Below, piece after piece: positions 1-49,808 of a stretch of DNA of 49,808 nucleotides. Within the stretch, counting starts at the first letter, position 1. Every line of letters starts with the position of its first letter. This stretch comes from a virus: positions 1 through 49,808 of IMG/VR virus record IMGVR_UViG_3300035698_003983; one strand, 5' to 3'. The notes below the pieces were generated by a model. That model worked only from the letters and a program-made list of their open reading frames with translations. It searched no databases and was not told the DNA's origin. The translations under genes and the position numbers were made by a program.

Positions 1-1217
1 GGGATCTGTTGAACGAGGCCGTTGTATTTGTAAAACTCACCAGTTCCCATCCATAGGACTTCGTCACCAATAGACACTGCTGCGTTTGGTCCCGCGATCG
101 TGGTGCCCGAGGCAAGCTCATTGACGCCAAATGTAAAAGGTGGGCCGGTAAACTGCAAACCGTGCACGGATGAGTCGGTGATAACTAGCGTCAAGTTGCG
201 AGTGGGCACAGCCGTAATGATTTCGCTACCCGACCCGATACGCAAAGAACCCGCAGTGTTGTCTGCTCGAGACTCCCAGTCAGTAATGCTTTCTTGGGAT
301 GAGAACCTAATAAGCAAAGGGTCAAGAACGCCGGCATCGGTCTCGCTGTCCACACCGAAAGCCACCATGTGCCTGTCGCGCTCAGACAAAACAAGAAGGT
401 TCACTGTCGTAGGTACAGTGTTTGCGCCACCTAATGTGCTGATGTTTACGCCGCGGGAGTTAAAGCCGTCGGTGCGGTTCCAATAGTACACGCCGCCGCC
501 TCTTGGAGCAAAAACAAGATCCTCTCCAAAATTTGCGTGCGTCCAAATACGGAGCTGCGCGCCCACAACGGTTGTTGATGAGGCAGCTCCCCAACCGTCG
601 GACCCCCAAGTTCCTGCGCCCCAACCTGTTCCAACCACAGATGTGTCAAGGCCCGTATTGACTTGGTAGGCCCCCACGGTCGAAGAGCCGCCGTTCCCCG
701 TGTCGCTGGCGTTGGCTGTGACTGCCGCCTCAATCCGGTAAGTGTCCGTATCTACGACACTTGTGACCTGATATTCCAAATTAAGAACCGGCGCGGTAAC
801 GACGCCCCCGAGAGACACGGCGTCCGTGAAGGTGACAAAGTCGTTCCGAAGGGCCCCATGAGCGGTATCCGTAACGGTGAGCGTGGAGCTTCCGTCAACA
901 GCGGCAAAGGTGACATCGCCAGCAGAGGTGGTGAGACGAATGGGAGTGATGTCGGAGTATCCACCACCTCGACCAAGGTAATACTTTAAGTGTGTCCCAA
1001 CCCCCAGAAGCTGAGTGCCGTCCAGAACGCGCCAACCAAGCAGCGCGCGGCAGGTGCCCAGAAACTGTTTGGCTGAGATCTTAGCCCAACCACCGATAGT
1101 TTCGGGCAGGCCGTCACGAAACCGCACGCGATTGCCGTCAAACCAACCGCCCTCGTTTGTGTAGGCGGTGGTCTCGCGGTTTACACCCGGCTTAAACTGG
1201 AGTTTTGTGAGGGGCAC
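1..1217 (-). CDS. Phage structural (tail) protein, 3' part missing
   Basis: An open frame of 405 codons runs off the left edge. The start is a GTG at 1217, preceded by AGGAGAG four bases upstream. The protein begins VPLTKLQFKPGVNRETTAY and continues with Gly/Thr/Ser-rich beta-type sequence, including short WG-type repeats around residues 190-210 (GWGAGTWGSDGWGAA). The opening 'KLQFKPGVNRE.T.Y.NEGGW.DGNRVRFR.G.PE..GGW' is a pattern I associate with conserved structural proteins of marine podovirus-like phages; the exact role (tail tube, nozzle or baseplate) cannot be told. It is the last visible gene of the leftward structural transcript, downstream of the fibre genes. Confidence 0.75.
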   Translation of the reverse strand, partial: MPLTKLQFKPGVNRETTAYTNEGGWFDGNRVRFRDGLPETIGGWAKISAKQFLGTCRALLGWRVLDGTQLLGVGTHLKYYLGRGGGYSDITPIRLTTSAGDVTFAAVDGSSTLTVTDTAHGALRNDFVTFTDAVSLGGVVTAPVLNLEYQVTSVVDTDTYRIEAAVTANASDTGNGGSSTVGAYQVNTGLDTSVVGTGWGAGTWGSDGWGAASSTTVVGAQLRIWTHANFGEDLVFAPRGGGVYYWNRTDGFNSRGVNISTLGGANTVPTTVNLLVLSERDRHMVAFGVDSETDAGVLDPLLIRFSSQESITDWESRADNTAGSLRIGSGSEIITAVPTRNLTLVITDSSVHGLQFTGPPFTFGVNELASGTTIAGPNAAVSIGDEVLWMGTGEFYKYNGLVQQI

Positions 1218-1245
1218 GCCACTCTCCTGTGAACAAGGTGAGCTA

Positions 1246-1770
1246 TTAGGCCCAGAGACTTTCATCGGTAGCATAATCTTGCGGGATTGGGTCAAGCAAT
1301 TCGATTGCGTCAGACGCGGTGCGAATTGCTTGTAGAGTGGCCCAAATGGCGTCCCCTGCGTCCCATTCCGCAGCCTGTGCAGTGGTCCAGTTAGCTTCCC
1401 CTATCTTGGCGAGAACTGCGGCTTGCGCCGTCAGGTTACGCTGCTTCCACTCGGGCGCGATTGCTAAGATACGACGACCCGCCTCGGTTTTTACCTGCGC
1501 CGTCGTTACGGGCGGGGGCATTAGGGCTTCAAGCTCTTCAGCATCCAACTCAACAACTGACCATTGCTGCGTCCAAATACCTTCAACTAAGGCAGGCGAA
1601 GACTTGACTACTTTTTGGGTAGTATGATCGAAGTCAGGTTTTGCCCACTGACGGACTGTAACGTACAGGTCCAAACTTGGTCGGAAGTTAGGGCTAGGAA
1701 CTGTGCAAAGCGGATCAATGTCCTGCTCTGTCATTTCCAATTCATCCGATAATCTAATAAAAGTGTTCAT
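1246..1770 (-). CDS. Putative tail fibre assembly-like protein
   Basis: A 174-residue protein with a GAGGAAAATTAA leader before its ATG. The middle part (about residues 35-80) carries the YVTVRQWAKPDFD...EGIWTQQWSVVELDAEEL pattern seen in short proteins encoded beside phage fibre genes and often called tail fibre assembly proteins. The C-terminal half (100-174) is Ala/Trp-rich and probably helical. It lies 10 nt downstream of the glycine-rich fibre-tip gene, which suits a chaperone for fibre folding. The assignment rests on pattern and position only. Confidence 0.5.
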   Translation of the reverse strand: MNTFIRLSDELEMTEQDIDPLCTVPSPNFRPSLDLYVTVRQWAKPDFDHTTQKVVKSSPALVEGIWTQQWSVVELDAEELEALMPPPVTTAQVKTEAGRRILAIAPEWKQRNLTAQAAVLAKIGEANWTTAQAAEWDAGDAIWATLQAIRTASDAIELLDPIPQDYATDESLWA

Positions 1771-1780
1771 TTAATTTTCC

Positions 1781-2557
1781 TCATTCATCCGCTGTTCTTG
1801 TTGATGGAAATTGCCGTTCTTCACCGGGCCAGATAATGCGGACTGCCCCGGTAGCCGCCACGCTACCCGTGCTGCCGCCGCCGCCGCCAAAATCTCCTCC
1901 CTCGGCTGTGATACCTCCACCTGTACCCCCGCTGCCGCCAGTGCCTCCGGTCCCTTGTGACGGGGAGCGAGCGACCCCTGCAACCCCTGAAGCACCTTCA
2001 CCTAGCACACCAACGCCGCCACCGCCGCCACCTACTGAGCCGCTTTGACCACCACCGCCGCCACCGCCGCCACCGCCACCGCCATTACCGTTGGTGCCAT
2101 CGGAATTGGTATTGCCACCGCTGCCGCCGTCGCCCGAGTATCCCCCAGCTCCACCGCCGCCGCCCCTTCCCCCTACATTTACCTGGTCGCCGCCTGAACC
2201 GCCGCGGCCGCCTGTGCCATTAAGAACTGCACCGCCGTTGCCCCCGGTGGACCCACCAGCGGCCCCACATGACGTGCCATTAAATGTGCTTGATCCTGCA
2301 ATAGGCCCAACATTTACCACATATGAATTTCCGGGGATCACATCTATATTATTGGCAAAAGCCAAAGCTCCACCGCCGCCGCCGTGAAGCCTGCCGCCCC
2401 CTCTCCCATCGCCGCCGCCGCCCACACACACAACGCTAACCTTTGTTACCCCCGCTGGTGCTACAAAAGAGAAAGTGCCCGGAGTGGTAAAAAGCTCTTG
2501 GCCGGGAGGGGTTAGACCAACCATACCGATTAAAATTTGCTGACTTGGAACGGCCAT
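1781..2557 (-). CDS. Glycine-rich tail fibre / adhesin-type protein
   Basis: About 258 residues. After a short N-terminus (MAVPSQQILIGMVGL) comes a PGTFSFVAPAGVTKVSV motif, the usual opening of the glycine-rich tail-fibre domain, then about 200 residues dominated by Gly with GGGG runs. Such domains are known from phage fibre tips and are thought to fold into glycine-helix bundles. The chosen ATG at 2557 overlaps the stop of the preceding gene as TAATG; an in-frame ATG 30 nt upstream (2587) is possible but has no better ribosome site. The complementary strand gives long proline-rich open frames that are shadows. Confidence 0.7.
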   Translation of the reverse strand: MAVPSQQILIGMVGLTPPGQELFTTPGTFSFVAPAGVTKVSVVCVGGGGDGRGGGRLHGGGGGALAFANNIDVIPGNSYVVNVGPIAGSSTFNGTSCGAAGGSTGGNGGAVLNGTGGRGGSGGDQVNVGGRGGGGGAGGYSGDGGSGGNTNSDGTNGNGGGGGGGGGGGGQSGSVGGGGGGVGVLGEGASGVAGVARSPSQGTGGTGGSGGTGGGITAEGGDFGGGGGSTGSVAATGAVRIIWPGEERQFPSTRTADE

Positions 2558-3531
2558 TACGTGAGCCCCGTTCCAGAAATAATCCATTCAGTTGCGGTCA
2601 ACTTTAACGCCGTGGCAATACCGTTTGCTGCAAGCGTTCGGCTGCCAGTTGCCCCTGCACCAGCAAGGCGCATGGTGTCCGTTGTTATGGCGATCGTAAC
2701 CACACCACCGGAAACCTGATTAACAAAGGTAACAGCGGTTCCAATGGGGAAAGCAACGCTACCGTTTGCTGGAATAGTAAATACTCTAGCTGTGGTGTCT
2801 GCCGTAGGGTGGAGGATATGTTTCCCACTGTCCGCAAGAACAAGAGTGTAAGCTGCGGATTTACTGTTTTGGAGCAATAGGGGAGTCACGCCCGTATCCA
2901 CAGCACCGTCCAAAAGGTTCAATTCGTCAGTGGTGACTGTGGCGCCTTCCAGAATGTTCAACTCGGCAGTGGTGACTGTGGCGCCTTCCAGAATGTTCAA
3001 CTCGGCAGTGGTGACTGTGGCCCCGTCAAGAATGTTCAGCTCAGCAGTGCTGACTGTGGCACCGTCCAAAAGGTTCAATTCGGCGGCTGTGGACGTGACC
3101 CCAAGACTCGCAAGAGTAACCAAGCCCATCTCCACCACGGCCGCCGCGCCGCCCGCTCCGTCAGCGTAAACAGTCGTGCTGGCTCCGTCAGCTATGGTAA
3201 CATTGGCGCCCGAACCTTGAGACAATACGACCTCTTGGCCGGAGTTGTTTACTACAAAATACAACTTATCTTGGTCATTAGGCGAAATCGTAACTGTGTT
3301 AGAGCCGCTCGGCGAACCTCCAAAAACCAGAACTTTGTAATGCCCGTCCGAAAGAGTTCCGTCCGTTGTGGTCAAAGTGTGCGTTGTGCCTGAGAGAGTA
3401 ATAGCACCCACGCCGTTGGTCATACGATCAACAATATCAAAGTTTAGATTTGTGCTGTCTCCCCACAAGCCTGTTTGTTCGCCATTGCCAATTTTCTCAA
3501 GGCCACTGTTTGCGGTGTAGGTACTTGCCAT
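2557..3531 (-). CDS. Tail fibre protein with TAELNxLDGAT repeats
   Basis: A 324-residue structural protein. Residues about 145-205 hold five near-perfect tandem copies of a 12-residue unit of the form (T/S)TAELNILDGATV, a repeat common in phage tail fibre shafts. The N-terminal 30 residues (TYTANSGLEKIGNGEQTGLWGD) are a typical virion-attachment opening of marine phage fibres. The C-terminal part (210-324) is beta-rich and ends in WIISGTGLT, resembling a small phage stabilisation domain. The repeat is mirrored at the DNA level between about 2,930 and 3,090, so copy number may vary. Confidence 0.75.
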   Translation of the reverse strand: MASTYTANSGLEKIGNGEQTGLWGDSTNLNFDIVDRMTNGVGAITLSGTTHTLTTTDGTLSDGHYKVLVFGGSPSGSNTVTISPNDQDKLYFVVNNSGQEVVLSQGSGANVTIADGASTTVYADGAGGAAAVVEMGLVTLASLGVTSTAAELNLLDGATVSTAELNILDGATVTTAELNILEGATVTTAELNILEGATVTTDELNLLDGAVDTGVTPLLLQNSKSAAYTLVLADSGKHILHPTADTTARVFTIPANGSVAFPIGTAVTFVNQVSGGVVTIAITTDTMRLAGAGATGSRTLAANGIATALKLTATEWIISGTGLT

Positions 3532-3585
3532 GGCTTAAGCCTCTATATACGGATCAGGTTTCATTTGAGTATAGCTCGTTGTGGA

Positions 3586-4146
3586 CTACGGCGCAATAGG
3601 GCTCCAAATGTTGCCTGCGCTAGGTACTATTCTCCCCCAAACAAGGACCCCATCTTCGTTGGTTGCAGTCGCTGCTGATAGACCCACAAGGGTCACTATG
3701 GTCCCAGTCCCTGCAAAAGCGGATACAGTTCCGCCTGACGCGACAAGGGCAACACTTTCGACAAATGCACGTTGATTGACCTGCGTAGTGACACTGCCAA
3801 CTTCGCCAACGGCACCGGTGGGCAACGTGACAGGTTGCCCCCACGGACCTTGGCCCCATGAGGACCTGCCCCAACCCTCAAAGGTGGCTAACCCGTCCTG
3901 CCTAATCGACGTCACTAGCGCGGTCGCAGAAACACCTACAAGATTTACTAAGGCTGTGCCAACCGCCGGCGTAGAACCCACCGCTGCTGTGGAAGAAACC
4001 CCCACAATAGTAACGGCGGCCTCAGCAACAACGCTCACGCTTCCGACACCGCCTGTGGCAGAAACGCCAGAGTCCACAGTTGGAATAGCGTTGCCCCATG
4101 GCCCTTGTGACCACGAACCCCTGCTCCATCCACTGCTATCTGTCAT
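3586..4146 (-). CDS. Structural protein with duplicated W-rich motif
   Basis: 186 residues, leader AAGGG before the ATG. The motif WSRGSWSQGPWG near residue 7 recurs as WGRSSWGQGPWG near residue 91, each followed by a Val/Gly/Ala/Thr-rich beta segment with spaced V.GVSATA units, so the protein is an internal duplication. Related W-G-x-G proteins occur among structural genes of marine phages. Probably a minor tail or fibre component; no specific function recognised. Confidence 0.6.
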   Translation of the reverse strand: MTDSSGWSRGSWSQGPWGNAIPTVDSGVSATGGVGSVSVVAEAAVTIVGVSSTAAVGSTPAVGTALVNLVGVSATALVTSIRQDGLATFEGWGRSSWGQGPWGQPVTLPTGAVGEVGSVTTQVNQRAFVESVALVASGGTVSAFAGTGTIVTLVGLSAATATNEDGVLVWGRIVPSAGNIWSPIAP

Positions 4147-4175
4147 TGTAAATCACCCTTACACGGCTGAGCGAC

Positions 4176-4613
4176 CTATGCGATACGAATTATAGCCGCC
4201 GTTGCGTTTGCCGCGGGGAACACAATCTGAAAATCACCCGTGGTTGACGTTTTATCAGCTCCAAAATCCAATACCAATACAGACGGATCGGCAGCCGCCG
4301 TATCATTGTAAATCAAAGCCCCTCGCGCCGTAATCGTGGCTGAGGTAAAAGTGATGTCGTTAAAATCGCCAAACGCCGTGGTCCCGCTTACTGTGGGAGT
4401 GACGTTTGTAAGCGCCCCGCCACCCGCTGCGTAAGATCCCGAGTCACCCACTTCATTTGTGGCTGTGTATGCAGTTGTGGCAGCGTCAAACGATGCGCTG
4501 TTGCTATAGAGCGCCAGCTTAAATGTGTTGCCGGTACTGGCAGTGAAGTTGTGCACGCCTTGCAGGAGTTCCTGCTTGAACGAAGTGCAAAGAAAGTTTC
4601 CCGAAAAGGCCAT
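4176..4613 (-). CDS. Conserved phage structural protein
   Basis: 145 residues starting MAFSGNFLCTSFKQELLQG. The ATG at 4613 has GGAG eight bases upstream and follows the preceding stop by one base; an upstream in-frame ATG at 4658 lies inside the previous gene and lacks a ribosome site. Thr/Ala/Gly-rich beta-type sequence ending in the hydrophobic VFPAANATAAIIRIA. The opening KQELL.GVHNF....NTFKLALY is familiar from hypothetical structural proteins of podovirus-like phages. No known function. Confidence 0.65.
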   Translation of the reverse strand: MAFSGNFLCTSFKQELLQGVHNFTASTGNTFKLALYSNSASFDAATTAYTATNEVGDSGSYAAGGGALTNVTPTVSGTTAFGDFNDITFTSATITARGALIYNDTAAADPSVLVLDFGADKTSTTGDFQIVFPAANATAAIIRIA

Positions 4614-4614
4614 A

Positions 4615-4902
4615 TCAAAGTCTCCGTATGAGGTCGGCCAGCTCAGAATGGCCAGCATCTATAAGTGCACTATACACGGTTGTGCGGTCCGAGGCGATAG
4701 CTTCTCTGATGCAGTGTGTCACCACAGAACTAACCTGCATTTTGTAGGCGCGTGCTTGTTCCCGGATCTCAGGTGGCGCGGTGTCAGCAACAGACACAAT
4801 CTTGTCAGCACAGCGCTCGCCATGCTCCTCTGCGTTTAATCCGCGACCAGAGGTTGTGCGCACCTGCACCATGGGCGTTCCCATTATTCCAACGTTCATC
4901 AT
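4615..4902 (-). CDS. Hypothetical phage protein, 95 aa
   Basis: A small soluble protein, predicted mostly helical in its second half (EIREQARAYKMQVSSVV...LIDAGHSELADLI). It overlaps the preceding adaptor gene by 4 nt (ATGA), which indicates translational coupling in the connector/tail operon. The double ATG (4902, 4899) leaves the start uncertain by one codon. I do not recognise a family function. Confidence 0.6.
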   Translation of the reverse strand: MMNVGIMGTPMVQVRTTSGRGLNAEEHGERCADKIVSVADTAPPEIREQARAYKMQVSSVVTHCIREAIASDRTTVYSALIDAGHSELADLIRRL

Positions 4903-5540
4903 GCCCCTACTTGCCCGTCGTGATAATCATCGCGTTTACTACGCACGTCGATACCTGTCAACTGACTGAGAGCTTCAGCGTACTGCTGGCGGTAGGTCGC
5001 CATAAGATCAGCCTCACCCTTGAGATAAATATAAGCCTCAACGATTGCGCCGTTAAGCAGCACACCCCCCGCGTTTTCACCGAGCCACGAGGTGCCCGAG
5101 TCAACGATAGAAACGGGATCGTAGTAGTAGTGGATCTCGGCGGTGTAATCCACATCTGTTGAGGGAGCGACGATGAAGTTTCCCGGACTGGACAAAACGT
5201 CTCCGTCAAATTGCGCGTAGTATCTAGGAAGCCCTGTCGTCGTGGGGTTCGGGTATGCTTCGCGCAAAAGGTTGACGTCCTTGTCGTACAGGTACGAATA
5301 GTTCCCAGCGGCATCAATCAAAGCAAACGAGAAAACCGACAGAAAATCAGAGGGCCTAGCAACATACTGAGAGCCAGCCGGCACTGTGGCCGTGGCATTC
5401 TTGCGAAGCTCTGGGATCATAACTGTGCGATAGACGCGCTGCTCAGTCTGTTTAACAAAACGCGGGATGTTGCTCACGAACGTAGGTTCGCGGCTCTCGG
5501 TGTAGTCTTGGATCAGCTCCACGAGCTCAGTATAATTCAT
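4899..5540 (-). CDS. Head-tail adaptor protein (SU10 adaptor-like)
   Basis: 213 residues beginning MNYTELVELIQDYTESREPTFVSNIPRFVKQTEQRVYR, the signature opening of the adaptor protein that forms a ring beneath the portal in SU10-like and many marine podophages. The middle (110-165) is beta-rich with tyrosines (EIHYYYDPV), and the C-terminus (170-213) is a helix. AGGAGACTGACCC precedes the ATG. Four bases separate it from the upstream connector-type gene. Confidence 0.7.
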   Translation of the reverse strand: MNYTELVELIQDYTESREPTFVSNIPRFVKQTEQRVYRTVMIPELRKNATATVPAGSQYVARPSDFLSVFSFALIDAAGNYSYLYDKDVNLLREAYPNPTTTGLPRYYAQFDGDVLSSPGNFIVAPSTDVDYTAEIHYYYDPVSIVDSGTSWLGENAGGVLLNGAIVEAYIYLKGEADLMATYRQQYAEALSQLTGIDVRSKRDDYHDGQVGA

Positions 5541-5543
5541 GGG

Positions 5544-5864
5544 TCAGTCTCCTGTAACGACGGTTACGGCGCCCACAGCGCTGGTGATGTAAATCTCGGG
5601 ATGACCAACCGGCCGCCAACCAAATAGGCCAATCGACACCAAGCGGTTTCTATCTGGACGCGGCTCACGGAGCGCCCGCGGATCGCTGATACGCAACCTG
5701 CCCACAAAGTTCTGAGGCTGATCTGGATCGAACACGTCCTTCCCGACCCGCAACCCAGTTCGTTTGCCGTTGACGTATTCATAAACGAGATCTGACAGCA
5801 GATACTGAAAACCCGTTTTGTCGCAAATCCCAATGGCTTTGCTACCCCGTGCAAACTCCCCCAT
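5544..5864 (-). CDS. Conserved phage structural/connector-region protein
   Basis: 106 residues from the ATG at 5864, which overlaps the upstream stop (TGATG) and has GGGAG seven bases away. It contains CDKTGFQYLLSDLVYEYVNGKR, a Cys-x2-aromatic opening like a zinc-ribbon half or a small beta fold, and a proline-rich middle (DPDQPQNFVGRLRISDP). Proteins of this sort sit between two adaptor genes in marine podovirus-like genomes, so a role at the head-tail interface is plausible but unproven. Confidence 0.6.
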   Translation of the reverse strand: MGEFARGSKAIGICDKTGFQYLLSDLVYEYVNGKRTGLRVGKDVFDPDQPQNFVGRLRISDPRALREPRPDRNRLVSIGLFGWRPVGHPEIYITSAVGAVTVVTGD

Positions 5865-6526
5865 CACCACACTCCCGGTGAGAAGAACGTTGGCGACTTG
5901 TCGCGGTCTTCAGCCGCCGCAAGGGCGAACTGCTCGTCGTAGAGTTGCTTTAGGATCAAAACACGGCTGGCCGCCTCGGGCTTCTTCGAGGCAACTCTGA
6001 ACGCCAAACCCGCAACAAGGGCCGGTACAAACCTAGCGGGAACTGGTGCGCCTGCGCCTACGCCAGATGCCAAACCGTCAATCCCAGCAAGTCGATAAAA
6101 GAACAGCTCGTATTTATCGCTGGTGTCAGGCACCGGCCAGAGCGTCATGTTTGTGGTGAGACCCCGATCGATGTAAATCTGAGTGGGCCTGCCCAGCAGA
6201 GCTTTGACGGACTGTGCCGCGTATGTCGAGACGCTGATCCTCGACAGCTCGGTGTCAGTTTGGCTGGTGCCCGTTCCGGTACGCAGCTGGTATTCAATCA
6301 CGTCAATCGTTTCGGCAGGGGCCGCATACGTCGACTGGCCCGCAATCAGCGGTATCGTTCCCGAAACCACTGTAAACAGGTTAAGACCGCGGTTCTGCCA
6401 TTCAAGAGTCAGCAGGTTCAGGCTACGTCGCGCAGAACGCATGTCATAGCCTGAACGCATCTCAACGCCGGCCTGATCGTATGCTTCTTCAAAAAGCTCT
6501 GCAATATCTGGGACAACAACCGGCAT
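5864..6526 (-). CDS. Head-tail connector / adaptor family protein
   Basis: 220 residues, AGGAAGTGATCC before the ATG. An N-terminal helical part (DIAELFEEAYDQAGVEMRSGYDMRSARRSLNLLTLEWQNRGLNLF) is followed by a beta section with a potential virion contact region (residues 60-150) and a C-terminal helical part (160-220). This is the second member of the paired connector genes seen in this phage type. Position between the basic small protein and the other adaptor genes supports a role in closing the head or joining the tail. Confidence 0.6.
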   Translation of the reverse strand: MPVVVPDIAELFEEAYDQAGVEMRSGYDMRSARRSLNLLTLEWQNRGLNLFTVVSGTIPLIAGQSTYAAPAETIDVIEYQLRTGTGTSQTDTELSRISVSTYAAQSVKALLGRPTQIYIDRGLTTNMTLWPVPDTSDKYELFFYRLAGIDGLASGVGAGAPVPARFVPALVAGLAFRVASKKPEAASRVLILKQLYDEQFALAAAEDRDKSPTFFSPGVW

Positions 6527-6529
6527 GGA

Positions 6530-6778
6530 TCACTTCCTAAACTTAGCCGTCTTCTTGGCTATCTTCTTCGGTTGTGCCACAAACTGCTTGCCTTTGCGAG
6601 TACCTTTTTGCTTGGCCTTTGTGGTCGCGGCATATTCGGCAGGGCTGAGCGCATCTCTTGCCTTCTTGGGCAGGTATCGCTCCCCTGTTGCCTTGGCGCC
6701 TTGCGTTGAAGGTTTGCCACTCTTGGTTCCCCAAGACTCCTTCCCCCAACGCTTTAGGCTTTTTTGCGGCTTTTTCAC
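6530..6778 (-). CDS. Small highly basic phage protein, 82 aa
   Basis: Starts at a GTG (6778). About one third of the residues are Lys or Arg. It contains SLKRWGKESWGTKSGKPS and ERYLPKKARDALSPAEYAATT, a conserved block I know from marine phages and giant viruses (DUF5872-like, name from memory). It is the first of five tiny basic proteins encoded in a row to about 8,225. Nucleic-acid binding is likely from composition. The start is weakly supported because only AGGCCT precedes it. Confidence 0.6.
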   Translation of the reverse strand: MKKPQKSLKRWGKESWGTKSGKPSTQGAKATGERYLPKKARDALSPAEYAATTKAKQKGTRKGKQFVAQPKKIAKKTAKFRK

Positions 6779-6782
6779 AGGC

Positions 6783-6959
6783 CTACTTTTTCTTGGCTTT
6801 GCCGCCGCGTTTCATTGGCGTAGGCTTGGCAGCTTTGCCGCCGCGTTTCATTGCCATGGGCATACTGGGTTTCGCCATGGGCATACCGGGTTTCGCCATT
6901 CCCCCACGCATCATCTTCGCAGTGCCGCCGCGCTTCATCGCTTTAGGTTTCATCGCCAT
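6783..6959 (-). CDS. Tiny Met/Lys/Gly repeat protein (MKRGG type), 58 aa
   Basis: A 58-residue gene. The ATG at 6959 has GGAG eight bases upstream and overlaps the end of the previous gene by 17 nt. The protein consists of short repeats: AMKRGGTA, MAKPGMPMAKPSMPMA, AMKRGGKA, PMKRGGKA, ending KKK. Such MKxGG repeat peptides are common but uncharacterised in marine phages; their charge suggests DNA or RNA binding or packaging with the genome. The repeats are visible in the DNA (GCCGCCGCGTTTCATTG, twice). Confidence 0.6.
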   Translation of the reverse strand: MAMKPKAMKRGGTAKMMRGGMAKPGMPMAKPSMPMAMKRGGKAAKPTPMKRGGKAKKK

Positions 6960-7467
6960 TGGTCAGTCTCCGTTTACGGTTAACGACGAGCTCTTCATAC
7001 TCGTCAGTGGGGTACGTTTCATAGTAGCCCAGTTGCACCAGCCTGTCACTAGCCTCAACAACTGTGCGCAAATCTTGAATAAACAGCATAGAGTAGGGTT
7101 CGTCTGTCCCGCTTTCCCACACGTTGTCTGTTAGGAAATCAAGCTCCGCGTCACCTGCGTCGTATTCTGGGTGGAACTGCATACAATGCAGATGCGGGAA
7201 GTCTTCGTGCATCTGTTCAACAAACAGATGGAGAATGGAAATATCTGGTATATTGTAGGACGCCACGACCGTCAGCTCTTTACCTATATTTACGAATGCG
7301 GCGCACTGACGGCGGGACTCAGCGAATATATCATCGGTTTCTACAACAAGGATCGTGTCGTTGCGCCAAGCCTGCTTTGCAAAGGGGCACGCAGGTGTCC
7401 CGCCGAGGTGAGGGTTTGGAACCTCCAGAACCTCACGGGACCAGCTGCGCAGGTCAGCCTCAATCAC
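6943..7467 (-). CDS. Conserved phage protein with CPFAKQAW motif
   Basis: 174 residues from a GTG at 7467, chosen because GGGGGAGG lies six bases upstream; an in-frame ATG at 7503 would overlap the previous gene by 44 nt without a ribosome site. Near the N-terminus is PHLGGTPACPFAKQAW, a motif found in uncharacterised proteins of marine myo- and podophages. The rest is a soluble alpha/beta sequence with HLFVEQMHEDFPHLHCMQFHPEYD. Function unknown; its place among structural genes does not define a role. Confidence 0.6.
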   Translation of the reverse strand: MIEADLRSWSREVLEVPNPHLGGTPACPFAKQAWRNDTILVVETDDIFAESRRQCAAFVNIGKELTVVASYNIPDISILHLFVEQMHEDFPHLHCMQFHPEYDAGDAELDFLTDNVWESGTDEPYSMLFIQDLRTVVEASDRLVQLGYYETYPTDEYEELVVNRKRRLTNGDET

Positions 7468-7660
7468 GGTAGCCTCCCCCAGCCGCTTTGTAGCGCTTGG
7501 CAAGCATCTGTGCTTTGCGGGCGCTCCATTGACCTGCCGACCCGCCCTTGCTGCCCGCCTTTATATCGCCAAACAACCGCTTGCGCATCGTGGGTTTGGT
7601 ATAGTTCCCAGCCTCATTGACCTTGGACTTTGAGGCTGGCTTCTTGGGCGACTTTGCCAT
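7460..7660 (-). CDS. Small basic phage protein, 66 aa
   Basis: Begins MAKSPKKPASKSK at an ATG that overlaps the preceding stop (TAATG at 7660). The C-terminus carries GSAGQWSARKAQMLAKRYKAAGGGY, a short block recurring in phage small proteins. The first 30 residues are Lys/Ser/Pro-rich and likely disordered. It belongs to the run of tiny basic proteins between the lysis genes and the connectors; function unknown. Confidence 0.6.
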   Translation of the reverse strand: MAKSPKKPASKSKVNEAGNYTKPTMRKRLFGDIKAGSKGGSAGQWSARKAQMLAKRYKAAGGGYRD

Positions 7661-7965
7661 TAGCGCATCGTGCCCTTTGTGTGACCCTTCATGCACGCCC
7701 CGTCGCCGCGTGTCACCTTGCCGCCAGCTTTCATATAGCCAACTTTGCCACCGGCTTTCATACCGCCCACGCCAGAAGGTTGGCTAGGTCCGCTAGGTCC
7801 CTCTTTGCTCCCACGCTCGTCTTTTTTATCAGATTGGGCAGCGTTAATCAGCATCGCGAGAGGGCTAATCTTTCCCAGAATACCCCCTATTTTTTTCTTC
7901 GTGACTGGCTTTTTCATCCGATTTCCTTTCAGTTGACTGCCCATCTGGGCTCTTGAGATTGACAT
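7660..7965 (-). CDS. Small basic phage protein with MKAGGKV repeats
   Basis: 101 residues from MSISRAQMGSQLKGNR, an opening recurrent in marine phage small proteins. The ATG at 7965 overlaps the upstream stop as TAATG; an earlier in-frame ATG (7977) lies inside the neighbour. Lys-rich helix (KKPVTKKKIGGILGKI), a short hydrophobic stretch, then the repeats GMKAGGKVG and YMKAGGKVT. Likely nucleic-acid associated from composition only. Confidence 0.6.
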   Translation of the reverse strand: MSISRAQMGSQLKGNRMKKPVTKKKIGGILGKISPLAMLINAAQSDKKDERGSKEGPSGPSQPSGVGGMKAGGKVGYMKAGGKVTRGDGACMKGHTKGTMR

Positions 7966-8225
7966 TAGCAGTTCCACGCTCTCAGGCTCTTGTTGATCCG
8001 GCTATCAGGGTCTTTCGCGGTCTTGGATGACGTGTTCTTGGCCTTCATGCCTGTCATTCTAGCACAAAAGCTCTTGCGGCGAGCACTGTCTTTTTTGGTC
8101 TTTGGCTTGGGGGCGGGCGGCTTGAGGTTCATACCCTGCTTCTTGGCCGAAGCACGCCCCTTGGCGTTAAGCCCACCTTTGGGGTTTTTGCCCGCCTTGC
8201 GAGTCCATGCTGGAGATTTAGCCAT
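7965..8225 (-). CDS. DUF6321-like small basic phage protein
   Basis: 86 residues. The ATG at 8225 has a full AAGGAG seven bases upstream; upstream in-frame starts lack one. It begins AKSPAWTRKAGKNPKGGLNAKGR and ends RINKSLRAWNC, with RRKSFCARMTGM in the middle. This arrangement matches the DUF6321 family of phages (recognised from memory). Two conserved Cys and a high Lys/Arg load suggest a small nucleic-acid-binding fold; no function is established. Confidence 0.65.
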   Translation of the reverse strand: MAKSPAWTRKAGKNPKGGLNAKGRASAKKQGMNLKPPAPKPKTKKDSARRKSFCARMTGMKAKNTSSKTAKDPDSRINKSLRAWNC

Positions 8226-8236
8226 CGCAAAACTCC

Positions 8237-8446
8237 TTATTCCACCAAACAAATAGCCGCGTGCGTCGCAATCGCCACCTGTATTTCGTCTTGGGTCTGG
8301 ACGGTGTCGGATCGCGATCGCGTCGGCAGGCTGTCCCGCCATTCGGCGCAAATGGCCACCTCAGTCGCGCCAGCCTGCGTCATCGTATTTACGCAACCGC
8401 TCATCAGAAGTGGCATCAGAAGCGCGACGGTGAATGTCTTGAGCAT
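8237..8446 (-). CDS. Outer-membrane spanin-like lipoprotein (Rz1-like)
   Basis: 69 residues with a lipoprotein signal: MLKTFTVALLMPLLMSGC places the lipobox Cys at residue 18. The mature part of about 51 residues contains CAEWRDSLPTRSRSD.VQTQDEI, often seen next to phage endolysins. The gene starts 130 nt inside the preceding membrane-protein gene in another frame, the classic overlapping arrangement of Rz1 in Rz. It would act in disrupting the outer membrane at the last lysis step. GAGGATTTGGAAA precedes the ATG. Confidence 0.6.
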   Translation of the reverse strand: MLKTFTVALLMPLLMSGCVNTMTQAGATEVAICAEWRDSLPTRSRSDTVQTQDEIQVAIATHAAICLVE

Positions 8447-8576
8447 TTTCCAAATCCTCTATCTTAGCGTCTTTGCGGTCATCCTTCACCGCGTCTCGAC
8501 CTATTGCAAACACAAGGGATATGAGGCCCAGAACAGTCGCCGCGCCGCCGTATATCTTGGCCATAAGCCACGTCAT
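8361..8576 (-). CDS. Inner-membrane spanin-like protein (Rz-like)
   Basis: 71 residues from the ATG at 8576, which overlaps the holin-like gene's stop by 4 nt (ATGA). One N-terminal membrane helix (WLMAKIYGGAATVLGLISLVFAIG, about residues 3-24 in parts) is followed by a charged, probably coiled, periplasmic helix (DAVKDDRKDAKIEDLENAQDIHRR). Together with the overlapping lipoprotein it has the layout of a two-component spanin. Short for an Rz protein, so a plain membrane protein of the lysis cassette is the alternative. Confidence 0.55.
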   Translation of the reverse strand: MTWLMAKIYGGAATVLGLISLVFAIGRDAVKDDRKDAKIEDLENAQDIHRRASDATSDERLRKYDDAGWRD

Positions 8577-8773
8577 TGGCTCTTCCCCACAGGGGTTGTC
8601 GTGACACTGCGCAGAAACAAGTTGGCAACACCCATGATTATTGAGGCCGACATACCAAGCAACCCTGCCTGTTCCGGTGTAATCGGCAGTTGATCCGCGT
8701 ATTGCATTGCAGCGGCTGCAACCATGACAACGATAGACACGGCGTTCACTACGATTGTGCGATAACCTTTCAT
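8573..8773 (-). CDS. Holin-like membrane protein
   Basis: 66 residues starting MKGYRTIVVNAVSIVVMVAAAA. Two hydrophobic segments (about residues 7-22 and 37-54) flank a short loop with YADQLPITPEQAG, and the tail is Arg/Lys-bearing. GGAGG lies six bases before the ATG at 8773, which overlaps the endolysin stop (ATGA). Size, two membrane helices and its place between endolysin and spanins fit a class II holin that would permeabilise the inner membrane for lysis. Confidence 0.6.
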   Translation of the reverse strand: MKGYRTIVVNAVSIVVMVAAAAMQYADQLPITPEQAGLLGMSASIIMGVANLFLRSVTTTPVGKSQ

Positions 8774-9531
8774 GACTTGCCTCCAAAGAACAACTGCAGC
8801 AATGTGACCAGCCAATGGGTTTTCGCCGGCTCGATGTCTTCCAAAACGTTGGCTGGCTGATCTTTCGTCACCGTCCCCTTGAGTGCACTGTGCATCTTGC
8901 CGCGCGTCACGGGTCCGCTTACGCCGTCGGCCTCGATCCCCGCATCGGATTGGAACGTAAGCACGTCCAACGGACCATAGCCCAACAGGACAAGCGCCGA
9001 CCGGTCGTAGTAACGTAGCCTGTCAGCGTATCCGTTCAGCCCACCATTTACCCGGCGTGTGACCATCTCAATGTTACCCGCATCCACGTAACGAACAGGG
9101 ACACGTTGCGACCAATACCAGACAGCCCCCATGCCCAAATATGTTGACGTCTCCAACCGTTCAGGATGCGTTTCAAAGTCAGGGAACCTGCGATCGCGAC
9201 CGCGCATCCACGTGGTGAAAGAGTTATAATTGGCACGGCCCGTGACTTGGATATAACCACGTCCGCTGAACCGCTTCCCGTCACCGGCGCGCACGTTGCC
9301 CAAGTCCTTGCGGCCCTCGTATCGCTTCTGGGCCTTGGTTGGCCCCCATATCTCTTTCGGGTGACGCAAACCGGAACTCTCGTGCATGATCTGGGCCATG
9401 AATTGTGCCATTTGGTGAGGTCGGCCCAGAATTTCTGGGAAACCCTCCAGAACTTCGGCAAGGCTGTTCTTGCGCGTCGCGTATTTCGTATGACCCGTGA
9501 TCTGGTCCAGTTGCGCGGTTGTTAGTTTCAT
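8770..9531 (-). CDS. Endolysin, GH19 (chitinase-like) muramidase with C-terminal binding region
   Basis: 253 residues. The catalytic domain (about 1-185) shows the GH19 pattern MAQIMHESSG with Glu51, KRYEGR with Glu72 and GRGYIQVTGRANY (about 92-104). A C-terminal stretch, about 190-225 (YGPLDVLTFQSDAGIEADGVSGPVTRGKM), looks like a peptidoglycan-binding repeat. GH19 endolysins hydrolyse the beta-1,4 glycan of peptidoglycan. The ATG at 9531 has GGGAG eight bases upstream; an in-frame TTG at 9546 overlaps that site and is rejected. There is no signal peptide, so export would depend on the adjacent holin-like protein. Confidence 0.85.
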   Translation of the reverse strand: MKLTTAQLDQITGHTKYATRKNSLAEVLEGFPEILGRPHQMAQFMAQIMHESSGLRHPKEIWGPTKAQKRYEGRKDLGNVRAGDGKRFSGRGYIQVTGRANYNSFTTWMRGRDRRFPDFETHPERLETSTYLGMGAVWYWSQRVPVRYVDAGNIEMVTRRVNGGLNGYADRLRYYDRSALVLLGYGPLDVLTFQSDAGIEADGVSGPVTRGKMHSALKGTVTKDQPANVLEDIEPAKTHWLVTLLQLFFGGKS

Positions 9532-9535
9532 CCGC

Positions 9536-9802
9536 TTATCTCCCAATTTCGTTTTTGAATGACAACCAAACAGCAGCGGTAATAAATATCAGCACTGCAC
9601 TTGTCGCCATCTTGACAAAGGTTCGTCTAAACGTGGTGCGCGTGTCCCGCCATGCCGCCAAAAGCCCACGTATCTCGCTTAAATCCCCAGTGGCATTTCC
9701 GTCGTGTAAACCCAACTCTTCGAGGGCTGCCCGTGCGCCTTTTTTGGCGACGCGATCGAGCATCTCCTCCAGCTGGGCAGGGGTTAGAACAATACCTTCC
9801 AT
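9536..9802 (-). CDS. Small membrane-anchored phage protein (DUF6127-like)
   Basis: 88 residues: an N-terminal soluble helical part (LTPAQLEEMLDRVAKKGARAALEELGL) and a C-terminal membrane helix (MATSAVLIFITAAVWLSF, about 66-83). The pattern ALEELGLHD....DLSEIRGLLAAWRDTRTTFRRT matches a family I know as DUF6127, encoded beside lysis or tail genes in alphaproteobacterial phages and prophages. It may act as a holin-associated protein; that is inference from position. AGGGGA precedes the ATG at 9802. Confidence 0.6.
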   Translation of the reverse strand: MEGIVLTPAQLEEMLDRVAKKGARAALEELGLHDGNATGDLSEIRGLLAAWRDTRTTFRRTFVKMATSAVLIFITAAVWLSFKNEIGR

Positions 9803-9815
9803 AGTCAATATCCCC

Positions 9816-10091
9816 TTATGCGTAGTAGATGGTCGCCGCCGTGATGTTGGTAATGGCGGAAACCACAGGGCCATCAGCGCAAACAATACCACCACCGGGA
9901 ATGTCAGCCGTAACGGTGCTAGTCGGCGCAAAGTCCAAGTCAAGCACCACAGGACCTCCCGCCCCATCTGTAATGGTCAGTCTGCCCGCGCTCGCGCTCG
10001 ATGTGACCTGAAGCCCGCGAAGGCGCGCTCGACCAACATCAAGCGCGCCCGTTGACGTGACGCGTTCCATTTGTACATCAGAAATGTGCAT
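9816..10091 (-). CDS. Hypothetical small beta-rich phage protein
   Basis: 91 residues, Ala/Thr/Gly/Val-rich with no charged runs and no signal peptide, e.g. RLTITDGAGGPVVLDLDFAP and ending AITNITAATIYYA. It looks like a small virion or decoration protein, in line with its neighbours. GGGG lies about 11 bases before the ATG. No family recognised. Confidence 0.55.
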   Translation of the reverse strand: MHISDVQMERVTSTGALDVGRARLRGLQVTSSASAGRLTITDGAGGPVVLDLDFAPTSTVTADIPGGGIVCADGPVVSAITNITAATIYYA

Positions 10092-10106
10092 ATCTGTGCG
10101 CCCCTA

Positions 10107-10616
10107 TTACTGATCAGCAAACGCAGGTGTCGCAGCCGCGACGACACGGCCCGAGATCTGCCAATTGGTTGCGTTCAGAGCCATTACCGTCACCTGAGCA
10201 GCCCCGGTAACGTTGGCTTGGAACTTGGAGTTCGAGTTGCCGTCCGAGAATACCACAGAAGCAGCGCCGTCAGCGGTGCTGTCAAAAGAAACGCCGCCGA
10301 TGAAGAAGTTGGCGTCGGCTCCAGTGTTGATGATAAAGTCCGTCGCATCGGCGGCACCGCCAGCATAAACGAAGGTGAACATCGCGCCTGCGACCGGTGC
10401 TGGCAGGGTGTACGTGTTGTCTTGGGAGCCATCTGGTACTAGCAAAACGCGACCACTGTGGTCCGCGTTGGTCAAGGTGACGTTGGCGTCTGCCAACGAA
10501 ACTGGAAGGTCGCCGAGTGTTGAAACTTCGATGATGGTCCCTGTTGCCAGATCTTTGGAAACAACTTTGAAAGTGCTCTCAGAACGGAGTGGACCCGAAA
10601 AGGTGGAAGTAGCCAT
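10107..10616 (-). CDS. Putative minor virion protein
   Basis: 169 residues with the composition of a phage structural protein (Thr/Ala/Val/Gly-rich beta strands). The middle, DHSGRVLLVPDGSQDNTYTLPAPVAGAMFTFVY, and the end NATNWQISGRV resemble head-decoration or stabilising modules seen behind capsid genes. AGAGG precedes the ATG. It lies downstream of the capsid terminator, so its expression may need read-through or another promoter. Confidence 0.6.
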   Translation of the reverse strand: MATSTFSGPLRSESTFKVVSKDLATGTIIEVSTLGDLPVSLADANVTLTNADHSGRVLLVPDGSQDNTYTLPAPVAGAMFTFVYAGGAADATDFIINTGADANFFIGGVSFDSTADGAASVVFSDGNSNSKFQANVTGAAQVTVMALNATNWQISGRVVAAATPAFADQ

Positions 10617-10734
10617 TGTAAAACCTCTTGCACAAGGGTTGGCCGTACAGTCTGTGCAAGTTCAGGGCAGGCGCCCGTCTGCACGGCTTTTGAGTCCTGC
10701 AATACGCTAACTCTATCACTGGTCTTGACAAAAG

Positions 10735-10762
10735 AAAAGGCCCCACCGAAGCAGGGCCTTTT
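10735..10762 (-). terminator. Rho-independent terminator after the capsid gene
   Basis: Inverted repeat AAAAGGCCC / GGGCCTTTT around a 10-nt loop. On the minus strand the hairpin is followed by the T-rich run TTTTCTTTTG. It sits 25 nt beyond the major capsid gene, where many phages place a partial terminator to boost capsid mRNA over downstream genes. Confidence 0.75.
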
Positions 10763-10787
10763 GACGTGAAATCCTTGGTTAAAAGGA

Positions 10788-11696
10788 TCAGGCGCCGGAT
10801 GAACCAAACATACCCAAAGGATCGGAGGAACCGAAGCTGTAACGCTCGCGGGCCTTGTACCGAACATTGCCGCTGTCGAAGTCGCCTTCCATCGCGGTTG
10901 ACATAGCCACACGTTCAAAGTGCTTCATGCCGTTCGGAACGTCCGTCTTGATAAACCATGCGTCATTATCAGTCAGATAATGGTTCACAGCGTAACCTTC
11001 AGGAATGGCGCCCATCACTTTCAAAGCGTTGGTGTCATTGTCAGCAGTGCCGGTGCGCAGCTCTGTTTGCAGGAGCCGGGTGGCAACAAACATCAAGGCA
11101 GGGGGCACAATCAACTTACGAACTCGCGCCGCGATCAAGAGACCACGTTCATCAACAAAGGCAGCAATGTCGATGATCGCCTGTTCGAGAGAGGTCTCGT
11201 TCAGGTCAGCATCCGTGCTAGGACGGTTACTGTTGGTGTTGCCCGATACCGTTGGGTGAGCCGTGTTAAACAAACTCACACCGTCGCCCGACTTGAACGT
11301 GGTGAAACCTTGGTTCAACAGTGCCGCAGCTTTCACCTGTTTGGTGAATGCCATGGCACGAGCAAGGGCCTTGGTGTAACGAGCCGACAACGAGTCGTAC
11401 AGGTTGTCTTCCATCGCTTCTTCGGTGATCGAGAAACCCATTGCCACAGTCTCGTGATTGTAACGAGCAGTGAAGGCTTCTTGAGCCGAGTCGTACGAAA
11501 TGGACGACCCTTCAGACTTAACAGGTGCCGCGCCAAAGCCCGACAACTTCACTTCTTCTTCAAAGCTACGCTCTGAGGTTTCCGTGTCGTAGATTTCCGC
11601 ATGCTCGCCTTCGTACTTGGCGTACTCAAGTCCGAACAGTGCGTTAAGACCGGGAACGAGTTCCTTGATGGCCTGTGCGCGTGAAATGGTAGCCAT
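10788..11696 (-). CDS. Major capsid protein
   Basis: 302 residues. It begins MATISRAQAIKELVPGLNALFGLEY and has the all-through alpha/beta composition of HK97-fold capsid proteins of the Mu gpT-like group: TVAMGFSITEEAMEDNLYDSLSARYTKALARAMAFTKQ (about 83-120), GVSLFNTAHP (138-147) and RVRKLIVPPALMFVATRLLQTELR. A strong AAGGAGGG precedes the ATG, as expected for the most abundant virion protein, and a terminator follows. Position between scaffold/capsid-accessory genes and the terminator supports the call. Confidence 0.85.
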   Translation of the reverse strand: MATISRAQAIKELVPGLNALFGLEYAKYEGEHAEIYDTETSERSFEEEVKLSGFGAAPVKSEGSSISYDSAQEAFTARYNHETVAMGFSITEEAMEDNLYDSLSARYTKALARAMAFTKQVKAAALLNQGFTTFKSGDGVSLFNTAHPTVSGNTNSNRPSTDADLNETSLEQAIIDIAAFVDERGLLIAARVRKLIVPPALMFVATRLLQTELRTGTADNDTNALKVMGAIPEGYAVNHYLTDNDAWFIKTDVPNGMKHFERVAMSTAMEGDFDSGNVRYKARERYSFGSSDPLGMFGSSGA

Positions 11697-11709
11697 TTAC
11701 TGACCCTCC

Positions 11710-12372
11710 TTATACACCAAGCGCGTTGTCGTAGGAATGTACCCCGACATTGAGCTTGACGATGAACTCTGGATACAGATCGTCTTCCGTACCCTTAACG
11801 ATGTCGACGATGCGAACCGCGCGATTGGCTGTGGCAACGATACCGGCGCCATTGGTGCCAACAATCAGGTTTACGCCCGAGTTGCCAGTTGTGGTATTGC
11901 CAGCTGTGGCGTACCCCAATGTAGCGTTCTTTCCGATAACACCCGGCCAACCCGACCCGTTGGTGCCAGAGTTGAACGTGCCCAAGGCTTCGGTTCCTTT
12001 AACTTGGAACAGAACCTCTGGATCATCCATGACCATCACAGAAACCTCAGAGCCGCCGCCAGTGATGACGTTTGCAGGGAGGTACTGATTGATAACGGGC
12101 TGACCTTCGGCCGACACGTAGTTTGCGCCTACACAAACACCAACGATGCCTGCAGTGGGCGCAACAGATGTGGCGGCAAGGATTTGGCCAACAGGTGAAG
12201 CTGAAACAGCGGAGGGAAGACCCGCGCTGCTAAGAACGACGAGATCACCGTTAAAAATGGCAGCTGTGTTGTTAGCTGCGACTTTGAACTCACGGATGGT
12301 CCCACCGCTGAACGGACGTCCGCCAATCGCTTGGATTGCACGGGTGCCGTAGGGAGTGGCTACTTTGGCCAT
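11710..12372 (-). CDS. Capsid-associated (decoration or minor head) protein
   Basis: 220 residues, strong AGGAGAG before the ATG. Beta-rich, with long Gly/Ala/Val/Thr stretches (NSGTNGSGWPGVIGKNATL, NTTTGNSGVNLIVGTNGAG) and the ending VKLNVGVHSYDNALGV. It is directly upstream of the major capsid gene with a 13-nt gap. In related marine phages a protein of this form sits at the same place and is called a structural or decoration protein. Confidence 0.65.
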   Translation of the reverse strand: MAKVATPYGTRAIQAIGGRPFSGGTIREFKVAANNTAAIFNGDLVVLSSAGLPSAVSASPVGQILAATSVAPTAGIVGVCVGANYVSAEGQPVINQYLPANVITGGGSEVSVMVMDDPEVLFQVKGTEALGTFNSGTNGSGWPGVIGKNATLGYATAGNTTTGNSGVNLIVGTNGAGIVATANRAVRIVDIVKGTEDDLYPEFIVKLNVGVHSYDNALGV

Positions 12373-12409
12373 GTCTCTCTCCTAAGAATAGGTTTCAGGG
12401 TAGCAAGCA

Positions 12410-12859
12410 TTACTTGCCAAAATTCGTTTGACGACTGGTGCGCTCCGGGTTGAGAACCGGCATACGGGAGTCAGACTCACGCAAATAACTGTTGTCGACG
12501 GCGTCCATTTGAGCCTTAGCTTCTTGGAGTTGGCCTTCAGTGCGATCGTCTGCGACTTCTTGCGGGATGCTGCATAGGATGAGCCCCCCGATTTCGATAT
12601 TCCCTTTGAAGCGCGAGCCAACATCGGAAAGAATTTTCAACTCAGGATGGTCAGCACTCTGAACAGGGACATAACCTTCGCGAAAACGCTTGGATACGTT
12701 CATGTTGTCCGCTTGGCCCAACGATCCTGTGCGAACCCAACGAAACTTAACACCGTCTTTGGGCTCGGGGGTGGGAATGATAGACTGACGCTTCCACGTT
12801 GATTTGCGCTCAGTCTTTTCGCGCGTATCTTGTGTGCGTGGTGTGCGATCTTCAGCCAT
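12410..12859 (-). CDS. Conserved head-region protein
   Basis: 149 residues with a highly charged N-terminus (AEDRTPRTQDTREKTERKSTWKR), a conserved-looking middle (FRWVRTGSLGQADNMNVSKRFREGYVPV and GSRFKGNIEIGGLILCSIP) and a Glu/Gln/Ala helix at the end. It overlaps the scaffold gene by 8 nt and precedes the capsid genes, so a role in head assembly is likely. No specific family recognised. Confidence 0.6.
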   Translation of the reverse strand: MAEDRTPRTQDTREKTERKSTWKRQSIIPTPEPKDGVKFRWVRTGSLGQADNMNVSKRFREGYVPVQSADHPELKILSDVGSRFKGNIEIGGLILCSIPQEVADDRTEGQLQEAKAQMDAVDNSYLRESDSRMPVLNPERTSRQTNFGK

Positions 12860-13787
12860 TTTTTCCGTCCTTCATGATTTGCGCCGCGTACTGTTGAGGT
12901 GTCAGACCAAGGCGCTTGGCGAGAGCCACCGCAGTCGGAGAGAGGACAATCTTGCGTGGATTTTTCGACGAACGAGCCGACGGGGCAACCACGGAGCCTG
13001 CATTACGTGCCGGTGTCCTCACTTCTACTTCCGGCTCGTTGAACTTCTCAGAGAAGCGCTTCCGCATGGAAGCGTCCAACTCACTATAGTAGCTTTGACT
13101 GTTCGGATCAACACCGCTCTTTACAAGCCGCTCATGAACACCAAAGGCGTATCCGGTCATCTCGGTGTCCGTCTGGAACCAAGGGTTAGCCTCAGCCCAA
13201 TCCAGCGCCTCCTTGGGAGGTTTGGCCACCTGCTGGGAGGGCGCAGTAGCCGCAGGCGCTGGACGGGTCTCGGGTTCCGGTGGAGCTCGATAGTTGCTCA
13301 ACCGGTACATCTCACCTTGCAGAGAGTTAAGGTTTGTCTGGGCTTCAAGCATGGCATCGGCGTCACCCGCCTCGTATGCCTTCTTGTAATTGGCTTTCGC
13401 CGACTCAAGCTGGCTTTCAACGCGAGCTTTTGCCTGAGATACAACAGCACCTTGACCTTCTGTCAGGCGCTTGCGCATGCCGTCCATCTCGGTCTTCGTC
13501 GTTGTCGCGTACTTGACGGCTTCCTCACGTAGGCGCTCAGCGGCTTCACGGCCACGCCGCTCCTCGTGAAACTCATACTTCAGCTTGCTGATGCGCTTCT
13601 TTACGCTCTCGCTGTAGCCTTCAAGCTCGTCGTCCTCTGGAATATCAGGCTTAACACCCTCTGCACGGGGCGGCTTGCCACGGTCAGCTTCGGGCGTGTC
13701 GTCCTCAATTTCAATTTCAAACTCGTCGTCCGTGCCAGCACCTGCGGCGTCTTCGACATCAAAATCGTCTTCAGCTAATTTGTTCAT
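12852..13787 (-). CDS. Capsid scaffolding protein
   Basis: 311 residues, strongly acidic at the N-terminus (EDDFDVEDAAG...DDEFEIEIEDDTPE) with a long central coiled coil (about 60-165: VKKRISKLKYEFHEERRGREAAERLREE...) and a Pro/Ala-rich linker, then a basic C-terminal segment (NPRKIVLSPTAVALAKRLGLTPQQYAAQIMKDGK). Acidic coil plus basic C-terminal helix is the usual layout of phage scaffolds, which bind capsid subunits by the C-terminus and leave the shell before packaging. It overlaps the co-chaperonin gene by 4 nt (ATGA). Confidence 0.75.
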   Translation of the reverse strand: MNKLAEDDFDVEDAAGAGTDDEFEIEIEDDTPEADRGKPPRAEGVKPDIPEDDELEGYSESVKKRISKLKYEFHEERRGREAAERLREEAVKYATTTKTEMDGMRKRLTEGQGAVVSQAKARVESQLESAKANYKKAYEAGDADAMLEAQTNLNSLQGEMYRLSNYRAPPEPETRPAPAATAPSQQVAKPPKEALDWAEANPWFQTDTEMTGYAFGVHERLVKSGVDPNSQSYYSELDASMRKRFSEKFNEPEVEVRTPARNAGSVVAPSARSSKNPRKIVLSPTAVALAKRLGLTPQQYAAQIMKDGKNG

Positions 13788-14152
13788 GCTCTGCTATACC
13801 CGCGAGGGTCCTCCACAACGGCTTCAACGGTATCATCATTGATGATGCGAAATTCTTTCCCCATCACTTTGAAGCGAGTTCCTGAATAAGAGCGGAAAAT
13901 TATGAAGTCCCCCTCTTCGCACCACGGGCCGCTCGGGAAGCGCGTCTTGTCAGAGTAGGCGGCGTCGCCAACCTTCATCACGAACCCAATGATAGATGCG
14001 ACCTCTTCGGTCTCTTTGATGCTCTCGGGTCTGATAACGCCACCTTCAGTCTTTTCATCGACCTCTGGGATGGCGATGAGTATTTTATACCCAACAGGCT
14101 CAGGGAGTTTGGCTTTGAGGACAGGGTCCTCGGTTTTGTTGTCTGTGTACAT
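13784..14152 (-). CDS. GroES-like co-chaperonin
   Basis: 122 residues with the Cpn10 layout: LPEPVGYKILIAIPEVDEKTEGGVIRPESIKE (residues 16-47, including the mobile-loop region after GGVI), a central beta part (GFVMKVGDAAYSDK.RFPSGPWCEEGDFIIFRSYSGTRFKV) and a C-terminal strand pair. Phage GroES homologues cap host GroEL to fold the capsid protein. Being translated between portal and scaffold and coupled to the scaffold gene (ATGA overlap) fits a dedicated role in head assembly. Slightly longer than bacterial GroES (about 97). Confidence 0.75.
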   Translation of the reverse strand: MYTDNKTEDPVLKAKLPEPVGYKILIAIPEVDEKTEGGVIRPESIKETEEVASIIGFVMKVGDAAYSDKTRFPSGPWCEEGDFIIFRSYSGTRFKVMGKEFRIINDDTVEAVVEDPRGYSRA

Positions 14153-14218
14153 GTCTACCTCTGCAGTGGTCTCGGCCCACCGTAACCGTGCGCGGAGTAT
14201 CCGCGATTATCTGTCACC

Positions 14219-14407
14219 CTATTGATCTATGAAGCGTTCTTCCAGCGTTTTTATGTCCGCTTCAACAGCACACAACTCTTTGTGCCGCGAGGACACTCTG
14301 AGGTAGTCCTCAAAGTTCTTAACGCCACCTCCAATAAGGAACTCTTCCAAGGGAGCTTTGCGCTCCTTAATCCTGCGACGCAGAACGCCAAATACAGTAT
14401 CTTCCAT
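14219..14407 (-). CDS. Small conserved helical phage protein, 62 aa
   Basis: Begins MEDTVFGVLRRRIKERKAPLEEFLIGGGVKNFEDY and ends in a charged helix (VEADIKTLEERFIDQ). The ATG at 14407 shares bases with the portal stop (TGATG), so it is translationally coupled to the portal. Short helical proteins of this form lie behind the portal gene in many T7- and HMO-like marine phages; function unknown. Confidence 0.65.
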   Translation of the reverse strand: MEDTVFGVLRRRIKERKAPLEEFLIGGGVKNFEDYLRVSSRHKELCAVEADIKTLEERFIDQ

Positions 14408-16917
14408 CACTCAGTCCCCTTATTTACAGAGTCGGTTAAACCCTTTGCTGCCGTTTGGACCAGCGCCGTGCCTGCCTTTATGGCCTCACGTTTCTCGGCG
14501 CTGTTGTCGCCTGCGATCTGAGTTGCAAGTCTGACACCCACACGGGCACCCTCTCGCTCGTTCTCGGCCTCAGTGCGCTCACGCTGCACTTCGATGTTGG
14601 CAGCCTTGTTGGCCATGTCCAGCTCCAGCTGGGCCTTTTCGAGAGCCATCTCGTGCTTGGCGACCTCTTCCTTGAGAGACTGCGCACGGTCCTTGATCTC
14701 CAGCTCTTTCATCTGGATCTGGGTCAGCGGGTTCTGCGCTTCCTCTTCTGCGCTATTCTGAGCGGCCTCCGCCTTGTTGGCTTGGAGCAGTTTCTGCGCA
14801 GCCATTGCGGTAACCTGAGACAGCTGAACCTCCACGTCTTCTGGCATAGGTTCGTCTTCTGCAGGTAGAGGCACACCCATCTGCTTCTCCAGCTCCTTGC
14901 GGTACTGGAACGCAACGTGTTCTGTTATGTGAGACATCATGGCGGCGCCAATGGCGGCCGCGAACGGCGACTGACCGATGATCTGCTTGAGTTTCGGGTC
15001 TTCCATAGCCGCCATGTGCACAGCAATGTGTGCCTCTTGATCCTGATATAGATAGGCTTTCACAGGCTCTTGCTTGAGAATGGCCATGTTTTCGCTAACT
15101 GGATCTTTTGGCGCGATGTCTTCAGGTAACTTGATGATCTGATCAGCGTCCTGAATACCCATAACCTCGAGCATCTGGCGGTGAAGTTTACCCATGTCGT
15201 AGAGTTGCGGTGCCTGCTGAGCCAACTGCAGAGCGGCCTGATACTGCACGATCCGTTGCGCCATGGTGGACGCGTTGGGATCTGACACAGGGATAACATC
15301 CACGGTCTTGGCATTGAAGTCATCGCGTCGGCTGAACTCTCCAACCACCTCGTAGATGTACTCGTCTGGCATGAAATCGTGGATAATCCGCGAGAGAATG
15401 CGCAGTTCTTTGTGCATTGCAGCGTGCATGCGGGCCTGTACGCCAGACAGAACCTTCATCGAACGTTCCATCAAGGCGAGCGTCGTGCCAACAGGCGCGT
15501 TTGCGCTCATGTCGCCAACCTGAATGTCAGCCACGGAGCCGATGCGCCGCCCCTCGTCCACGAGATTGCCCAGCAGCTGATACAGAACGCCAGAGGGCTC
15601 TTTGAACGGCAATGGGAAGATATTGTCGCGAATTGCACCGGCCGGCACATCAACGTCACGGAACTCGCCCGGCATCAGTGGGCCCGTTTCACCTTTTATA
15701 CGCATACCGGTCGTCTTTAGACCTGCGGGTAGGTTGGAAAGCGTACCCGCGTCGATCAGCTGACGCATAATGGAGGTGGCCGACTTGGCCAGACCACCGA
15801 TGAGGTGAATAAGCCCGGTGCCGTAGAAGCCCAGACCCGGCAGGTAGGAATAGTGCGTGAAGTGCATGCGCTTGCGCTTCTTCTCGTCGTCTTCATACCA
15901 ATTTCTACGGATCGACAGAATGATCTTTGATGAAAGATCGATCGTGACAACATAGGGCCGCGCAATGCCGTCAGCATCCTCGAACGGCTCCGGCAGATCA
16001 ATATCCACGTGCATTTCCAGCAGTGTGTGCCGGTCGTCTGCAGTCGCTGACCCTTCGCTGCCCTCAATTTCGTCGTATTTGTCCTGAATTTCGCTCGGTT
16101 CGGCGGTCGGCTCGGGCAGGTCAACGTCGCTATAGAAGCCCGACACCTGCAGCTTGAGAACCTCGTTGGGGTCCTTCTTCATCACGTGCGTATAACGAGG
16201 ACAGGCTTCGAGGCTGGACGCCCCATAGCCAATCACAAAGTCCTCAGCCGGGACAAACACCGACACGGGGCGCTCCTGAACAGAGTCGTAGTAGACTTTC
16301 TTGAACGCAGACCCGGCCAGCGGCAGCTGGAACGTCAACTGCTCCATCTCGTCGCGATACTCTACCATCTCCTCTGTTATGAGGTAGTTCAGCTCGTTCT
16401 TGACACGCACAGACTGCTCGAACTTATCGCGGGTCATTTTGCCAACGATCTTGGTGTTGGCTGGACCGGCGGCGGGCATCATCTCGCTCATTGCCTGAGC
16501 TTGGAACCGCACCACAGCTTCAGACAGCATCGGGTGGAAGACACCAGAGGCGCCCTGCCAAGGCTTGCTCCGCTCCTCGATCTTCATCCCAAGCAGGTCA
16601 AGCCCTTTAATATAGGCGTTTGCCCACTCTTTCCGGCTCTGGCGGTCTGTGACAAAACTCTCAACCAGAGCAGACGCGATCTCTTCAAGCTCTTTCTCGT
16701 CAATCAGCTCGGCAAAGTTGGTGTCGTGCTCAAGGTCTTCCGGCTCCACCACATCATCGTTCACGATGTCGTCGTCAAACTCAATAATAATTTCGCCGTC
16801 CTCGGTCGCCATAGTCGTGATCTTATCACTGTCGGGCATCTTGACATCGATCGCTTCGAGATCAGGATTATCACTGATCTCAATGTCAAACGGGTCCATT
16901 GGTTTGGTAACGGCCAT
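14407..16917 (-). CDS. Portal protein
   Basis: 836 residues, AGGAG eight bases before the ATG at 16917 (a GTG one codon earlier is also possible). The acidic N-terminus (1-70) is followed by a portal core with SRKEWANAYIKGLDLLGMK, KPWQGASGVFHPMLSEAVVRFQAQAMSEMMPAAGP and GTGLIHLIGGLAKSATSIMRQLIDAGTLSNLPAG. The last 150 residues are a long Glu/Gln/Ala/Lys coiled coil. The long size is typical of the portals of N4/SU10-like and marine podoviruses. The dodecameric ring would form the head vertex for packaging and for docking the adaptor proteins at 4,899-6,526. Confidence 0.85.
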   Translation of the reverse strand: MAVTKPMDPFDIEISDNPDLEAIDVKMPDSDKITTMATEDGEIIIEFDDDIVNDDVVEPEDLEHDTNFAELIDEKELEEIASALVESFVTDRQSRKEWANAYIKGLDLLGMKIEERSKPWQGASGVFHPMLSEAVVRFQAQAMSEMMPAAGPANTKIVGKMTRDKFEQSVRVKNELNYLITEEMVEYRDEMEQLTFQLPLAGSAFKKVYYDSVQERPVSVFVPAEDFVIGYGASSLEACPRYTHVMKKDPNEVLKLQVSGFYSDVDLPEPTAEPSEIQDKYDEIEGSEGSATADDRHTLLEMHVDIDLPEPFEDADGIARPYVVTIDLSSKIILSIRRNWYEDDEKKRKRMHFTHYSYLPGLGFYGTGLIHLIGGLAKSATSIMRQLIDAGTLSNLPAGLKTTGMRIKGETGPLMPGEFRDVDVPAGAIRDNIFPLPFKEPSGVLYQLLGNLVDEGRRIGSVADIQVGDMSANAPVGTTLALMERSMKVLSGVQARMHAAMHKELRILSRIIHDFMPDEYIYEVVGEFSRRDDFNAKTVDVIPVSDPNASTMAQRIVQYQAALQLAQQAPQLYDMGKLHRQMLEVMGIQDADQIIKLPEDIAPKDPVSENMAILKQEPVKAYLYQDQEAHIAVHMAAMEDPKLKQIIGQSPFAAAIGAAMMSHITEHVAFQYRKELEKQMGVPLPAEDEPMPEDVEVQLSQVTAMAAQKLLQANKAEAAQNSAEEEAQNPLTQIQMKELEIKDRAQSLKEEVAKHEMALEKAQLELDMANKAANIEVQRERTEAENEREGARVGVRLATQIAGDNSAEKREAIKAGTALVQTAAKGLTDSVNKGTE

Positions 16918-16980
16918 CACTGCTTCTCCTGTATTCTTCTGGCGGCACTATAACGGGTTATTTGGCTTCGTTCAATATCT

Positions 16981-17385
16981 CTAGCTTTGCAATTTTTCAA
17001 AATGAAAAACAACAGGCTGGGATATCACTTTGATAACACCAAACCTGACGCCCGCTTTGAATATAGGCTTTTCACGCGCGACAATTTCATGCGACCGCTC
17101 AAGCAAATCCCGCCAACCTTCAAGCGAATAGCTACCCTTGCTATTATTACACGGTGCACATGAGGGCATCATGTTTCCAACTACGTTATTTTCTGGGTTC
17201 ATCAACCGGCGCTCACTCGCAGGGAGAGGTCTGCCCCCACAATCCATAGTTAAACGGGTTACAGGTTTCACATGATCGGCCTGCATTTTAACCATCACCT
17301 CTCCGCAGTATCCACATTTACCTTCGAACAACTGCCGCAATGTTTCGCGCTGATTTTTTGAATTTTTCCATTCATCAGTTTTCAT
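16981..17385 (-). CDS. HNH endonuclease (homing type)
   Basis: 134 residues with the zinc-bearing HNH pattern: CGYCGEV (residues 24-30), ADHVKPVTR (about 36-44), NPENNVVGNMMPSCAPCNNSKGSY (about 63-86). A free-standing HNH nuclease between portal and terminase fits a homing endonuclease that promotes its own spread. The ATG at 17385 lies in a 14-bp sequence that is repeated at the start of the next gene upstream (see 17383-17396 and 17621-17634). No intron signs: portal and terminase reading frames are intact. Confidence 0.75.
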   Translation of the reverse strand: MKTDEWKNSKNQRETLRQLFEGKCGYCGEVMVKMQADHVKPVTRLTMDCGGRPLPASERRLMNPENNVVGNMMPSCAPCNNSKGSYSLEGWRDLLERSHEIVAREKPIFKAGVRFGVIKVISQPVVFHFEKLQS

Positions 17386-17623
17386 CAATAATAGCCTTCT
17401 TGATCAAACCGTCTCCGCGCGAAATCATTCCACGCCTGACCTGACCCGTTGACCGGGGGTTTCGGCTTGCTCTAAAATTTATTCGTCCGATGTCATCAAT
17501 GCGAAACTGCAAGCTATGCACCAAACCACAGTCACAGCACGAAATCTTGTAACCCTCAAGAGGGTGTATCCAGTCCGACCAACCGTCGTCGTTTTCTATT
17601 TCAGGAACGAACAGTCTACCCAT
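17375..17623 (-). CDS. Small phage protein of the terminase region, 82 aa
   Basis: The ATG at 17623 shares bases with the terminase stop (TGATG). The protein contains HPLEGYKISCCDCGLVHSLQFRID, a CCxC cluster that could bind a metal with other residues, followed by a basic region (FRASRNPRSTGQVRRGMISRG). Proteins with HPL.GYKISCCDCGLVH are recurrent in phages but uncharacterised. It overlaps the HNH gene by 11 nt. Confidence 0.65.
   Translation of the reverse strand: MGRLFVPEIENDDGWSDWIHPLEGYKISCCDCGLVHSLQFRIDDIGRINFRASRNPRSTGQVRRGMISRGDGLIKKAIIDEN
17383..17396. repeat. 14-bp direct repeat, copy 1 (HNH gene start)
   Basis: CATCAATAATAGCC on the plus strand, i.e. GGCTATTATTGATG on the coding strand, covering the HNH gene start. 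An identical copy at 17621-17634 covers the end of the terminase gene and the start of the 82-residue gene, so the repeats bracket the latter. Confidence 0.8.
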
Positions 17624-17634
17624 CAATAATAGCC
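17621..17634. repeat. 14-bp direct repeat, copy 2 (terminase stop/start junction)
   Basis: Identical to 17383-17396. Here it encodes the last residues of the terminase (GYY-stop) and the start codon of the next gene. Confidence 0.8.
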
Positions 17635-19170
17635 CTCAGTCATCGGTAGCCTATATACGGGCTCATCAACCTCATCTGTCGGCAGTGAAATAAACCCACC
17701 TTGGCGGAACCGCATCAAGGCCATGATACACGTGTCGACGTGGTCGTCGTTCGATCCGTACGGGAACGCGGCCACTTCTTCAACGACTTCTTCTGCCCAG
17801 CGCTTGTCTGGCGCCCAGACCAACCCAGACGAGATTATGTCAGCCACACTGTTGAGGCGCGCGGTCTTGTCGCCGGTGCCGCGGTGAGGCGTGTATTCTT
17901 GGATCGCCAGCCCGGTGCGGCGGAGCTCTTGGTACAGCGGCACACCGTTGGACTTCTTCTCCACGATGAACGCGTCGGGCTCCCACTCCCTATACACCTC
18001 TAGCGCGCGGATCTTCAGGTCGGGATACTCTAGCCGTTCCTTAATCGCATGGAGGAGGATAATCTGATAGTGGCCCTCTTCCTCGTTCATGAACACACCC
18101 CACACTGTAATCGACGTAAAGTCGGCACGGTTTGATGTTTCGGCCGCGGCGTCCAATGCGGCAATGATGTACTCGCAGTTCGGCGGCTGGTCCTTCAACC
18201 ACTCCCGCCACCAATCCCGCTTGATTAACGCGCCCTCTTCTGACGTGGGCTTCTGCTGATACTGGGCGTTCCACTGAAACACCGGCATTGAAGCCTTGGT
18301 GCGCAGCAGCGCCTTCAGATCAAAGAACTCAGGCCACAGGGCCTTTTCAGTTATAATGCCGGTTTTCGGGTCCTCGTAAGACAGGATCGCTGGGAACTCA
18401 AACACCTCGTATTGATCCGAGCCCTCGTTCTTGGTCATGTCGCGCACAACCCGCCCGATCAGATCGTCCATGTGCCATCTGGTGCCTATAATGGCAACGG
18501 CTCCGAACGGCATCAGGCGCGTGCGAGCACCGAACGTGAACCACTCGTAGGCTTTTTCAAACACCGTGAAGTTACCGTTCAACACGTCTTGCTCAGAGTG
18601 TACGTCATCACAGATCAGCATATGGGCGCCACGACCGGCCAGCGCCGAGCCGACGCCGCAGCCGAAAAAGCCGCCTCCGTGGTTGGTATTCCAGCGCCCA
18701 GCACTCTTGCTATCGGATGAAAGTCGAACGTCCGGGAATATCTCTTTGTACTCTTCGGTAGCGATCAAGTTACGTATTTTACGTCCGAAATCCACCGCGA
18801 GATCTGTTGTGTGGGAGACCAGCATAACTTGATGCGTCGGGTTGCGCCCTATATACCATGCAGCGAAATACGTGGACACGAGGTGGCTCTTGCCGTGCCG
18901 CGGCGCCACGGAGACGCACAGGCGGTCTTTTCGACGAGCCTCGATATCCTCAAGCAGACCGGCGAGCCGGCGGTGGTGGGCACCAACCTTATAGTCGTGC
19001 TGCATGTGCTGGCAAAACGGTATCAGATTGTCGTGGATCTTCTTCACGCGCTGCTTCTCTGACAGATCAGTGACGATCTCGTCGAGTTCCTTCAACTCTT
19101 CTTCACTGAGCTGATCGACGTTGTTCATCAACAGATCGATGTCATCCTGTGTAAACCCCTTGTCCCGCAT
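17623..19170 (-). CDS. Terminase large subunit
   Basis: 515 residues. ATPase motifs: Walker A APRHGKSH (89-96), Walker B MLICDD (184-189), motif III-like AIIGTRWH (227-233). Nuclease motifs: IIAALDAAAETSNRADFTS with Asp340, a second acidic site near VEKKSNG, and DDHVDTCIMAL near the C-terminus. It is a full-length two-domain packaging motor that pumps DNA into the prohead and cuts the concatemer. It follows the 90-residue and small-terminase genes with a 1-nt gap. Confidence 0.9.
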   Translation of the reverse strand: MRDKGFTQDDIDLLMNNVDQLSEEELKELDEIVTDLSEKQRVKKIHDNLIPFCQHMQHDYKVGAHHRRLAGLLEDIEARRKDRLCVSVAPRHGKSHLVSTYFAAWYIGRNPTHQVMLVSHTTDLAVDFGRKIRNLIATEEYKEIFPDVRLSSDSKSAGRWNTNHGGGFFGCGVGSALAGRGAHMLICDDVHSEQDVLNGNFTVFEKAYEWFTFGARTRLMPFGAVAIIGTRWHMDDLIGRVVRDMTKNEGSDQYEVFEFPAILSYEDPKTGIITEKALWPEFFDLKALLRTKASMPVFQWNAQYQQKPTSEEGALIKRDWWREWLKDQPPNCEYIIAALDAAAETSNRADFTSITVWGVFMNEEEGHYQIILLHAIKERLEYPDLKIRALEVYREWEPDAFIVEKKSNGVPLYQELRRTGLAIQEYTPHRGTGDKTARLNSVADIISSGLVWAPDKRWAEEVVEEVAAFPYGSNDDHVDTCIMALMRFRQGGFISLPTDEVDEPVYRLPMTEGYY

Positions 19171-19171
19171 G

Positions 19172-19444
19172 CTATCTTTCAGCGTTTGACATGTTTATCT
19201 CGGCCAGCTCTCTAACGACACAGTCGGCGGCGCCCTGCATGGAGTAGCCACCAACCCTTCCGACTATTGCGTATGATCCGATCCTCTCAGAGTCGATGGA
19301 GGCAAGCGCGACACCTTGGACATCACCCGCACGGGCTTCTTCAAGAAGGTCCTCTAGGAACGCAACGACGCCAGTGTTCGGCTCCGATGTCTCAGGTTCT
19401 GGAGAGTTCCGCGATCCCGGTCCTGCAATTATGTTGTCAGTCAT
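19172..19444 (-). CDS. Conserved small phage protein, 90 aa
   Basis: The first 25 residues are Pro/Ser/Glu-rich and likely disordered; the core is VVAFLEDLLEEARAGDVQGVALASIDSERIGSYAIVGRVGGYSMQGAADCVVRELAEI, an alpha/beta unit common in small proteins of phages and prophages with no known role. It overlaps the small-terminase candidate by 8 nt and sits just before the large terminase. Confidence 0.65.
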   Translation of the reverse strand: MTDNIIAGPGSRNSPEPETSEPNTGVVAFLEDLLEEARAGDVQGVALASIDSERIGSYAIVGRVGGYSMQGAADCVVRELAEINMSNAER

Positions 19445-20000
19445 CTATAATCTCCGCGTCTGGGGTTTCTACCGGTGTTACATCGCGCAGTGTGCTGAGC
19501 TTATCGCGCAGTCTGGCCCGCAGGTCCTCGGCAGTCTGATGTGTCACTGTGACTTCGCTGCGCTCGGTGAACAGGCCAACGTCGGTGATCTTGCCCAGCA
19601 GCTCTAAGGCACGGATGCGTATGCGGGGGTCGGGGTTGTCCGTCTCCTGCACCAGCTTGTTCATCACCAGATTACGCACCTTGACAGAGTCTTTGACGAT
19701 CTCGTGGCCGAAATCATTGAGGATCTCGGCCGTCAGCATAACCGCAGCAGGCGGCATTGCGCCAATTCTTGAGGGGGTAGCAGAGCTTGAAGTCGACATT
19801 GGGTCTTGAGCATAAGACGTCGCCAGCGTTGCTGCGTGTTTGCGATCTTCAGGCGTGGGTGTGACGTCCAGCCCATGATGCGACAGCAGGCGCGCAGCGT
19901 TTGCAGCGGCCTTCGCGTTGCGGATGAGGTCCTTTTGGCCCGCTAGATCGTCTTTGGCGGGCACAGGAACGCCGGAATTTACATCGAGGTGCAGTGACAT
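19437..20000 (-). CDS. Small terminase subunit candidate
   Basis: 187 residues, first gene of the leftward packaging/structural transcript and directly upstream of the large terminase genes, the canonical place of TerS. AGGTAGGG lies seven bases before the ATG at 20000. The sequence is helical: an Ala-rich N-terminal part (LIRNAKAAANAARLLSHHGLDV), a central TSYAQDPMSTSSSATPSRIG linker and an oligomerisation-like helix (DPRIRIRALELLGKITDVGLFTERSEVTV). No clear DNA-binding motif was seen, so the call depends on position and the GKITDVGLF.ER pattern common among phage TerS proteins. Confidence 0.6.
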   Translation of the reverse strand: MSLHLDVNSGVPVPAKDDLAGQKDLIRNAKAAANAARLLSHHGLDVTPTPEDRKHAATLATSYAQDPMSTSSSATPSRIGAMPPAAVMLTAEILNDFGHEIVKDSVKVRNLVMNKLVQETDNPDPRIRIRALELLGKITDVGLFTERSEVTVTHQTAEDLRARLRDKLSTLRDVTPVETPDAEIIDD

Positions 20001-20201
20001 GACCAAACCCTACCTTAAGGCACGGGGTCGAGCAATGCGGAATTTTTCACAGCGGGGTGGGGTGATTGGTGTGAGGCACTGACGGGGGCTGTTTTTATAT
20101 ATGAGGGGGTGGGGTCGCTTTGTGAGGTTTTGTGAAAATAGGGGGTGGGGGGTATCGTGTGACAGGTTACTGGGTATGCTTGGTGGTTTTTGTAGAAAAT
20201 A

Positions 20202-20241
20202 GTGAAACTTGATAGAAATGGGTGAAACCTGACCCAAATAG
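20202..20241 (+). repeat. Tandem 20-bp repeat near the small terminase
   Basis: Two adjacent copies, GTGAAACTTGATAGAAATGG and GTGAAACCTGACCCAAATAG. They match at 15 of 20 positions. They lie about 200 bp upstream of the small-terminase start in a non-coding, G-rich stretch and could be a protein-binding (packaging or operator) site. Confidence 0.6.
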
Positions 20242-20270
20242 TCAGAAATGTGGCGTCGTTGGCGCGTTAT

Positions 20271-20299
20271 AGTATGTATATAGAGCGAGACCTTGTCAG
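20271..20299 (-). promoter_or_regulatory. Candidate leftward promoter of the packaging/structural operon
   Basis: On the minus strand CTGACA and CATACT are separated by 17 bp, giving a sigma-70-like promoter (5 of 6 and 4 of 6 matches to consensus). It points to the small-terminase gene about 270 nt downstream. No experimental support; the long leader would include the G/C-run region and the tandem repeat. Confidence 0.4.
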
Positions 20300-20346
20300 T
20301 CTGCGGCGGCGTACCCACTAGGTGGGGTCGCGCCCACGGCGTTCCG

Positions 20347-20363
20347 TTATGCGAGCAGCATAA
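20347..20363. repeat. 17-bp palindrome, copy 1
   Basis: TTATGC-gagca-GCATAA, extended to 8-bp arms by flanking CG/CG. It lies in the divergent control region, about 140 bp before the first rightward gene. Confidence 0.9.
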
Positions 20364-20486
20364 CGGCGCATTTCCTCGCATAATAAGCTCGCATTGGTCC
20401 AACTATTGCGGCCATGACCGGACATTAACCCTATAACGTGCTACACCTTAGATATCGAAAGGCAATAACGCCAATCGATACAATGG

Positions 20487-20504
20487 TCCTGAAAGGATTG
20501 CACA
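20487..20504 (+). promoter_or_regulatory. Ribosome site inside a small hairpin (copy 1)
   Basis: TCCT-GAA-AGGA precedes the ATG at 20505, so the Shine-Dalgarno AAGGA is the right arm of a short inverted repeat. The same leader, with 6-bp arms, stands before the genes at 25,628 and 26,494. Confidence 0.55.
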
Positions 20505-21155
20505 ATGACAAATGTAAAAACAACCACCCCCCTACTTAGCGAAACAACCACCCCCCTACTTAGCAACCGACCCGTATATGATGCGGGGCAAGCGTTGGCG
20601 TCACAGGATAACAAAGACACGTCGGCGCGCCTCAAGATCTTTATAGCAATGAAAGCTGGTCACGCCACGGCTGAGAGTTTGGGCAAAGACGGTGATCACT
20701 TTGCAGACTTGCGGGATGGTTATCTTATGGCGTGGCAAGGCCAAGCGTTCGCGGATCAATTCGCCGTGGCAATGGGGAAGGTCGAGATAAAGGGCAAGGT
20801 GTTGAACCGACTAACAGGCGCTAAGATAAGCGAAACGAAATCACGGGCAGCATGGCAGCGTGACCTTGGATCAAAGGTAACAAAAGCACGTGACGCTTAT
20901 CTCACATGGTTGGGCGTTGAAGCCGCGACGGTTGAAGCTGCCAAGGATCAAGCGGCTGGTAAGGCGCCTGCTAGTGGCGCCGCCACAAAAGCGGGGCAAG
21001 GCAAGCCACGTGCGCTTAGCACGCGACTGGCCGATGAGATCGCCAAGCTGGCAAGCGCGGTAAAAAAGGATCGCGACGCGGACACTCCGACACTATCGGC
21101 AGATCACAAGGAATTGCTGGCCGCCTTCTCTCGCATCACTGACTTGATCAAGTAA
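20505..21155 (+). CDS. Unknown phage protein, first rightward gene (216 aa)
   Basis: A soluble, Ala/Lys-rich, largely helical protein. The N-terminus holds a tandem repeat (TTTPLLSE, TTTPLLSN) from a 20-bp class DNA duplication. The middle contains KAGHATAESLGKDGDHFADLRDGYLMAWQGQAFADQF, and the C-terminal third is Ala/Gly-rich followed by a helix (TRLADEIAKLASAVKKD). It is a single-gene unit with its own terminator next to the control region, so an early regulatory or DNA-binding role is possible. No family recognised. Confidence 0.6.
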   Translation: MTNVKTTTPLLSETTTPLLSNRPVYDAGQALASQDNKDTSARLKIFIAMKAGHATAESLGKDGDHFADLRDGYLMAWQGQAFADQFAVAMGKVEIKGKVLNRLTGAKISETKSRAAWQRDLGSKVTKARDAYLTWLGVEAATVEAAKDQAAGKAPASGAATKAGQGKPRALSTRLADEIAKLASAVKKDRDADTPTLSADHKELLAAFSRITDLIK

Positions 21156-21167
21156 ACGACGACAATC

Positions 21168-21199
21168 GCCCCGCATCTGAAAAGGTGCGGGGCTTTTTT
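21168..21199 (+). terminator. Rho-independent terminator
   Basis: Stem GCCCCGCA / TGCGGGGC (8 bp, 10-nt loop) followed by six T. It lies 13 nt after the gene at 20,505-21,155 and separates it from the convergent HNH gene. Confidence 0.9.
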
Positions 21200-21209
21200 G
21201 TGTCTGGAA

Positions 21210-21226
21210 TTATGCGTCGCGCATAA
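21210..21226. repeat. 17-bp palindrome, copy 2
   Basis: TTATGC-gtcgc-GCATAA, with arms extended to ATTATGCG/CGCATAAT. It lies just after the terminator and before the 3' end of the leftward HNH gene. Confidence 0.9.
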
Positions 21227-21230
21227 TCAA

Positions 21231-21550
21231 TCGAACCAGTTCCGGCCATAGCGTATAGCGTTAGGCGTCGTCGTCGTCGCCGCCGTCGTCGTCGCCGCCG
21301 TCGTCGTCGTCTGTCTCGTTATACCTAGCAAGCTGCGCCGCCATGTCAGCGTCGGCTGTCGAACCAGTTCCGACCATAGCGTTAGGCGTCCTTATGCTTG
21401 GCGCATAACCGGGCCTAGCAGATGGTGGTAGATAACCGGGCACGTCACGTGCTGCCTGTGCCTGTTCACGTGTCAAGTGCCCGTGGTCTTCGTCGAACTC
21501 GGGCCTCGTCTCGGCTGTCACACCAGTTATACCCACAGCGTTAGGCGTCG
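21231..21550. repeat. Dispersed 30-46-bp repeat with core ACCAGTT..CC..AGCGTTAGGCGTC (three copies)
   Basis: Copies at about 21,231-21,270, 21,359-21,390 and 21,511-21,550, with a fourth, degenerate one at 22,171-22,203. Copies two and three also share TCGGCTGTC before and TTATG after the core. In the HNH gene the repeats read in frame as TPNA-(V/M)-x-G-T-G type peptides, so they are tolerated coding insertions; the fourth copy is non-coding. Confidence 0.7.
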
Positions 21551-21890
21551 TTATGTCCTCGACCGGCGGCGCGCTCGCTTCTCTGAGTTTCAGGATCACC
21601 TCTTGATTACGTGCAATGACTTCGATGTGTGCGATCTCTCCGGCAGCTGCGCTGAGCCTTTCGCGCCAATATGCGGAGATACGTTTGCCGTTGCGACGCT
21701 TCGCGCACGGCTTGCAGGTGACGATCAGGTTGTCGAGTTCAAACGGTTTATCGCGGTTGATCGGGTCCGCCTGTAGGGTGTGAACCGTTGCGTGTTTGTG
21801 TCCGCACAGGAAGCAAACCTGCCCGTCTCTGGCAACTAGGTCGCGTGTGACACCCTGATAACCAGCGGTTCTGCTAGGTGGTTTCGTCAT
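21261..21890 (-). CDS. HNH-like endonuclease with acidic tail
   Basis: 209 residues from the ATG at 21890, which has GGAGG seven bases upstream. The N-terminal 75 residues hold a zinc-type HNH core: VCFLCGHKHATVHTLQADPINRDKP then NLIVTCKPCAKRRNGK. The remaining 130 residues are low-complexity, with repeated TPNA..G.TG(S/V) peptides encoded by the dispersed repeat, and end in an Asp/Gly tail (DDDDGGDDDGGDDDDA). It is the only leftward gene between 20.5 and 47.4 kb, convergent to the terminator at 21,168. Homing nuclease or DNA-processing enzyme; the tail looks recently expanded. Confidence 0.7.
   Translation of the reverse strand: MTKPPSRTAGYQGVTRDLVARDGQVCFLCGHKHATVHTLQADPINRDKPFELDNLIVTCKPCAKRRNGKRISAYWRERLSAAAGEIAHIEVIARNQEVILKLREASAPPVEDITTPNAVGITGVTAETRPEFDEDHGHLTREQAQAARDVPGYLPPSARPGYAPSIRTPNAMVGTGSTADADMAAQLARYNETDDDDGGDDDGGDDDDA
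21392..21408. repeat. 17-bp palindrome, copy 3 (inside the HNH gene)
   Basis: TTATGC-ttggc-GCATAA within the coding sequence of the HNH-like gene, directly beside one copy of the dispersed ACCAGTT repeat. Confidence 0.9.
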
Positions 21891-21919
21891 GATAAGTCCT
21901 CCAAAGTAGTGTGTCACAC

Positions 21920-21936
21920 TTATGCGCGACGCATAA
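21920..21936. repeat. 17-bp palindrome, copy 4 (upstream of the HNH gene)
   Basis: TTATGC-gcgac-GCATAA, 30 bp upstream of the HNH gene's ATG on its 5' side, the same spacing class as for the rightward genes. Its loop is identical to copy 9 at 25,286. Confidence 0.9.
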
Positions 21937-21970
21937 TTATCTGTCAAGTGATAGTCTCACACGCTAACGT

Positions 21971-22082
21971 GTCACAGTATGTTTTGTCACCCTGTCACAG
22001 TATGTTTTCCTGAGTGTGGTAGGTTATGAAAGTTAAAAACATACTGTGACAGGCTACCAAAAACATAGTGTCACAGGCTACT
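21971..22082. repeat. GTCACAGTATGTTTT dyad repeats
   Basis: Direct copies at 21,971-21,985 and 21,994-22,008, and inverted ones at 22,036-22,050 (AAAACATACTGTGAC) and 22,060-22,074 (AAAACATAGTGTCAC). The two inverted copies belong to a 24-bp direct repeat ending in AGGCTAC. The symmetric layout suits operators or replication-initiator sites. Confidence 0.75.
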
Positions 22083-22126
22083 TTTTCATCATTATCGCTT
22101 AACTCGTCGTTTTGGGCCAAAAAACG

Positions 22127-22609
22127 GGAACATTATCTAAGTCATTGATATCGTTACATAACGTAAATAATCGAACCAGTTCTACCCACAGCGTTGAGCC
22201 TCGTAACCTATTGATTTCATGTAATGTTCCAACGGTTTGTCTAATGTTCCAGTGTTTTTGGTCGATAAGCCATTGATAACGTTATGTTTTTTGTAATGTT
22301 CCAAATGTTCCAGCTTAAAAACTATAGGGTCAGTAAATAATCTCTGAAAACGGTCGGGCGTGCTAAGCGCCGACCACCAACCAAAAATAAAAAGTTAATA
22401 ACCCTAAAATATGGGATCTTTCATACACTTATGAACTTATAAGCAATATCAAGCACTTAGGCAAAACACGCAGTGTTCTATATATAAAAGGTTTAATAAC
22501 AACTACTTACTTACAGAACTTTAATTTTGGTTTTTGAAAAAAGCGTGGCAAATCAAGCACTTAAAAAAGTTCCAAAATCCAAAATCCCCCGAGAACATTA
22601 GGAACATTA
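22127..22609. repeat. TAATGTTCC iterons
   Basis: Forward TAATGTTCCA at 22,222, 22,242 and 22,294, with AATGTTCCA following at 22,304; reverse GGAACATTA at 22,127 and 22,601 and GAACATTA at 22,593. Seven copies within 480 bp of AT-rich, non-coding DNA is far more than chance. Confidence 0.7.
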
Positions 22610-22661
22610 CATTTGAGTTACCAACACATGCAAATCCAGCCTGATCGGCACCGCTTGCCAA

Positions 22662-22796
22662 ATGACAAAACTTGCACTAGACGGGAGTTGTTATGCTTCA
22701 CGCATAATTGGACAAGAAAAAGGGCGGCGAGGTCTACAACACCTCAAGCCGCCCACACCAGCAAAGGGCAAGTTCACTGGATGGGACAATCAATAG
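22662..22796 (+). CDS. Possible small gene, 44 aa
   Basis: ATG at 22662 reads MTKLALDGSCYASRIIGQEK and ends LKPPTPAKGKFTGWDNQ. The palindrome at 22,691 is translated inside it (CYASRII). Its tail resembles the 19-residue peptide at 23,757 (LKWPQASNNKFSGDIDI), the main reason to list it. No good ribosome site is present; it may be a remnant. Confidence 0.25.
   Translation: MTKLALDGSCYASRIIGQEKGRRGLQHLKPPTPAKGKFTGWDNQ
22691..22707. repeat. 17-bp palindrome, copy 5
   Basis: TTATGC-ttcac-GCATAA, about 75 bp upstream of the first glycine-repeat gene. Confidence 0.9.
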
Positions 22797-22969
22797 ATAT
22801 CGTGCGTGCCGAAAGCAAGGGCAAGGGCGACGGCAACGGCGACGGCTTCGGCGACGGAAAAGGCTGGGGCACAGGCGACGGCTTCGGTAACGGCGACGGC
22901 GACGGCAACGGCTGGGGCAACGGCAGCGGCAAGGGCAGCGGCGGCGGAAAAGGCTGGGGCAAGGGATGA
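22781..22969 (+). CDS. (Gly-X)n repeat protein 1
   Basis: 62 residues: a 12-residue head (MGQSIDIVRAES) and then Gly at every second position with X drawn from K, D, N, F, W, T and S. GGC dominates the Gly codons. It opens a chain of six genes joined by 4-nt ATGA overlaps up to 23,816. The start is uncertain, as no clear ribosome site precedes the ATG. Function unknown; Gly-X repeats could form a polyglycine-II-like or disordered structure. Confidence 0.5.
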   Translation: MGQSIDIVRAESKGKGDGNGDGFGDGKGWGTGDGFGNGDGDGNGWGNGSGKGSGGGKGWGKG

Positions 22970-23184
22970 GTAGCGGCTACGGTTTCGGCAAGGGCACCGG
23001 CAAGGGCAACGGCAACGGCACCGGCAAGGGCAAGGGCAAAGGCTACGGCACCGGCACTGGCTACGGCACCGGCTACGGTTTCGGCAGGGGCAACGGCGAC
23101 GGAAAAGGGAGTGGCAGGGGCACCGGTTTCGGCTACGGCACCGACAACGGCTACGGCGACGGAAAAGGGAGTGGAGAAGGATGA
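22966..23184 (+). CDS. (Gly-X)n repeat protein 2
   Basis: 72 residues, MSSGYGFGKGTGKGNGNG and onwards, with Gly at alternate positions to the end (GKGSGEG). Its ATG overlaps the stop of repeat protein 1 (ATGA) behind CAAGGG. Aromatic Tyr and Phe recur among the X residues, no aliphatic residue occurs. The maintained G-x-G-x frame through 72 codons argues that it is translated, since other frames would tolerate any indel. Confidence 0.55.
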   Translation: MSSGYGFGKGTGKGNGNGTGKGKGKGYGTGTGYGTGYGFGRGNGDGKGSGRGTGFGYGTDNGYGDGKGSGEG

Positions 23185-23369
23185 GTAGCGGCAAGGGTAT
23201 GGGTAGCAGCAAGGGCAAGGGCGACGGCAACGGCCACGGCTACGGCCACGGCACCTGCACCGGCAACGGCAACGGCATAGGCTCCGGCAAGGGCGTAGGC
23301 TACGGCAACGGCTACGGCAACGGCAACAGCGGCGACAACGGCGACGGAAAAGGGAGTGGTGAAGGATGA
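23181..23369 (+). CDS. (Gly-X)n repeat protein 3
   Basis: 62 residues, MSSGKGMGSSKGKGDGNGHG to GDGKGSGEG. ATGA overlap with the preceding gene, GAAGG as ribosome site directly before. It shares the MSSG start and the GDGKGSGEG end with repeat protein 2, showing tandem duplication. It carries the single Cys of the group in this chain. Confidence 0.55.
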   Translation: MSSGKGMGSSKGKGDGNGHGYGHGTCTGNGNGIGSGKGVGYGNGYGNGNSGDNGDGKGSGEG

Positions 23370-23560
23370 ACAAAGTATCGAACAACACGGCTGGTCGGCA
23401 AACTGTTTACTGGGTGCCTAAACTGTCGAAGTGGCGTGCCAAGATCACGGTCAATGGGCAGAAGCGCCACTTGGGGTACTATGACACCCGTGCGGCTGCA
23501 CAGGATGCCTACGACGAGGCGGCCCATAAGTTTCACCGCCGCGTAGGTCGAGTGGAATGA
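23366..23560 (+). CDS. AP2-domain DNA-binding protein, 64 aa
   Basis: The whole protein is one AP2/ERF-like domain: TVYWVPKLSKWRAKITVNG, then HLGYYDTRAAAQDAYDEAAHKF, i.e. three strands with the W-RA-I signature and the HLG.YDT..AA..AYD.AA helix. In phages such domains usually accompany HNH homing nucleases; here it stands alone. It is embedded between glycine-repeat genes with ATGA overlaps on both sides, so it is co-translated with them. It may bind the repeated DNA elements; that is inference. Confidence 0.75.
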   Translation: MNKVSNNTAGRQTVYWVPKLSKWRAKITVNGQKRHLGYYDTRAAAQDAYDEAAHKFHRRVGRVE

Positions 23561-23760
23561 CTGGGGACGGCGATGGCATAGGTGCGGGCAACGGCAAGGG
23601 TAGTGGCAACGGGCATGGCACCGGCACCGGCACCGGCAACGGGTATGGTTTCGGCAACGGGCATGGCTACGGCAACGGCGACGGCTTCGGCGACGGTGCC
23701 GGTGACGGCGACGGCACGGGCAACGGGTATGGCTACGGCACGGGCGAGGGCGAAGGATGA
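23557..23760 (+). CDS. (Gly-X)n repeat protein 4
   Basis: 67 residues, MTGDGDGIGAGNGKGSGNG through GYGTGEGEG. Overlaps the AP2 gene by ATGA. Same composition rule as its relatives: Gly alternating with small, polar or aromatic residues. Confidence 0.55.
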   Translation: MTGDGDGIGAGNGKGSGNGHGTGTGTGNGYGFGNGHGYGNGDGFGDGAGDGDGTGNGYGYGTGEGEG

Positions 23761-23816
23761 GCCTCAAGTGGCCCCAAGCCTCAAACAATAAGTTCTCAGG
23801 CGATATTGACATATAA
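23757..23816 (+). CDS. Possible 19-residue peptide ending the chain
   Basis: ATGA-coupled to the preceding gene behind GAAGG: MSLKWPQASNNKFSGDIDI then TAA. It would be the last unit of the six-gene chain. The stop codon lies inside the promoter/operator at 23,806-23,834. Its similarity to the tail of the 44-residue frame at 22,662 makes translation plausible, but the shortness keeps this tentative. Confidence 0.3.
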   Translation: MSLKWPQASNNKFSGDIDI

Positions 23817-23834
23817 CGTGTTATATCGTAGTAT
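23806..23834 (+). promoter_or_regulatory. Strong sigma-70-like promoter with internal operator
   Basis: TTGACA, a 17-bp spacer and TAGTAT. The spacer overlaps a palindrome ATATAAC-GT-GTTATAT (23,811-23,826), the ideal place for a repressor. It would drive rightward transcription of the accessory genes from about 23,842. Confidence 0.65.
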
Positions 23835-23909
23835 GAAAGGGTATTGAGAGACACGTTGTCTTGCGATGCACGCTCTTTGAAATCATCAAACGACCAAGGC
23901 TAGGCAGAC

Positions 23910-23926
23910 TTATGCGTCCCGCATAA
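23910..23926. repeat. 17-bp palindrome, copy 6
   Basis: TTATGC-gtccc-GCATAA, in the leader about 75 bp after the predicted transcription start. Confidence 0.9.
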
Positions 23927-24129
23927 CGACACCGATAATGCTAACTGACCTGCTGACCAAGAGCATTGGGGCAAGAAAACGTTCCGTACACATGATGCAC
24001 GAAGGACCAGAAACACTGGCACGGACCCACTGCATTGCAGTGCCCGAACGAACATACAAAGCAGGCAGCGAACAAGAGAACGCGCCATGCGGACTAACAC
24101 CCCGCGCGGCGCTAGGGAACTGGTAGCAA

Positions 24130-24146
24130 TTATGCGTGAAGCATAA
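24130..24146. repeat. 17-bp palindrome, copy 7
   Basis: TTATGC-gtgaa-GCATAA, 19 bp before the ATG at 24,166. With its flank (31 bp including AACAAACAATGGAG) it is identical to copy 8; the two bracket the gene 24,166-24,408. Confidence 0.9.
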
Positions 24147-24165
24147 CAAACAATGGAGAAACACT

Positions 24166-24408
24166 ATGAAATTTCAAATACAAATCGGCCGCGATGCAAG
24201 AATTTACTACAGCACAACTGTCGAAGCGGAGAGCCTTGAAGAAGTTCAAGAAAAAGTCTCTCGGCATGGATTTGAATGTCCTGAAGATACTGTCTGGATC
24301 AATGACGGAACGGACGACTTCGACAATGTGGAAACTGCAGTCATCGAACTTGCAGATGGATCAATGGTGAAATGGGACGAAGGCAACGGGTGGCAAGAAG
24401 CTGAGTAA
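24166..24408 (+). CDS. Unknown small acidic phage protein, 80 aa
   Basis: MKFQIQIGRDARIYYSTTVEAESLEEVQEKVSRHG and onwards: an alpha/beta protein with two beta-hairpin-like segments and one helix, acidic (TDDFDNVE, WDEGNG). The ATG has GGAG seven bases upstream; an in-frame upstream ATG lies inside the palindrome flank and is rejected. It stands as a cassette between two identical palindrome-bearing repeats. No family recognised. Confidence 0.6.
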   Translation: MKFQIQIGRDARIYYSTTVEAESLEEVQEKVSRHGFECPEDTVWINDGTDDFDNVETAVIELADGSMVKWDEGNGWQEAE

Positions 24409-24415
24409 AAACAAA

Positions 24416-24432
24416 TTATGCGTGAAGCATAA
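24416..24432. repeat. 17-bp palindrome, copy 8
   Basis: TTATGC-gtgaa-GCATAA, same loop as copy 7, 18 bp before the ATG at 24,451. Confidence 0.9.
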
Positions 24433-24450
24433 CAAACAATGGAGGACATC

Positions 24451-24723
24451 ATGTCCGGCTTAACAACAATACGAAACATCGTGGCTTCATCGAACGCAGA
24501 CGATCACGGTAGCTTAATGAACTCAATCAGCGCAGCTGTGGAATGGCTTGCAGAGCACGACGCCAACCAAACAAACTATGCCAACGCTATTCAAGCGGCA
24601 CGTGACGAGTACCACCGCGCCGGTGAGGTTGAACTGGACGATGAAGTTCTTGTGTCTGTTGGCGCAGATCCCGGCGTTTATGTTTCTGCGTGGGTTTGGG
24701 TAGATTTCCCAGATGACGCATAA
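24451..24723 (+). CDS. Unknown small phage protein, 90 aa
   Basis: MSGLTTIRNIVASSNADDHGSLMNSISAAVEWLAEHD.NQTNYANAIQAARDEYHRAG then an acidic hydrophobic end (VSVGADPGVYVSAWVWVDFPDDA). GGAGG precedes the ATG by seven bases. The last codons and stop (GATGACGCATAA) form a half-copy of the palindrome and overlap the ATG of the next glycine-repeat gene. No family recognised. Confidence 0.6.
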   Translation: MSGLTTIRNIVASSNADDHGSLMNSISAAVEWLAEHDANQTNYANAIQAARDEYHRAGEVELDDEVLVSVGADPGVYVSAWVWVDFPDDA

Positions 24724-24949
24724 TGGGAAGCCGCGGCTACGGCAGGGGCACGGCTTCGGCAACGGCTACGGCAACGGCAAGGGCGTAGGCTACGGCAGCG
24801 GCAGCGGCGACGGTGACGGCGACGGCGACGGCAGGGGATTCGGCAACGGCTTCGGTGACGGCAGCGGCACCGGCTACGGCTTCGGCAACGGCAGGGGCTA
24901 CGGCAACGGCGACGGCTTCGGCAACGGCGACGGCACGGGTCGCGGGTAA
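24723..24949 (+). pseudogene. (Gly-X)n repeat protein 5, apparently frameshifted
   Basis: The expected TAATG-coupled start at 24723 gives MGSRGYGRGT and then loses the repeat frame; from about 24,750 the Gly-X pattern (GHGFGNGYGNGKGVGYG...) continues in the +2 frame to a stop at 24,949. One missing base in a GGC-AxC-GGC unit would explain it. An in-frame ATG at 24,713 can still start the long repeat in the present frame. Either a sequencing/assembly slip in a repeat, a true mutation, or slippage-controlled expression. Confidence 0.5.
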
Positions 24950-24966
24950 AACAATGGAGAACTACT

Positions 24967-25302
24967 ATGAAAATCGACGCTATTACACTCAACGCAGACA
25001 ATGCTTTCCGCACTGCATTTGCAGCAATCTGCAAGGTCGCACTGCCTCACATGGTGCCTAACGCTTATCACGGAGACTTGTTGTACGACGCAGCAACGGT
25101 GGCCGGGCTGGATACGGATGGTCGGGTCTTTATCCTCGTGCGTGAGGTCGGCACGTTTACTTATGCGCATGTAGACGACGCTATAGCCCACCTTTACAAA
25201 ACCGACGGCGTTGCGGTGCTCAAGGTTACGCGTGGCCGCTTCGACAGCTTCAAGGTGCAGGAGGTGTATAACAAGGATGATGGATTTATGCGCGACGCAT
25301 AA
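24967..25302 (+). CDS. Unknown phage protein, 111 aa
   Basis: GGAG stands seven bases before the ATG. MKIDAITLNADNAFRTAFAAICKVALPHMV is followed by an alpha/beta middle (DGRVFILVREVGTFTYAHVDDAIAHLYKTDGVAVLKVT). The final residues FMRDA and the stop are encoded by palindrome copy 9, whose TAA overlaps the ATG of the following repeat gene. No family recognised. Confidence 0.6.
   Translation: MKIDAITLNADNAFRTAFAAICKVALPHMVPNAYHGDLLYDAATVAGLDTDGRVFILVREVGTFTYAHVDDAIAHLYKTDGVAVLKVTRGRFDSFKVQEVYNKDDGFMRDA
25286..25302. repeat. 17-bp palindrome, copy 9 (stop/start junction)
   Basis: TTATGC-gcgac-GCATAA. It is translated as the C-terminus of the preceding gene and provides its stop codon; the following TG completes the next start codon (TAATG). 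Confidence 0.9.
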
Positions 25303-25556
25303 TGAAAGCCAACGGCAAGGGCTTCGGCGACGGCATAGGCTTCGGCAATGGCAACGGCCTCGGCAACGGCACCGGCAGGGGCCTCGGCAATGGCAACGGC
25401 TTCGGCACCGGCACCGGCACCGGCAGGGGCGACGGCAGCGGCAACGGTTACGGCAAGGCCAACGGCAGCGGCAACGGCACCGGCACCGGCAACGGCTTCG
25501 GCAACGGCTTCGGCAACGGCGACGGCGGCGGCGGCGGCGGGGCCTGCAGAGGTTAA
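25302..25556 (+). CDS. (Gly-X)n repeat protein 6
   Basis: 84 residues, MKANGKGFGDGIGFGNGNGL and so on, ending in a GGGGGG run and ACRG. TAATG overlap with the preceding gene. The strict alternation of Gly holds over about 75 residues; triplet GTG (Gly-Thr-Gly) and GNG units dominate. The GGC-GGC end suggests replication slippage. Confidence 0.55.
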   Translation: MKANGKGFGDGIGFGNGNGLGNGTGRGLGNGNGFGTGTGTGRGDGSGNGYGKANGSGNGTGTGNGFGNGFGNGDGGGGGGACRG

Positions 25557-25559
25557 ACG

Positions 25560-25576
25560 TTATGCGCACTGCATAA
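25560..25576. repeat. 17-bp palindrome, copy 10
   Basis: TTATGC-gcact-GCATAA, arms extended by G/C (GTTATGC/GCATAAC), between repeat protein 6 and the gene at 25,628. Confidence 0.9.
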
Positions 25577-25607
25577 CACGAAACGACGAGAACTTTAACA
25601 CGGCAAC

Positions 25608-25627
25608 AATCCTGAAAGGATTACACA
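25608..25627 (+). promoter_or_regulatory. Ribosome site inside a 6-bp hairpin (copy 2)
   Basis: AATCCT-GAA-AGGATT puts the Shine-Dalgarno AAAGGA into the right arm of a perfect 6-bp inverted repeat, five bases before the ATG at 25628. The pairing could hinder ribosome entry until melted. Confidence 0.6.
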
Positions 25628-25948
25628 ATGACGACTATTACATACCCAATCGGCGAAAAAGTAATCATTCGCTCGGTTGACAGCGGCGTTCACTACGGCA
25701 CGCTCAAGGCGGTAAACGAGACAGGTCAGACGGTACAACTTACTGACAGCCGCCGCCTGTGGCGTTGGAAGATTGCAGGCACAGGGATTTCGTTGAGCGA
25801 GGTTGCTATCGTTGGTATCGACCACGCGGGTTCAAAGATCACAATGGTCACACCTGACATCATTGTTGCGGGTGTGTGCGAGATCTTCGCCGCTCACGGC
25901 ATGGCGATCGCCACGATCGAAGGCGCAGAAGTCGCAGAGGCTGAGTAA
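25628..25948 (+). CDS. DUF6948-like phage protein, 106 aa
   Basis: The core GEKVIIRSVDSGVHYGTLKAVNETGQTVQLTDSRRLWRWKIAGTGISLSEVA matches the short family I know as DUF6948 (K-VIVRS..GV..GTL....G..V.L...RR.W.W). It is a small beta-barrel-like protein of unknown function found in many phages. Acidic tail (IEGAEVAEAE). It is led by the hairpin ribosome site and followed after 1 nt by another glycine-repeat gene. Confidence 0.65.
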   Translation: MTTITYPIGEKVIIRSVDSGVHYGTLKAVNETGQTVQLTDSRRLWRWKIAGTGISLSEVAIVGIDHAGSKITMVTPDIIVAGVCEIFAAHGMAIATIEGAEVAEAE

Positions 25949-25949
25949 C

Positions 25950-26168
25950 ATGTCCTCTGAATATGGAAATGGGTCCCCAGCGGGAAGAGGTGATCGCTGG
26001 GGCGAAGGCACTGGATACGGCGCGGGTTCAGGAAATGGGCGAGGTAAAAACACGGGCCACGGACAAGGTGCCGACGATAGCAACGGGATGAACCTCGGTA
26101 ACGGCAACGGCGACGGCGACGGCATGGCGATAGGTTACAGTGCAGGGAAAGGATCAGGGAAAGGATGA
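25950..26168 (+). CDS. (Gly-X)n repeat protein 7
   Basis: 72 residues, MSSEYGNGSPAGRGDRWGEG to GYSAGKGSGKG. The repeat is less strict than in the others, with a patch ADDSNGMNLG, and its codon use is more varied, so it may be an older member. It starts one base after the preceding stop and overlaps repeat protein 8 by ATGA. Confidence 0.5.
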   Translation: MSSEYGNGSPAGRGDRWGEGTGYGAGSGNGRGKNTGHGQGADDSNGMNLGNGNGDGDGMAIGYSAGKGSGKG

Positions 26169-26437
26169 GCATGTTCAACAAAGGCAGCGGTCGTGGGAAC
26201 GGAGGTGAAGGTGACGGCCGAGGTTTCGGGTGTCGAAGTTCCAGCGACGGCGACGGCGAAGGCGATGCTACAGGTAGCGGCGAAGGCAATGGTTACGGTT
26301 CAGGTTCAGGCGACGGCGACGGTCACGGCTTCGGTTACGGTGACGGCTACGGTTTCGGCAACGGCTTCGGCGGCGGCTATGGAAAACACTTCGGTCGCGG
26401 CACGGACCATCCAACCCTGCGCGTAAACAAAGGTTAG
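26165..26437 (+). CDS. (Gly-X)n repeat protein 8
   Basis: 90 residues. A longer, degenerate head (MSMFNKGSGRGNGGEGDGRGF, then CRSSSDGDG) precedes a regular Gly-X block (GHGFGYGDGYGFGNGFGGGYG) and a non-repeat tail (KHFGRGTDHPTLRVNKG). ATGA overlap with repeat protein 7, ribosome site AAAGG directly before. Confidence 0.5.
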   Translation: MSMFNKGSGRGNGGEGDGRGFGCRSSSDGDGEGDATGSGEGNGYGSGSGDGDGHGFGYGDGYGFGNGFGGGYGKHFGRGTDHPTLRVNKG

Positions 26438-26441
26438 GCAA

Positions 26442-26458
26442 TTATGCCTGACGCATAA
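26442..26458. repeat. 17-bp palindrome, copy 11
   Basis: TTATGC-ctgac-GCATAA, 36 bp before the ATG of the AAA ATPase gene. Confidence 0.9.
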
Positions 26459-26473
26459 CAAACAACACAGCAA

Positions 26474-26493
26474 AATCCTGAAAGGATTAAACA
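26474..26493 (+). promoter_or_regulatory. Ribosome site inside a 6-bp hairpin (copy 3)
   Basis: AATCCT-GAA-AGGATT again, five bases before the ATG at 26494. Nearly identical to the leader at 25,608, so the two leaders share an origin. Confidence 0.6.
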
Positions 26494-27594
26494 ATGTCAC
26501 AAGCAGCAAATCTATACGCACTGACTCTTGAGCAGTGCGCCGATCTCATCGCCAAGTTGGGACACAAGCGCACGGTGATTGTGCAGGGAGACATGGGTTG
26601 CGGTAAGACCTCGGGTCTGCGTCACCTGCTCTCGGCCAAGTTTCCAAACCACACATATGTCGAGTTCGACTGCACCAACAAGGACGTGCAAGACCTGTCC
26701 GCTCCCAAGTTTATCGCCAAGGCAGAAGCTATGATCTCTGACTACGTGGAGTTCGTGCCCAATGCAGAGCTAGGTGCACACCTTGGCACACCGGTGATCA
26801 TCAACTTCGACGAGTTTCTCAAGGCCGTGGAACCTGTCAAGCGTGGCGTGCGGCGCATGATGTTGGAGCGCATGGTGAACGGCATCACGTTGCCAGAGGG
26901 TAGCATAATCTACGGCACATCGAACCTTGGGTCAGAGGGTGTGGGTGACACGCTAGCACCGCATCAGCGCAACGCGATCATCATGGTACGCATGACCAAG
27001 CCGGACGCGACGCGGTGGATCGAGTGGGGTATCAACAACGGTGTTGATCCGTCTGTGTTGGGCTGGGCGCGCGAGAACCCTCAGCTGTTCCAGTCTTTCG
27101 AGGATGTAAAGAACCCCGACGACAACCCGTACATCTATCACCCTAAGTCACAGCGGGCAGCATTCGTCACACAACGCTCACTTGTGGGCGCATCAGACAT
27201 CGTCAAGCTGCGTGATGTGTTAGACGATCACACCATAACAGGCGCGTTGATCGGTACTATTGGTGATCGTGGCGCTATGGATCTTATGGCGTTTGTGGCG
27301 CTGGCCAACGATCTGCCAAGCCTTGAGTCCATCAAGCGTGACCCACACAACGCCAAGGTGCCTAAGTCGGCGGCTGCGATCTGCATGATTGTGTATCGCT
27401 CACTGTCGATCATCGAGCGTGATTGGGTGGACAACTGGATGATCTACCTCGAACGCTTGCCTAGCGAGGCTGCTGGTATGTTTGCCAACGGCGTGCGTGC
27501 AAAGGGTTATGGTAAGCAGGGCATGATGATGACCCACGCTGCGTTCACTGCGTTTGCTCGGACCAATGCCCACCTGTTTGGCGCCGATGTATGA
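26494..27594 (+). CDS. MoxR-type AAA+ ATPase
   Basis: 366 residues. Walker A GDMGCGKT (32-39), Walker B VIINFDEF (101-108), a sensor-like IIYGTSN (about 136-142) and an arginine in the APHQRNAI segment. MoxR-like ATPases act as chaperones together with VWA-domain proteins, loading or remodelling target complexes. The two genes behind it, a helical DUF3150-like protein and a metallopeptidase/VWA protein, complete such a trio. Led by a hairpin ribosome site and preceded by palindrome 11. Confidence 0.8.
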   Translation: MSQAANLYALTLEQCADLIAKLGHKRTVIVQGDMGCGKTSGLRHLLSAKFPNHTYVEFDCTNKDVQDLSAPKFIAKAEAMISDYVEFVPNAELGAHLGTPVIINFDEFLKAVEPVKRGVRRMMLERMVNGITLPEGSIIYGTSNLGSEGVGDTLAPHQRNAIIMVRMTKPDATRWIEWGINNGVDPSVLGWARENPQLFQSFEDVKNPDDNPYIYHPKSQRAAFVTQRSLVGASDIVKLRDVLDDHTITGALIGTIGDRGAMDLMAFVALANDLPSLESIKRDPHNAKVPKSAAAICMIVYRSLSIIERDWVDNWMIYLERLPSEAAGMFANGVRAKGYGKQGMMMTHAAFTAFARTNAHLFGADV

Positions 27595-27613
27595 GGATAA
27601 CAGCCCGATGTAA

Positions 27614-27630
27614 TTATGCGTCGGGCATAA
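27614..27630. repeat. 17-bp palindrome, copy 12
   Basis: TTATGC-gtcgg-GCATAA. A second, overlapping hairpin GCCCGATG/CGTCGGGC (27,603-27,626) competes with it. The whole block is repeated at 28,559. Confidence 0.9.
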
Positions 27631-27655
27631 CAACTAAAACAAGTAAGGAAATACA

Positions 27656-28549
27656 ATGTCTTATATGGAAACACCAAACGTATCAGCACCAACGATATCA
27701 TCGAGAGCTATGCTCGTGGAGTTGGGCATCAGCACATGGACGGCGAAGAAGCGCGACCGCACCACGACAAGCGGTGTGCTCACAGCGAGCGGCGCGTCAA
27801 AGACTGCAGGTGCCTTCAACAAGAACCTGATGGCAGACTGTGAGGAACTGGTAGCAATTCAAAAGTTCGCAGGCAACACTCGCACCATGCACTACAACAT
27901 GACACTGCCTTGGTCAGACAGTGGGTTACGTCTGCTGCCTACCGCCAAATACTTCGACTATCACAAGCAGATGCCGGGTCTCAAAGCGGAGTTCGACAGG
28001 CTGGTGCAGGCGTTCTTGGACGCTTACGACTTTCAAGTTGCGCAGATGCACTTACGCTTGGGCACCCTGTTTCACCGTGACGAGTATCCGACGGGCGACT
28101 CTATCCGTCACAAGTTTTCGTTCCGCATGTCATATATCCCTGTACCTGACACCGGCGACTGGCGTGTGGAGATCGAGAACGACGCACAAGACGAGCTGAA
28201 AGAGCAGTACGCGTCGTTCTATCAGACACAGATGGAGCGAGCGATGGGCGACCTGTGGGAGCGTCTGCACGAGAACCTAGAGCGGTTCGTCAAGCAGCTT
28301 GATGTGGATGACGAGGGCAAGAAGGGCAAGATCTTCGACAGCACCATCGAGAACGTGCAGCACCTCACCGAGATGTTGGACCACTGTAACTTCACCAATG
28401 ATCCGGCTTTGCAGTTAGCACAGCGTAAGCTGTCATCAGCGCTGGCCGGCGTGTGTCGTGAGGATATTGTCAAGAACGAGGGCTTTCGCGCCGATCTCAA
28501 GGACCAGATGGCGGCGGCGATCAAGGCACTGCCAACGCTGGACTTCTAA
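27656..28549 (+). CDS. DUF3150-like protein of the MoxR/VWA module
   Basis: 297 residues, leader AAGGAAATACA. Soluble and mainly helical: a basic N-terminal third (STWTAKKRDRTTTSGVL), a conserved-looking centre (TMHYNMTLPWSDSGLRLLPTAKYFDYHKQMPGLKAEFDRLVQAFLDAYD) and a long helical C-terminal half. Such a protein stands between the ATPase and the VWA protein in many phages and some bacterial plasmids and is known as DUF3150 (assigned from memory and context). It is a likely adaptor or substrate of the ATPase. Confidence 0.6.
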   Translation: MSYMETPNVSAPTISSRAMLVELGISTWTAKKRDRTTTSGVLTASGASKTAGAFNKNLMADCEELVAIQKFAGNTRTMHYNMTLPWSDSGLRLLPTAKYFDYHKQMPGLKAEFDRLVQAFLDAYDFQVAQMHLRLGTLFHRDEYPTGDSIRHKFSFRMSYIPVPDTGDWRVEIENDAQDELKEQYASFYQTQMERAMGDLWERLHENLERFVKQLDVDDEGKKGKIFDSTIENVQHLTEMLDHCNFTNDPALQLAQRKLSSALAGVCREDIVKNEGFRADLKDQMAAAIKALPTLDF

Positions 28550-28569
28550 ACAGTAACAGCCCGACGTGA

Positions 28570-28586
28570 TTATGCGTCGGGCATAA
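28570..28586. repeat. 17-bp palindrome, copy 13
   Basis: TTATGC-gtcgg-GCATAA, same loop as copy 12. The competing hairpin GCCCGACG/CGTCGGGC (28,559-28,582) is perfect here, where copy 12 has a G-U pair. Confidence 0.9.
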
Positions 28587-28601
28587 CCAAGGAGAAATAA
28601 C

Positions 28602-29855
28602 ATGCTACACTTAAAACTTACAGCTGAGCAGCGGCTACAGAAAGCTGCGATCGACATCATGGCCAACCCTCGCTACATGGCGCTGTCTGGCGTCTTGCTT
28701 ATCGGGGAGCGTACCATTGTCGAGGGCGGGCGCATTCAAACTGCGGCCACTGACGGCAAGAACGAGTTCTACAACAGGGCCTTCGTTGACTCGCTGCGTG
28801 ACGCAGAGCTGCGGTTCCTCATGCTGCACGAGGTCGGCCATAAGATGTATAAGCACCTGACAACATGGCGATGGATGTACGATGAGGACGCGGATCTTGC
28901 AAACAGGGCATGTGACTATGTGCTCAACGTGGGGCTGGTGGACGACAACAAGGCCGACGGTTTCGCCACTATGACAGGACCTTTGCTGGGGGGCTGTTTC
29001 GATGAGAAGTATCGGGATTGGGACAGTGCGCGCGTGTTCCGCGATCTGCAGCAGAACGGCGGCGGTGGTGGTGGCGGCGGTGGCCAAGGTCAAGGTCAAG
29101 GCCAAGGTCAAGGTCAAGGTCAGGGTCAAGGTCAAGGTCAAGGTCAAGGTTTCGACGAGCATTTGTGGGATATCGCCAAAGAAATGTCTATCGAGGAGCT
29201 GCAAGAGCTGGGTCGTGAACTCGACGAGGCTGTGCGGCAAGGTGCCATGGCTGCAGGTAAGATGGGCACGGGTGGCGACCGCGACTTTGGTGAGCTACTC
29301 CAGCCGCAACAGGACTGGAAAGAAGCCTTGCGTGAGTATGTGCAGACCACGTGCACAGGCAGCGACTACTCAACATGGCGCAGGCCCAACCGCCGGTATC
29401 TCAGCGCGGGCGTGTATATGCCATCAGCTATAAGCGAGCAGGTGGGAGAACTGGTCATAGCGCTTGACATGTCTGGCTCTACGTTCGCGCCGGGTGTGCT
29501 TCCTCGCATGATGTCGGAGGTCAAGGGTATCGTTGAGACTGTCAAACCCGAGGCTGTCAGGCTGATCTACTGGGACACCGCGATCTGTGGTGACGAGCGC
29601 TACGGGATGGACGAACTTGACTCCCTGATCGAAACCACCAAGCCCAAGGGCGGCGGCGGCACCAACGTCGAGTGTGTGCCTGACCACATGCGCGACAAGA
29701 AGTACAAGCCGCAATGCGCTGTTGTGTTCACCGACGGACATCTAGGTGGCACGTGGGGCTTGTGGGACTGCCCTGTCATGTGGGTTGTCGTCGATAACAA
29801 AGGCTGCGTGCCGCCTCTGGGCACAACTGTGCACGTGTCGTCGGGTCAGCTGTGA
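28602..29855 (+). CDS. Metallopeptidase-like / VWA-domain protein (DUF2201 type)
   Basis: 417 residues, AAGGAG before the ATG. The N-terminal domain (about 1-150) has the zinc motif MLHEVGHKMYKH with HEVGH at 76-80. A spacer of nine Gly followed by eleven Gln-Gly repeats (about 153-183) leads to a C-terminal VWA domain with MIDAS residues in ALDMSGST (Asp289, Ser291, Ser293) and VFTDGH later. This fits the DUF2201 family (putative metallopeptidase plus VWA-like domain), partner of MoxR ATPases. The GGTCAA hexamer repeat at 29,084-29,152 encodes the linker and is likely unstable. Confidence 0.8.
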   Translation: MLHLKLTAEQRLQKAAIDIMANPRYMALSGVLLIGERTIVEGGRIQTAATDGKNEFYNRAFVDSLRDAELRFLMLHEVGHKMYKHLTTWRWMYDEDADLANRACDYVLNVGLVDDNKADGFATMTGPLLGGCFDEKYRDWDSARVFRDLQQNGGGGGGGGGQGQGQGQGQGQGQGQGQGQGQGFDEHLWDIAKEMSIEELQELGRELDEAVRQGAMAAGKMGTGGDRDFGELLQPQQDWKEALREYVQTTCTGSDYSTWRRPNRRYLSAGVYMPSAISEQVGELVIALDMSGSTFAPGVLPRMMSEVKGIVETVKPEAVRLIYWDTAICGDERYGMDELDSLIETTKPKGGGGTNVECVPDHMRDKKYKPQCAVVFTDGHLGGTWGLWDCPVMWVVVDNKGCVPPLGTTVHVSSGQL

Positions 29856-30040
29856 GTGACGACCTCAAACGTAGCAACGGCGATGGCAAGGGAGAGGGCA
29901 ATGGCGACGGTGACGGTAGCGGCCGCGGCTCGGGCGTTGATGGTGACGGTCACGGATCAGGAGTGTTCCACTGCGCGGACGGAAGCGGGCTTGCCAATGG
30001 TTATGGCAACGCAGAAGGCAGCGGTAAGGGTCGCGGGTAA
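29852..30040 (+). CDS. (Gly-X)n repeat protein 9
   Basis: 62 residues from a GTG that overlaps the VWA gene's stop (GTGA): SDDLKRSNGDGKGEGNGDGD and onward, with an interruption VFHCADGSGLAN, ending GSGKGRG. Its following a true gene and preceding a palindrome repeats the layout of its relatives 6 kb upstream. Confidence 0.5.
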   Translation: MSDDLKRSNGDGKGEGNGDGDGSGRGSGVDGDGHGSGVFHCADGSGLANGYGNAEGSGKGRG

Positions 30041-30045
30041 AATAA

Positions 30046-30062
30046 TTATGCGCAACGCATAA
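30046..30062. repeat. 17-bp palindrome, copy 14
   Basis: TTATGC-gcaac-GCATAA, 18 bp before the ATG at 30,081. Identical, with flanks, to copy 15; the two bracket the gene pair 30,081-31,021. Confidence 0.9.
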
Positions 30063-30080
30063 CAACAATGGAGAAACACG

Positions 30081-30413
30081 ATGGACGAACCAAAAGACAT
30101 CTACGAGAGCCTCGACAAGATGATGGCACTTTGCCACGAGAAGATACGCCTGATGGGTGAGCTCAAGAAAGCCCTACGCATGGCAGACCTCCTCGGTATC
30201 CCTGCCAAAGACATCAAGGGCAAGCTGCGGCACGAAGTGTGGGCAGGCAACGGTAACATGCGGCGCCCTTGGGTGGGTGCCCACTACACGTTGCAGCTGG
30301 ACGACGGGCCGGTGCATAAGTTTCCACTGATCGACGTCCACAAAGACCTGTGGCCTGACGACATGCTCGCTGCTTACAAGCGGTGGGAGAATAGAAACAA
30401 GAGCAAGAGGTAA
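30081..30413 (+). CDS. Unknown phage protein, 110 aa
   Basis: An N-terminal helix (DIYESLDKMMALCHEKIRLMGELKKALRMADLLG) is followed by a basic alpha/beta part (KGKLRHEVWAGNGNMRRPWVGAHYTLQLDDG) and a Lys/Arg tail. GGAG precedes the ATG. It is co-transcribed with the next gene (5-nt gap) inside a palindrome-bounded cassette. No family recognised. Confidence 0.6.
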   Translation: MDEPKDIYESLDKMMALCHEKIRLMGELKKALRMADLLGIPAKDIKGKLRHEVWAGNGNMRRPWVGAHYTLQLDDGPVHKFPLIDVHKDLWPDDMLAAYKRWENRNKSKR

Positions 30414-30418
30414 TAATA

Positions 30419-31021
30419 ATGACATACACATGCAGCGACAGCTTCATAGACGAACACCGCGACATCAACGTGTGCGACGATTGGTACGATTGTGCCTACG
30501 AAGATTTCAAGATGATCTGTGAGATCCTTGGGATTGACCTTGACGAGCGGGAACCGCGTTTCTCTGGCTTCTGGTCACAGGGCGACGGCGCGTCGTGGGC
30601 AGGGCAATACAGGGCACAAAGCGGCTGGTCCCCAGCTATCCCAACTTACGATCTGGCACCTGCCAAGATCCGGGAACACGCCCCGAAAGATGAGAAACTG
30701 CACCACATAGCCGACGAGCTATGTTTGCTGGCACGCATATACGGCCCCGTCTACGCCGTGGTGCGTCGGTCAGGCGCTAACTATGTTCACTCAAACACTA
30801 TGTCGTTGGACGAGTGGAGCTACTACGACGAAGCGATCGACATGGATGAGGTGCCCGAGGAGATTGTTGAGTTGGTGGACGAGACACTAACCACACTGTT
30901 CAGAGAGTTGGCAGACTGGCTCTACAAGCGCCTTGAGGAAAGCTACGACGACATGACCTCTGACGAGGCGGTCAAAGATGCCTTGGAGGCCAACGATATC
31001 TACGAAGACGAAGCCGCGTAA
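30419..31021 (+). CDS. Conserved phage protein with FSGFWSQGDGAS motif
   Basis: 200 residues, AGAGG before the ATG. After an acidic N-terminus comes RFSGFWSQGDGASWAGQYR (about 47-65), a motif shared by uncharacterised proteins of several phages (sometimes labelled antitoxin-like without proof). The C-terminal third is very acidic and helical (EEIVELVDETLTTLFRELADWLYKRLEESYDD). No catalytic motif seen. Confidence 0.6.
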   Translation: MTYTCSDSFIDEHRDINVCDDWYDCAYEDFKMICEILGIDLDEREPRFSGFWSQGDGASWAGQYRAQSGWSPAIPTYDLAPAKIREHAPKDEKLHHIADELCLLARIYGPVYAVVRRSGANYVHSNTMSLDEWSYYDEAIDMDEVPEEIVELVDETLTTLFRELADWLYKRLEESYDDMTSDEAVKDALEANDIYEDEAA

Positions 31022-31038
31022 TTATGCGCAACGCATAA
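31022..31038. repeat. 17-bp palindrome, copy 15
   Basis: TTATGC-gcaac-GCATAA, one base after the stop codon of the preceding gene; 30 bp before the ATG at 31,069. Confidence 0.9.
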
Positions 31039-31068
31039 CAAGTAACAAACAACCAACGGAGAAATAAT

Positions 31069-31833
31069 ATGTCTTTTTCAGTTAACATGTACCCCGCCGA
31101 CACATGCCTGATCAACAGCTATGCAGCTGCAGTGGCTTTGTACTACAGGTGCAAGGACAAGGGCGCAGGTGACGGGCACGAGCGCCCCATCAAGGGTAAA
31201 GAAACCAGCAAGCAGATGGGCGTGAGCATCGCCTCAAACGGCGACGTGCAGTTCCGCTATCACCGCACAGACGTGATCGTCTGGCACAAGAACAACAGCT
31301 ATACGATCAACACCTTTGGCTCAATATCCACCTGTGCGTTTGCGAGTGCGTTCATGCCAGCAGGGCACCACCTTTCCAACACGGGGTCACGAATTTATAT
31401 TGGCAACTACCGCGAAGCTGTCGTGTACGCGATCTACGATAAGGCCACGATCAAAGGCGACAAGGTCAAGACCGACGCGGTGTTCTCAAAGGAAGTGGTC
31501 AACCGTGCCGAGGCTAAAAAGGTTCTCGCAACAACGCGTTACGCAGAGTACCGCAAGTGGCATGCTGCGATGTTTCCGATGGTGCGCGATAATATGACGA
31601 GAGATTACCAGCGGGAGTATTTACGCACTCACGAGGGTGTCGAGATGTTATACATGTCCGATGAGTGGCACCGCCTGATGATGTCGAGGGAGGGGCATCC
31701 CAACACTATACGTCAGTGCATTTACAACCTTAACTATGCGCAGGTGTACGATCGCGTCACGCAGAAAACACTCTCTGCCAAGGAGTCACGTGCCAAGTGG
31801 GAGGTATCACCGACATGGAAGAGCGTTGGGTAG
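31069..31833 (+). CDS. Unknown phage protein, 254 aa
   Basis: GGAG before the ATG. Soluble alpha/beta sequence with many Tyr and His residues, e.g. FRYHRTDVIVWHKNNSYTINTFGSIST and MPAGHHLSNTGSRIYIGN in the first half, and a basic helical second half (AEYRKWHAAMFPMVRDNMTRDYQREYLRTHEG). No family or motif recognised; it is the largest unknown of this region. Confidence 0.6.
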   Translation: MSFSVNMYPADTCLINSYAAAVALYYRCKDKGAGDGHERPIKGKETSKQMGVSIASNGDVQFRYHRTDVIVWHKNNSYTINTFGSISTCAFASAFMPAGHHLSNTGSRIYIGNYREAVVYAIYDKATIKGDKVKTDAVFSKEVVNRAEAKKVLATTRYAEYRKWHAAMFPMVRDNMTRDYQREYLRTHEGVEMLYMSDEWHRLMMSREGHPNTIRQCIYNLNYAQVYDRVTQKTLSAKESRAKWEVSPTWKSVG

Positions 31834-32177
31834 GCAGGTCGTCCATAGCCCGCATGATATGCGCCGAGAACGAAGACTACATCTGGCGCGTATATAAAAA
31901 ACCAAACGGCTCCATAGCAATGCAGTATATCGGGTGGTGCCCCATTGACACTGAGCATGACTTGGAATACCAAAGCTATGGAGAACTACCGGAATGGGTC
32001 AAAGATCGTCTAGCGGTACTTAACATGATGCCACCACATCCGAATGATAGTGTTGTATTTGGTGTTGGGCGACGGGTTGACCTAGATAAATGGTGGATCG
32101 TGGAACCTGCAGAGGAGAGACTGCGTGGCACAAGGCCCGGAGGTGAAAGTAAAGAAACGCGTGGCGGCCCAGCTTAA
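31815..32177 (+). CDS. Unknown phage protein, 120 aa
   Basis: ATG at 31815 with GGGAGG ten bases upstream, overlapping the previous gene by 19 nt. A GTG at 31797 is an alternative start. Trp-rich alpha/beta sequence (YIWRVYKKPNGSIAMQYIGWCPIDTEHDLEYQSYG). Its last 53 nt overlap the VRR-NUC gene in another frame, so the C-terminus (RGTRPGGESKETRGGPA) is under double constraint. Confidence 0.5.
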   Translation: MEERWVGRSSIARMICAENEDYIWRVYKKPNGSIAMQYIGWCPIDTEHDLEYQSYGELPEWVKDRLAVLNMMPPHPNDSVVFGVGRRVDLDKWWIVEPAEERLRGTRPGGESKETRGGPA

Positions 32178-32430
32178 AGCGTTGGGCGCCTACTACTTCT
32201 ATCCGGTGACGGGGGGCTTCGGACGATCCGGTGTGCCGGACATTGTTGGCTGCTACAAGGGCCTGTTCTTTGGCCTTGAGTGCAAGACTGGCAAGAAGGC
32301 GCCCACCCCCCTGCAAGCCCTGAACCTCCGGCTAATCAACGACGCCGGAGGTATCGACCTTGTTATTAACGAAACAAACGCTGACGACGTTGGCACAATA
32401 CTTAAGGATATGGCAAATGGAAAAACGTGA
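32125..32430 (+). CDS. VRR-NUC domain nuclease
   Basis: 101 residues from a GTG with GAGGAGA upstream. The VRR-NUC fold of the PD-(D/E)XK superfamily is shown by GGFGRSGVPDIVGCYKGLFFGLECKTGKKAPTPLQ: Asp in VPDIV, Glu and Lys in ECKTGK, and the following Gln. Such stand-alone nucleases in phages are believed to process branched or replication DNA (Holliday-junction type). Overlaps both neighbours. Confidence 0.85.
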   Translation: MAQGPEVKVKKRVAAQLKALGAYYFYPVTGGFGRSGVPDIVGCYKGLFFGLECKTGKKAPTPLQALNLRLINDAGGIDLVINETNADDVGTILKDMANGKT

Positions 32431-33001
32431 AGAACTGGTATGGCGGTTTTTGCTGAGTGCGAAAGGCGAACCGTTGGAAAACCTTGCCAACAAAGCTGCA
32501 ATGTCGTGCGGTGTTACCGAGAGTTATGCGCAAGGCATAATTGATCGCATCGGCACACCGTGGGAAGTGCTATATGATGGTAATGCCAAGGCAATAGCAA
32601 TGCACAGCTTGAAAGAGACCACCCTGTCGCTGATGGCGGCAGTGGACGAAGAGAGCGAAAAGTACGCCTCGCCGGGCCAAGTGCACAATAAACCACGGGA
32701 CGAAAAACCTGAGCGTGTGAAGCTGATGGAAGCGGGCATCAAGGCGACGGCCGGTGATCGCAACAAGACCTACGGCAATCCGTGGGACAACATGACAAAC
32801 ACTGCACAGCTTTTCGAGGCATACCTCGACGCAAAGTACGGCCTTGGCACAAAGTTGGTTGGTGAGGATGTCGCCCACTTGATGCAGCTGGTGAAGATCG
32901 CTCGCACATTCAATACCGGCTACCATGCCGACAGCTACACAGACAACGCGGCATACGGTGCCATCGCAGGCGAGTGCCGCAAGACTGAGGAAGGGCTGTG
33001 A
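32417..33001 (+). CDS. DUF6378-like phage protein
   Basis: 194 residues from the ATG at 32417 (AAGGA eight bases upstream). The C-terminal half holds TYGNPWDNMTNTAQLFEAYLDAKYG.....EDVAHLMQLVKIARTFNTGYHADSYTDNAAYGAIAGEC, the form of the DUF6378 phage family, whose helical acidic layout resembles MazG-type nucleotide hydrolases. The N-terminal part is a separate helix-rich region; palindrome copy 16 is read in frame there (SYAQGII). Function unproven. Confidence 0.65.
   Translation: MEKREELVWRFLLSAKGEPLENLANKAAMSCGVTESYAQGIIDRIGTPWEVLYDGNAKAIAMHSLKETTLSLMAAVDEESEKYASPGQVHNKPRDEKPERVKLMEAGIKATAGDRNKTYGNPWDNMTNTAQLFEAYLDAKYGLGTKLVGEDVAHLMQLVKIARTFNTGYHADSYTDNAAYGAIAGECRKTEEGL
32524..32540. repeat. 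17-bp palindrome, copy 16 (inside a gene)
   Basis: TTATGC-gcaag-GCATAA within the DUF6378-like gene, about 108 bp after its start; translated as part of ESYAQGIIDR. Confidence 0.9.
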
Positions 33002-33201
33002 ACGCCCTGCCAAAAAACATCGACCGGCGCGTTGCGCGCGCTGTGTCGGCCCTTACCGTACCATTCGAGATCATCAGTAAGCGCAACCACTACTTTGTGC
33101 AGGTAGCTGGTCATCGGGTATGTATCGGAAGCAATTCGTCCAGTGAGAAAGGTTTTCTCGTGCGAAGATGCTTGGACAAACTTAACAAGCTAAACACTTA
33201 G
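32998..33201 (+). CDS. Small basic unknown protein, 67 aa
   Basis: GTG start overlapping the previous stop (GTGA). Basic alpha/beta protein: RRVARAVSALTVPFEIISKRNHYFVQVAGHRVCIGS, then FLVRRCLDKLNKLNT. The strand pair with a helix is reminiscent of a small RNA/DNA-binding fold (HicA-like size), but key motifs are missing. Function unknown. Confidence 0.5.
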   Translation: MNALPKNIDRRVARAVSALTVPFEIISKRNHYFVQVAGHRVCIGSNSSSEKGFLVRRCLDKLNKLNT

Positions 33202-33219
33202 ACAGAAGGAACTAAACAA

Positions 33220-33693
33220 ATGCAAGTAGTAGAAATTTTCTGTTCACGTGTGCTAACCGGAGATGGTGGTTCGGGGTTTGCTTATCGCATCGACGACGGT
33301 GCGCAGGTGTATATCCCTGTGAACGTGGTGAACAAAAGTGGGATCGAGGAAGGGGGTATAGCGACGGCGAAGCTCATCCCTAACAATCACCACACGTCAG
33401 ACGACACCCCGTGGATTGCGGTATTTGTCGATGCAAGTGATCGGCCAAGCGTCGAGGTGGCCCTTGACCCAGCTCTCAATGCGCGCGCTCTCAAGTTTGT
33501 TAAGGGCAGCGGCTACGCATCCACGCGGGAGATAGCGAAATCTCTTAAAGCGGAGGAGTTTCTTGTCAAGCTGGCTATGCTGGCTCTGTTTAGAGACGGG
33601 CGCGTGGTCAAGGCCGATGTGCACGAGGTGGTGGGGCAAAGCAAAGCCTCATTCACCGTGTGGGCGATCGGCGTAAATGATTTTTTAGCGTGA
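33220..33693 (+). CDS. Unknown phage protein with possible OB and winged-helix parts
   Basis: 157 residues, AAGGAAC leader. The N-terminal 70 residues (GFAYRIDDGAQVYIPVNVVNKSGIEEGGIATAKLIPN) look like a small beta barrel of the cold-shock/OB type; the C-terminal part (GYASTREIAKSLKAEEFLVKLAMLALFRDGRVVKADV) looks like a winged helix. Such a combination would suit nucleic-acid binding. This is a structural guess from sequence pattern, not a family match. Confidence 0.5.
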   Translation: MQVVEIFCSRVLTGDGGSGFAYRIDDGAQVYIPVNVVNKSGIEEGGIATAKLIPNNHHTSDDTPWIAVFVDASDRPSVEVALDPALNARALKFVKGSGYASTREIAKSLKAEEFLVKLAMLALFRDGRVVKADVHEVVGQSKASFTVWAIGVNDFLA

Positions 33694-33703
33694 GGTAAAA
33701 CCA

Positions 33704-34042
33704 ATGAAGAGATGTAAATTGGACAACTGTCGCAACGAGGCAGTCGATGGTCCGTGGCGTAAAAGATACTGCCGCCCATGTGGGGAGAACTACCTCCGCA
33801 AACGTAAAGAGTACAACGAACGCCAACTGACGCTGCCTATGTGTGAAGCCGGTTGTGGCCAACGGGCTAGGGGGTCCATGTTGCACCCCGACGGACCGCT
33901 CGTGCCTTTCGAACACGGACTATGTCAGAGCTGTCAAACGGCTGCAGAAAATAGCGACGCAGAAGATGCCAAGCAAATCGAGTGGAACGGCATCGACAGT
34001 GTTGAAGAACTGAAACGTTGGATGAGGGAGTATTTGCTGTGA
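33704..34042 (+). CDS. Small zinc-finger-like phage protein, 112 aa
   Basis: GAGGTAAAACCA before the ATG. Two Cys clusters: CKLDNC with RYCRPCGENY (residues 4-32) and CEAGCGQ with CQSCQ (about 47-77), each of a Cys4 zinc-ribbon spacing; the first has a basic follow-up KRKEYNERQ. Probably a DNA- or protein-binding zinc protein. The C-terminal 30 residues are an acidic helix. Confidence 0.6.
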   Translation: MKRCKLDNCRNEAVDGPWRKRYCRPCGENYLRKRKEYNERQLTLPMCEAGCGQRARGSMLHPDGPLVPFEHGLCQSCQTAAENSDAEDAKQIEWNGIDSVEELKRWMREYLL

Positions 34043-34479
34043 AAAATGAATGGACATGGTGGGCGAGTTCCGGTGGCGAACTTTATACCACGGGACCGTG
34101 TGACACCCGCGAGCAGGTTATTCAAGAGATGTGCGACAGCGGCATGGGTGAGACTTTCAACGACACGAAGATCGCTCACAGCTTTGAGATTGCTGAGACG
34201 TTGAACAACCCGCTCATGCTGCGTGATTATATCCGCGCAAACACCCTCTTGGAAGAAGCCGACGAACGGGTGTACGACAATGACCGCGTTTGTCATGAGT
34301 ACGACGAGGATGTGTTCACAGTCACGCCAGCGCAAGGTCAAGATCTGCAAGACCGGATTAAAAAGGCGTGCGATGACTGGCAGGAAGCAAACGCCTTGGT
34401 GTTCACGGTGCGGACGTTTGAAAGCATGCGTTCAATGGAGACCATCAATATACCTTTCAAAGAGGGAGAAGAGCTATGA
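34039..34479 (+). CDS. Unknown acidic phage protein, 146 aa
   Basis: Start is the GTG at 34039 in a GTGA overlap with the zinc-protein gene, with GAGGGAG eight bases upstream; the in-frame ATG at 34018 lies deeper in the neighbour. It begins KNEWTWWASSGGELYTTGPCDTREQVIQEMC, common in small uncharacterised phage proteins, and is acidic throughout (YDEDVFTVTPAQGQDLQDRIKKACDDWQ). Function unknown. Confidence 0.55.
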   Translation: MKNEWTWWASSGGELYTTGPCDTREQVIQEMCDSGMGETFNDTKIAHSFEIAETLNNPLMLRDYIRANTLLEEADERVYDNDRVCHEYDEDVFTVTPAQGQDLQDRIKKACDDWQEANALVFTVRTFESMRSMETINIPFKEGEEL

Positions 34480-34673
34480 CCGAAACACAACGCACCACGC
34501 TTGCGCGAATGTCAGACGGCGAATGGTATGTTTGCCACGACAGCACCACAACAACACTGTCGGCACTTAACCGTGCCGGTATGATCCGCTGTGTAAACAA
34601 TCGCCTTCCAGTGATTGAGCGCGAGTGGATGATCACGCCGAGAGGCACGAAAGCATTGAGGGCCAGCGAATGA
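34476..34673 (+). CDS. Small winged-helix-like protein, 65 aa
   Basis: ATGA overlap at both ends. RTTLARMSDGEWYVCHDSTTTTLSALNRAGMIRCVNNRLPVIEREWMITPRGTKAL has the order helix-helix-recognition helix-wing seen in minimal winged-helix domains that switch on 'treatment of stops' such as xTxKGxxAL. Likely a small transcription regulator or an accessory subunit. Confidence 0.5.
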   Translation: MTETQRTTLARMSDGEWYVCHDSTTTTLSALNRAGMIRCVNNRLPVIEREWMITPRGTKALRASE

Positions 34674-35047
34674 CCCGTGATGAGATGGACGCCAACCTTG
34701 GCGAGATGATGCTGGCGTTGGCACGCAAAGAAAAGAAAGTGGCAAAGCTGCCGGCGGGGCGAAAAGGACATTATGGTTCCGCGGTCGTTGATCCGGCGCA
34801 GTGGCGCCTGAAGGTTCTGGAGTTTGTGGCAGTGCTTGAGGGCAAACCCCCGCAGACCCGCGACCAAGTGGCGAAGGCCTTGGGCTGTTCCAAAGAGACG
34901 GTGAAAAAGCGCGCTGACATAGCGATCGAGCAGGGCATGGTGCGCAAGATCCCAACCAAGCGTCACAGCAAAATAAACCCGGTGTTTGTCTACGCACTAA
35001 CGAAACCTAGTTATGCGCCACGCATAACGCCAAAGGAGGAAAATTAG
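34670..35047 (+). CDS. Helix-turn-helix protein, 125 aa
   Basis: ATG at 34670 in an ATGA overlap. The N-terminus is basic (ARKEKKVAKLPAGRKGHYG); residues about 65-100 hold PQTRDQVAKALGCSKETVKKRADIAIEQGMVRKIPTK, a classic helix-turn-helix with a wing. The C-terminal residues SYAPRITPKEEN are encoded by palindrome copy 17 and the following AAAGGAGGA ribosome site, so the gene runs through the next leader. It is the best candidate in the window for a regulator that could bind the dispersed palindromes; that is inference. Confidence 0.6.
   Translation: MTRDEMDANLGEMMLALARKEKKVAKLPAGRKGHYGSAVVDPAQWRLKVLEFVAVLEGKPPQTRDQVAKALGCSKETVKKRADIAIEQGMVRKIPTKRHSKINPVFVYALTKPSYAPRITPKEEN
35011..35027. repeat. 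17-bp palindrome, copy 17 (inside the HTH gene's 3' end)
   Basis: TTATGC-gccac-GCATAA, read in frame as SYAPRIT at the C-terminus of the helix-turn-helix protein. A complete AAAGGAGGA stands just behind it, though the next ATG gives only six codons. Confidence 0.9.
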
Positions 35048-35120
35048 ATGGTGATCTATTTCCCATAACCGCCCAGATCGAAGTGGTGGTGATACGCCAA
35101 AACTTCAATAAACCGTCGCA

Positions 35121-35137
35121 TTATGCGGCACGCATAA
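35121..35137. repeat. 17-bp palindrome, copy 18
   Basis: TTATGC-ggcac-GCATAA, 14 bp before the ATG of the exonuclease gene. Confidence 0.9.
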
Positions 35138-35151
35138 CAAAGGAGAACCTT

Positions 35152-35676
35152 ATGCACATTATGATCGACCTTGAAACTATGGGCACGCGCCCGAACGCAC
35201 CAATCATTTCTATCGGCGCCGTTGCTTTTGACAAATCGGGCACGCACACAGAGTTTTACGACGTTGTGGATCTTAAATCGACTGTGCATACCCAATCTGT
35301 AATAGACGCAGACACTGTCATGTGGTGGATGAAACAGAGTGACGAAGCTCGGGCCGCGTTTGACTGCAAAAGAATTGACATTGGTGACGCCCTGTCCAAC
35401 TTTCAAAGTTTTTGTGGGCGTCATGAATATAAAGCAATATGGGGAAACGGTGCAGCTTTTGATAATGTAATTCTCTCTGAGGCGTACCTCAGCTACAATT
35501 ATTTGAATGGCAAGCCGTGGGATTTCTGGGAAGATCGGTGCTACCGCACGGTGAAAAACATGTTCCCTGATGTTGCGATAGAACGGGGTGGTACGCACCA
35601 CAACGCTCTCGACGATGCTCGGTCACAGGCAGAACATCTGATTGCGATTAACGCCGTGCACGGCAACTTTCTTTGA
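35152..35676 (+). CDS. 3'-5' exonuclease, DEDDh type
   Basis: 174 residues from the ATG at 35152 with GGAG six bases upstream. Exo motifs: MIDLET (Asp6, Glu8), IWGNGAAFDN (middle Asp) and HHNALDDARSQA (His-x4-Asp). The layout matches the RNase-T-like, Rv2179c/DexA-like branch of the DnaQ superfamily. It would remove 3' ends of DNA or RNA, e.g. in host DNA breakdown or mRNA turnover. The polymerase at 37,205 has its own exonuclease domain, so this one is not needed for proofreading. Confidence 0.8.
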   Translation: MHIMIDLETMGTRPNAPIISIGAVAFDKSGTHTEFYDVVDLKSTVHTQSVIDADTVMWWMKQSDEARAAFDCKRIDIGDALSNFQSFCGRHEYKAIWGNGAAFDNVILSEAYLSYNYLNGKPWDFWEDRCYRTVKNMFPDVAIERGGTHHNALDDARSQAEHLIAINAVHGNFL

Positions 35677-35708
35677 TGTCCACCCCGAGCGATGAAGGAC
35701 CATATATC

Positions 35709-36050
35709 ATGTCAGACGATCACAGATCATTTCCAGACGTTGCCGATGGAAGGCCAATGCCGCCGATGGGTTATGCCCTCATGGAAGCGGGCCTAAGCGG
35801 TAGCGATGCTGCATATGCGGCACGTCAATTGCGCGGTCAGGGATACTATCTTGTCAGGTCAGAAGACCTTGGTTGGGACGACATCAGGCGGTTTCAAGGC
35901 GAGTTGAATAAGGGACAAGGCGTCAGGGAAGATGGGGGCGGGTTTTTCGTCCGTTGCATCATGGCACTGTTCGGCAAAGAGGCCGATCCCGTTGAGAATT
36001 ATCAACAAGCCACCGAGCGTCTTTTGCGTGACGCAAACCTAGCTGAATAA
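35709..36050 (+). CDS. Unknown phage protein, 113 aa
   Basis: MSDDHRSFPDVADGRPMPPMGYALMEAGLSGSDAAYAARQLRGQGYYLVRSEDLGWDDI: soluble alpha/beta. The ATG at 35709 is preferred because AAGGACC precedes it, as for the next seven genes; an earlier in-frame ATG (35676) overlaps the exonuclease stop. One hydrophobic patch (FFVRCIMALFG) may be amphipathic. No family recognised. Confidence 0.5.
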   Translation: MSDDHRSFPDVADGRPMPPMGYALMEAGLSGSDAAYAARQLRGQGYYLVRSEDLGWDDIRRFQGELNKGQGVREDGGGFFVRCIMALFGKEADPVENYQQATERLLRDANLAE

Positions 36051-36062
36051 AGGACCGCTGAC

Positions 36063-36257
36063 ATGGATTTCACAGGAAACCCACACGTTGATAAGGCAAT
36101 TAACGAGATTGATGCAGCCATGTTTAGTGGTGATGCGCTTGACGACATAAACGCGGCCTTGAAGTTCCAAAAGTGGTTGCACCGATGGGAGCGCGGGTTG
36201 CTCAAAAAGTTCACGTTAGAAGGTCAGGTCGCAGAGTTTGACCCGACCGCAGATTAA
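36063..36257 (+). CDS. Small unknown helical protein, 64 aa
   Basis: MDFTGNPHVDKAINEIDAAMFSGDALDDINAALKFQKWLHRWERGLLKKF: mostly two helices, AAAGGACC before the ATG. It lies just before the first copy of the 70-bp direct repeat. Function unknown. Confidence 0.55.
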   Translation: MDFTGNPHVDKAINEIDAAMFSGDALDDINAALKFQKWLHRWERGLLKKFTLEGQVAEFDPTAD

Positions 36258-36326
36258 AGGACGCCATATGTTTTCGGCCTGATCATAGGTCGGACGCCCC
36301 ACAAGAAACCCAAAGAATAGAGGACC
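36258..36326 (+). repeat. Direct repeat of 69-70 bp, copy 1
   Basis: Starts AAGGACGCCATATG and ends AATAGAGGACC. It matches 37,129-37,198 apart from one missing C in a C-run. It carries two AAGGAC-type ribosome sites and a four-codon frame (MFSA). It brackets the four micro-genes 36,333-37,130. Confidence 0.9.
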
Positions 36327-36332
36327 GATGAT

Positions 36333-36512
36333 ATGACCTTATCCGACGAAGCCAAAGCGATACAGAAGCGGATAGGCTCAACGCCGTTTCCTGATCACCT
36401 TCAAGGTATTGCCGATGACGCCCATGTGATCATTGCGCGTCAGGCGTTTAAGATCACTCAACTTGAAGCGCCTTCGGTATCATCGACAGACCCACCTAGA
36501 AAGGACCGATGA
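36333..36512 (+). CDS. Micro-gene, 59 aa, unknown
   Basis: ATG at 36333 with AGAGGACC seven bases upstream (end of the repeat). Reads MTLSDEAKAIQKRIGSTPFP, then HLQGIADDAHVIIARQAFKITQLEAPSV and a basic end that runs through the next AAAGGACC ribosome site (PPRKDR). Small helical protein; no family recognised. Confidence 0.5.
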   Translation: MTLSDEAKAIQKRIGSTPFPDHLQGIADDAHVIIARQAFKITQLEAPSVSSTDPPRKDR

Positions 36513-36513
36513 T

Positions 36514-36687
36514 ATGACTGAATTTACAGCAGCAGACGCCACCGCAGAAAGCATTGCAGACGCAATGGAAACGCTTGACCAGATGCCAAAGAGCCGCGAG
36601 GCCAGCATTGTGAAAACCAAGCTGCAAGAGGCTATGATGTGGCTGAATAGTGCCGCACCAACCCGCAACGAAACTCCTACACCGTAA
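36514..36687 (+). CDS. Acb2/Tad1-type helical hairpin protein (candidate), 57 aa
   Basis: ATG at 36514 behind AAAGGACCG. The centre LDQMPKSREASIVKTKLQEAMMWLNSA fits the conserved pattern CPxSREKSLxxTKLEEAMMWANAAIAR that I associate with the Acb2/Tad1 hairpin-domain (DUF7681) proteins of phages. The best-known relatives bind cyclic nucleotide signals and so blunt CBASS or Thoeris immunity. This one is short, has Lys/Ala in place of some of the usual residues, and ends soon after the motif, so its activity is open. Other small helical functions are not excluded. Confidence 0.5.
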   Translation: MTEFTAADATAESIADAMETLDQMPKSREASIVKTKLQEAMMWLNSAAPTRNETPTP

Positions 36688-36699
36688 AGGACCAAAAAC

Positions 36700-36906
36700 A
36701 TGACCACGCCCAACTTTGAAGACTTCAGTAAGGACATAATGCAGGAATGGCCGGAGGGCTTCGACCTAGACGGCGCTGACCTACAGGCGAAGGCAATCAA
36801 GCACGGCCTGCTGTATCGGGTAGAAGGCGGATTTGACCCGTCAAAGCACGAAGACCAACACGGCTGCGCCGAACCAGGCGACCCGTGGTTTATGCAATCA
36901 TTCTAA
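36700..36906 (+). CDS. Small conserved phage protein, 68 aa
   Basis: AAAGGACC before the ATG. MTTPNFEDFSKDIMQEWPEGFDLDGADLQAKAIKHGLLYRVEGGFDP, ending CAEPGDPWFMQSF. Proteins with WPEG.D.DG.DLQ..A...GLL and the PWF.RNF-type end are frequent in phages of proteobacteria; role unknown. Confidence 0.6.
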   Translation: MTTPNFEDFSKDIMQEWPEGFDLDGADLQAKAIKHGLLYRVEGGFDPSKHEDQHGCAEPGDPWFMQSF

Positions 36907-36917
36907 GGACCGATGGC

Positions 36918-37130
36918 ATGGCAATAAACCCACACATAAGCATTGACGAAAACGATGTTGCGCAGGCCATTCGGAGTGGCGACCTACAACTTGCTGAAAT
37001 CCTCCAGAATGTTTGGGATGGCGACGAGGACGTTGCAAGCCAAATGGCCGACGATATTGTTGCGCTTGGCGGGACCGCAAAAGCAGGCCGCATCACCCAA
37101 ATTTTCGCAGCCGCGATGGCTGACACATAA
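36918..37130 (+). CDS. Micro-gene, 70 aa, unknown
   Basis: ATG at 36918 behind AAGGACCG. MAINPHISIDENDVAQAIRSGDLQLAEILQNVWDGDEDVASQMADDIVALGG: acidic, mostly helical. Followed immediately by the second copy of the 70-bp repeat. No family recognised. Confidence 0.55.
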   Translation: MAINPHISIDENDVAQAIRSGDLQLAEILQNVWDGDEDVASQMADDIVALGGTAKAGRITQIFAAAMADT

Positions 37131-37198
37131 GGACGCCATATGTTTTCGGCCTGATCATAGGTCGGACGCCCCACAAGAAACCCAAAGAATAGAGGACC
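37129..37198 (+). repeat. Direct repeat of 69-70 bp, copy 2
   Basis: Same sequence as 36,258-36,326 with one extra C. Its end supplies the AGAGGACC ribosome site of the DNA polymerase gene. Confidence 0.9.
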
Positions 37199-37204
37199 CT
37201 TCAA

Positions 37205-39100
37205 ATGATACGTTTGTTCCTAGACATTGAGGTCTATCAAAACTATTTCCTTGCTCTGTTTATGACGGAGCAGGGGAAGACCAAAGGTTTTGAGATCTTT
37301 GACGACGACGACAGTGGGTTCGCACCGCAAGAAATACTGGACATCCTGCAGAACCCCGACTTTGAGATCGTCACGTTCAACGGCAACCACTACGACATTC
37401 CGATCCTGACGATGGCCATGACCAACCAGAACACACGAGCGCTCAAGAAGGCCAGCAACCGCATCATCGAAGGCAACATGCGGTCTTGGAACTTCTACCG
37501 AAACGAGGGCTTGCGTGAGCCAAAGGTCAACCACGTGGACATTATCGACGTGGCACCGGGCATGGTGAGCCTCAAGATTTACGGTGGCCGTCTGGCGAGC
37601 CGCAAACTGCAAGAGCTGCCGATTGAGCACACTGCGATGGTGAATGCCGAGCAAGCCAAAGAACTGCGCACCTACTGCAAGAACGACGTGATTGTGACAC
37701 AGCTCCTGTTTAACAGGTTGTCCCAACAGGTCGATCTGCGCCGTGTCATGAGTGAAACCTACGGCACTGATCTTCGCTCGAAGTCTGACGCACAGATCGC
37801 CGAGGCTGTGTTGAAGGCCGAATACAAAAGAATTACAGGTGAGATGCCGCCGAAAGTCACGGCTGCCCGCGACAGCTTTTACTACGATCCCCCAACATAC
37901 GTGAAGTTTTCCACACCTCTGTTACAAGGCGTGCTTGCGATCGCACGTACAGCTGAGATGATTATTGATCCAAACACAGGGCACGTAAAAATGCCCAAGA
38001 CGATCGCCTCCATGCGCATCACCATTGGCCAGAGCAGCTACAAGATCGGCATCGGAGGCCTGCACAGCCAAGAGTCCGAGGTGGCGCACTTCGCTGACGA
38101 AAACACCATACTGCTCGACCGAGATGTCGAGAGCTACTATCCACGTCTGATGCTCAACATGAACATGCGACCGGGCGGCTTCAAGGAGCACTTCAACACT
38201 GTTTTCGGCGGCATCCTTGAGGAACGTCTGGCAGCGAAACACGCTGGCGACATGGTAAAATCTGACTCATTAAAGATTGTTTTGAACGGAACATTCGGCA
38301 AGACATCCAGCCCATACAGCACCTTGTACGCCCCTGAGTTTATGATCCGCACGACGCTGACGGGACAGCTCACACTGCTGATGCTGATCGAGGCGTTGGA
38401 GAAATACGGCATTCCCGTCGTGTCGGCCAACACCGACGGTATCGTGATAAAATGCGCCGTTGGGGACCGTGGGGCGTTAGACCTGATCGTGCACAAGTGG
38501 GAGAAGCACACCGGCCTCAAGACAGAAGAGACCTTGTACAAGGCGCTCTATTCTCGTGATGTGAACAACTACATTGCGATCAAACCTGACGGCACGGTCA
38601 AGGGTAAAGGCGTGTTTGGCCCTGTGTCTCTGAGCAAAAATCCGCAAACCCCCATCTGCCCAGAGGCTGTAATAGCCTATCTCACTGAGGGTACTCCAGT
38701 GGACCACACTATACGGGCGTGCCGAGACATATCCAAGTTTCTTACATTGCGCACGGTGACAGGAGGGGCTATAAAAGATGACCAGCGACTTGGCAAAGCC
38801 ATCAGATGGTACTATGCTGAGGGTGAGAAGGGCGAGATACATTACGCCAAGAACGGCAACACCGTGCCAAGATCGGACGGGGCAAAACCTCTGATGGATA
38901 TACCTGATACGTTTCCGATCGACGTGGACTACGAGTGGTACATCAAAGAATGCGAAGAGATATTGATGGCAGTGGGGGCCGAGGAACGCCCCTTCGTTGA
39001 GAAGCTACCACGCAAAAACAGCAACGCTTGGAAAGAGCTGCGCGACACCGGCAAGATAATCGAAGGAAAAAAGGGAAAATGGCAATGGCTAAACCAGTAG
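37205..39100 (+). CDS. Family-B DNA polymerase with 3'-5' exonuclease domain (short)
   Basis: 631 residues. Exonuclease motifs: LDIEVY (Asp7, Glu9), TFNGNHYDIP (Asn59-Asp64) and YCKNDVIV (Tyr157-Asp161). Polymerase motifs: motif A DVESYYPRL (Asp307), motif B KIVLNGTFGK (Lys357, Asn361), motif C SANTDGIV (Asp411). Motif C reads NTDG where most family-B enzymes have DTDS, so one of the two carboxylates is Asn, as in some viral branches. It is much shorter than T4 or phi29-unlike B polymerases and lacks obvious TPR insertions. Replicates the phage genome with the primase/helicase and SSB-like proteins. Confidence 0.85.
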   Translation: MIRLFLDIEVYQNYFLALFMTEQGKTKGFEIFDDDDSGFAPQEILDILQNPDFEIVTFNGNHYDIPILTMAMTNQNTRALKKASNRIIEGNMRSWNFYRNEGLREPKVNHVDIIDVAPGMVSLKIYGGRLASRKLQELPIEHTAMVNAEQAKELRTYCKNDVIVTQLLFNRLSQQVDLRRVMSETYGTDLRSKSDAQIAEAVLKAEYKRITGEMPPKVTAARDSFYYDPPTYVKFSTPLLQGVLAIARTAEMIIDPNTGHVKMPKTIASMRITIGQSSYKIGIGGLHSQESEVAHFADENTILLDRDVESYYPRLMLNMNMRPGGFKEHFNTVFGGILEERLAAKHAGDMVKSDSLKIVLNGTFGKTSSPYSTLYAPEFMIRTTLTGQLTLLMLIEALEKYGIPVVSANTDGIVIKCAVGDRGALDLIVHKWEKHTGLKTEETLYKALYSRDVNNYIAIKPDGTVKGKGVFGPVSLSKNPQTPICPEAVIAYLTEGTPVDHTIRACRDISKFLTLRTVTGGAIKDDQRLGKAIRWYYAEGEKGEIHYAKNGNTVPRSDGAKPLMDIPDTFPIDVDYEWYIKECEEILMAVGAEERPFVEKLPRKNSNAWKELRDTGKIIEGKKGKWQWLNQ

Positions 39101-39101
39101 A
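39074..39101 (+). repeat. 28-bp direct repeat, copy 1 (polymerase 3' end)
   Basis: GGAAAATGGCAATGGC...CCAGTAGA. Encodes the end of the polymerase (KWQWLNQ) and, in another frame, the start of the next gene (MAMAKPV). Identical copy at 39,243-39,270. Confidence 0.9.
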
Positions 39102-39261
39102 CGAGATGGACGCTCAAGAGATACCGATTATTAAAGTGTTATTAGAAAAGATTGAGAGCGGAGAGATCGACAACAAGGAAGCCTTACGTATACTGGCGGC
39201 ATGGTGTAACGTGGTTTTCGGCAAAGAATACGAACCGTACGAGGAAAATGGCAATGGCTAA
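39079..39261 (+). CDS. Small acidic phage protein, 60 aa
   Basis: MAMAKPVDEMDAQEIPIIKVLLEKIESGEIDNKEALRILAAWCNVVFG and an acidic end. Starts within the polymerase 3' end and its last codons lie inside the second 28-bp repeat. The first seven residues equal those of the following nuclease, showing that the start region was duplicated when this gene was inserted. Function unknown. Confidence 0.55.
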   Translation: MAMAKPVDEMDAQEIPIIKVLLEKIESGEIDNKEALRILAAWCNVVFGKEYEPYEENGNG

Positions 39262-39270
39262 ACCAGTAGA
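39243..39270 (+). repeat. 28-bp direct repeat, copy 2 (nuclease gene start)
   Basis: Identical to 39,074-39,101; contains the ATG of the PD-(D/E)XK nuclease gene. Confidence 0.9.
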
Positions 39271-39931
39271 AGCGGCACCTTGGTCGTTCAGCAAAATCAA
39301 GTCGTTCGAGACATGCCCCAAGCAGTTCTACCATGAGAAGGTCTTGAAAGAGTTCCCGTTCGTTGAAAGCGAGGCGATGTTGTATGGCACAGAGTTCCAT
39401 ACTGCTGCCGAGAACTTTATCGCCAAGGGCACAGAGTTGCCCAAGCGTTTCGCGTTCGCCCTGCCAGTGCTTCAATCCTTGGCGGCCAAGCCGGGTAGGA
39501 AAATGGTTGAGCAGAAGCTGGGGCTCACCGCCAAGCTGGAAGCGTGCAGCTTCTTTGCCAAAGACGTGTGGTTTCGAGGCATCGTGGACTTGCTAATCAT
39601 CGACGGGGAAGACGCGCTGATCATCGACCACAAGACCGGAAAGTCCTCGCAGTACGCCGAGAAGGGTCAGCTTGAGCTTATGGCACTGTCGGTGTTCCGG
39701 CACTTCCCCGAGGTGAAAAACATCAAGGCGGGTCTCTTGTTTGTGATCGCCAATGATTTTGTGAAGGCAAGCTATCAGCGCTCAGGTCAACGTGAGCTGT
39801 GGACGAAGTGGCTGTCCAACTATTCGGCTATGGAGAAAGCGTTCGAGACGGGCGTGTGGAACCCCAAGCCGAGCGGGTTGTGCAAACGCCACTGTCAGGT
39901 TCTTGAATGTCCACACAACGGAGCAAATTGA
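39248..39931 (+). CDS. PD-(D/E)XK nuclease, Cas4/RecB-like
   Basis: 227 residues. After [20 protein letters not shown] (Cys23) the nuclease core shows GTEFHTAAE (about 47-55), GIVDLL with Asp114, IIDHKTGK (Asp127, Lys129) and QLELMA (141-146). The C-terminus has three Cys ([15 protein letters not shown]). One early plus three late Cys is the iron-sulfur pattern of Cas4, AddB and related nucleases. Likely processes DNA ends in recombination-dependent replication, with the SNF2 helicase two genes on. Confidence 0.8.
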
Positions 39932-39932
39932 G

Positions 39933-40664
39933 ATGTTGCATCATGGAGATTGTCTTTCGATCCTAAAAGGTCTTCCCTCAAACATTGCCAACATTGCTGT
40001 AACAAGCCCCCCTTACAACATGAACTTGCGAATATCGACGCTACCTTCAGGTAAGATAAAACACCATAGCCGCCAGATAGTTAAAGAAATAAGCACAAAA
40101 TATAAAAGTTTTGACGATAATCTTACAATGGGCGACTATTTTACTTTTAATGTTTCCGTGGTTTCTGAGTTGTTGAGAGTCGCACCTCTGGTTTTTTATA
40201 ACGTGCAGTTTTTAACGGGTAACAAATCCGCATTGTTTCGCCTGATAGGGCACTTTGCAGATCAATTGAAGGAGATTATTGTATGGGACAAAGTGAACTC
40301 CCAACCTGCAATCAGTGAATTGGTTTTAAACTCTCAGTTTGAGGTTATTTTAGTGTTTGATCGTGATCGGGCAGCGAGTCGAAAGTTTTCCGAAGGGCAG
40401 TTTAAACGGGGCACTTTGTCAAACTGCTGGGAAATAAAACGAGGCGCGCGTCAGCACAAGGACCACGGCGCTGTTTTTCCAGAGAAACTAGCTGGGCGCA
40501 TAATTGAAAATTTCTCTTTGGTCGGTGATGTTGTTATTGACCCGTTCATGGGCACCGGTACAACTGGGTTTGTAGCAAAAAAGTTAGGACGAGATTTTAT
40601 AGGAATTGAGATGGACCCTGATTACTTTGAGCATTCAAGACGTCGAATAGAAGGAGAAACCTGA
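39933..40664 (+). CDS. DNA methyltransferase (N4/N6 type, DNA-amino class)
   Basis: 243 residues from the ATG at 39933 with GGAG nine bases upstream. Motif [10 protein letters not shown] (24-31) and motif [30 protein letters not shown] (from about 203) are in the beta-class order. TSPPY is typical of N4-cytosine methylases, though N6-adenine is possible. No restriction enzyme is adjacent. The gene is clearly richer in A/T than its neighbours, suggesting recent acquisition. Likely protects phage DNA from host restriction. Confidence 0.85.
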
Positions 40665-40930
40665 TGCCCTATAAGAACAACGCTGACCGCCCGTACAAGC
40701 GAGAGTACGAGCTTCAGAAAGCCCGCGACGAGGGGGAGTCCCGCAACGAGCGTGCGCGCGCCCGCTACGCCTTCGACAAGAAGAACGGCAAGGCGGCGCG
40801 CAAGGGGAAAGACCTTGCTCACAACAAAGCGTTAGCCAAGGGCGGCTCAAACAAGGACGGCGTGTCTCTGCAAGACCCTAGCAAGAACCGTGCCGGTGGT
40901 GGACGGATCAGCAAACCACCTAAGAAATAA
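40664..40930 (+). CDS. Small basic HNH-like phage protein, 88 aa
   Basis: TGATG overlap with the methylase. Very rich in Lys, Arg, Asn and Asp: KNNADRPYKREYELQKARDEGE, ARYAFDKKNGKAARKGKDLAHNKALAKGGSNKDGVSLQDPSKNRAGGGRI. The KDLAHNKALAKGGSN...NL-like Q.PS.NR pattern recalls the C-terminal half of small HNH-type phage proteins (DVDHK.....N....L...S.NR). Probably a DNA-binding remnant or nuclease; activity unclear because the usual DH pair reads AH. Confidence 0.55.
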   Translation: MPYKNNADRPYKREYELQKARDEGESRNERARARYAFDKKNGKAARKGKDLAHNKALAKGGSNKDGVSLQDPSKNRAGGGRISKPPKK

Positions 40931-40931
40931 A

Positions 40932-40948
40932 TTATGCGTCACGCATAA
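40932..40948. repeat. 17-bp palindrome, copy 19
   Basis: TTATGC-gtcac-GCATAA, 11 bp before the ATG of the SNF2-type helicase gene. The most rightward copy seen. Confidence 0.9.
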
Positions 40949-40959
40949 CTGGAGAACCA

Positions 40960-42486
40960 ATGAAGATCGTAGATAACAAAGCGCTCATGCTGCGCGTCAA
41001 AAACCCTGCGCGCGTGCTGGCAGCCGTGCCTGACAGCGAACAGGTCGACGAAAATACCGTTGTTGTAAAGTGGGGCGTGGAGCAAGCGCAGACCCTACGT
41101 GCCCTAAACTTTGATGCACCGTCGCCAATCGAAGGGCGGTACAAATGGCCCGGCAAGTTTAAGCCGATGGAACACCAACGTGAGACCGCTGCGTTCTTCA
41201 CCATGAACAAGAAGGCTTTTTGCTTCAGCAGTCCCGGCGTTGGCAAGACGGCCAGTGCGATATGGGCAGCCGATTTCCTCATGACGCAGAAACTGGTTCG
41301 ACGCGTGCTGGTCGTTTGTCCAGTGTCAATCATGGACGCAGCGTGGCGCAACGATCTGTTCACCTTTGCAATGCACCGCAGGGTGGACGTGGCCTACGGC
41401 ACAGCGGCGAAGCGGCTCAAGATTATCAACAGCGACGCGGAGTTCGTGGTAATTAACTATGACGGCGTGAAGATTATGGCAGACGCTATCGCCAACGGTG
41501 GTTTCGATCTGATCATTGTCGATGAGGCAAGCGCCCTGCAAAACGCTCAAACAGCTCGCTGGAAGGCGCTGAACAAGATCGCCGGACCCGATGTATGGTT
41601 GTGGCTCATGACAGGCACACCCGCAGCGCAGGGGCCCGATAAAGCGTACGGGTTGGCAAAGCTGGTGAACCCCGAGGGCGTGCCTCGCTACTTTGGCTCC
41701 TATCGAGACATGGTGATGCACAAAATTACTCAGTTCAAATGGGCACCGAAGGAGAACGCAGCCGAAACCGTACACCGTGTGCTGCAGCCCGCCATACGCC
41801 ACACCAAAGAAGAATGTCTCGACCTGCCAGACATGGTCTATGTGTCCCGCGCTGTGGAGATGACGCCCCAGCAAAAGAAGTTCTACGGAAAGATGCGCAA
41901 AGATCTGCTGCTCGAGGCTGCCGGCGAGAACGTCACTGCCGGAAACGCCGCTGGCGTCATGACGAAGCTGCTGCAGATAAGCTCGGGCTCAGTCATCACC
42001 GACGATCAGAACAATCTGCAGTTCGATATCAGCACGCGATACAAGGTGCTGTTGGAGGTTTTGGCAGAGACGCCGAACAAGGTGATCGTGTTTGTTCCGT
42101 TCCGCAGCGCCATTGCCCTGCTATCTGAAAAGCTGACAGCTGACAAAATTACCTGCGAAGTTATCAGTGGCTCTGTCAGCGCAAGCGATCGCACCGAGGT
42201 GTTCCGTGCATTCCAGAACGAGACAGACCCACGTGTTCTGGTGGTTCAACCGCAAGCCGCGGCACACGGCCTGACCCTGACAGCTGCCGACACAATCGTT
42301 TGGTGGGGCCCAACGGCTTCGCTTGAGATATACGAGCAAGCCAACGCGCGCATCCACCGCAAAGGCCAGTTGAACAAATGCACAATCGTGCAGCTAGTGG
42401 GCTCGCCTGTGGAACAAAGGGTCTACACGTTGCTGGATGGTAAGATGGACCTTCACAGGCAAGTAATTGATCTTTACAATATCTAG
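40960..42486 (+). CDS. SNF2/DEAD-type helicase
   Basis: 508 residues. Helicase motifs: I SPGVGKTA (91-98), Ia-like LVVCP, II VDEAS (187-191), III LMTGTPA, and in the second RecA domain VVQPQAAAHGLTLT with QANARIHRKGQ (V/VI). The GLxLT and RxHRxGQ forms are those of SNF2-family enzymes such as RapA. Small SNF2 proteins are frequent in phage replication modules and are thought to translocate on duplex DNA; here it probably works with the Cas4-like nuclease. GGAG before the ATG. Confidence 0.85.
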   Translation: MKIVDNKALMLRVKNPARVLAAVPDSEQVDENTVVVKWGVEQAQTLRALNFDAPSPIEGRYKWPGKFKPMEHQRETAAFFTMNKKAFCFSSPGVGKTASAIWAADFLMTQKLVRRVLVVCPVSIMDAAWRNDLFTFAMHRRVDVAYGTAAKRLKIINSDAEFVVINYDGVKIMADAIANGGFDLIIVDEASALQNAQTARWKALNKIAGPDVWLWLMTGTPAAQGPDKAYGLAKLVNPEGVPRYFGSYRDMVMHKITQFKWAPKENAAETVHRVLQPAIRHTKEECLDLPDMVYVSRAVEMTPQQKKFYGKMRKDLLLEAAGENVTAGNAAGVMTKLLQISSGSVITDDQNNLQFDISTRYKVLLEVLAETPNKVIVFVPFRSAIALLSEKLTADKITCEVISGSVSASDRTEVFRAFQNETDPRVLVVQPQAAAHGLTLTAADTIVWWGPTASLEIYEQANARIHRKGQLNKCTIVQLVGSPVEQRVYTLLDGKMDLHRQVIDLYNI

Positions 42487-42545
42487 CTTGACTACACGAG
42501 CGTGAGAATATAACAGTGTACAAGACAGCGTCAAAGGAGAATGAC

Positions 42546-42944
42546 ATGACAGCGCCAGACAACCCGATCGAGAAGCTAACACGTATCTTTATTAAGATGC
42601 GTGATGCGAAAGCCAAACTCGCCGCCGAGTTCAAAGACGAAGAGACCAAGCTCACGGCGCAGATGGATCAAATCAAGGCCGCCTTGCTTGAATACTGCAA
42701 AGAGCACGAAGTCGAAAGTGTTCGCACAGCGTCTGGTCTAGTGTACCGCAGCATGAAAACGCGGTACTGGACGAGCGATTGGGAGTCTATGGGTAAGTTC
42801 GTTGTGGAGAACAACTTGCCCGAGTTTCTTGAGAAGCGCCTGAACCAAACAGTGGTCAAGGCGTTCCTTGAGGATAACCCTGAAACCGTACCGCCGGGCA
42901 TCAATACGACCTCGGAGTACACAATTACCGTGAGGAAATCATGA
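42546..42944 (+). CDS. Gam/Gp157-like phage protein (DUF7173 type)
   Basis: 132 residues from the ATG at 42546 (AAAGGAG leader). An N-terminal coiled coil (EKLTRIFIKMRDAKAKLAAEFKDEETKLTAQMDQIKAALLEYCKEHE) is followed by a compact beta/alpha part (TASGLVYRSMKTRYWTSDWESMGKFVVENNLPEFLEKRLNQTVVKAFLEDNP). This layout is that of host-nuclease-inhibitor-like Gam/Gp157 proteins that bind DNA ends. Position before the SSB-like gene supports a recombination role; the name is from memory. Confidence 0.6.
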   Translation: MTAPDNPIEKLTRIFIKMRDAKAKLAAEFKDEETKLTAQMDQIKAALLEYCKEHEVESVRTASGLVYRSMKTRYWTSDWESMGKFVVENNLPEFLEKRLNQTVVKAFLEDNPETVPPGINTTSEYTITVRKS

Positions 42945-43240
42945 ACACGTCTAAATACTCCACAACTGCCGAGACTGCTGCGCACTTTAGTGTTTCAAAC
43001 GCGACGATCATGGCAATGATGAAAACTGGGGAGATCCCAGTTGGAACCTACGCACGCTTCGGTCGTGTGTTTCGCTACGACATCGAAAAGATTGAAGCCC
43101 ACCTCTTGACTGTTGGTGTGAAAGAAGGCGACCCTACCGAGCCATCTAGCGGCGATGGCGGGTCTGCTCTGCAGCGCGAGCTCGACCTTTCCAACTATGA
43201 CATCGACGAAACCTCAAACGCTAAAGGAGAACCAGCGTGA
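42941..43240 (+). CDS. Excisionase/MerR-like helix-turn-helix protein, 99 aa
   Basis: ATGA overlap with the preceding gene. The N-terminal 50 residues, KYSTTAETAAHFSVSNATIMAMMKTGEIPVGTYARFGRVFRYDIEKIEAHL, form the winged helix of the helix_turn_helix_17 / excisionase type. The C-terminus is disordered and acidic. It may regulate replication genes or act as architectural DNA binder. No integrase is present, so an excision role is unlikely. Confidence 0.65.
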   Translation: MNTSKYSTTAETAAHFSVSNATIMAMMKTGEIPVGTYARFGRVFRYDIEKIEAHLLTVGVKEGDPTEPSSGDGGSALQRELDLSNYDIDETSNAKGEPA

Positions 43241-44232
43241 GCGATCTTGAAATCTTTAAGGGCAACGCCCTCGTAAATAGTGAAATCTACAAGTCCCTCT
43301 TGGACTCGAACAAGAAAATGGCAGGCGGCGGTGCCGCAGGCAAGCGCCTCAGCATCAAAGGCGGGAAGTTCCGCAAGTATGTCGATGGCGCACAGGTGAG
43401 CGTCAGCCGGTCCGATACCATGAACATAGTTATACTCAACGCTGCAGACGTGTCCCGCACCTACTATGCCGGATCGTTTGATGAGAACAACGTGTCGCCA
43501 CCACTGTGCTGGTCTTTGGACACCCGTGCGCCAGCCCCCGAAGTTGTGGAAGAAAACCGCCAAGCGGCGCGCTGCGGCGACTGCCCGATGAACGTCAAAG
43601 GTTCCGGTCAAGGCGAGACGCGCGCGTGCAGGTTCTCCCAACGGCTGGCCATTTCGTTGGAAGGCGAACTCGATACAGTTTATCAGCTGCAGCTGCCCGC
43701 AACATCTCTGTTTGGCGACGCCAACGGTGGCGACATGGGACTGCAGGCTTACATCAAGTTCCTGTCGGGCCATGACACTCCCGCGGTTGCCGTAGTCACC
43801 GAGATGCGGTTCGACGATGAGTCTGCCACACCGAAGCTCTATTTCAAAGCCACACGCGCTCTGGACGAAGAAGAGTTGACCGAGGTTCTTGGGGCACGTG
43901 ACAGCGAGGAAGCCCATCGGGCTATCGAGTTCACTGTGGGCTCGCAAGACAAAAAGCCGGTCGAAGACAAGCCAAAGCCAAAGCCAAAGACCAAGAAGGT
44001 TGAGGAAGAGGAAGAGGAAGAGGTTGAGGAAGAGGTTGAGGAAGAGGTTGAGGAAGAGGTTGAGGAAGAGGAAGAGAAGCCCAAGCCCAAGCCGAAACCA
44101 AAACCTAAGAAGGTTGAGGAAGAGGAAGAAGAGATCGACGAGCCCAAGAAGGTCGGTAAGCCCAAAGCCTCGGAACCTGACCCCAAGACAGCAGATAATC
44201 TGGCGTCCATCTTAGACAGCTGGGACGACTAA
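43237..44232 (+). CDS. SSB-like DNA-binding protein with charged repeat tail
   Basis: 331 residues from a GTG in a GTGA overlap. The N-terminal 225 residues are an OB-like alpha/beta region with CWSLDTRAPAPE, CGDCPMNVKGSGQGE and CRFSQRLAISLEG (Cys4 zinc-type cluster at about 90-135), a pattern of phage proteins annotated as single-strand DNA-binding. Then follow KPKPKPKTKK, VEEEEEEEVEEEVEEEVEEE and a second KPKPK/VEEEEEE block, and the C-terminus ILDSWDD, like the acidic, aromatic tip by which SSBs recruit partners. The Glu-Val repeats (44,005-44,075) are DNA-level repeats. Confidence 0.65.
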   Translation: MSDLEIFKGNALVNSEIYKSLLDSNKKMAGGGAAGKRLSIKGGKFRKYVDGAQVSVSRSDTMNIVILNAADVSRTYYAGSFDENNVSPPLCWSLDTRAPAPEVVEENRQAARCGDCPMNVKGSGQGETRACRFSQRLAISLEGELDTVYQLQLPATSLFGDANGGDMGLQAYIKFLSGHDTPAVAVVTEMRFDDESATPKLYFKATRALDEEELTEVLGARDSEEAHRAIEFTVGSQDKKPVEDKPKPKPKTKKVEEEEEEEVEEEVEEEVEEEVEEEEEKPKPKPKPKPKKVEEEEEEIDEPKKVGKPKASEPDPKTADNLASILDSWDD

Positions 44233-44248
44233 TCTGCCATCTAGCAAT

Positions 44249-44273
44249 GCAGCCCCAGCACGTCTGGGGCTGC
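44249..44273 (+). terminator. Strong hairpin between the SSB-like and primase genes
   Basis: GCAGCCCCAG-cacgt-CTGGGGCTGC: a perfect 10-bp stem with 5-nt loop, 16 nt behind the SSB-like gene. No T-run follows (CCACAATAAC), so it is more likely an mRNA-end or processing/attenuation hairpin than a full terminator. Confidence 0.6.
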
Positions 44274-44297
44274 CCACAATAACAAAAGTGGCGGATC

Positions 44298-47156
44298 ATG
44301 GAGACTTCAAAATTCCTTAAGCGGGTGATCGCGGAAGGGGGCAAGTATTGCCTCTTCGCTGCGAAAATTGACACCAAGATTAAAAAACAGACATTTCATA
44401 GCACGGTAGAAAGCCTGCTGAGTGCGTCGTATGCGTTGGATAAATCTGGCCATGACGTGTACTTTGGTCTGGGATCTTTCGACGACGATGGGCTCCGTAA
44501 GGCTGAGAACGTTAAGCTCATGGGCAGTCTTTTTCTGGACCTAGATTGCGGCGAGGGTAAGGATTACCCAGATGCCAGCGAAGCCCTAACGTCTCTGAAT
44601 AATTTCTGCAAAGAATGGGGTATGCCGAAACCTTTGATGGTTTTCAGCGGCTATGGCGTGCACGTGTATTGGCCCCTGACTGATCCTGTGGCGGTTGTCG
44701 AATGGCGCCCTGTGGCAGTGGCCCTTAAGCGCGCGTGTGCAAAGCACGGTTTGCGGATCGATAACGCAGTGCCGGCGGACGCTTCGCGCGTGCTGCGCAT
44801 ACCCGGATCACACAATCGCAAATACAACCTGCTTGCGCCTGTTCACGTTCTCGGCGTGTCCAAAGGTGACGCGCAAAGATTGGCATGGTTCTCGGATATT
44901 CTGGACGCTGACGCACCGGCACCGGCTTCGATGGTCCCGTCGTCGCTATTTGGCAACGTCAAAATGACCATTGCCGACGACCCTGTGATGCAGAAGCTGC
45001 TGCGCAACAGGGAGAACTCGTTCAAGAAAATACTCCAGAAATCTATTGGTGGGAACGGATGCGCGCAGATTACGTTTATCGTAAACGAGCAAGAAAAAGT
45101 GGACGAACCGCTGTGGCGTGCAGGTCTGTCGATCGCCAAGTTTTGCAGTGACGGTGCAAAGGCCGCGCATATTATATCCAACGGGCATCCCGGCTATAAC
45201 GCAGAGACCACAGAGGAAAAACTAACGGGCATCGCTGGCCCCTACATGTGCGATACCCTTGACGCTCTACGACCCGGCGTTTGCGGCGATTGCCCGTTTA
45301 AGGGAAAGATCAAGTCCCCGATCCAATTGGGCGCGGTAGTGGCAGAAGCTGACACATGGGAAGTCGAGGACGAAGCAACAGGTGAACCAACGGTCGTCTA
45401 CAAAGACGGAACCGTCGGCATACCTCGTTTCCCGTTTCCGTTTAAGCGTGGCAAAAACGGCGGCGTGTACGTTGAAGAAGAAAACGAAGATGGCGGATAC
45501 GACGATGTCGAGATTTACTCCAACGATCTATATTATACGCAACGTGTGCTAGATGTTGAGATCGGCGAGTGTGTTCTGGGTAAGGTGCAGTTGCCGAACG
45601 ATACGCTTCGCGAGTTCCTGTTACCGCTGGTCGCAGCTACGTCAAAAGAAGAATTGCGCAAAATACTGTCGAAGAACGGCGTCGTTGTAAGCGCCAAGAA
45701 GTGGGATATTGTTATGGCTTACACTCAGAAATGGATCGAAGAACTGCAGACAACCACGGTTGCAGACGTCGCTCGCACACAATTCGGATGGACCGACGAC
45801 AACTTCACCTCCTACGTGATTGGCAACCGCGAGATATTTGCAGACCGCATAGGGTATAATCCGCCATCCTCAAGAACGTCCTTTATGTTTCCTGCATTCA
45901 AACCTGTCGGCACTCTCGAAGGATGGGTGGAGCAGGCCAATTTCTATAATCGCGAGGGTCTTGAGCCGTACCAATTTCTTTTGTGCCAAGCATTGGCTGC
46001 ACCTCTGATGCGCCTTACGCCGGTCCACGCTGCGATCTTTGACTTTTACAGCGATGGATCTGGGCACGGTAAATCGACAACACAAAAGTTTGCCTGCACC
46101 GTATATGGAGACCCCAGCGAACTCATGGTCAGACCCACTGACACTCTCAACATGCGTATGAACCGTCTGGAACTTATGATGGACGTTAACGTGCAGTTTG
46201 ACGAGTTCACCGAGTTTCCGGCAGCAGATACGTCCGATCTAATCTATGGTATAACTGACGGCCGCCAGAAAGGTCGCATGTCATCAGGCAGCAACGATGA
46301 AAGATATCGCGGCAGACCTTGGCATACCACCGTTACGTCATCGTCAAACCATTCGATGTTGGCCAAAGTTTACTCGCTAAAGTCAAAGCCTGAACCAGAG
46401 GAGCAGCGCGTTCTGCGTTTCCACGCACAGTCATTCACCTTCAAAGACAAGAACGAGACCGATGTGTTCGCCAAGAGTGTGGGTAAAAACGCAGGGCATG
46501 CGGCCGAAGTATTTGTGCAGCACATAATGCGCGACTTGGATACCGCTAAAGAGTTGCTGGAAAGCGTTCAGCGCAAACTTGACACAATCTGTGGCCTCAA
46601 AATGGAAAACCGCCTATGGTCCGTGCAGGGCGCCGCAACAATCACGGCGTTGATCTTGGCCCGCGAGGCCGGATTGTTAACCTATGATCCGGCAAAGATG
46701 TTCAAGTGGGTCGTGCAGCTGATCAATGACAACAAGAACAGCGCAGTTGAGGCAAAGATTTCTGTCGAGGCAATCGTCAACGACTTTGTGCACGAGCACT
46801 ACGGTAGCATTCTGTGGATCAAGAGCACCGACGATCTGCGCGGCATGGCGAATGGCAACGGGCTCGATAGTCTTGTTGTCCCCGAGATGCAGCCCAAAAT
46901 GCGACTTGTCGCACGCTATGAAACAGACGTAAAAGTCCTCTACATTGTCATGCGTTCCTTTAAGGTGTGGTGCACAAAACAGCGACTGAACTACGACTCT
47001 GTGATATCCGAGCTTGGCGAAAAGATGGGCGGGCGCAAGCAAAAGATGCGGATGTCTAAAGGCACGAAGATGAACTTGCCAGCTGCCACTGTGCTTTCTA
47101 TTGACTGCTCGTCATTGGATTTACCGGAGACCCCGAATGGAGGTTCTACGACTTGA
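44298..47156 (+). CDS. Primase-helicase (archaeo-eukaryotic primase + DUF927 helicase)
   Basis: 952 residues. The N-terminal 200 residues form an archaeo-eukaryotic primase/polymerase: FLDLDCGEG with Asp81/Asp83, VFSGYGVHVYWPL (116-127) and RVLRIPGSHNRK (164-175). A Cys-rich segment (CDTLDALRPGVCGDCPFKG, about 318-335) follows. The C-terminal domain is of DUF927/Cch type with Walker A GSGHGKST (587-594) and the later VQFDEFTEFP (Walker B). A combined primase and helicase replaces separate enzymes and would unwind and prime the phage genome for the family-B polymerase. Confidence 0.8.
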   Translation: METSKFLKRVIAEGGKYCLFAAKIDTKIKKQTFHSTVESLLSASYALDKSGHDVYFGLGSFDDDGLRKAENVKLMGSLFLDLDCGEGKDYPDASEALTSLNNFCKEWGMPKPLMVFSGYGVHVYWPLTDPVAVVEWRPVAVALKRACAKHGLRIDNAVPADASRVLRIPGSHNRKYNLLAPVHVLGVSKGDAQRLAWFSDILDADAPAPASMVPSSLFGNVKMTIADDPVMQKLLRNRENSFKKILQKSIGGNGCAQITFIVNEQEKVDEPLWRAGLSIAKFCSDGAKAAHIISNGHPGYNAETTEEKLTGIAGPYMCDTLDALRPGVCGDCPFKGKIKSPIQLGAVVAEADTWEVEDEATGEPTVVYKDGTVGIPRFPFPFKRGKNGGVYVEEENEDGGYDDVEIYSNDLYYTQRVLDVEIGECVLGKVQLPNDTLREFLLPLVAATSKEELRKILSKNGVVVSAKKWDIVMAYTQKWIEELQTTTVADVARTQFGWTDDNFTSYVIGNREIFADRIGYNPPSSRTSFMFPAFKPVGTLEGWVEQANFYNREGLEPYQFLLCQALAAPLMRLTPVHAAIFDFYSDGSGHGKSTTQKFACTVYGDPSELMVRPTDTLNMRMNRLELMMDVNVQFDEFTEFPAADTSDLIYGITDGRQKGRMSSGSNDERYRGRPWHTTVTSSSNHSMLAKVYSLKSKPEPEEQRVLRFHAQSFTFKDKNETDVFAKSVGKNAGHAAEVFVQHIMRDLDTAKELLESVQRKLDTICGLKMENRLWSVQGAATITALILAREAGLLTYDPAKMFKWVVQLINDNKNSAVEAKISVEAIVNDFVHEHYGSILWIKSTDDLRGMANGNGLDSLVVPEMQPKMRLVARYETDVKVLYIVMRSFKVWCTKQRLNYDSVISELGEKMGGRKQKMRMSKGTKMNLPAATVLSIDCSSLDLPETPNGGSTT

Positions 47157-47358
47157 CGATATCGGGCCCGACGGGGTTAGGATGGTCATCGATTGGGACA
47201 AGATGTTGCCCAAGGACTCGGTGTTCATCCCCTGCCTGAACGTGGCAAAGGCCCACAAGCAGGTGCGGCCTATATTCGCGCGCCGCGGGTGGAACCTGAG
47301 AGTTCACGTCAGAGTGGAGAACCACATTTTGGGGCTTCGCATATGGCGATACACATGA
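47137..47358 (+). CDS. Small basic phage protein, 73 aa
   Basis: ATG at 47137 with GGAG seven bases upstream, overlapping the primase end by 20 nt. MEVLRLDDIGPDGVRMVIDWDKMLPKDSVFIPCLNVAKAHKQVRPIFARRGWNLRVHVRVENHILGLRIWR: an alpha/beta fold of about 70 residues, with basic second half, seen in small phage proteins behind primase genes. Function unknown; last gene of the rightward transcript. Confidence 0.6.
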   Translation: MEVLRLDDIGPDGVRMVIDWDKMLPKDSVFIPCLNVAKAHKQVRPIFARRGWNLRVHVRVENHILGLRIWRYT

Positions 47359-47409
47359 TATAGAGCATGTGCTGTCACTACTTTAGAGTTGGTTCTCCAC
47401 TACCTCTAG

Positions 47410-47440
47410 GCCCCCGCGCTCCGGCACGGGGGCTTTTTTT
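47410..47440 (+). terminator. Rho-independent terminator at the end of the replication operon
   Basis: GCCCCCG-N10-CGGGGGC followed by seven T. It ends rightward transcription where the leftward virion-protein gene begins to converge; the stop codon of that gene lies in the T-run. Confidence 0.9.
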
Positions 47441-49808
47441 ATTGCCATATGGTGGCAGGGTTCCAAGCGTCCGTCATTGCCTCCACCGTGGCACGGTTCG
47501 CAGGGGAGACGTACATTCCGTGGGTGGTTTCCGCAGTCACTCGCAGGGACGCCCGATATGATTGGCGTTTGGTTTCCGGCAGGATTTGGTTCCGTGGATT
47601 GCGAGTGTTGAACTCCCGAATGTCCTCTTCAATGTCGCGTATTTGATCAAAGTCACCTTCGCTGCGCGCTCTGTTCAGACGTTGCAGCAGGCGGCTCTTA
47701 CCCCGGTTGATCGCGTTGTTCACGTTCGTACCAAACGAGTTCATGTCCAGCTTCTGCGCATAGGACGTTGGCATAAAGCCAAACGCTTGCGCAGCTATGT
47801 TGAACCGGCCGATGTCATCAACAAGGTCCCCTCGGCGCGTTTCGATACCGTCACGTGAATACCGCATGGCGCGCAACGCGTTGGCGATGGATGATGGTGC
47901 GACACCCTCAAAGAAGCGTTGCACGTCCCCGTTGGCGAGGTCTTGGTACGGCCTTTCGGCGAGATACTTGAGAGCCATGCCGAGCACTGGGCCGCCAACA
48001 CCTTCCGCCACCTGAAACAGAGGTGGTGAGTTTTGAGCCCCGAAACCGGGACGATAGATAGGTGCACCCAAACCGATACGTTCCGACATCTTAAGCCCGG
48101 ACAGGTAGTCAACAAGACCGAACGTGCCAGCCTCGCCCAAAGTCATACGTAGCATTGTCTCGAAGTCGGGTTCGTCGTCGTCTTGGAACAGCAGGTCGTA
48201 GGCCCAGCCAAACTGCTGCGCGAGGGGCATGCCCATGGCACCTGCCATAACCGCCATGCCGCCAAACATACGGACAATTTGGCGTTGGGCAATACGACGA
48301 TCCTCTGGGTCCGCACCAACGCTGCGCATGGTTGTCTGCGCGATAAGGTTCATCATCGAGATCGGGTGGCGTTTGAACATGTAGATAAGCGAGGTAAAGT
48401 TGCCCATCGAAGAGATAGGTCCTGCGGCTGCATAGATCGGCCCGTTTGACTTCTCGGACACGTTGACTGCAGTTTCGGCAGCGGCAAGGGCTTGCTCTTG
48501 CGTGAACGTGATATCCCCGTTTTCCAACCCTTTGACAAAATCTTTGACGGGCATGTCCTGCCTGCCGATGAGCTCCTGCATCTCAAGAATATAGGCAGCG
48601 TTCAGAGCGGTCTCGCGGGAATAGCGTTCCGCTTGGTGCTGCATGATACCGGTGCTGGCCGCGACCTTTTCCCACAGGTTCGCCTGCTCACCGAGCAGCT
48701 CGTCCTGCATGAGAGAGCGGTTGAACACCCCGTTGGCTTTGGCGAACTTGATCAGCGGCGCCAGATACGGTGCGTCATTGTACTCGGTGGAGTATTCAAA
48801 GAACGGCACCTTTTCCTTAACTGTTTCCACTTGACCCTCGGGTCCAACGCGAGTGACGGTGCGCTCACGACCGGCGGCCGCCAGTATTCTGTTGGCCGCG
48901 CCTATCGCACCAATGGCCCGCAGGTCGCTGTATGATCCAGCAAGCACAGGGTACACGAAGAGCGGTATCTGCGACAACGTCACAAGGGCAGTGGACGCGT
49001 TGAAGCCCAGCGTCAGCATGTACGTGCCGGCACCGAGGCCGCGTGACGCTTTCGATCTAACTTTGAACGGCGCCTCAGTGAAGTTCACCAACGTGTCAGC
49101 GTACTGTGTAGCCTCAGCACGCTGCCTGCTCAAAACCTCGGGGGAGAGGTTGGACAGGTTTGTGTTTTGGAACTGTGCGTTTTGGTCCCGTATGAGCGAT
49201 CGCGCTCTTGCAAACTCCGCACCATACTTCAGGTCCGCCGTTTTACGTGCGATTTTCATTGCGCTGGCCCGCAGGTTCTTCAGCACATCGCCCGAGGCTT
49301 TCGGTGGAGTTATTGGCGTAGCGTCGCCTTTGAAACCGCGGATACCCTGACGTCGCTTGAACGAGTTGATGAACGACGACTCTGGCGAAGTATCCAACAT
49401 CAAATTGATTATCTGCTGGCGCAAGTCGCTGGTTTGGCCTGTGACGGGATCTGTTACCGCTGCAAACTCGCCGGATGTGTCGATGGCGTCAAGCACCTTG
49501 CCGACGAAGTCCAGCGGTACGTCTTGGCTCGTGAAGCCCGCTGATGCTTGCTGATATGGGTTAATGTTGTTCACACGCTGACCTGCAGGTAGGGCTTCGA
49601 GAACGCGTATCGCGTCGGCCCGTTCCTCCACAGTCTCAAACGAATGCTTGAACTGCTCAACTTGCCCGTTCGACATGTCACCCTGACCGGTCACTGGATC
49701 AAAGGTAACAGAGAGTGGGTCGATCGCGTCGTATGACAGCCAAAACTCGCCCGAGCGTGCCATGTTGAGGTACGGGTCGAGCAGTTGCTCAGACAGGATC
49801 TTGTCGTA
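47439..49808 (-). CDS. Very large virion protein, C-terminal 789 residues (5' end beyond window)
   Basis: The frame is open to the right edge (YDKILSEQLLDPYLNMARSGEFW at 49,808-49,740, in pieces), so the ATG at 49763 is internal and the gene is longer. The visible part contains mixed helical sequence, two hydrophobic stretches (YMLTLGFNASTALVTLSQIPLFVYPVL and RMFGGMAVMAGAMGMPLAQ) and the conserved phage segment SLIYMFKRHPISMMNLIAQTTMRSV typical of the C-terminal part of giant polyvalent virion proteins (PLxRFA-related). Likely an ejected internal head protein. Convergent with the replication operon. Confidence 0.7.
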   Translation of the reverse strand, partial: YDKILSEQLLDPYLNMARSGEFWLSYDAIDPLSVTFDPVTGQGDMSNGQVEQFKHSFETVEERADAIRVLEALPAGQRVNNINPYQQASAGFTSQDVPLDFVGKVLDAIDTSGEFAAVTDPVTGQTSDLRQQIINLMLDTSPESSFINSFKRRQGIRGFKGDATPITPPKASGDVLKNLRASAMKIARKTADLKYGAEFARARSLIRDQNAQFQNTNLSNLSPEVLSRQRAEATQYADTLVNFTEAPFKVRSKASRGLGAGTYMLTLGFNASTALVTLSQIPLFVYPVLAGSYSDLRAIGAIGAANRILAAAGRERTVTRVGPEGQVETVKEKVPFFEYSTEYNDAPYLAPLIKFAKANGVFNRSLMQDELLGEQANLWEKVAASTGIMQHQAERYSRETALNAAYILEMQELIGRQDMPVKDFVKGLENGDITFTQEQALAAAETAVNVSEKSNGPIYAAAGPISSMGNFTSLIYMFKRHPISMMNLIAQTTMRSVGADPEDRRIAQRQIVRMFGGMAVMAGAMGMPLAQQFGWAYDLLFQDDDEPDFETMLRMTLGEAGTFGLVDYLSGLKMSERIGLGAPIYRPGFGAQNSPPLFQVAEGVGGPVLGMALKYLAERPYQDLANGDVQRFFEGVAPSSIANALRAMRYSRDGIETRRGDLVDDIGRFNIAAQAFGFMPTSYAQKLDMNSFGTNVNNAINRGKSRLLQRLNRARSEGDFDQIRDIEEDIREFNTRNPRNQILPETKRQSYRASLRVTAETTHGMYVSPANRATVEAMTDAWNPATIWQ

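Follow-up and report, generated by a model that had tools for sequence, protein, structure and literature searches.

Genes for Gly-X dipeptide-repeat proteins and genes for the domain DUF6948 very probably form a conserved two-gene module that is widespread among phages. The window, meaning the whole stretch of DNA analysed here, is a 49.8-kb phage contig from IMG/VR. It carries portal and large terminase genes on the minus strand, and its plus-strand region encodes a DNA polymerase, exonucleases, a helicase and a primase. A sequence-only reading had described nine Gly-X ORFs between 22,781 and 30,040, and all nine were found at these positions. It overlooked the gene at 25,628-25,948, a DUF6948 member (PF22253; Pfam score 75.8 bits against a cut-off of 27), and with this partner the repeat genes no longer stand alone but become one half of a two-gene module. 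The features of the window are as follows.

22781..22969, plus strand: Gly-X gene 1, 62 aa, free-standing
22966..23184, plus strand: Gly-X gene 2, 72 aa, ATGA overlap with gene 1
23181..23369, plus strand: Gly-X gene 3, 62 aa, ATGA overlap with gene 2
23557..23760, plus strand: Gly-X gene 4, 67 aa, ATGA overlap with an AP2/HNH-like gene (23366-23560)
24713..24949, plus strand: Gly-X gene 5, frameshifted copy
25302..25556, plus strand: Gly-X gene 6, 84 aa, TAATG overlap
25628..25948, plus strand: DUF6948 (PF22253) partner gene with a predicted Sm/LSm-like fold (Pfam, AlphaFold2, Foldseek, adjacency)
25950..26168, plus strand: Gly-X gene 7, 72 aa, immediately 3' of DUF6948
26165..26437, plus strand: Gly-X gene 8, 90 aa, ATGA overlap with gene 7
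29852..30040, plus strand: Gly-X gene 9, 62 aa, GTGA overlap with a VWA/DUF2201 gene (28602-29855)

The nine ORFs are 62-90 aa long, contain 35-49% Gly and hold 237 G-X-G triplets in total; the corresponding values for eight of the genome's large ordinary genes are 7.4% Gly and 38 triplets in 5,000 aa. The X residues are mainly N, D, Y, K, S, F, T, R, E and H. The earlier statement that X is never aliphatic was too strict, as A, V, L, I or M fills 11 of the 237 X positions. Its statement that most of the genes start in an overlap holds: seven of the nine starts overlap the upstream stop, by ATGA (22966, 23181, 23557 and 26165), GTGA (29852) or TAATG (24723 and 25302), while the start at 25950 lies 1 nt past a stop. 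Gene 5 has a 1-nt frameshift. About 10 codons past the ATG at 24723 the Gly frame is lost; read from a different ATG, at 24,713, it is open. The placement of genuine (Gly-X)n genes in the accessory/early region was also supported, and the family reaches far beyond the window. The palindrome TTATGC-N5-GCATAA occurs in 19 copies at 20,347-40,932 and in none of 200 shuffles. Its supposed fixed tie to the Gly-X genes was dropped and a role as their tail was ruled out, because many ordinary genes have the palindrome behind them as well.

A DUF6948 profile was used to search the viral contigs of IMG/VR. It found 58 loci, 56 of them informative, and a Gly-X ORF was present in 56/56. The distance to DUF6948 was at most 105 nt in 52 of these 56 loci, and essentially all pairs were on the same strand. 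The profile was built from Gly-X-linked members, so named phages were additionally searched by DUF6948 sequence alone. At every locus examined in these phages (Iodobacter PhiPLPE, Pectobacterium Taid, Dickeya Setonix, Vibrio IKEMa6-1, MW202898, MW202478, Chlorobiaceae CV-1-33 and MT835900), a Gly-X gene adjoined DUF6948. The same was seen in two prophages with DUF6948. Among 80 relatives of the window ATPase, 11 had both genes, 66 had neither, three had Gly-X only and none had DUF6948 only (Fisher p 3e-11); the three Gly-X-only cases are truncated contigs that begin just upstream. A tie of Gly-X to the ATPase/VWA genes themselves was rejected, since 66/80 ATPase relatives lack Gly-X. Gly-X arrays whose neighbour was missed by the first profile often have a diverged relative upstream, and some of these relatives match Pfam DUF6948 directly. 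For the arrays of three contigs (L085, L132 and L160), no recognised partner was found on the available sequence. DUF6948 was not found in 764 sampled bacterial genomes of two classes, in a search run with a positive control, although the two prophage cases exist. The searched literature contained no paper naming DUF6948.

The Gly-X genes are almost certainly real protein-coding genes. By its very make-up, a (GGCNNC)n tract has no stop in any of the three forward frames, so that openness alone is no proof of coding. Coding was therefore judged by three independent tests: register breaks, a codon rule, and start overlaps with fusions. The sequence-only reading had suggested following the Gly frame over indels in relatives. 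In 404 tracts of at least four units each, counting breaks without an intervening stop, we found 16 in-frame register breaks and one frameshift, which gives p 9e-11 against an expectation of 1 in 5. The variable codon obeys an amino-acid rule across 76 contigs: Tyr and Asp are present in 76/76, Ser is written AGY in certain lineages and TCN in others, and the dinucleotides for Ala, Cys/Trp and Pro are depleted to 0.13-0.23 of expectation. In most of 41 loci the Gly-X start overlaps the DUF6948 stop, with offsets of -1 to -17. In-frame fusions were also found. One contig (L111) encodes DUF6948-(Gly-X)43, and gut phages encode a Gly-X tract joined to a 149-aa domain, which is annotated as well under WP_320691052.1. 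Existing annotations are sometimes misframed, and the Gly-X tracts of MT192033 and MW202478 are called as Ala-Met repeats. Family libraries searched with the Gly-X proteins returned compositional matches only (TrAA12, serine-rich), the Rfam search of the window gave no match, and literature searches with Gly-X repeat peptide strings returned unrelated papers only. In bacterial genomes, GGNNAY repeats are mainly low-diversity stretches inside long ORFs.

The Gly-X genes change quickly. Three related contigs (L002, L004 and L005) have identical ATPase and DUF6948 genes, yet their Gly-X genes differ by one six-nt unit or by 18 substitutions in a block. In nine Barbavirus variants, the Gly-X gene varies by whole dipeptides and a few substitutions, with at most one base different in the preceding gene and none in the following gene. 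A member of the window clade (L001, ATPase 90% identical) has approximately 18 Gly-X ORFs in 15 kb, some of them at junctions that are free of Gly-X ORFs in the window. The C-terminal part of Gly-X gene 7 is similar to the gene at the same position of L001. In the window clade, the Gly-X gene has been multiplied and has spread behind other genes. Slippage is expected to alter length in six-nt steps, and such change is not in itself evidence of selection. Variation by whole units, the speed at which copies came and went between L001 and the window, and the three open frames would all suit non-coding DNA repeats that grew by slippage and are open by chance. We consider this reading most improbable, because it is contradicted by the conserved frame, by the codon rule at the amino-acid level and by the near-obligate pairing with DUF6948 across highly divergent phages. 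The Gly-X gene is also retained in 115/115 Barbavirus records.

Tandem repeats built on GG also recall the VIPR systems, in which tandem GGY/NN pentamer RNAs serve as gapped guides (PMC13142463). The Gly-X tracts might be, or might also be, RNA elements: relatives of VIPR guides with a six-nt period, bound by DUF6948 as an RNA-binding protein, in which the NN between the conserved GG would specify the target. The phage-encoded, hypervariable GG-based tandem repeats beside a predicted Sm-like protein fit this reading, as does the GGY/NN form of the VIPR guides themselves (PMC13142463). But the period is six and not five, the window contains 15 hexamer and no pentamer tracts, the second N is mainly A and the set of NN follows the amino-acid rule. 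Frame retention and in-frame protein fusions also count against it, and we regard the reading as very unlikely. A guide-target test in 4.9 Mb of viral DNA, with skips of 0-4, gave no excess over shuffled order; targets may lie outside this DNA. The Vipr-like gene of a sister phage (L078) used as query matched two further sister phages (L075 and L080) and nothing in the window. These three phages have the Vipr-like gene with pentamer repeats nearby (10/12 and 8/12 GGY positions, compared with at most five in controls) and no Gly-X tracts, which indicates that Gly-X tracts and VIPR arrays are different things. Identity with VIPR guide RNA is disfavoured by the hexamer period, the coding capacity, the biased NN, the lack of target excess in the 4.9 Mb searched and the absence from the window of the Vipr-like gene of the sister phages. 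It is likewise scarcely probable that the tracts are bifunctional, encoding the Gly-X protein while the (GGN NNY)n mRNA acts as a changing ligand of DUF6948. The extension in which each DUF6948 subunit would take one repeat, making a second kind of repeat-coded phage RNP beside VIPR, is held at the same very low level.

DUF6948 is likely, with good confidence from structure prediction, to have an Sm/LSm-like fold. The AlphaFold2 model, made from 38 sequences, reached a pLDDT of 96 and a pTM of 0.88, and its five strands are predicted to form the bent five-stranded barrel by which the Sm fold is recognised. The best 50 Foldseek matches in the PDB were Sm/LSm chains and the NatC subunit 6ygb_C, and some of the Sm/LSm matches are listed under spliceosome or snRNP entries. 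LSM14 was the best match and EDC3 was among the matches. The best E-value was 3.5e-3 and the others were weaker, with TM-target values mostly of 0.5-0.7. A PDB sequence search with DUF6948 found nothing. By eye, no canonical Sm1/Sm2 residues (Asp-x-x-Asn type, Arg-Gly) were seen in the conserved columns of the DUF6948 alignment, and we therefore call DUF6948 Sm-like in fold and not a classical LSm. In the AlphaFold2 model of the natural DUF6948/Gly-X fusion, the Sm-like core was confident and the Gly-X tail was predicted to be disordered. The Barbavirus partner, of the gp18 type, belongs to a family with no sequence match to DUF6948. In a BFVD structure search by Foldseek, a Barbavirus protein matched the DUF6948 model with an E-value of 6e-4. 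This link rests on Foldseek, since the sequence-profile comparison by hhalign was weak (E 0.04, probability 1.3%). The main text of the Barba phage transcriptome and genome papers names neither gene.

The module lies mostly inside recombination/replication cassettes. In 28 divergent loci, the identified neighbours were mainly genes for ssDNA-annealing proteins, RecE/YqaJ exonucleases, Erf, resolvase, primosome/replication initiation and HNH proteins, along with some terminases. The surroundings of the module in isolated phages agree with this context; in Taid, a tail-fibre gene adjoins the module on the opposite strand. These neighbours bear on the suggestion that Gly-X proteins are polyglycine-II or silk-like structural proteins, which would form bundles or sheets as part of a virion or an adhesin. 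Gly at alternate positions fits extended or polyproline-II-type packing, and polyglycine-rich bundles are known in phage adhesins and antifreeze proteins (PMC8409303). In most loci, however, the module is found with recombination/replication genes and not with tail genes, DUF6948 adjoins Gly-X in nearly every case, and AlphaFold2 gives the Gly-X tail no confident structure. We therefore consider a structural role improbable. Membership in the polyglycine-II adhesins, which the earlier reading had brought up, was not borne out: the genomic context is wrong, Gly-X alternates instead of forming poly-Gly blocks, and no fold is predicted.

The best explanation as a whole, still a tentative one, is an Sm-like/Gly-X module that would provide a scaffold or condensate for nucleic acid. 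DUF6948 would be a hub that binds nucleic acid, the Gly-X chain, or both. The Gly-X chain may self-associate, with Tyr/Phe as stickers and with Gly and Asp/Asn/Ser as spacers. Polymer and hub together would then surround phage nucleic acid with a scaffold or condensate, probably during recombination and replication. LSm proteins that have low-complexity tails or partners, such as yeast Edc3 with Lsm4, and LSM14, follow the same logic. The two halves would usually be translationally coupled and are sometimes fused. LSm proteins and low-complexity regions occur in P bodies/RNP granules (PMC10530015), and Gly-rich helices/chains occur in condensates (PMC8409303). The predicted Sm/LSm-like fold of the partner and the predicted disorder of the Gly-X tail strengthen the earlier idea of a role in forming condensates or binding RNA; disorder predicted by AlphaFold is itself no proof of condensation. 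The computational results show coding, pairing, hypervariability, genomic context and the predicted fold. By analogy with the LSm and Gly-rich systems, nucleic-acid binding, complex formation and condensation by the module can be inferred, and the scaffold or condensate role taken by itself is possible, a little less probable than the explanation as a whole.

The Gly-X protein could instead be a specific effector that DUF6948 delivers and that an arms race has diversified; it might, for instance, inhibit a host defence or nucleic-acid protein or act as its decoy. Rapid change beside nearly identical neighbouring genes, copy expansion and turnover in the window clade, and the fact that the module was not found in the 764 sampled bacterial genomes would all agree with an effector. 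Against it, residue order is free while composition is kept, as would be expected of a polymer more than of a specific binding surface, and no folded structure is predicted for the Gly-X tail. We judge an effector unlikely, yet more credible than the other alternatives to the scaffold model. If the scaffold model is true, its working principle is already known from eukaryotes, and phages would share it with eukaryotic LSm/low-complexity RNP granules. The idea becomes testable in isolated phages, such as Barbavirus on Rheinheimera BAL341. DUF6948 gains a testable role, the misframed annotations of MT192033 and MW202478 are corrected, and coding Gly-X tracts are now told apart from the look-alike VIPR guide-RNA arrays.

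No description of the Gly-X/DUF6948 pair was found in the searched literature (subscription papers and supplements excluded). The module appears to be undescribed, and no described phage system is known to be of the same kind. The window gene and the partner genes elsewhere are members of Pfam DUF6948, which Pfam lists as a domain of unknown function; the predicted Sm-like fold and the pairing with Gly-X are added here. The PHROG family phrog_18306, given without function, has a profile of 242 positions in which Gly-X tracts match about 57-133 and DUF6948 about 154-236. These matches, weak in score, are an independent hint of a Gly-X/DUF6948 fusion, which could be an annotation artefact, since gene callers misframe Gly-X tracts. 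Like VIPR, the module is a small phage locus with fast-changing GG-based tandem repeats beside a small, predicted nucleic-acid-binding protein, but in VIPR a RAMP protein reads non-coding pentamer repeats, whereas the Gly-X repeats are translated hexamers with an Sm-like partner. With phage adhesins of the S16 gp38 type and snow flea antifreeze proteins, the Gly-X proteins share a very high Gly content and an extended repetitive chain. Those proteins, located at tail tips or secreted, contain bundles of poly-Gly or Gly-rich helices, in contrast to the strict alternation, early-region location and lack of a predicted fold of Gly-X. The likeness to eukaryotic LSm proteins (Edc3/Lsm4, LSM14 and Ataxin-2) lies in the combination of an Sm-like fold with a low-complexity chain, either within one protein or as a partner, and the phage fusion of L111 has the same order, an Sm-like core and then a tail. 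The eukaryotic tails are Q/N- or RGG-rich, whereas the module, encoded by phages, mostly as two genes and with no canonical Sm residues seen, has a chain of Gly-X dipeptides.

The Gly-X tract, a (Gly-X)n dipeptide repeat, was also found fused to a conserved 149-aa C-terminal domain, which bears the motif FxWHHxLTGSC and had no match in Pfam or PHROG. Two deposited annotations contain Ala-Met/Ala-Leu repeats that are Gly-X tracts translated out of frame.

L385-L398 and L414:1770-2531: Gly-X tract fused to the 149-aa domain (gut phages and a Monoglobus element)
MT192033 (L383), gene25: misframed Gly-X annotation
MW202478 (L410), 1505-2077: misframed Gly-X annotation

The Neisseria gonorrhoeae record NZ_CP119142.1 (L415), which is 2.17 Mb although catalogued as a plasmid, carries DUF6948, the predicted Sm/LSm-like partner gene, at three places. 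At the one place read of the three, a Gly-X ORF with no annotated feature immediately followed DUF6948.

Three further features were recorded in the window.

20347-40932: conserved palindrome TTATGC-N5-GCATAA, 19 sites
28602-29855: VWA/DUF2201 metallopeptidase-like protein
47439-49763 (-): giant DarB-like/polyvalent protein (C-terminal portion), phrog_10089

The palindrome is mostly intergenic, often lies immediately upstream of ribosome-binding sites, and is also present in the compared sequences L001-L008, L031, and L052; it may serve as an operator, as a hairpin for processing, or as a hairpin promoter. The VWA/DUF2201 protein contains an internal (Gly-Gln)n linker, encoded at about 29,080-29,150, and PHROG assigns its family to HNH endonucleases, in conflict with Pfam. 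An AAA ATPase (26494-27594) is the pair partner of this gene. The reading frame of the DarB-like protein extends toward the contig end, where the contig is probably incomplete.

In the sister phages of the window, a VRR-NUC gene directly precedes a candidate VIPR locus.

L078:6762-8150, L075:6536-7294 and L080:7936-8694: candidate VIPR locus

This locus comprises a gene for a 256-aa protein that has a Gly-rich loop and, downstream of the gene, approximately 500 nt of GGY/NN pentamer repeats. Judged by likeness to the published system (PMC13142463) and one repeat count rather than by a family model, the locus in these three phages is likely VIPR.
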